Positions 1-22,877 of a stretch of DNA of 22,877 bases are shown here, piece by piece. Source of the stretch: Anaerolineaceae bacterium. Lineage in GTDB: Bacteria > Chloroflexota > Anaerolineae > Anaerolineales > Anaerolineaceae. Below the pieces are notes generated by a model that saw only the letters and a list, made by a program, of their open reading frames with translations, did not search any database and was not told the DNA's origin. Made by a program: the position numbers and the translations under genes. Position 1 is the first letter of the stretch; every line of letters begins with the position of its first letter. The stretch covers positions 1 to 22,877 of the forward strand of contig JACZIY010000315.1 of NCBI GenBank assembly GCA_014860845.1, written 5' to 3'.

Positions 1-888
1 GCTGGCACCTTTGGCGGAATCAACCTGGAGGATATCAAATCTCCAGAGTGCTTCTATATTGAAAAAAAACTCCAATCCATGCTTGATATTCCTGTTTTCC
101 ACGATGACCAACATGGGACTGCAATTATCCTGGGTGCTGCCGTGATTAACGCGCTTGAAATTGCAGAAAAGAATATTAATGAAGTCAAGATTGTTTTTTC
201 CGGGGCAGGTGCAGCTGCTATTGCCTCTGCCAACCACCTGGTAAAATTGGGTGTGCCAGTCAATCATATTTGGTTTTGCGATCTACACGGTCTAGTCTAC
301 AATGGGAGAAGAGAAGAAATGTTCCCGGAAAAAGAGGGATTTGCCCATGGATATGAACCGAAAACATTGGCAGAAACCCTGGTAGGAGCTGATATATTTA
401 TAGGCTTATCCGTGGGCAACATTGTAACAGTGGATATGCTCGCAGGTATGCGCGAAAAGCCGATCATTTTTGCCATGGCGAATCCCTATCCGGAAATTGA
501 TATCGATCTGGCAAAAGCTGCACGTCCTGATTCAATCGTTGGTACAGGTCGGTCAGATTATCCTAATCAGATTAATAATCTGCTTGGATTTCCCTACATT
601 TTTCGAGGCGCGCTCGACGTGAGAGCGAAAGCCATCAATGATGAAATGAAAATTGCAGCCACAATGGCCCTCGCTGCTTTAGCAAAAGAACCTGTACCTG
701 TCGAAGTTTTAAACGCATATGAAATAAATAATCTCGAATTTGGACCCGAATACATTGTTCCCAAACCATTGGATAAGAGAGTCTGTTCTTGGGTCGCATC
801 AGCCGTTGCCAAAGCTGCCATTGATAGTGGAGTAGCCCGGATCAGCTTAAATCTGGATGAATACAGAAAAAAACTTTCTAGTTATTAA
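1..888 (+). CDS. NAD(P)-dependent malic enzyme, C-terminal part (5' end outside window)
   Basis: Oxidatively decarboxylates malate to pyruvate in the cytoplasm. The reading frame is open from base 1, so the start lies upstream; 295 residues are visible. The segment begins in the malic-enzyme catalytic domain (GTFGGINLEDI, then PVFHDDQHGTA, the family's metal/substrate signature). It continues into the NAD-binding domain with a glycine-rich turn (VFSGAGAAAIA) and the later family motif FAMANPYPEI. The internal ATG at 79 is not a real start because homology continues upstream of it. It ends 26 bases before the fumarase alpha start and is probably co-transcribed with the two fumarase genes as a C4-dicarboxylate module. 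Cofactor preference (NAD or NADP) cannot be read from the sequence with confidence. Confidence 0.93.
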   Translation, partial: AGTFGGINLEDIKSPECFYIEKKLQSMLDIPVFHDDQHGTAIILGAAVINALEIAEKNINEVKIVFSGAGAAAIASANHLVKLGVPVNHIWFCDLHGLVYNGRREEMFPEKEGFAHGYEPKTLAETLVGADIFIGLSVGNIVTVDMLAGMREKPIIFAMANPYPEIDIDLAKAARPDSIVGTGRSDYPNQINNLLGFPYIFRGALDVRAKAINDEMKIAATMALAALAKEPVPVEVLNAYEINNLEFGPEYIVPKPLDKRVCSWVASAVAKAAIDSGVARISLNLDEYRKKLSSY

Positions 889-914
889 ACATATTTTTGA
901 AAGGAGTATACATA

Positions 915-1787
915 ATGAGGGATCTTACACCAGAAATTCTTGAATTAATTCGGTTTACATCAACCAATTTACCCGAAATTGTAGAAAAAAGATTGCAGAA
1001 TGCTTATAAGAATGAAGAAGCAGGTTCCGCAGCCCAGGGTGCCTTGGAAACAATCCTAAAAAATATCGAAATGACCCGAAAGAATTCCACGCCAATTTGC
1101 CAGGACACCGGCACACCGATTTTCTTTGTCCAGCACTCTGCAGAAATTGATACAGGGGAATTAACCAAACAGATCCGTTCTGCAGTCGCGTTAGCGACAA
1201 AAAATACTTATTTACGGCCAAACGCAGTAGACTCATTGACCGGAAAGAATACTGGGAACAATCTCGGAGACGAGTATTTCCCAACAATTCACTACACCCC
1301 GGCAGAAGAAGGCTTTCTTATTATTGATCTCATCTTAAAAGGTGGGGGATGTGAAAATGTGGGGGCACAATATTCACTACCGAATAATCGCTTATCTGCT
1401 GGCAGGGATCTGGATGGTGTTCGGAAAGTGGTTCTGGATGCTGTGCAAACAGCACAAGGAGAAGGATGCTCACCAGGTTTTCTAGGTGTCGCTATTGGTG
1501 GTGATCGCGGAACCTCCTATACTGCATCGAAAGAAGTACTATTAAGAGGTCTTGACGATGAAAACACTGACGAAGATCTAAAATATCTTGAGACTAGAAT
1601 TACGCAAGAAGCCAACCAAATGGGGATTGGTCCAATGGGGTTTGGTGGAAATGCAACTGTCTTAGGAACAAAGATCACTTCAACACATCGACTTCCAGCA
1701 TCATTCTTTGTGACGATTTCATATATGTGCTGGGCATATCGAAGACGAAGAATGATTCTTGTTGACAACAAAGTAACCTACGAATAA
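915..1787 (+). CDS. Class I fumarate hydratase, alpha subunit (4Fe-4S)
   Basis: With the next gene it forms the two-subunit, oxygen-sensitive [4Fe-4S] hydro-lyase that interconverts fumarate and malate. The 290-residue length fits the alpha-subunit family. Probable cluster cysteines are C62 (in ICQDTGTP), C185 (in GEGCSPGFLG) and C272 (in SYMCWAYRR). The GGDRG and GFGGNATVLG motifs are typical. The start is the ATG at 915, with AAGGAG at 901-906 eight bases upstream; a TTG at 897 in the same frame is less likely because it precedes the ribosome-binding site. An extra cysteine, C146, occurs in KGGGCEN, where I recall serine in many relatives. L-tartrate dehydratase is a close alternative, but the malic enzyme neighbour favours fumarase. 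Confidence 0.9.
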   Translation: MRDLTPEILELIRFTSTNLPEIVEKRLQNAYKNEEAGSAAQGALETILKNIEMTRKNSTPICQDTGTPIFFVQHSAEIDTGELTKQIRSAVALATKNTYLRPNAVDSLTGKNTGNNLGDEYFPTIHYTPAEEGFLIIDLILKGGGCENVGAQYSLPNNRLSAGRDLDGVRKVVLDAVQTAQGEGCSPGFLGVAIGGDRGTSYTASKEVLLRGLDDENTDEDLKYLETRITQEANQMGIGPMGFGGNATVLGTKITSTHRLPASFFVTISYMCWAYRRRRMILVDNKVTYE

Positions 1788-1800
1788 TCTGGAGGTAATA

Positions 1801-2421
1801 ATGAAAATCGAACTGACAACACCCATTTCAGATCATGATATAAAGAAACTTTCTGTTGGTGATACCGTCTTACTCTCAGGAGTGATGATCACCGGAAGAG
1901 ATGCTGCCCATAAATGGATTGCAGATAACTTTATCCATCCTACCAAAGAACCCTCAAAAGAAGATCAAAAAATATTTGCAGAAATCAAGCCGATTTTGGA
2001 TGGTGGCTTGATTTATCATTGTGGACCGGTGGTCGCTGGTTTGGAGACAAAAGAATACAGGTTCGTTGCCGCAGGACCAACTACCAGTATCAGGGAAGAA
2101 CCCTATCAGGCAGATGTGATGCGCCTTTTCAATCTTAAAGGAGTTATCGGGAAGGGAGGTATGGCCGGTAAAACCCTAAAGGCATGCCAGGAAGTACCAG
2201 CGGTTTATTTTCACGCAATTGGAGGAGCTGCAGCATTTATTGCTGAAAGGATAACAGAAGTTATTGGTGTCTACAAACTTGATTTTGGTGTACCTGAAGC
2301 CTTGTGGGTTATCAGGGCGGATAAATTTCCGGTTGTTGTTACGATGGATTCTCATGGTATCAGCCTGCACGATACTGTCAGAGAAAAATCGAAGAAAATA
2401 TTTGAGCAACTAATTTCTTAA
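1801..2421 (+). CDS. Class I fumarate hydratase, beta subunit
   Basis: This is the 206-residue C-terminal-type subunit of the iron-sulfur fumarase. It completes the active site with the alpha subunit. Recognisable features are the early GDTVLLSGVMITGRDAAHKW segment, YHCGPVV, AAGPTTSIRE, the GKGGM turn and the C-terminal DSHGISLH. It begins 13 bases after the alpha-subunit stop, with a GGAGG ribosome-binding site just before the ATG, so the two subunits should be co-translated. A tartrate dehydratase beta subunit would look similar; the malic enzyme upstream makes fumarase the better reading. Confidence 0.9.
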   Translation: MKIELTTPISDHDIKKLSVGDTVLLSGVMITGRDAAHKWIADNFIHPTKEPSKEDQKIFAEIKPILDGGLIYHCGPVVAGLETKEYRFVAAGPTTSIREEPYQADVMRLFNLKGVIGKGGMAGKTLKACQEVPAVYFHAIGGAAAFIAERITEVIGVYKLDFGVPEALWVIRADKFPVVVTMDSHGISLHDTVREKSKKIFEQLIS

Positions 2422-2432
2422 AGTTAAGGTCA

Positions 2433-2474
2433 TTAAAAAGAAAACCTGATTTTCGTTTCTCTTTTAATTTTTTT
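2433..2474 (+). terminator. Probable intrinsic terminator after the fumarase operon
   Basis: Arms TTAAAAAGAAAAC (2433-2445) and GTTTCTCTTTTAA (2455-2467) pair at 10 of 13 positions around a 9-base loop and are followed by seven T (2468-2474). The stem is AT-rich, hence weak. Its place between the convergent fumarase and IclR genes supports a terminator role. Confidence 0.4.
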
Positions 2475-2487
2475 ACCTGTCAGTATT

Positions 2488-3246
2488 CTATTTTTTGTAC
2501 AAAATTTCTTTGGAAATCTCCTTCGCAATCGCTGCCACAGTGGGACCGATTTCCATCATTCTCTCAACAGGCAATCGATAGGTAGGACCCGCCACAGCAA
2601 TAGATGCTAATGGCCGATTCTTTTTGTCCAGAATAGGCGCTGCAACAGCATTAATACCTTCTTCGTATTCCTCTTCGGAATAAGCAAAACCGCGTTCGCG
2701 AACCAGATTCAAGATATGCACCATTGTTTCCCTGGTACTGATCGTCGAAGAAGTATATTTACGAAAACCCTCTTCAAGAATTATTTGAACAACATCTTCG
2801 GGTGAGTATGCCATCACCACCTTGCCTGAGGCAGTACAGAATGCCGGAAGTCGTTGCCCTGGTTTTGCTGCCAATTTAACCTTCTGAGGACTTTCGAGAA
2901 CTGCAATGTAAACCATATCCCTATCATCAAGAATAGAAAGAGTGATTGTTTCGAGATGCATATCATTCAACCGCTGCATATATGGTGCAGCAATTTCATG
3001 CAGATCATTTTTCTCAAGTGCGAGAAAAGCCAATTGAATCAGTCGATTTCCGGGGCTATAAAGCCCGGTGGTTACATCCCGCTCAACAAACCTTTTTGCT
3101 TGCAGCGTCGCAAGCAGCCTATGAACGGTGCTTTTATTTATACCGATCATCTCAGAAATTTGTGTCATACTCAGTTCCGGAGTTTCGGATGAAAAACACA
3201 ATAATACTTCCAATGCTCTCTCAACAGCTCTGATAGATTCGCTCAA
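2488..3246 (-). CDS. IclR-family transcriptional regulator
   Basis: A 252-residue regulator with an N-terminal winged HTH (about residues 5-65: SIRAVERALEVL, then LSMTQISEMIGINKSTVHRLLATL) and a C-terminal IclR effector domain (about 75-250, including LPAFCTASGKVVMAY and GINAVAAPILD). IclR proteins commonly control catabolic operons for aromatic acids, glyoxylate or sugar derivatives. The start is a TTG at 3246, supported by AAGGA eight bases upstream and by the SIRAVERAL block at the usual distance from the N-terminus. It converges on the fumarase genes, so it is not in their operon. Its target is unknown; a palindrome over its own promoter suggests autoregulation. Confidence 0.92.
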   Translation of the reverse strand: MSESIRAVERALEVLLCFSSETPELSMTQISEMIGINKSTVHRLLATLQAKRFVERDVTTGLYSPGNRLIQLAFLALEKNDLHEIAAPYMQRLNDMHLETITLSILDDRDMVYIAVLESPQKVKLAAKPGQRLPAFCTASGKVVMAYSPEDVVQIILEEGFRKYTSSTISTRETMVHILNLVRERGFAYSEEEYEEGINAVAAPILDKKNRPLASIAVAGPTYRLPVERMMEIGPTVAAIAKEISKEILYKK

Positions 3247-3300
3247 TTTTTTTTCCTTAATAAAATCGGAAGGTATTAAAAAGATCTATTTTTAGTATAC

Positions 3301-3334
3301 TATATAAGAAATCATCTACCTTGTTTCAAGGCAG
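3301..3334 (-). promoter_or_regulatory. Probable IclR-gene promoter with overlapping operator
   Basis: Reading the minus strand, TTGAAA (3329-3324) and TATATA (3306-3301) are separated by 17 bases, a plausible sigma70-type promoter 55 bases upstream of the IclR start. An imperfect palindrome, CTACCTTG-TTT-CAAGGCAG (3316-3334; one mismatched pair in eight), sits on the -35 element, where a bound repressor would block polymerase. Binding by IclR is inferred. Confidence 0.45.
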
Positions 3335-3554
3335 AGCAAAATTGATTGTTTTAAATTCTAGACCAGGTTGCTCGGATAGACAACTACATTTTATTTAACA
3401 AATCATAGAACTTGTTTTGAACTGAAAGCGGAAAACCTTAAGCAATGAAAAAGATTAAATGCATAAATGCGTAATCGGGATAACAAACAGCAATGTGGAA
3501 ATCCTTCTGACAGACAGAACATTTCTGAGTTCAATATAAATTACAGGTCAGACA
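3335..3554. other. Intergenic, no gene seen
   Basis: With the IclR promoter this makes a 308-base interval without a gene. It is AT-rich, and I see no convincing ORF, RNA gene or terminator. A short inverted repeat CAGAA-CAT-TTCTG lies near 3523, too small to interpret. Confidence 0.5.
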
Positions 3555-4457
3555 TTATTTCAAGTGCTTTTTTAAAAACGAGAATACCCTATCCATATTT
3601 TCATCTGTTTCGAACAACAAATCAGCATGCCCGGCTCCTTCGATGATATCGAATTCGAACCGGTCAGGGTTGACATATTTTTCCAATTTTTCAACGAAGA
3701 TCATAGATTGTTGCACCGGGACCAATTCATCCAGCCGTCCATGCTGGATTAATAACGGAGGCATATGTCCATTGACGTAGGTCATTGGGTTGGCGAGTTC
3801 AACTTTTAGTGGTATCTCTGAAATTTTGGCACCTAAATATCTGGATTCGGGCGAATCGGCTTCACCATGATCCGTGAGGCCAAACCCATTTTCTCTGGCT
3901 TGCTCATCCATCTTGAGAAAATCAGTTGGACCAAACCAATCTACAGCTGCCTGAACATTACATGGGTAATCCGGATTACCTAGACTAAGATCCTCAAACT
4001 CTGCTACGCGATCTGTGAGACAGATCATGGTTGCATAGTTGGCACCCGAGGAACAACCCCATACAGCAATCCGATCTCCATCAAGTTGGTATTTTTTGAA
4101 ATTCGCCCTTACCCATCGAATAGCTGCCTTTACATCCTGTATCCCAGCTGGAAATTTGGCTTCACCACTCAAACGATAATTCACACTAACCAATGCGAAT
4201 CCACGTTTTAAGCACTTGAGGATATTTAATACAAAAATATCGCGTTTATCTCCGATGGAAAATGCCCCACCATGAAGATATAAAATGACCGGAAAAGGTC
4301 CATCACCTTCAGTTGGCAAATAAATATCCAGGTTTTGGGATGGTGAAAGGTCGGCGTATGCCAAATCCAGCCGTTTGCGTTTGATGTGAGATACATCGGC
4401 TAACGGGATGAAGTCTTCATATATTCGTGTCGTTTGTTCTGGTTGATTCATCCGCAT
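3555..4457 (-). CDS. Alpha/beta hydrolase, acetyl/feruloyl esterase-like (copy 1)
   Basis: A 300-residue serine hydrolase of the alpha/beta-hydrolase-3 / BD-FAE type; such enzymes cleave short acyl or aromatic esters. The oxyanion motif HGG is at 62-64, the nucleophile elbow GCSSG at 134-138 (Ser136), and the probable triad partners are Asp243 (GRLDELVP) and His277 (GAGHADL). No signal peptide is seen, so it is probably cytoplasmic. It starts 16 bases downstream of a closely similar hydrolase; both share the DWFGPT.FLKMDEQ block, pointing to tandem duplication. It lies downstream of a sugar-type ABC importer, suggesting it acts on an imported ester. The substrate cannot be read from sequence. 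Confidence 0.87.
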   Translation of the reverse strand: MRMNQPEQTTRIYEDFIPLADVSHIKRKRLDLAYADLSPSQNLDIYLPTEGDGPFPVILYLHGGAFSIGDKRDIFVLNILKCLKRGFALVSVNYRLSGEAKFPAGIQDVKAAIRWVRANFKKYQLDGDRIAVWGCSSGANYATMICLTDRVAEFEDLSLGNPDYPCNVQAAVDWFGPTDFLKMDEQARENGFGLTDHGEADSPESRYLGAKISEIPLKVELANPMTYVNGHMPPLLIQHGRLDELVPVQQSMIFVEKLEKYVNPDRFEFDIIEGAGHADLLFETDENMDRVFSFLKKHLK

Positions 4458-4473
4458 AATACCTTATTACCAG

Positions 4474-5415
4474 TCATTTCAGATGCTGATCAATGAAATC
4501 TAGCACTCTTTTGATATTCAAAGGGGACCCCAATCGATGATCACCATGTTCAAATCCCTCAAATAATTCAAGGACAACCCTTTCTTCTCCACTTACCCCT
4601 TTTAAATTCTCAGCCAAACCGATGGATTGCTGAACCGGTACGGTAAAATCAGCAACCCCGTGCTGGATTAAGAAAGGTGCAGCATTCTTTCGGATATAAG
4701 TCTCCGGGTTAGCTGCTTTGACTCGATCAGGGAAATCGGTTATTTTACCACCTAACAACAATGATTCTGGGGAGTTCTCACCGTTGTGTTCGGTCCCTGG
4801 TAAAGGAGTCAAACCACTGTCGGATAACTGCTCATCCATTTTTAGAAAATTAGTTGGCCCAAACCAATCAACCACTGCCTGGACCCCGCTTGGTTGATCT
4901 GGGTTACCCAAATCAAGGTCTTCCAACTCCGGGATTCCTTCAGTTACACCCAGCATGGCGGACAAATAACCTCCTGCTGAACCTCCCCATGCTGCTATCC
5001 GATCAGGATCAAGAGAATACCACTTTGCATTTCCTCGCACCCAACGCACTGCAGCTTTTGCATCCTGCACCAAAGCCGGGAAAGTGGCTTCCCAACTCAA
5101 TCGATAATTTACGGCTATTACTGCATAACCTCGCTTAAGACCCTCAAGCATGGGTTGTAATTGCCGATCCGCTTTATCACAACCCATGAAAGCACCACCA
5201 TGAAAAGATAAGATGACAGGATACAGTCCTTCTCCTTTTTCAGGCAAATATATATTTAAGGTGTGAGAGATTGAGCGTTTGGCAAAAGGGGTATAGGGAA
5301 TATCCAGATGTTGCCTATAAATATGATGGGTGTATGCCGGAAGTGGTTGCATCGCAACCGCATAATGTGTATCCGGATCAAATCGTTTTGATATAGATTG
5401 AAAATTGATAGCCAT
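4474..5415 (-). CDS. Alpha/beta hydrolase, acetyl/feruloyl esterase-like (copy 2)
   Basis: A 313-residue paralogue of the following gene with the same fold. HGG is at 72-74, the nucleophile motif GGSAG at 144-148 (Ser146), with Asp256 (HGVADFTVP) and His290 (EGFEHGD) as probable triad partners. Its GGSAGG elbow is the more canonical of the two copies. It has an N-terminal extension of about 10 residues relative to copy 1 and no signal peptide. It follows the ABC permease after a 62-base gap, so it may be the fourth gene of the importer operon. Separate retention of both copies suggests different ester specificities, which is inference. Confidence 0.87.
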   Translation of the reverse strand: MAINFQSISKRFDPDTHYAVAMQPLPAYTHHIYRQHLDIPYTPFAKRSISHTLNIYLPEKGEGLYPVILSFHGGAFMGCDKADRQLQPMLEGLKRGYAVIAVNYRLSWEATFPALVQDAKAAVRWVRGNAKWYSLDPDRIAAWGGSAGGYLSAMLGVTEGIPELEDLDLGNPDQPSGVQAVVDWFGPTNFLKMDEQLSDSGLTPLPGTEHNGENSPESLLLGGKITDFPDRVKAANPETYIRKNAAPFLIQHGVADFTVPVQQSIGLAENLKGVSGEERVVLELFEGFEHGDHRLGSPLNIKRVLDFIDQHLK

Positions 5416-5477
5416 GTCTCGATTCTCTGATTGATTTCTTTGTGAATATATTAATTTAGATCAAAAACAACCATTGT

Positions 5478-6479
5478 CTATGCTTCCACACTTTTTACTG
5501 TAGCTTTTGATTTAGCGCTTTTCTGGTAAACGTCAAAAGCCACCGCAGCGAGTAGTACAGCTCCTTTGACTACATTTTGAGAGAAATCAGGGAAAGTGGC
5601 AAGCTGCATGGCGTTGTTCAATACCCCGATAATTAAAATACCGGTCATCAAACCAAAAATAGTGCCCTCACCACCTTTGAAACTGAACCCACCCAATAAC
5701 GCAGCTGTCAATGCATCAAATTCAACACCTTGTCCGGTGAAGACTTGCCCGGCAAAAACCCGTGAAAGTAACAACACTGAGGTGATTCCTGATACAAAAC
5801 CACAGATCGTGAACAAGAGTATTTTCATTCTTTTAATGTTCACACCAGCAAGACGTGCCGCTTCTTCGTTGCCACCTAAAGCAAATATATAGCGACCGAA
5901 GTATGTTTTGGTCAGAATAAATGATCCGATCAAGGCTATTATGATCATAATGATAATCGGTACTGGGATCGGACCGATATAACCCTGACCAAACCATCGG
6001 AAAGCATCGGGAAAGCCCATGATATTCCTCGATTGGGCAAAAATGTATCCCAAACCCTTAAAAATCGAAGCTGTGCCCAGGGTGATAATGAGTGAATGAA
6101 CATTCAGTGTAACAGAGAGGATACCATTAATCAGACCCAGTGTTGTTCCAAGCAGTAGGGTCAGCGGAATGGCAATACCCATAGGAACATTCCAATAAGC
6201 CATCATAATAGATAAAACGACATTGGTCATCACAATCTGGGAGCCAATGGAAAGATCAATGCCGCCAGAGATCATCACAAAACCAACACCCACCGCGCTG
6301 ATAGCGGCGAAAGATACCTGCCGTATTAGGATGATAAGATTACGTGAGGTCATGAAATTGGGAGAGATGATGGTGAATAATATCACCAGACCAATCAGGA
6401 TCATCTGCGGTGCGTATTTCTGCAACTCTGTGCCAGTTCTTATCCTCAGATTCGAGAAGTTTGAGGTTGTATTCGTCAT
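5478..6479 (-). CDS. Ribose/monosaccharide-type ABC importer, permease
   Basis: A 333-residue inner-membrane permease of the RbsC/XylH family (CUT2 class). It has about eight to ten hydrophobic helices, the conserved GGIDLSIGS region near residue 75 and the EAA-like ALGGNEEAARLAGVNI segment that contacts the ATPase. The start ATG at 6479 has AAGGAG eight bases upstream. It lies 12 bases after the ATPase gene and receives substrate from the lipoprotein two genes upstream. CUT2 importers carry pentoses, hexoses, AI-2 or other polyols; which one is not evident. Confidence 0.93.
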   Translation of the reverse strand: MTNTTSNFSNLRIRTGTELQKYAPQMILIGLVILFTIISPNFMTSRNLIILIRQVSFAAISAVGVGFVMISGGIDLSIGSQIVMTNVVLSIMMAYWNVPMGIAIPLTLLLGTTLGLINGILSVTLNVHSLIITLGTASIFKGLGYIFAQSRNIMGFPDAFRWFGQGYIGPIPVPIIIMIIIALIGSFILTKTYFGRYIFALGGNEEAARLAGVNIKRMKILLFTICGFVSGITSVLLLSRVFAGQVFTGQGVEFDALTAALLGGFSFKGGEGTIFGLMTGILIIGVLNNAMQLATFPDFSQNVVKGAVLLAAVAFDVYQKSAKSKATVKSVEA

Positions 6480-6491
6480 AAAGAGGTCTCC

Positions 6492-7979
6492 TTAATGTAT
6501 ACCCGACGCGAGATCGAGAATATAGTCTTGGCTGAATTGTTCTTTCTGTACTTCACCGGTCAGCTTGCCTTCGCTCAGCACGATAATCCGGTCTGACATC
6601 CCCAATAATTCTTCCATGTCGGAAGAGATCATCAGGATGGCATTGCCATGATCAGCTAACTCGCACATCAGTTGGTAAATCTCCTGTTTTGCCCCTACAT
6701 CAATACCACGCGTAGGTTCATCAAAGATGAGAATATCGGATTCAGCAGCCAGGGATTTTGCCAAAACAACTTTTTGCTGGTTACCACCGCTCAGGTTTAT
6801 GACGCGTTGCTCCATACTGGGTGTTTTAATATTAATCCGATCACGGTAATGCTCGGTAATATTCTTTTCGGTTTTGGTATCTACCACCCCATTTTTGGAT
6901 AGTTTGCGGACAATCGGGAAACTGATATTCCAACCGACTCCCATCTCCAAAAAGAGACCTTTGTTTTTGCGGTCTTCGGTCAGTAGACCAAGACCCTGCT
7001 GGATAGCATCGTGTGGTGAACGTAATCGAACTTTTTTTCCATCCACCCAGATTTCACCACTTTCGATGGGGGCAGCACCGTAAAGCAACATGGCAAGTTC
7101 CGATCTGCCAGCCCCTACTAGACCGGAAATACCCAGGATTTCTCCTTTTCGCACCGTAAATGAAATATCGTAGTCACCATTCCCCGTCAGATTTTTAACT
7201 TCCAGCGCGATCTCACCCAGGGGGTGCATCCGTGGTGGATAAGTTTCAGTTAGTTGACGCCCAACCATTAAACTGATCAGTTCTTGGCGGTTGGTATCTT
7301 TGGTCAATTTGGTGGCTACGTATTCACCATCCCGCAAGACTGAAACCCGGTCTGAAATTCTAAAGACTTCTTCCAATCGGTGGGATATATAAATAACCGT
7401 GACTCCATTTTGTTTTAACTGATTCACAACCTCGAACATGTGCTCCACTTCCGAAACCGAAAGTGGGGCGCTGGGTTCGTCCATAATCAGGATTTTTACA
7501 TCTTTTGAGACCGCTTTGGCGATCTCGACAATTTGTTTTTGAGCAGGAGATAGCTCCCGCACCAAGATATTCGGATCGATATCGACATTGAATTGATCAA
7601 AAAGCTCCCTGGCCTTCCTTTTCATTGCCCGATAATCGACCAGGTACTTATCGCTCGGCTTTTCCCCCAGAAAAATATTCTCAGCAGCTGTCATGGTCGG
7701 CACCAGGTTGAATTCCTGGTAGATCACTTCAATTCCCAATCCCCTGGAGAGGTGCGGGGTCATCTGCTGATGATCTTCCCCCCCAACATGAATAATTCCA
7801 TCGTCTATATTAATTGCGCCTGCCACAGCTTTAATCAATGTGGACTTCCCGGCACCATTTTCTCCTAGTAAAGCATGGACCTCCCCCGCAATGAAGTCTA
7901 AAGAAACATTGTTCAGCGCAAGAACCCCAGGATATCTTTTGGTGATGTTTTTCAGTGATAATACGACCTTGGCATCCAT
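6492..7979 (-). CDS. Ribose/monosaccharide-type ABC importer, double ATPase
   Basis: A 495-residue fused ATPase of the RbsA/MglA/XylG family, with two nucleotide-binding halves. The N-terminal half has Walker A GENGAGKST, signature LSPAQKQ and Walker B ILIMDEPSAPL. The C-terminal half has the degenerate Walker A GLVGAGRSE usual for this family, signature LSGGNQQK and ILIFDEPTRGID. It powers the permease encoded next. AGGTGA lies close upstream of the ATG. A strong stem-loop separates it from the binding-protein gene, probably allowing lower expression than the binding protein. Confidence 0.94.
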   Translation of the reverse strand: MDAKVVLSLKNITKRYPGVLALNNVSLDFIAGEVHALLGENGAGKSTLIKAVAGAINIDDGIIHVGGEDHQQMTPHLSRGLGIEVIYQEFNLVPTMTAAENIFLGEKPSDKYLVDYRAMKRKARELFDQFNVDIDPNILVRELSPAQKQIVEIAKAVSKDVKILIMDEPSAPLSVSEVEHMFEVVNQLKQNGVTVIYISHRLEEVFRISDRVSVLRDGEYVATKLTKDTNRQELISLMVGRQLTETYPPRMHPLGEIALEVKNLTGNGDYDISFTVRKGEILGISGLVGAGRSELAMLLYGAAPIESGEIWVDGKKVRLRSPHDAIQQGLGLLTEDRKNKGLFLEMGVGWNISFPIVRKLSKNGVVDTKTEKNITEHYRDRINIKTPSMEQRVINLSGGNQQKVVLAKSLAAESDILIFDEPTRGIDVGAKQEIYQLMCELADHGNAILMISSDMEELLGMSDRIIVLSEGKLTGEVQKEQFSQDYILDLASGIH

Positions 7980-7996
7980 TCTTTTTCACCTATTTT

Positions 7997-8029
7997 TTAT
8001 AGTGAAGGGTCCCCCACCCTTCACTATAA
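7997..8029 (-). repeat. Strong intercistronic stem-loop after the binding-protein gene
   Basis: A perfect 14-bp inverted repeat (7997-8010 with 8016-8029; core AGTGAAGGGT/ACCCTTCACT) with a 5-base loop, in the 73 bases between binding protein and ATPase. In the operon's own (minus) direction it is followed by A-rich sequence, so it is not a classic terminator. It more likely stabilises the upstream message or attenuates read-through, as intercistronic hairpins do in malE-malF-type operons. On the plus strand seven T follow it, so it could terminate antisense transcription. Confidence 0.75.
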
Positions 8030-8052
8030 TTTTTTTACAGATATACCACTTA

Positions 8053-9144
8053 TTATGGTGCGAGTGTGGCAAAATCGCAATGGATCGGTTCCAATGCATC
8101 ATTGATGATGTCGGGGTGTTCGACACCCTGCAGCATCTTCTTGACCTGTTCGTAGGTAGCTACATCAAGAGCGGTCCCACCGATGGCAACAAAACCTTTG
8201 TAGGGATCTTCGCAACTGGTGACGGTTGGGATCATGGAAGGATCCATATCACCAGCGAAAACACCATAATCAGCTAAGTTAACACCAGGCATCGCTTTGA
8301 TAGCGTTAGAAATACCCTGTGCATGGGCTGTGGATTGGCCAATGAACACTTTTACATTAGGATTAGCCGTTAAGACATTCTCGGCGGCATTCTGACCAAC
8401 AGGAAGGCTATCACCAGAAACATCCAAATGTGCAACAAGTTTGACCTTAGGGCAGGTGTCAGTGATGGTGGAATAACCATCATCGCGTAATTTCATGCCA
8501 ACGGAGGAACTCGCACCACCAACAATGGCAGTTTCAACACTACCGTCAGCAGCATCTGGGTACCTGGCTTCAATGAAATCGCAAGCCATCTTCGCAACTT
8601 TGACACCGTCTTCATATTGGCTGGTGTGCATAATGGAATCAAAGGGAGCAAGTTTTTGAGGAGGTACACCCATCACCATGATACCAGCGGCTTTGGCTTC
8701 TTCAACAGCAGGTAACAGCTGATCGACTTCGCCGGCTGCCATAAGGTACATGAAATCAACACCCATGGAGATACAATTCTCAATCTGGTCAAACTGTGCG
8801 TTCAAACCACCTTCGTCAGCGCCGTAGACGTTCACTGTCACGCCATCAGCTGCAAATTGTTCTGTAACGGAAGTGGCAACCCCGTTCAAGAAAGGATTGG
8901 CAAGTGAGGGTATGATGTAACAGACCACTTTGCCGTTGATATCGAAAGGCGATCCTGGTTTTGCAGGCACCATAGAAACATTGGTGTCTTCAGCTGGTTC
9001 GTCAACAGCCGGTTCCTCTGCAACTGGTTCCTGTACGGCTGGTTGTTCAGCAGCAGGCGCTTCAGTTGCTTTAGCAGCGCAGGCTGTCAATAGGATACTA
9101 GCGATCATGATAATCACCAGGATCATTGAAAGATTCTTTTTCAT
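8053..9144 (-). CDS. Ribose-type ABC importer, substrate-binding lipoprotein
   Basis: A 363-residue periplasmic-binding-protein-4 (RbsB-like) lipoprotein. The signal peptide ends in the lipobox LLTAC with Cys22 as the lipidated residue. A low-complexity Ala/Pro/Glu linker of about 40 residues follows, then the two-lobed sugar-binding domain (from DINGKVVCYI). The start is taken at the ATG 9144: AAGGAG at 9157-9152 is seven bases upstream of it but only one base from the in-frame ATG at 9150. It is the first gene of the importer operon, divergent from a LysR gene, with a palindromic operator candidate upstream. The ligand is unknown; a sugar, polyol or sugar ester would fit the downstream esterases. 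Confidence 0.93.
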   Translation of the reverse strand: MKKNLSMILVIIMIASILLTACAAKATEAPAAEQPAVQEPVAEEPAVDEPAEDTNVSMVPAKPGSPFDINGKVVCYIIPSLANPFLNGVATSVTEQFAADGVTVNVYGADEGGLNAQFDQIENCISMGVDFMYLMAAGEVDQLLPAVEEAKAAGIMVMGVPPQKLAPFDSIMHTSQYEDGVKVAKMACDFIEARYPDAADGSVETAIVGGASSSVGMKLRDDGYSTITDTCPKVKLVAHLDVSGDSLPVGQNAAENVLTANPNVKVFIGQSTAHAQGISNAIKAMPGVNLADYGVFAGDMDPSMIPTVTSCEDPYKGFVAIGGTALDVATYEQVKKMLQGVEHPDIINDALEPIHCDFATLAP

Positions 9145-9180
9145 TCTCATTCTCCTTGTTTGGATAATTTGCCATTGGTT

Positions 9181-9214
9181 TTTATAAAACCAAGGTACTT
9201 GGTTTTGCTGTCAA
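9181..9214 (-). promoter_or_regulatory. Promoter region with 21-bp palindromic operator, importer operon
   Basis: On the minus strand a perfect -35 TTGACA (9214-9209) is followed by a palindrome with 9-bp arms, AAAACCAAG and CTTGGTTTT, around a 3-base centre (9186-9206). A TATAAA (9186-9181) follows. The spacing between the two boxes is 22 bases, longer than the usual 17, so either a different -10 is used or activation distorts the DNA, as with MerR-type regulators. The palindrome lies where a repressor or spacer-binding activator would act. Confidence 0.5.
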
Positions 9215-9340
9215 GCACAATAACTATGATTTCTGTTTTCCCTCCCTTCTTTGATTTCCCAAATTGTTCCAAAGACTTTTATCATATTGTTATAGTACAA
9301 TTTATTAAACGAAACATCAATTCATTCTGTGAAACAAATT

Positions 9341-9355
9341 ATTCCATAATGGAAT
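9341..9355 (+). promoter_or_regulatory. Palindromic LysR-type binding site candidate
   Basis: A perfect 15-bp palindrome ATTCCAT-A-ATGGAAT, 18 bases before the LysR start. It contains the T-N11-A arrangement (T9342, A9354) typical of LysR boxes and is a likely autoregulatory site. Direct evidence of binding is absent. Confidence 0.45.
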
Positions 9356-9373
9356 AGATCCAAGGATAATACG

Positions 9374-10261
9374 ATGGATATCCGTCAAATCCAATATTTT
9401 CTTTCAATTGTTGATACTGGCAGCTTTTCAGCGGCTGCCGATGAACATTACATATCCCAATCTTCTCTCTCTAAAATAATCATTGCATTGGAAAAGGAAT
9501 TAAATGTTTCTCTCTTTGATCGTAGTAAACGTAAGGTTTTCCTGACAGAGGCAGGACAGGCATTTTTAGAACCTGCACGGAAACTTAATGTAGATTATAA
9601 AGCTCTTTTAGTACAATTGGACAGCTTTAAATCGGAAACTGACAATTTCTCAATTGCCACCATTCCTGTACTGACCCAATATGGAATCACTAATTCAATC
9701 GCCCAATTCCGTGTTGAAAACCCAGGTATTCACTTCGACATGGAGGAAATACATGGTTTGAATGTACTACCAGGCCTGGATGAGCATCGTTTCGATCTCG
9801 CGATTGCTCGTCAAAATTACATTGATCCGGATAAATATACCAATTTTGAAATCAGTAAAGACAAACTGCTTGTAGTGGTTTCCAAAAAAAACCGTCACGC
9901 AACAAGACATTCAATCTCCATTAAAGATTTATCGAAAGACAATTTCATAGTTTTCGATAAAGTTACAGATTTACACAGATTGATCATGGATGTATGCAAT
10001 GATGCAGGATTTGAACCGACAATTTTTTACTCAAGCCAAAAAAAGGTAAGTGTATTCGCACTGGTCGGGACCAATATTGGGCTGGCATTGATGCCTTCCA
10101 AGATCTACGAATATTATAAAGATCCTGATGTGGTTGCCATCCCGCTTGATGAGGAAATCGAATGCAATATTGTTCTAATCCATTTGAAAAATAAAAAACT
10201 TCCCAAATCAGCAGAATCCTTTATTGAGTATTTAGTGAAAGCAAACCTGGATAATGCATAG
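9374..10261 (+). CDS. LysR-family transcriptional regulator
   Basis: A 295-residue regulator with an N-terminal winged HTH (residues 1-60: QIQYFLSIVDTGSFSAAAD, SQSSLSKIIIALEKEL, VFLTEAGQ) and a type-2 periplasmic-binding-like effector domain (about 90-290). AAGGA precedes the ATG by eight bases. It is divergent from the ribose-type importer operon with a 229-base shared control region, the usual arrangement for a LysR protein controlling its neighbour in response to an inducer. A perfect T-N11-A palindrome lies just upstream of its start. The effector is unknown. Confidence 0.93.
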   Translation: MDIRQIQYFLSIVDTGSFSAAADEHYISQSSLSKIIIALEKELNVSLFDRSKRKVFLTEAGQAFLEPARKLNVDYKALLVQLDSFKSETDNFSIATIPVLTQYGITNSIAQFRVENPGIHFDMEEIHGLNVLPGLDEHRFDLAIARQNYIDPDKYTNFEISKDKLLVVVSKKNRHATRHSISIKDLSKDNFIVFDKVTDLHRLIMDVCNDAGFEPTIFYSSQKKVSVFALVGTNIGLALMPSKIYEYYKDPDVVAIPLDEEIECNIVLIHLKNKKLPKSAESFIEYLVKANLDNA

Positions 10262-10344
10262 AAATATCTCTGTAAAACAAATTCACAATGATATTCGTTG
10301 AATAATTTCTCAAAAATTGTGCAAACAATTTGGATATTTCGTTA

Positions 10345-10373
10345 TTGACTTACGCTAGCATAAGTGATATTAT
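10345..10373 (+). promoter_or_regulatory. Sigma70-type promoter of the HTH-CBS gene
   Basis: TTGACT (10345-10350) and TATTAT (10368-10373) are separated by exactly 17 bases. Transcription would start near 10380, about 28 bases before the ATG. One copy of the palindromic operator lies inside the spacer and the other in the leader. Confidence 0.7.
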
Positions 10374-10398
10374 CTGTAAATAATTTACGCTAGCGCAA
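10349..10398 (+). promoter_or_regulatory. Two-copy palindromic operator around GCTAGC
   Basis: Copy 1 is CTTACGCTAGCATAAG (10349-10364), an almost perfect palindrome. Copy 2 is TTACGCTAGCGCAA (10385-10398). Both share TTACGCTAGC, and their GCTAGC cores start 35 bp apart (10354 and 10389). Copy 1 overlaps the -35 end and spacer; copy 2 covers the start of the transcript up to the ribosome-binding site. This layout fits cooperative repression, plausibly by the HTH-CBS protein encoded next, but the binder is inferred. Confidence 0.6.
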
Positions 10399-10407
10399 GG
10401 AGGACTA

Positions 10408-11283
10408 ATGGAATCGAAAGAGTGGCTTACCACTCAGGAAGCAGCAGACCTACTTGACGTTACTACTGCCCGTATTCGGCAAATGATAGCCGAAAAGCAA
10501 ATCAACGCACAGAAAATGGGTGGCAAGTATCGTGGACAATGGCAAATTAATACAAACGACCTAAAAAAACTTGTTCATAAAAAAGGAGTAACGAATACCA
10601 TGCGTGTCAAAAATTTGATGACCCCCAGCCCAATTACGGCACATATTGAAACAAATTATAACGAAGCTTTGCGCTTGATGAAGAAAAATGCTATCAATCA
10701 TTTACCGATTGTTGATAATAAGGGCAAACCTATTGGGATTGTTACCACAGGCGGCATGTTACGCGCAACACCGTCTCCTGTCACAACGCTTAATGTTTTT
10801 GAGATCGCCTCAATGCTTGATAACGTCACAATGGGAAGCATCATGGTTAGCCCTGTTTTCGCAGTTGACGAAAATTGCAGTATCTCCACTGCCGCCAATT
10901 TTATGCTAATCAATAAAATCGATTCTCTGCTGATTGTGCAAGAAGATGCCCTGGTTGGCATCATTACCGCAGCTGATATTTTCAGAGCCTTCGTTGACAT
11001 AACCGGTGGAAGCCAGGCAGGCACTCGCATTGAGGCAAAACTCCCCAACGAAAAAGGCCATCTTGCCCCATTTATCCAGGCCTTATCAAATGCTGGCAGT
11101 TTTATCGTTTCACTTTCTATATCCAACGAATATCCTGATTACGGTTATATTGACGTGAAGGAACGTGGTGGAGATGAAGCCGAGATCCGCAAGGAACTTG
11201 ATAAATTGGGATGGGTTGAAATTGTGAATTTCCGCAAAAGCGACAGTTATCAACTTCTATCATTTGGAAAAGAGAGCAAATAA
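10408..11283 (+). CDS. HTH-CBS-CBS-ACT-like putative regulator
   Basis: A 291-residue protein. Residues 5-60 form an excisionase/MerR-like HTH (LTTQEAADLLDVTTARIRQM, then QWQINTNDLKKLV). Residues about 66-125 and 140-198 are two CBS domains (VKNLMTPSP...HLPIVDNKGKPIGIVT; VSPVFAVDENCSI...LVGIITAADIFRAF). About 205-285 resembles an ACT domain, as in AcuB-like proteins. CBS pairs bind adenine nucleotides and ACT domains small ligands, so this may be an energy- or metabolite-sensing DNA-binding protein. AAGGAGG precedes the ATG. An internal in-frame ATG at 10600, preceded by AAAAGGAG, could start a CBS-only form. It is probably co-transcribed with the methyltransferase 21 bases downstream. Confidence 0.82.
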   Translation: MESKEWLTTQEAADLLDVTTARIRQMIAEKQINAQKMGGKYRGQWQINTNDLKKLVHKKGVTNTMRVKNLMTPSPITAHIETNYNEALRLMKKNAINHLPIVDNKGKPIGIVTTGGMLRATPSPVTTLNVFEIASMLDNVTMGSIMVSPVFAVDENCSISTAANFMLINKIDSLLIVQEDALVGIITAADIFRAFVDITGGSQAGTRIEAKLPNEKGHLAPFIQALSNAGSFIVSLSISNEYPDYGYIDVKERGGDEAEIRKELDKLGWVEIVNFRKSDSYQLLSFGKESK

Positions 11284-11304
11284 CCACCAAATCAGGATGA
11301 TCAG

Positions 11305-11856
11305 ATGGTTGATTTTTCTGGATACTTCAAATCATATCTTGATTATTTACCGATCTTGCTAATTGTCATTTCGCTTTATTGGACACGCATTGTCGGGGGA
11401 CCTTGGGTTCCGTCTTCTATGCAGGTCGTTTATCGCATGTTGGACATGGCTGGAGTCAAACCGAATGATACAGTGTATGACCTTGGCTGCGGAGATGGCA
11501 GGGTACTGGTCGCTGCCGCCAAACGTTATCATGCCAGGGCGGTTGGGATTGAGATCGATCCAATACGTTATCTCTGGTGCCAGATACTAATTTCTCTTCT
11601 GGGGTTACGAAAACAAGTTCAAATCATTTTTGGAAATCTTTTTAACGCGGATTTAAGCGAAGCGGACGTCGTTGTATGCTATCTTATGCCTGATGCTCTC
11701 TCAAAACTTGAAACGAAGCTTAAAACAGAGCTGGAACCTGGTAAACGGATTGTCTCCAACAAATTTTCATTTCCAACGCTTGAAATGGTAAGAAAGGATG
11801 GCAATGCTATTCTTTACACAACCACCCCTAATCAATCGGAAATCAATTCACTATAA
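11305..11856 (+). CDS. Membrane-anchored class I SAM-dependent methyltransferase-like protein
   Basis: A 183-residue protein with one N-terminal hydrophobic helix (about residues 12-26, YLPILLIVISLYW). A class I methyltransferase core follows: motif I VYDLGCGDGRVL near residue 58, an acidic end of strand 2 (VGIEIDP) and EADVVVCYLMPDAL as the motif-IV-like strand. The fold and SAM pocket are clear. The substrate is not; relatives are often annotated only as methyltransferase-domain proteins. It sits 21 bases after the HTH-CBS gene and ends before a strong terminator, so the two probably form one operon. Confidence 0.82.
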   Translation: MVDFSGYFKSYLDYLPILLIVISLYWTRIVGGPWVPSSMQVVYRMLDMAGVKPNDTVYDLGCGDGRVLVAAAKRYHARAVGIEIDPIRYLWCQILISLLGLRKQVQIIFGNLFNADLSEADVVVCYLMPDALSKLETKLKTELEPGKRIVSNKFSFPTLEMVRKDGNAILYTTTPNQSEINSL

Positions 11857-11882
11857 AGTCACTTTAAATCTGTCTATCATTT

Positions 11883-11916
11883 AAAAACCGCCAAAATTAC
11901 AGTTGAGCGGTTTTTT
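11883..11916. terminator. Bidirectional intrinsic terminator between convergent operons
   Basis: AAAAACCGC (11883-11891) pairs perfectly with GCGGTTTTT (11907-11915) around a 15-base loop, with a T-run at the plus-strand 3' side. Because the 5' side is A-rich it also reads as a terminator on the minus strand. It closes the methyltransferase operon from the left and the aromatic-pathway operon from the right. Confidence 0.85.
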
Positions 11917-11942
11917 GATAGCATTATCCGTGATTTTGAAAC

Positions 11943-12557
11943 TTAAAGGAGTTCTCCAGGTTTTTCTGAACCTGCCAACCAAGCTTTTCCTTCATTGTAT
12001 AACTTTTCAACTTCAGGACCGTGTAAGCCGGGCAAGCAATCTTTAACTGAAAAGCCATTTTTCGCCTGTAGATAACCCAGGTGACAATACCCTTCCGGGA
12101 AACTGGTAAGCAGATCCGTATCAAAATCAAGAACAATGGATGGATCAACAGGATCGAGTCTGTCCTTTTCATAAATCGGTTGCCGACGAACGATCCCCCA
12201 ACGTCCATCCCGTTTCTCAAAAAAATCATAGAAACGACCATAACAAACAACATCGATCAAAACACCCTCGAGTGGTGCGCGTTGATTGATGGTCATTTTG
12301 ACTTGAGAAATGGCACGGTTGCCAGAAATATCACAGGTCCAGCCACAAAGTTGATGCAGGATACTACCACTTTTTTTGAAGAGTACACGGCTGGCTTCGA
12401 TAAAATCTTTGGCAGGTCCCTGGAACCAGGTCGCTGTCATCCAGCCATCATCATGCCAGACTGTCGCAAAGCGCTCCCACTCGCCTGCATCACGATATAG
12501 AACCCAATTCTCTACCACTTCACGGATAGCAAGTTTATCTTCAATCAGATCGTTCAT
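11943..12557 (-). CDS. SnoaL-like / NTF2-fold protein
   Basis: A 204-residue protein with a SnoaL-like NTF2-fold domain in residues about 5-140 (DKLAIREVVENWVLYRDAGEWERFATVWHDD, then GRFYDFFEKRDGRWGIVRR). The fold includes aromatic-ring dioxygenase beta subunits, ketosteroid isomerase-like enzymes and polyketide cyclases. No Rieske alpha subunit is nearby, so a dioxygenase role is not supported. It is the last gene of the meta-cleavage-type operon, seven bases after the isomerase-like gene, and may act on a pathway intermediate. The ribosome-binding site is weak, suggesting translational coupling. The function is unassigned. Confidence 0.72.
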   Translation of the reverse strand: MNDLIEDKLAIREVVENWVLYRDAGEWERFATVWHDDGWMTATWFQGPAKDFIEASRVLFKKSGSILHQLCGWTCDISGNRAISQVKMTINQRAPLEGVLIDVVCYGRFYDFFEKRDGRWGIVRRQPIYEKDRLDPVDPSIVLDFDTDLLTSFPEGYCHLGYLQAKNGFSVKDCLPGLHGPEVEKLYNEGKAWLAGSEKPGELL

Positions 12558-12564
12558 ATTTTAT

Positions 12565-12933
12565 CTACAAATCTGGGATGTTGTGATGTGTCAATGCGAT
12601 CCCTTCGCGCATTTCTTTGATATCCACCGAGAGGGATAAAAAGTAGTTCTCAAAACGATGCCCGAAAGTGTTTTCCAGTACCTTCATCACCTGTTGAGAC
12701 AAAACCTTTTGTACCTCAATCGGTCGTCCCTCGCGAATCAATAAATTAACATGTACAAAGGCATATTCCGGATTGCCATCTGCAATGCGATAATCGCTGT
12801 GACGAACTGCACGGCTCTTGAGCGCTTTCAAGTTGATGGCTCCAGTAGCTGCTAATTCAGAAAGAAGACGTGCAAGAACATCCTGTACATCAAAATCAAG
12901 GTTATTGGTATATTCGAGTGTAAGATGAGGCAT
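12565..12933 (-). CDS. 5-carboxymethyl-2-hydroxymuconate isomerase-like tautomerase
   Basis: A 122-residue protein of the CHMI (HpaF) family in the tautomerase superfamily, which isomerises unsaturated oxo-acids after meta ring cleavage. The N-terminus MPHLTLEYTNN leaves Pro1 as the catalytic base once Met is removed. The ATG at 12933 is preferred over an upstream in-frame start (12993) because it places Pro at position 2 and has GGAG five bases upstream. Its start is only two bases after the stop of the extradiol-type dioxygenase gene, so the two are coupled. Gene pairing with a homoprotocatechuate-dioxygenase-like enzyme mirrors hpaD-hpaF. The true substrate may differ. Confidence 0.85.
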   Translation of the reverse strand: MPHLTLEYTNNLDFDVQDVLARLLSELAATGAINLKALKSRAVRHSDYRIADGNPEYAFVHVNLLIREGRPIEVQKVLSQQVMKVLENTFGHRFENYFLSLSVDIKEMREGIALTHHNIPDL

Positions 12934-12935
12934 GT

Positions 12936-13901
12936 TTACTCCACTGGTGGTGATCCATATGTATGGAAGGATGGAATGGTCGGTAAACCCCATGCCTGTC
13001 CTTTTTTGCGTTCTGCCTCACTCCAGATGATTGGCTTCCAATCAGGGGCGAGCATCAGACGCGCTCCGGCGTTGGCGATCTCAAAACGAATCCCACCTGG
13101 TTCAAAAACGTACAAAAAGAAGGTTTGCTGGATGGCGTGTTTGTGCGGACCTGTCTCAATGGGAACACCATGTTCCAGACAAATATCCGCAGCACGCAAA
13201 ATAGCCTCGCGATTATCCACTGCGTAAGTGATATGATGCAGGCGTCCTTTTGCTCCAACCCAGTCTTCCACAATTGCCACATCATAAGTCTTGTTGTTAC
13301 AGGTTACCCAGGCTGCTTTTTCTGATCCATCATCGAAAATTACCTGTTCGGTTAACCGCATACCCAGTACTTCTTCATGAAAAACCCGAGATGCCCGTAC
13401 ATCCGAAGCAAGGATGTTGATATGGTCTAACCTCCTCAAACCGATACCACGGTCTGGAAATCGGGAAGCTTGATTCTTCAATGCAGGCTTTAACTCCGCT
13501 GAAGGCTGATACCATTCGGTATCATAATAAATTTCCATATTATGTCCATCGGGATTTGTGAAACAATAAGCAGGGCCATGCCCCACATTATCATCTTTCC
13601 ACCCTTTTCCCAAACCGGATTTCTCCACAGCAGCCACTCTTCGCTGTAACGCCTGTGGGCTCATTACACGAAACGCATAATGTCCCAAGGCAGGCTTGGA
13701 GGAAGCTGTGAGTTGAAGAGAATGATGTTCGTAATCATCCCAACCACGCAAATAAACAGAATCCCCCACTCGTTCAGTTTCGTACATGCCCATCACATGT
13801 ATGAAGAAGTCTCTACTTTCCTCAAGTTTAGGCGTCAACAACTCAATATGAGCCAGATGAGCTAAATCTAAAATCGGTTCAGGGTTCAATTTTCCTCCCA
13901 T
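12936..13901 (-). CDS. Extradiol-type ring-cleavage dioxygenase (VOC family, homoprotocatechuate 2,3-dioxygenase-like)
   Basis: A 321-residue, two-VOC-domain protein resembling catechol and homoprotocatechuate 2,3-dioxygenases, which open catecholic rings next to the diol using Fe(II) or Mn(II) and O2. The second domain keeps the metal triad His160 (RLDHINI), His223 (RLHHITY) and Glu274 (IRFEIAN), at spacings like those of characterised enzymes. Trp198 (AAW) and Tyr264 (FFLYVF) also fit. The second-sphere acid-base histidine expected at position 206 appears to be Tyr. The start is uncertain: ATG 13901, or TTG 13889 just after GGGAGG; both overlap the upstream aldolase gene. The longer reading from 14057 only overlaps that gene further. 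Confidence 0.82.
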   Translation of the reverse strand: MGGKLNPEPILDLAHLAHIELLTPKLEESRDFFIHVMGMYETERVGDSVYLRGWDDYEHHSLQLTASSKPALGHYAFRVMSPQALQRRVAAVEKSGLGKGWKDDNVGHGPAYCFTNPDGHNMEIYYDTEWYQPSAELKPALKNQASRFPDRGIGLRRLDHINILASDVRASRVFHEEVLGMRLTEQVIFDDGSEKAAWVTCNNKTYDVAIVEDWVGAKGRLHHITYAVDNREAILRAADICLEHGVPIETGPHKHAIQQTFFLYVFEPGGIRFEIANAGARLMLAPDWKPIIWSEAERKKGQAWGLPTIPSFHTYGSPPVE

Positions 13902-14523
13902 TCTTTTCAACAAAGTCACGTAGTCCGTGCAGATCATAGGATATTTCACCAGCCTCCAATTTCTCACGCAAGCGCGTTTCTTTTTCAAAACGCACTTCTG
14001 AAGCCTGCAAAACTTCTCCAACCCGCTCTTGCTTAATACAAACTCCCCCATCGGCATCTAAAACAATAATATCTGATGGGGCAATCTGTGTGCCGCCAAC
14101 AGATACAATTCTATTAAGTTCGCCAATCTTATTCTTGCTTGCGCCTTTTACCCGAATGAAACGAGTCCAAATAGGAAGACCAAGGTTCTGCAACTCTTCC
14201 ACATCCCTGACTGCTGCATCCACTAAAATTCCTGCAGCTTTTTTAACCTTGGCCTGAGTTACCAACAATTCGCCAATTAACGCCACAGGCGCTGGTTCTG
14301 GCATGGTCAATACCAGCACCTCTCCAGGTATAATCTGCTCGATGGCTGCGTGCACCATCAGGTTATCATCCTGTGCGCATCGCACCGTTCGTGCAGGGCC
14401 GGCAATGCGACTGCCCTGAATTAGCTGAATGAATGGGATATCAATCAGTCCAATCCGCCCTGAAGCTTCATAAACAGTTGCGACACCAAGTTCACTGAGT
14501 CGTTTGAGTTCGTCTACTGTCAT
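13879..14523 (-). CDS. RraA/HMG-aldolase family protein, probable 4-carboxy-4-hydroxy-2-oxoadipate aldolase
   Basis: A 214-residue member of the RraA-like (old name dimethylmenaquinone methyltransferase) family. It carries the aldolase signature G-E-x20-R-D: Gly84-Glu85 (IGELLV), then Arg106-Asp107 (DAAVRDVEEL), the metal- and substrate-binding residues of class II pyruvate aldolases. Such enzymes split 4-carboxy-4-hydroxy-2-oxoadipate or 4-hydroxy-4-methyl-2-oxoglutarate to pyruvate plus oxaloacetate or pyruvate. Its ATG overlaps the stop of the GalB-like gene by four bases (ATGA), as expected for the next pathway step. A pure RraA (RNase E regulator) role is unlikely in this context. Confidence 0.86.
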   Translation of the reverse strand: MTVDELKRLSELGVATVYEASGRIGLIDIPFIQLIQGSRIAGPARTVRCAQDDNLMVHAAIEQIIPGEVLVLTMPEPAPVALIGELLVTQAKVKKAAGILVDAAVRDVEELQNLGLPIWTRFIRVKGASKNKIGELNRIVSVGGTQIAPSDIIVLDADGGVCIKQERVGEVLQASEVRFEKETRLREKLEAGEISYDLHGLRDFVEKNGRKIEP

Positions 14524-15233
14524 AAGCTCTTAACCACCCAGGGTAAGGAACGCTGCATCGCCTCGGCAAATTTCACTTCCTGGTTTCCGGATATGCGCCG
14601 TGCATGATTGCCCCGCCGTGAACCAAGATCAGTGTAATAGGTTTGCAGATAACTTTGCGCCTTCATGCAGTTCATTGCTTTCTTTTTTTGTTCCATCACA
14701 GGTGTGATATCCACAAATGTGTTCGGATGAAATTCACATAACTCTGGCTGATGTGGTTCGAAAAAATACAGATCCGGTGGATTAATGCGATTAAAAGCAC
14801 TTGCCACACCCGCACCGGATGATAACAAGCGCGCTTTCTGCACAGCCTGACAGGCAACAGGATGATCGGGATTGAATGGGTCAACAGGTGTATGTGTCAG
14901 GATGATATCCGGTTGAATTTCACGGATAATTTGAACGATTTGCTCCAGGGCTGGGTCGTTAATGTTGAGGGGGTAGTCACCAAAATCCAGGGCTCGAAAG
15001 TCAGCCCCTAAGATCCGGGCAGCTGCACTGGCCTCTTCGTGTCGAATTCGCTTAACGTTTTCGACAGTCTGGTTCGGCTCTTTCCACAATTCACCTGATT
15101 CTCCGCGCTCTCCGTAAGAAAGGACTACAACAGTTGCGGTACCTCCCTGAGTTGTAATTGTCGCGATCGTCCCACCAGCCCGCCACACAAAATCTGCGGA
15201 GTGTGCTCCAATAACAAGTAATTTTCTGGTCAT
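14520..15233 (-). CDS. galB: GalB-like 4-oxalomesaconate hydratase (PIG-L/LmbE fold)
   Basis: A 237-residue PIG-L-superfamily protein. It does not carry the deacetylase signature AHPDD; it reads AHSAD, keeping metal ligands His11 and Asp14 but with Ala13 where the deacetylase catalytic Asp sits. His124 (NPDHPVA) is the likely third ligand. The motifs DFVWRAGG, SYGERGES and FFEPHQPE match what I recall of GalB, the zinc-dependent hydratase turning 4-oxalomesaconate into 4-carboxy-4-hydroxy-2-oxoadipate in gallate and protocatechuate meta-cleavage. The adjoining aldolase would take the next step. GGAGGG lies six bases before the ATG. A divergent N-acetylsugar deacetylase is the alternative. Confidence 0.75.
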   Translation of the reverse strand: MTRKLLVIGAHSADFVWRAGGTIATITTQGGTATVVVLSYGERGESGELWKEPNQTVENVKRIRHEEASAAARILGADFRALDFGDYPLNINDPALEQIVQIIREIQPDIILTHTPVDPFNPDHPVACQAVQKARLLSSGAGVASAFNRINPPDLYFFEPHQPELCEFHPNTFVDITPVMEQKKKAMNCMKAQSYLQTYYTDLGSRRGNHARRISGNQEVKFAEAMQRSLPWVVKSL

Positions 15234-15416
15234 TTATGTCCCTCCATAATTTCCTTCACCCTCTCTACATCAGCTAGTCTCTTAAAAGCTGATTCCCAAA
15301 TTGGTGCTTGCATCCTGACCTCTGGTCCTCCAGCACCTTGCGACTTGCGACTTGCAAAGTTTTGTGGGACTTACAAAACGATCTACCAAAGCATCGACAG
15401 TTTTTATTTTCATCAT
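15230..15416 (-). pseudogene. Short gene broken by a 7-bp tandem duplication
   Basis: From two adjacent ATG codons (15416, 15413) a frame reads MMKIKTVDALVDRF and onward but stops at 15282. Another frame reads QAPIWESAFKRLADVER and onward to a TGA that overlaps the galB-like ATG by four bases. The frames join if one unit of the tandem repeat GCAAGTC-GCAAGTC-GCAAG (minus strand, about 15337-15355) is removed, giving a continuous 59-residue protein. This suggests strand-slippage inactivation, phase variation or an assembly error. I do not recognise the protein. The ATGA overlap suggests it was, or is, the first gene of this operon. Confidence 0.5.
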
Positions 15417-15748
15417 GTAGAAATGAGCATTCATTCACATTAAATACACCATCAGCTACCAGTCATTTCATTATAGCCACTGGAACCACTTAATAAATAT
15501 GTCCGCATAAGCTTATGTGTCGTAGATTTGCTCGCTTCTTGCTGCTGAAAAGCGAATTCACTCCCGCTATCGCATTACCTCTTGTCTGTCTATCGAGGAA
15601 TTGATCGTTGATCTCATTCACTTTTTCACCAAAAAAATATGAAATATTTCCATCCCAGTTATTGGACTGTCACTCTGATTAGGAAAATTTTTCCTTTCAG
15701 GTTTGGTTAAATTGTGAAAGCCATTTCAATATTCTTGGATTTTTTTGC
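15417..15748. other. Interval upstream of the galB-like operon; possible decayed gene
   Basis: This stretch separates the RdhA-like gene from the meta-cleavage genes and probably holds the latter's promoter. A TATAAT lies on the minus strand at 15475-15470, about 54 bases before the broken 59-codon gene, but no good -35 box is seen. On the minus strand 15669-15490 is open for 59 codons (QSNNWDGNISYFFGEKVNE onward, ending CGHIY), with a possible GTG at 15621. It has no convincing ribosome-binding site and I cannot name it. It may be a remnant. Confidence 0.35.
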
Positions 15749-16846
15749 CTATTCGCGAGATTCGATCACTTCGTCCACATATTCCATATCGTGCCACCAC
15801 TTTTTTTCCGGAACAGTCATTCGTTCTCCAAGGGATTCAGCAATCTTTATGGCTATCGGTCGAGTGAAAGGCAAATCAATGATCAATCTGCGTATCAAGT
15901 TATGTGGGAAAGTCGATGGATTACTCCATGGACAGCTCTTGACACATGTATTACACATCGTCCCGTTTCTGTTTGTGAAGTTGTAGCTCCCACAACGACG
16001 GGTATCCAGCTTCCATGTCTCATAACCGTTATACATCACTTTATCGCCAATTGAGATGGCTTTACTGGGACAGTTCTTTGCACATATCTTGCAATTCCGG
16101 CAAAATTCCTGCAAGCCAAAATCAATGGGTCGGTCCGGGACAATAGGCATATCCGTGAGTACAGCTGCAGCTTTGTACGCCAATCCAAGATACGGATTCA
16201 AGACGATTCCCGCTCGGCTGACTTCACCAATTCCCGCTGCGAGCAAAAGCGGTGGAAGCAACACCGAATATTTATTCACGAAAGAAGGTCCGTATTGAGG
16301 GGAAGCATCCCAACCCAGGCGGCGGATGTAATTTGCCATCGTTTCGGTAACCATCCCTAAATGCTGGTAAGACTGAAAACTGATCGGATCGCCCATCCAA
16401 TCATGACCTGTTGAAGCGCGCATCGCCTTTAACTCTTTACGCATCACAATAACAATTGCGTTTTCAAATCGGGGAACAATCGGGTTCCCCATTTTATCAT
16501 GGCTATAATTAGCAGATTCAGGCACTTTGCAAGTCCCCATGATATCGGCTTTCAGAAAATAACCGAATGACTTAATATGATCGGTCAGGAACTCCGGGTC
16601 TTGCGAAATCGGTGCTTTATATTCAGCTACTGGGTTCGAACTCATCAAAGCAATGTGATCGATAATATCTTTTTGTGCAGCAGAAAGCGGAAATTTCCCC
16701 GGCAGGCTCTTTTGTACACCTCTTTGCACAGCGACTCCATATTCACCACGGGCAGCAAGTCCATAGGCGGTATTACGAATATCGATTCGCTGGACTTGAT
16801 CAGTGATCAAATTGGTAGGCTTATCCACGTGTTTGAATTGCTGCAT
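15749..16846 (-). CDS. RdhA-like reductive dehalogenase homologue, cytoplasmic, no Tat signal
   Basis: A 365-residue corrinoid/iron-sulfur protein. The N-terminal two thirds match the cobalamin-binding region of RdhA/QueG proteins, including AAGIGEVSRAG, VLTDMPIVPDRPIDFG and LNPYLG. The C-terminus has two ferredoxin clusters: C249, C252, C255, C259 (CRNCKICAKNCP) and C285, C298, C301, C305 (CNTCVKSCPW). The short 12-residue gap between C285 and C298 and the CPWSNPSTF ending are RdhA-like rather than QueG-like. There is no Tat leader, no fused flavin/ferredoxin domain and no rdhB. The start is the ATG at 16846; the frame is open to a TTG at 17002, but that extension crosses a strong inverted repeat and lacks a ribosome-binding site. 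It follows the importer's binding-protein gene. Confidence 0.8.
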   Translation of the reverse strand: MQQFKHVDKPTNLITDQVQRIDIRNTAYGLAARGEYGVAVQRGVQKSLPGKFPLSAAQKDIIDHIALMSSNPVAEYKAPISQDPEFLTDHIKSFGYFLKADIMGTCKVPESANYSHDKMGNPIVPRFENAIVIVMRKELKAMRASTGHDWMGDPISFQSYQHLGMVTETMANYIRRLGWDASPQYGPSFVNKYSVLLPPLLLAAGIGEVSRAGIVLNPYLGLAYKAAAVLTDMPIVPDRPIDFGLQEFCRNCKICAKNCPSKAISIGDKVMYNGYETWKLDTRRCGSYNFTNRNGTMCNTCVKSCPWSNPSTFPHNLIRRLIIDLPFTRPIAIKIAESLGERMTVPEKKWWHDMEYVDEVIESRE

Positions 16847-16938
16847 AGGAAAATAACCCTGCGATTTCTGTCTTTTTTGCAAATTGTTTTCGTTAATTTT
16901 TTCGCTGCGGTCCAACAGGCTGTACGAAATTCTATTTT

Positions 16939-16979
16939 GATTGAGGTGGTGTTGTGATTGTTCAAGCACCACCTCAATC
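16939..16979 (-). repeat. Stem-loop between binding-protein and RdhA-like genes
   Basis: A perfect 13-bp inverted repeat, GATTGAGGTGGTG (16939-16951) and CACCACCTCAATC (16967-16979), with a 15-base loop. It lies 40 bases after the importer lipoprotein's stop. It is not followed by a T-run on the minus strand, so message stabilisation or partial attenuation is more likely than full termination. It argues that the RdhA-like protein starts downstream, at 16846. Confidence 0.7.
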
Positions 16980-17018
16980 CTATGATATTTTCTGTCTTTC
17001 AATGACAGTTGTTATTGG

Positions 17019-18347
17019 TTATCTTTCTCCAAAGGGAGGTGCTGGATAGAGAATACCAGTGGATGCCTGTTCTGGTGGGTAGACGAGGCGTGTTACACCA
17101 CCTTGCCATTGAACCATCGGGTTCAATACGTTACCAGTACCATCTGCGTTGAATGTCACCTGACCAATCATTGTATCCATATCACTGGCAGCCATCGCAT
17201 CACGAACAGCTACTTTATCCAGTGTACCGGCGTTCTCAATCGCTGCTGCAAGAAGCTGTACACAGGCATAGCCCGGACCTGTCAGAATATCTGCAGGGCG
17301 ATCAAATTGGGCCTGGTAGGTTGCGTTGAGTGCTTCAACCCCATCAAACTTTGCTTCATGGTGCCAGCCAGGGAAGATGGTGACATAATCGCCAACCTTA
17401 CCCATAGCTTCACCCCAGTTGAGCCCTTCCGGTGCCCTGATCACAAGTGCGAATTTTGGAGCCCAATCCAGTTCAGCCATGGTCTTAAACATACCGCTGC
17501 CGTCCGGGAAAATGGGTAAGGTCAGAAGAACCTCGGCGCCAGCTGCTTTGGCCCTTAGGATAGCATCAGACCAATCGTTTGGCTTTGCGGGATTCTCAGC
17601 ATATTCTACAACTTCATAACCATTTGCTTCTGCTTCGGCTTGCCAAAGCTTACCTATTTCAATACCCCAGTCATCACTGTAGGTGAAGATTGCAACTTTC
17701 GGTTTTTCTCCATCGCCAACCAGAGAGTTCAGAATAATAAAAGTGTCCGTAGCTTGTTGTGGGGATTTGGGGAATGGCGAGAAAAGATATTGGAAACCCT
17801 GCTGATGGATCTGATACAAAGCGAAGGCAACACCGCAATAAGGCACCTGATTTTTTTCAGCAATTGGAGCGGAAGCAGCGTGCATGGCACTACCGCCACC
17901 ACCCAGATATGCTGTCAATGTCATGTTTGAGTTCAGATTTTCCATATTGGTGACTGCGTTGGTGGGTTCAGATGCATCGTCATAGAATGTCAGGCGTAAT
18001 GGGACTTTTACGCCATATTCTTCTACATACACGCCACCAGCCGCATTGATGTCATCCACGGCAATTTGGTAACCAGGTAAAATCATATTTCCAAGGTCAG
18101 CAAATTTACCGGTCAGGGAAATCGAGGAGCCAATTTCAATATATTCCGGCGCAGGTGGTTTTGCTTCTTCTACCTCTTCTACTTCTTCTGCAGCTGGAGC
18201 TTCAGAAGGGGCTTCTGTCGTTGGGTTTTCAGCTGGTTGTTCTGCAACAGGAGCAGCCGGTGCTTCTGTTGCTGTTGGTCCACAACTTGCGAGCAACAAG
18301 CTCGCTACAATCAAGATCGCGAAAAAACTCATTCGTTTGGTTTTCAT
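17019..18347 (-). CDS. Branched-chain amino acid-type (HAAT) ABC importer, substrate-binding lipoprotein
   Basis: A 442-residue LivK/Peripla_BP_6-type lipoprotein. The signal peptide ends in LLASC (lipidated Cys22). A long Ala/Pro/Glu/Thr-rich spacer (about 23-70) follows, then a two-lobed binding domain starting IEIGSSISLTGKFADLG. GGAGG stands six bases before the ATG. The domain keeps the family's IAVDDINAAGGV block. HAAT binding proteins bind branched-chain amino acids but also aromatic acids such as benzoates, amides and urea. The RdhA-like gene downstream and nearby meta-cleavage genes make an aromatic acid plausible here, which is inference. Confidence 0.92.
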   Translation of the reverse strand: MKTKRMSFFAILIVASLLLASCGPTATEAPAAPVAEQPAENPTTEAPSEAPAAEEVEEVEEAKPPAPEYIEIGSSISLTGKFADLGNMILPGYQIAVDDINAAGGVYVEEYGVKVPLRLTFYDDASEPTNAVTNMENLNSNMTLTAYLGGGGSAMHAASAPIAEKNQVPYCGVAFALYQIHQQGFQYLFSPFPKSPQQATDTFIILNSLVGDGEKPKVAIFTYSDDWGIEIGKLWQAEAEANGYEVVEYAENPAKPNDWSDAILRAKAAGAEVLLTLPIFPDGSGMFKTMAELDWAPKFALVIRAPEGLNWGEAMGKVGDYVTIFPGWHHEAKFDGVEALNATYQAQFDRPADILTGPGYACVQLLAAAIENAGTLDKVAVRDAMAASDMDTMIGQVTFNADGTGNVLNPMVQWQGGVTRLVYPPEQASTGILYPAPPFGER

Positions 18348-18581
18348 ACTTATCCTCCATAAGATTCAAATTGGGATTAATTTTTCGATCTCGTACGGAT
18401 ATTTACTCGATAGCTTTCCTCCTTTCTGGCTTGTATCAGTGTTCTTTTGGGTTTTATTTAATTCGTACCAGATAATTTTTCAAACTTTTTTTGAAACAAA
18501 ACATCATTTTCTGAGACAATCCAATCTACTGTAGGATTTGTTGCTGGTACTTTGGTACGCACCAGTAACCCATAATTACAT
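18348..18581 (-). promoter_or_regulatory. Leader between livM and the binding-protein gene
   Basis: This 234-base untranslated gap within an otherwise tight operon probably allows separate expression of the binding protein. An imperfect inverted repeat, TTGCTGGT (18541-18548) with ACCAGTAA (18561-18568), lies just after livM. A second, TTTCAAA-CTTTT-TTTGAAA, is at 18478-18496. I see no clear sigma70 promoter. Confidence 0.35.
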
Positions 18582-19538
18582 CTACTCGCTTGGGGGGAGG
18601 TTCTTTTTAGAATTTAATTTCGATTGACCTGAAATTCCTTTCTTCAGCTTGCCCCAAAGAGAAACAATTCCACCCGGCAAAAAAAGCACAACGATAATAA
18701 ACAATACTCCAAATATGATCATATGGTATTCACCAACATTCATGACCAAAAATTGTTTTAGCGCAACAAAAAATACCGCACCGATGATGGGTCCAAGGAT
18801 GGTACCCTGACCGCCAATGTAAACCATTGTCAACATATCCAGGCTCCAGGAAGGTGAGAACGGGTATTGGTAATAGTAGCCAACATGATAGAAAGCAAAC
18901 GCCCCACCTGCCAAACCGGTAAAAAATGCACTGACACCTAAAGCGATCAGTTTATGCTTCAAAGCACTGACGCCAAGTGACTCCGCCGCGTCCTCTTCTT
19001 CACGCACCGCCATCATACCCAGTCCGATTTTGGAATTCACAAGAAGATAAGAACCTCCAATAACGAATACAGCCAATCCCAGTAGAGCATAATATCGCGG
19101 CACAAGTTGATAACCAACAAGTTGCTTAATCGGAAGAGAAGCTATTTCTGGAAACATATTACCAACCGTCACATTAAGAATCTCCGCAAGCGCCAGTGTG
19201 CCAATAGCAAAATAGACGCCTTTAAGCCTAAAAGCAGGAGCACCGATTAGCAATGCGAAGGCAACGGCCAGTAAACTGCCTACCAAAATGCTGGGAATAA
19301 TGTGCACCCCTTTGACCCAGAGTAAGCGTGTTGCAAGAGAACCCAAGCCAAAAAAAGCGGCATGCCCCAGACTGGTCTGCCCCGTATAACCACCCAGGAT
19401 ATTCCAACTCGTTGCCAGGATGACATATAACAAAATCAAAACCAGGAGGTTTAGGATGCTCTCTTTTTCAATCACCAATGGCATGCACACCATGATAACG
19501 ATGAGAAGGATGATAAAGATGATTTTTTGATTTTTCAT
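18582..19538 (-). CDS. livM: HAAT importer permease LivM
   Basis: A 318-residue inner-membrane permease with about eight to ten hydrophobic segments. It has the LivM signature GGYTGQTSLGHAAFFGLG near residue 50 and the ATPase-contact segment VREEEDAAESLGVSALKHKL. It pairs with LivH to form the channel. It starts two bases after the livH stop, so the two are coupled. The C-terminus is a short charged cytoplasmic tail (KKGISGQSKLNSKKN). Confidence 0.93.
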   Translation of the reverse strand: MKNQKIIFIILLIVIMVCMPLVIEKESILNLLVLILLYVILATSWNILGGYTGQTSLGHAAFFGLGSLATRLLWVKGVHIIPSILVGSLLAVAFALLIGAPAFRLKGVYFAIGTLALAEILNVTVGNMFPEIASLPIKQLVGYQLVPRYYALLGLAVFVIGGSYLLVNSKIGLGMMAVREEEDAAESLGVSALKHKLIALGVSAFFTGLAGGAFAFYHVGYYYQYPFSPSWSLDMLTMVYIGGQGTILGPIIGAVFFVALKQFLVMNVGEYHMIIFGVLFIIVVLFLPGGIVSLWGKLKKGISGQSKLNSKKNLPPSE

Positions 19539-19540
19539 TA

Positions 19541-20422
19541 TTACCTTTCCTTTGCGCCGAATAACCCCTGGGGTTTAAAGATCAAAACCAGCAGAAAGAA
19601 GATAAGACCAACCACCTCACGGTAATTTCCACTAATAAAGAATGCAGTAGCCGATTCAGTGGCACCCAGAAGAATGCCTCCCACAAAAGTACCCATGAAA
19701 TTGCCCACTCCCCCCAACACCATCACGATCAGTGACTTAAGGGTCCAATGCAACCCAATAGAGGGACTTACTGAATAGCTCACGAGCACCAAAGCACCAG
19801 CCACCCCGGCTAAGGCAGTTCCTATCAGAAAGGCAAGCATATAGACCTTTTGCACATCAATCCCCACCAGTGAGGCTGCCTCCCAATCCTCTGTTGTAGC
19901 CCTGATAGCTTTCCCGATATAAGTTTTGCGCAGGAATTGCTGTAAGGCAAATAAGCATACTAATGAAATCACTAAACCTGCTACGCGCACATAAGGGAAA
20001 CGAATACCTAACCACATTAACGATTCTGTGGCATAAGATGTGGTAACCCCGCGATCATTTGCAGTCCAAAGATTCAATGCGATGTTCTGTAAAACCAAGG
20101 TCAAACCAAACCCGACCAGCATAGTATTTTTAATCTTTTGCTCTTCTGTCATTTTGACCATGCGAACGAAAAGCAGTTTATAAAGTACAAAACCGATCAG
20201 AAGGAGGAACAGGATTGTAAGTGGAAGTGAAAGGAAGGGGTCGATGTTCAAAAGTTTAAAAAGCCAAAAGGTGGAATATCCGCCGAACATCAAGAGCTCT
20301 CCATGGGCTACATTAAGGAACTTTGTAACCCCGAAGACCATGGCAATTCCCACCGCCGCTAATCCATATAGGGCTCCCAACATAATACCTATTACCAAAT
20401 TTTGCGTTACAGCCTCAATCAT
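19541..20422 (-). CDS. livH: HAAT importer permease LivH
   Basis: A 293-residue inner-membrane permease of the LivH family with about eight transmembrane segments. It has the characteristic GALYGLAAVGIAMVFGV...NVAHGELLMFGGY N-terminal region and the loop KAIRATTEDWEAASLVGID that docks on the ATPases. AAGGA precedes the ATG. It lies between the LivF ATPase and LivM, the usual gene order being altered only by the ATPases coming first. Confidence 0.93.
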   Translation of the reverse strand: MIEAVTQNLVIGIMLGALYGLAAVGIAMVFGVTKFLNVAHGELLMFGGYSTFWLFKLLNIDPFLSLPLTILFLLLIGFVLYKLLFVRMVKMTEEQKIKNTMLVGFGLTLVLQNIALNLWTANDRGVTTSYATESLMWLGIRFPYVRVAGLVISLVCLFALQQFLRKTYIGKAIRATTEDWEAASLVGIDVQKVYMLAFLIGTALAGVAGALVLVSYSVSPSIGLHWTLKSLIVMVLGGVGNFMGTFVGGILLGATESATAFFISGNYREVVGLIFFLLVLIFKPQGLFGAKER

Positions 20423-20437
20423 AGTTCCTGTCCTTTT

Positions 20438-21139
20438 CTATCCTAAATATGCAGCGCGTATGGATTCAAACGATAGGAGAGAATCGCCTTTTCCCTCACC
20501 AATGATCCTGCCATTCTCAATGACGTATGCCCTTTGAGCCAATTCCAGTGCTGCTCTGACATTTTGTTCCACCAGCAGGACAGTTACACCTAGTTTGTTA
20601 ATTTTCTCTATCAACACAAACATTTGCTGTACAAGAATCGGAGCCAATCCAAATGATGGTTCGTCGAGCATCAAAAGTTTTGGTTTTGACATTAACGCTC
20701 GACCAATAGCCAACATCTGCCTTTCTCCACCGCTCAGAGTTCCCGCTTGTTGATTCTTTCGCTCTGCCAGGCGTGGAAAAATTTCGAATACCCAGTTCAT
20801 GGACTCATCCTTGACTTTTCTAGCTCTAGAAGGAAACGATCCTAATTCCAAATTTTCGAGAACTGTCATTCCAGCAAACACTCTGCCACCTTCAGGTACC
20901 TGTGAAATCCCAAATTCAACAATCTTGTGAGCTGGCGCTTTGCGTAAATCGTTGCCATCGAATTCGACCGATCCGGATGCTATTTGCAGCAAACCGGTGA
21001 TCACTTTCAAGGTTGTTGTTTTCCCTGCTCCATTTGGACCTACCAGGGCAACCAATTCTCCTTCTTTTATCTCCATAGAAACTCCCCAAAGTGCCTGGAG
21101 ATCTCCATAAAAAGCATTTATATCATTAAGTTTAAGCAT
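20438..21139 (-). CDS. livF: HAAT importer ATPase LivF
   Basis: A 233-residue ABC ATPase. It has Walker A GPNGAGKTT, the LivF-typical ISQVPEGGRVFAGMTVLENL, signature LSGGERQ, Walker B LLMLDEPSFGLAP and the switch His region replaced by VEQN, as usual for LivF (LLVEQNVRAAL). It overlaps the livG stop by eight bases, giving translational coupling and equal subunit supply. It hydrolyses ATP on the cytoplasmic face of the importer. Confidence 0.95.
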   Translation of the reverse strand: MLKLNDINAFYGDLQALWGVSMEIKEGELVALVGPNGAGKTTTLKVITGLLQIASGSVEFDGNDLRKAPAHKIVEFGISQVPEGGRVFAGMTVLENLELGSFPSRARKVKDESMNWVFEIFPRLAERKNQQAGTLSGGERQMLAIGRALMSKPKLLMLDEPSFGLAPILVQQMFVLIEKINKLGVTVLLVEQNVRAALELAQRAYVIENGRIIGEGKGDSLLSFESIRAAYLG

Positions 21140-21863
21140 GTGGTTTTCCTAGATATACGTCGATAACTTCAGGATTGTGAATCACATCTTGAGGGAGGCC
21201 TTCTGCGATTTTTTGCCCCATGTTCAACACAACAATGCGATCAGAGAGTCCAACAATTGCCTTAACGATATGTTCTACCATAAGGATAGTAAGATTGAAC
21301 TCTTCTTTTAATTTACGGATTAAATTCATAGCATCCTCAGCCTCAGCATGGTTCAATCCCGCCATTAATTCATCCAAAAGAAGCAATTGAGGTTTTGCAG
21401 CTAGAGCCCTGGCAAGCTCAACCCTTTTGCGTTCCATCAATGTCAGATCTTTCGCCAATTTGTCCGCTTTGTCCAGAAGACCAACCTTTTCAAGGTAAAG
21501 TTTCGATTCCTCCGCGGCAACTTTCAGGCTCTTGACAGATTCTTTGCCGTACATTCGGCCTACCATCACATTCTGCAACACTGAAAATTCAAGAAACGGT
21601 TTTACCAACTGAAAAGTCCTGGATATCCCCCTGCTGCAAATTTGATAACGCGGAAGACCGGCAATATTATTCCCCTGAAAAACGATCGTACCAGAATTTG
21701 GTTTTAGACAACCTGTAAGCAGGTTAATAGTTGTAGTCTTTCCAGAGCCATTTGGACCAATTAGCCCAATGATCTCACCTTCCTCAATGGCAAAGTCCAC
21801 ATTCCAGACTGCTTTCAATCCCCCAAATGACTTGCTAAGCAAATCAATCTTCAACAAACTCAT
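21132..21863 (-). CDS. livG: HAAT importer ATPase LivG
   Basis: A 243-residue ABC ATPase with Walker A GPNGSGKTT, the LivG block RTFQLVKPF, and switch His in MVEHIVKAI. The signature (LTLMERKRVELARA) and Walker B (LLLLDELMAGLN) differ from LSGGQ/DEP but resemble a common HAAT subgroup, with the catalytic Glu retained. The start is the ATG at 21863, with GAGGAGG five bases upstream; the frame is open to 21956, but that extension lacks homology and a ribosome-binding site and would overlap the MoaD/ThiS-like gene. It lies 62 bases after that gene. Confidence 0.93.
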   Translation of the reverse strand: MSLLKIDLLSKSFGGLKAVWNVDFAIEEGEIIGLIGPNGSGKTTTINLLTGCLKPNSGTIVFQGNNIAGLPRYQICSRGISRTFQLVKPFLEFSVLQNVMVGRMYGKESVKSLKVAAEESKLYLEKVGLLDKADKLAKDLTLMERKRVELARALAAKPQLLLLDELMAGLNHAEAEDAMNLIRKLKEEFNLTILMVEHIVKAIVGLSDRIVVLNMGQKIAEGLPQDVIHNPEVIDVYLGKPHA

Positions 21864-21925
21864 GCACGCCTCCTCAACGATCTTTTCTCTATCAATTCCT
21901 GCAGGATAAATGTCATTAGAGTCAT

Positions 21926-22150
21926 CTATCCGCCAGACATGGGTGGAAAGAAACACAATCGATTACCAGGATGTACAAGATCTTCCGGTTCACTTTGCAC
22001 ACCATCAACAGTGATAAGCCCGATCTCCTCTTCCTTCAATCCTAGCATGTTTATCACATCACGAATTAAAGTAGGTCTTATCAAATTCAAAGCTTGACGC
22101 CGTTGTTTATTTTGGTAAAGCAGTCCAAAAAGTTCAACATCAATGCTCAT
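21926..22150 (-). CDS. MoaD/ThiS-like small sulfur-carrier protein linked to AOR
   Basis: A 74-residue ubiquitin-like beta-grasp protein ending in the diagnostic Gly-Gly (FFPPMSGG), which is thiocarboxylated in MoaD and ThiS. Its position seven bases after an aldehyde:ferredoxin oxidoreductase gene is the recurrent arrangement in which such proteins supply sulfur for the tungsto- or molybdopterin cofactor. The start is the ATG at 22150 with AGGTG upstream; an in-frame TTG sits one codon earlier. A general role in molybdopterin synthesis is possible, but the linkage suggests an AOR-dedicated copy. Confidence 0.85.
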   Translation of the reverse strand: MSIDVELFGLLYQNKQRRQALNLIRPTLIRDVINMLGLKEEEIGLITVDGVQSEPEDLVHPGNRLCFFPPMSGG

Positions 22151-22157
22151 CAATCAC

Positions 22158-22877
22158 CTATAAAGTTTCAAACACTGAATCTAATTCGGAGTCTGGCACA
22201 TCAAAAACGACATTGTGAGGTGCCAACGGTTCTTCCCTCATATACTCTGGGATCCGATAATCTTTTGCCGTTTTCCCAGCAAGTCGGTTGAATTCCAGTT
22301 CATCCCGCAGAATATCTCTATACATGGCATCAAGGTCATTTTTATCCCAACCCCATCCATAAATACCATTGATCATGTCTGTCATGAGTTGTGGATCTGA
22401 GATAACCGGTGGTCTGGCGAATAGACACAAGCCGGTACTATCCAACATCGCAGAAATGATCTGTAATTTGAGAGAAAGCTCCTTTTGTCCTTCAATGCCC
22501 AATGGATTGACCTCAGCACGGGCACCAAATGCATTACCTGCTGTGTGGTCTGCACCTTGCGGGGAAGTAGCATAGGTTACCCCATTACCTTTTAGACTGC
22601 GCGGATCATAACCCGGCATTGCCTGACCTAATGCGGCAGGTACTCTTCTGATGCCAAATACGTGACCAGCTGTTACTGCTCCATTTCCTATCACGCGACC
22701 TAAAGGTGTACCTTCTCCAACTTGTTTTAGCAGTTCAATTATGCCCTCTGTATCTCCAAATTGTCCCAAACCAGCTTCAAGCACGACACCCAAAGCTGCG
22801 CCTGTTTCGATGGTATCCAGACCATAATCATTGCACATGTAATTGAGACTTGCTACTTCATCCAGATTTCCAATCCC
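22158..22877 (-). CDS. Aldehyde:ferredoxin oxidoreductase family enzyme, C-terminal part (5' end outside window)
   Basis: The frame is open to the window edge, so the N-terminal cofactor-binding domain lies outside; 239 residues are seen. The visible part has YMCNDYGLDTIETG, matching the AOR family's CxxxGLDTIS motif with an iron-sulfur ligand Cys, and DSTGLCLFA, carrying the last cluster Cys. The family binds a tungsten or molybdenum bis-pterin and oxidises aldehydes (or reduces acids) with ferredoxin; relatives include BamB of class II benzoyl-CoA reductase. Which subfamily this is cannot be settled without the N-terminus. It heads the visible part of the importer operon. Confidence 0.9.
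   Translation of the reverse strand, partial: GIGNLDEVASLNYMCNDYGLDTIETGAALGVVLEAGLGQFGDTEGIIELLKQVGEGTPLGRVIGNGAVTAGHVFGIRRVPAALGQAMPGYDPRSLKGNGVTYATSPQGADHTAGNAFGARAEVNPLGIEGQKELSLKLQIISAMLDSTGLCLFARPPVISDPQLMTDMINGIYGWGWDKNDLDAMYRDILRDELEFNRLAGKTAKDYRIPEYMREEPLAPHNVVFDVPDSELDSVFETL

Follow-up and report, generated by a model that had tools for sequence, protein, structure and literature searches.

What does a small RdhA-like protein do in an Anaerolineaceae genome in which its gene directly follows a complete importer operon? The non-respiratory dehalogenases known to us here from print or from solved structures come from a few Proteobacteria, and a sequence-only reading of the 22,877-nucleotide stretch analyzed here (the window) had suggested that the gene could represent a distinct Chloroflexota class acting on an imported aromatic compound.

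The gene, its product, and its family

The feature under study, here called RDH, is as follows:

15749..16915, minus strand: cytoplasmic RdhA-like cobalamin/2x[4Fe-4S] reductase (388 aa from TTG 16915; 365 aa from ATG 16846)

The open reading frame originally reported at 15749..16846 is intact on the minus strand and yields 365 aa from the ATG at 16846; the gene probably spans 15749-16915, with TTG 16915 rather than the ATG as its start, because a Q.GxFPM motif common to most aligned homologs lies 5' of the ATG and the usual 388-aa form of the homologs aligns to the TTG. Both RdhA-style 4Fe-4S motifs are present in the protein, of which Pfam recognizes the 4Fe-4S part only. Counted from the TTG start, the N-terminal 40 residues contain no RR, the peak 19-residue hydropathy is 1.3, and a Tat-like motif occurs in the first 80 residues of none of 240 homologs (the best 120 of 830 and the best 120 of 778). 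We identified no rdhB-like gene, as window positions 15000-17300 hold no small ORF (at least 40 aa) with two or more membrane-like segments, and with its 365 to 388 aa the protein consists of the core alone, without the fused electron-transfer domain of the BhbA type. The sequence-only description of a cytoplasmic RdhA-like protein with two 4Fe-4S motifs and with neither Tat leader, rdhB anchor, nor fused reductase domain is therefore borne out, but the unfused state does not serve as the distinguishing mark it was taken for, since unfused cytoplasmic relatives are common. The 830 homologs recovered at E<=1e-3, together with the conserved gene order described below, place the feature far beyond chance.

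Membership in the RdhA family, and the corresponding fold, can be regarded as nearly certain. The protein passes the NCBIfam RDH model TIGR02486 narrowly (164.2 bits against a cutoff of 160.35), whereas it falls far below the cutoff of the QueG model TIGR00276 (32.9 bits against 200). In a control set of 14 well-known genomes, TIGR02486 had matches at E<=1e-3 in 11 but none above the cutoff, compared with 10 of 11 genomes of related loci. The best solved relative is NpRdhA of Nitratireductor pacificus (4ras and 6zxu; E 2.5e-77 over residues 1-360), followed by 8q4h (3.3e-29), PceA (4.9e-27), and then QueG (1.1e-5); NpRdhA has an N-terminal degenerate copy of the domain that our protein lacks, and its residues 62-222 give a second, weak match. 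The cobalamin-type fold and the two Fe4S4 motifs that characterize the RDH family are both found, as first proposed; the putative base-off cobalamin pocket was viewed by overlay on NpRdhA.

A phylogenetic analysis of 71 rows (68 distinct; 21 drawn from the 240 listed homologs, some identical to locus rows), from which a Yoonia fragment (L054) and two of four paralogs from overlapping loci in genome G109 were left out, placed the query in one group of Tat-less rows (100/99), which also takes in NpRdhA, the fused rows of the BhbA type, and every unfused row matching most of the query. This group adjoins four further RdhA rows, of which L043 shows no visible Tat motif whereas the other three bear one, and lies away from the QueG-like rows; placement in a tree had been named at the outset as the check on a QueG identity, and the outcome speaks against such an identity. 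Among solved or characterized enzymes, the nearest are those of the NpRdhA/BhbA catabolic type, as the sequence-only reading had supposed. NpRdhA and the fused BhbA type themselves cluster with unfused, mostly alphaproteobacterial proteins (100/99), and one branch (100/100) splits off a query clade of 19 rows, which in turn forms a wider group (100/99) with L013 and 17 rows of a sister family. The deep root of the tree is uncertain owing to long outgroup branches.

Several observations concern the wider family. The sister family is large (P0121-P0240, the best 120 of 778 homologs from the L030 search), bears source names from Bacillota, Korobacteraceae, Dehalococcoidia, Burkholderiales, Thermoleophilia, and Bathyarchaeia, with many members annotated as ferredoxin or epoxyqueuosine reductase. 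A genome scan for relatives gave 30 loci. Neighborhoods yielded little to connect them with Clostridial or other Chloroflexota relatives, the L030 protein being matched at E<=1e-60 in 1 of 391, 4 of 294, and 1 of 301 genomes. Genome G109, of the same class, carries four tandem cytoplasmic RdhA-like genes (L066 and L069-L071; 36 to 40% identity to the query), and two query-clade genomes encode a second, Tat-bearing RdhA (L033 in G001 and L031 in G004).

Active-site residues of the query clade

Residue numbers are those of NpRdhA, and the alignment is ungapped between flanking conserved residues. In NpRdhA, a Y426 and K488 pair donates the proton, the phenol oxygen is bound by K488 together with R552 and S422, A419 borders the site of the second bromine, and activity is severely impaired in the R552L and K488Q variants (PMC7565698). 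Y426, K488, and S422 are retained in all 240 homologs (the best 120 of 830 and the best 120 of 778). The query clade departs from NpRdhA at the other two positions, with Asn at 552 and Asp at 419 in 120 of 120 rows (the best 120 of 830, the window's own row included) and again in 13 of 13 query-clade loci; the phenol-binding Arg552 that marks the catabolic NpRdhA/BhbA type is here Asn. Asp419 is also found in 116 of the best 120 of 778 homologs from the L030 search, where R552 occurs in none. R552 is universal and Asp419 absent among the remaining 25 rows of this tree group, those that belong neither to the query clade nor to L017 or L030.

We are highly confident that this pattern defines a distinct active-site class, and the claim of a distinct clade holds in the sense that the query clade has both its own branch (100/100) and its own active-site pattern. 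L013, which has Arg552 and Thr419, is with weak support (80/5) the neighbor of the query clade; the pocket change could therefore have had two origins, or one origin followed by one loss. Since R552L hurts NpRdhA and the clade has no Arg552, NpRdhA-like halophenolate chemistry may not transfer to these proteins. The changes from Arg552 to Asn and from Ala419 to Asp suggest a ring that probably bears a second hydrogen-bonding group beside the phenol, and the expected substrate would be a halogenated catechol- or gallate-type acid; this pocket hypothesis predicts that ortho-hydroxylated halo-aromatics are preferred over simple halophenols. The clade would supply small soluble proteins (365 to 388 aa) in which the relation between pocket and substrate choice could be studied.

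Importer, ring-cleavage cassette, and conserved island

The remaining features of the window are listed below:

22158..22877, minus strand: aldehyde:ferredoxin oxidoreductase (AOR), cut by the window end and whole in L001 (PF01314)
21132..21863, minus strand: livG-type ATPase (PF00005 and BCA_ABC_TP_C)
20438..21139, minus strand: livF-type ATPase (PF00005)
19541..20422, minus strand: livH-type permease (PF02653)
18582..19538, minus strand: livM-type permease (PF02653)
17019..18347, minus strand: livK-type binding lipoprotein (PF13458, 153.7 bits)
16939..16979, minus strand: hairpin in the livK-rdh spacer (13-bp perfect stem, 15-nt loop, z -5.85)
14520..15233, minus strand: GalB-like 4-oxalomesaconate hydratase, PIG-L fold (5cgz, E 9e-63; next best 1e-11)
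13879..14523, minus strand: GalC/LigK-like 4-carboxy-4-hydroxy-2-oxoadipate aldolase, RraA fold (NF006731)
12936..14057, minus strand: extradiol (catechol 2,3-dioxygenase type) dioxygenase (TIGR03211, 331.2 against 320.2)
12565..12993, minus strand: CHMI-family tautomerase (PF02962)
11943..12557, minus strand: SnoaL-like cassette protein (PF13577), retained in L001 and L002
5478..9150, minus strand: sugar-type ABC importer (permease, ATPase, binding protein), retained in L001-L003
3555..5415, minus strand: two BD-FAE alpha/beta hydrolases (PF20434, 212 and 208 bits)
79..2421, plus strand: malic enzyme and two-part fumarase (PF03949, PF05681, PF05683)

Five liv genes, including that of the binding lipoprotein, lie immediately upstream of RDH on the same strand, as the sequence-only reading had noted for the HAAT/Liv importer. 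The importer genes are present in 13 of 13 query-clade loci (the window and L001-L012), and livK is immediately 5' of RDH in 12 of them, lying further off within the same locus in L009. The spacer between the two genes contains a hairpin in all 10 loci examined (the window, L001-L008, and L012; L009-L011 were left out), with arms that mostly differ between loci (those of L005 and L006 are alike) and folding z values of -2.45 to -6.84 in 9 of the 10 (-0.62 in L006); it may tune how much binding protein is made relative to enzyme from one transcript. A scan for cobalamin riboswitches that covered the window, L001, L002, L003, L006, and L030 gave no hit at Rfam gathering scores. The 14 promoter-like sites did not exceed the shuffled mean of 18.1; terminator-like sites did (19 against 10.5), with none assigned as the end of the RDH operon. 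Of 7 query-clade genomes searched for CobS, 4 gave a match and G001, G005, and G006 did not, the genome of the nearest relative being among these three, so that corrinoid supply is less assured there. AOR is a conserved companion of RDH, with an ortholog (at least 60% identity) in 11 of 12 RDH genomes; the whole copy in L001 matches AOR structures in the PDB.

Downstream, what similarity suggests to be a gallate-type cassette stands beside RDH in the window and in L001-L003, which largely keep the window order of AOR, livGFHMK, RDH, GalB-like, GalC-like, dioxygenase, and CHMI tautomerase genes. L002 has an additional BD-FAE gene between RDH and GalB, a position taken in L003 by the relocated sugar importer; the gap between RDH and the cassette, 515 bp in the window and ~6 kb in L003, makes their co-transcription conjectural and was counted against our best reading. 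The GalC-like aldolase barely passes NF006731 (179.6 against a cutoff of 179) and is below the cutoff of TIGR02798 (173 against 304.5), and the conserved part of the dioxygenase ORF at 12936..14057 begins near 13889. The malic enzyme and fumarase genes at 79..2421 could possibly provide an outlet for C4 acids, and a malic enzyme gene is present in the L102 island too. Matches to heme-copper oxidase subunit I came from 7 of 11 genomes surveyed, including the genomes of L001-L003 (G001-G003), which makes oxygen use by the cassette plausible there. G005 gave no match, and of the query-clade genomes, that of L006 had none. The extradiol dioxygenase is present in 4 of 12 RDH genomes, the other 8 having no match at E<=1e-40, and this distribution, together with the L006 genome lacking a heme-copper oxidase match, indicates that the route after the RDH step is not uniform.

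A second module, comprising a nitroreductase, a 154-aa orphan, a glutaconate-type CoA-transferase pair, and a 2[4Fe-4S] ferredoxin, is present in 7 of the 12 query-clade loci other than the window. We rejected the idea that this module and the dioxygenase cassette are mutually exclusive alternatives, as a CoA-transferase ortholog (at least 68% identity) occurs in 12 of 12 RDH genomes, the query source included. Of 396 sampled genomes of the class, 13 gave RDH matches at E<=1e-60. Identity was at least 62% in 10, and all 10 of these were among the 22 genomes with the island CoA-transferase (at least 67%); the three genomes with remoter RdhA-like genes (36 to 40% identity) did not have this marker. 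The hypergeometric probability of the co-occurrence is 2.8e-14, a value that ignores kinship between the genomes. Twelve genomes encode the CoA-transferase but lack RDH. In L097, where both island and importer are present, the gene after livK is IclR and RDH is missing, a PF07519 protein (tannase and feruloyl esterase; 406.8 bits) occupies the RDH slot behind livK in L096, and L101 has both modules but neither RDH nor, within the 18 kb examined, the importer; several other contigs of this kind stop too early for the neighborhood to be read. BD-FAE hydrolases, which in the window we take to be of the feruloyl-esterase type, occur in the window and 5 of 18 further loci examined. RDH is thus an optional part of a conserved island that is apparently devoted to phenolic acids, and it looks as though the island pathway handles phenolic acids freed from plant esters. 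The neighborhoods of L017 and L030 hold none of the island genes tested for, save a 23% MFS match in L030.

Other genes travel with the island. The 154-aa orphan (L006:2491-2955 and orthologs) lies between the nitroreductase and CoA-transferase genes and has no Pfam family at cutoff. Two proteins encoded in L001:959-2886, one U32-like (~305 aa, no family at cutoff) and the other a hydrolase of the IolN type (474 against 245 bits), likewise have orthologs that accompany the island in many loci; the available part of a phloroglucinol paper (PMC10470551) makes no mention of creatininase or IolN. Gene cluster c29 was discarded as an antisense shadow of the nitroreductase gene.

Proposed role and competing explanations

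From the family, fold, tree position, active-site residues, and gene linkage we infer a reaction, a substrate, an electron donor, and an order of steps. On balance we favor a soluble, unfused dehalogenase of the NpRdhA type that would act on halogenated polyhydroxy-aromatic acids before ring opening. That the reaction is dehalogenation, counting phenolic acids and other substrates together, appears likely, and a role in phenolic-acid catabolism is, we think, similarly probable. The Liv importer would take up the aromatic acid, and a low-potential ferredoxin, either the island's own or one re-reduced by AOR, would supply electrons that pass through the two 4Fe-4S clusters to base-off cobalamin. 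The lack of a fused reductase and the presence of an island ferredoxin and AOR make ferredoxin the likely donor, with the small island ferredoxin gene at least as good a candidate as AOR; NpRdhA itself has been driven by a non-cognate pair of flavodoxin reductase and ferredoxin (PMC7565698). In a mechanism borrowed from NpRdhA, the ring halogen would bind cobalt, Tyr426 with Lys488 would donate a proton, and halide would leave, after which extradiol cleavage, tautomerization, hydration by the GalB-like enzyme, and an aldol split would carry the product on to pyruvate and oxaloacetate. The RDH step would be peripheral, widening the diet of a pathway that exists without RDH too; that the island can do without RDH suits such an accessory dehalogenase more than an indispensable step. 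Extradiol dioxygenases are poisoned by halocatechols, which could explain why the halogen would be taken off beforehand. Counting against this reading, the vicinity of RDH revealed no halogen-specific gene, and the RDH model was passed only narrowly. If the favored reading is true, natural chlorinated and brominated humic and lignin-type compounds would be linked to ordinary carbon turnover in uncultured Anaerolineae.

Alternatively, the enzyme could break a C-O bond, dehydroxylating or cleaving an ether in a polyhydroxylated aromatic acid, with Asp419 and Asn552 holding vicinal hydroxyls while cobalt attacks the bond. The loss of Arg552 in all 240 homologs (the best 120 of 830 and the best 120 of 778) is in its favor, as are the oxygen-rich phenolics that the island seems to process and the precedent of QueG, which belongs to the same cobalamin class and removes an epoxide oxygen. 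We nevertheless consider it unlikely, as Y426, K488, and S422 are retained as in true dehalogenases, C-O bonds on aromatic rings are far more resistant to cleavage, and RDH is optional in the island, as would suit a tolerance or range step. Quite unlikely, too, is its fuller form, a third class III cobalamin chemistry in which a ferredoxin-driven reductive dehydroxylase or ether-cleaving enzyme for plant phenolic acids would use Asp419 and Asn552 to hold the vicinal hydroxyls.

Dehalogenation of an imported non-phenolic compound, such as an amine, amide, or amino acid that carries a halogen, to which the aromatic cassette would be a mere neighbor, is decidedly unlikely. The importer is of the amino-acid-type HAAT family, Asp419 and Asn/Asp552 could bind an amine, and a relative with 44% identity occurs in Sinanaerobacter chloroacetimidivorans, whose name presumably points to chloroacetamide use (our search found no literature on Sinanaerobacter together with a dehalogenase), but the tannase-type esterase, BD-FAE esterases, and GalB/GalC cassette found around RDH or in its place argue for an aromatic substrate. 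A respiratory organohalide reductase, to which family membership might point, is highly improbable and contradicted by the sequence, which has no Tat motif, membrane segment, or rdhB-like ORF (window 15000-17300) and falls in a clade separate from Tat-bearing RdhA. A QueG-type tRNA enzyme or corrinoid-free ferredoxin protein, suggested by the weak QueG score (32.9 bits) and by the names epoxyqueuosine reductase or ferredoxin that some databases give to relatives, is contradicted by model score, tree, and fold and can practically be dismissed.

Cytoplasmic Chloroflexota RdhAs are already published, whereas the literature searched, which covered few subscription journals, contained no description of the query clade, its pocket change, or its island. 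RdhAs without Tat or RdhB have been reported in Dehalococcoidia (PMC4959651; PMC7506110) and subseafloor metagenomes (PMC3939436), expressed RDases without a Tat motif and possibly intracellular in Aarhus Bay (PMC12090745), and an rdhA gene in an Anaerolineales single cell (PMC4959059). The DEH-C11 RdhA of marine Dehalococcoidia resembles ours in its Chloroflexota origin, in having neither Tat nor RdhB, and in its suggested role as a non-terminal reductase, but it is adjoined by tRNA genes and few other syntenic genes (PMC4959651); three tree rows titled Dehalococcoidia (L013, L014, and L016) keep Arg552, DEH-C11 itself not being among the rows. Fused RdhA enzymes and their substrates have been described, JtRdhA has been produced in E. 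coli equipped for cobalamin uptake, and QueG, remote from our protein and with its model cutoff well above the score obtained here, is assigned to the same cobalamin class as the dehalogenases (PMC10463259). BhbA of Comamonas sp. 7D-2 (L051) shares the RdhA-type catalytic core (32% identity) and an adjoining solute-binding protein gene, but its annotated CDS is 1013 aa, Arg552 is kept, and the adjoining gene encodes the binding protein of a tripartite tricarboxylate transporter rather than of a Liv system. NpRdhA differs from the query in context as well, the latter lying within a Liv importer and a gallate-type or CoA-transferase island, and PceA of Sulfurospirillum (4uqu) is respiratory, with a Tat-bearing relative (L053) in another clade. 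The ring-cleavage cassette, the Arg552 swap, and the optional place of RDH in a conserved island go beyond the sequence-only reading. Elsewhere in the family, marine alphaproteobacteria (L020, L021, L023, and L026) encode an unfused RdhA of ~450 aa that keeps Arg552 and adjoins genes for an MFS protein and a LigB dioxygenase (with LigA where the contig reaches), and in L020, L021, and L026, HpaB-type hydroxylase and IclR genes also lie near it.
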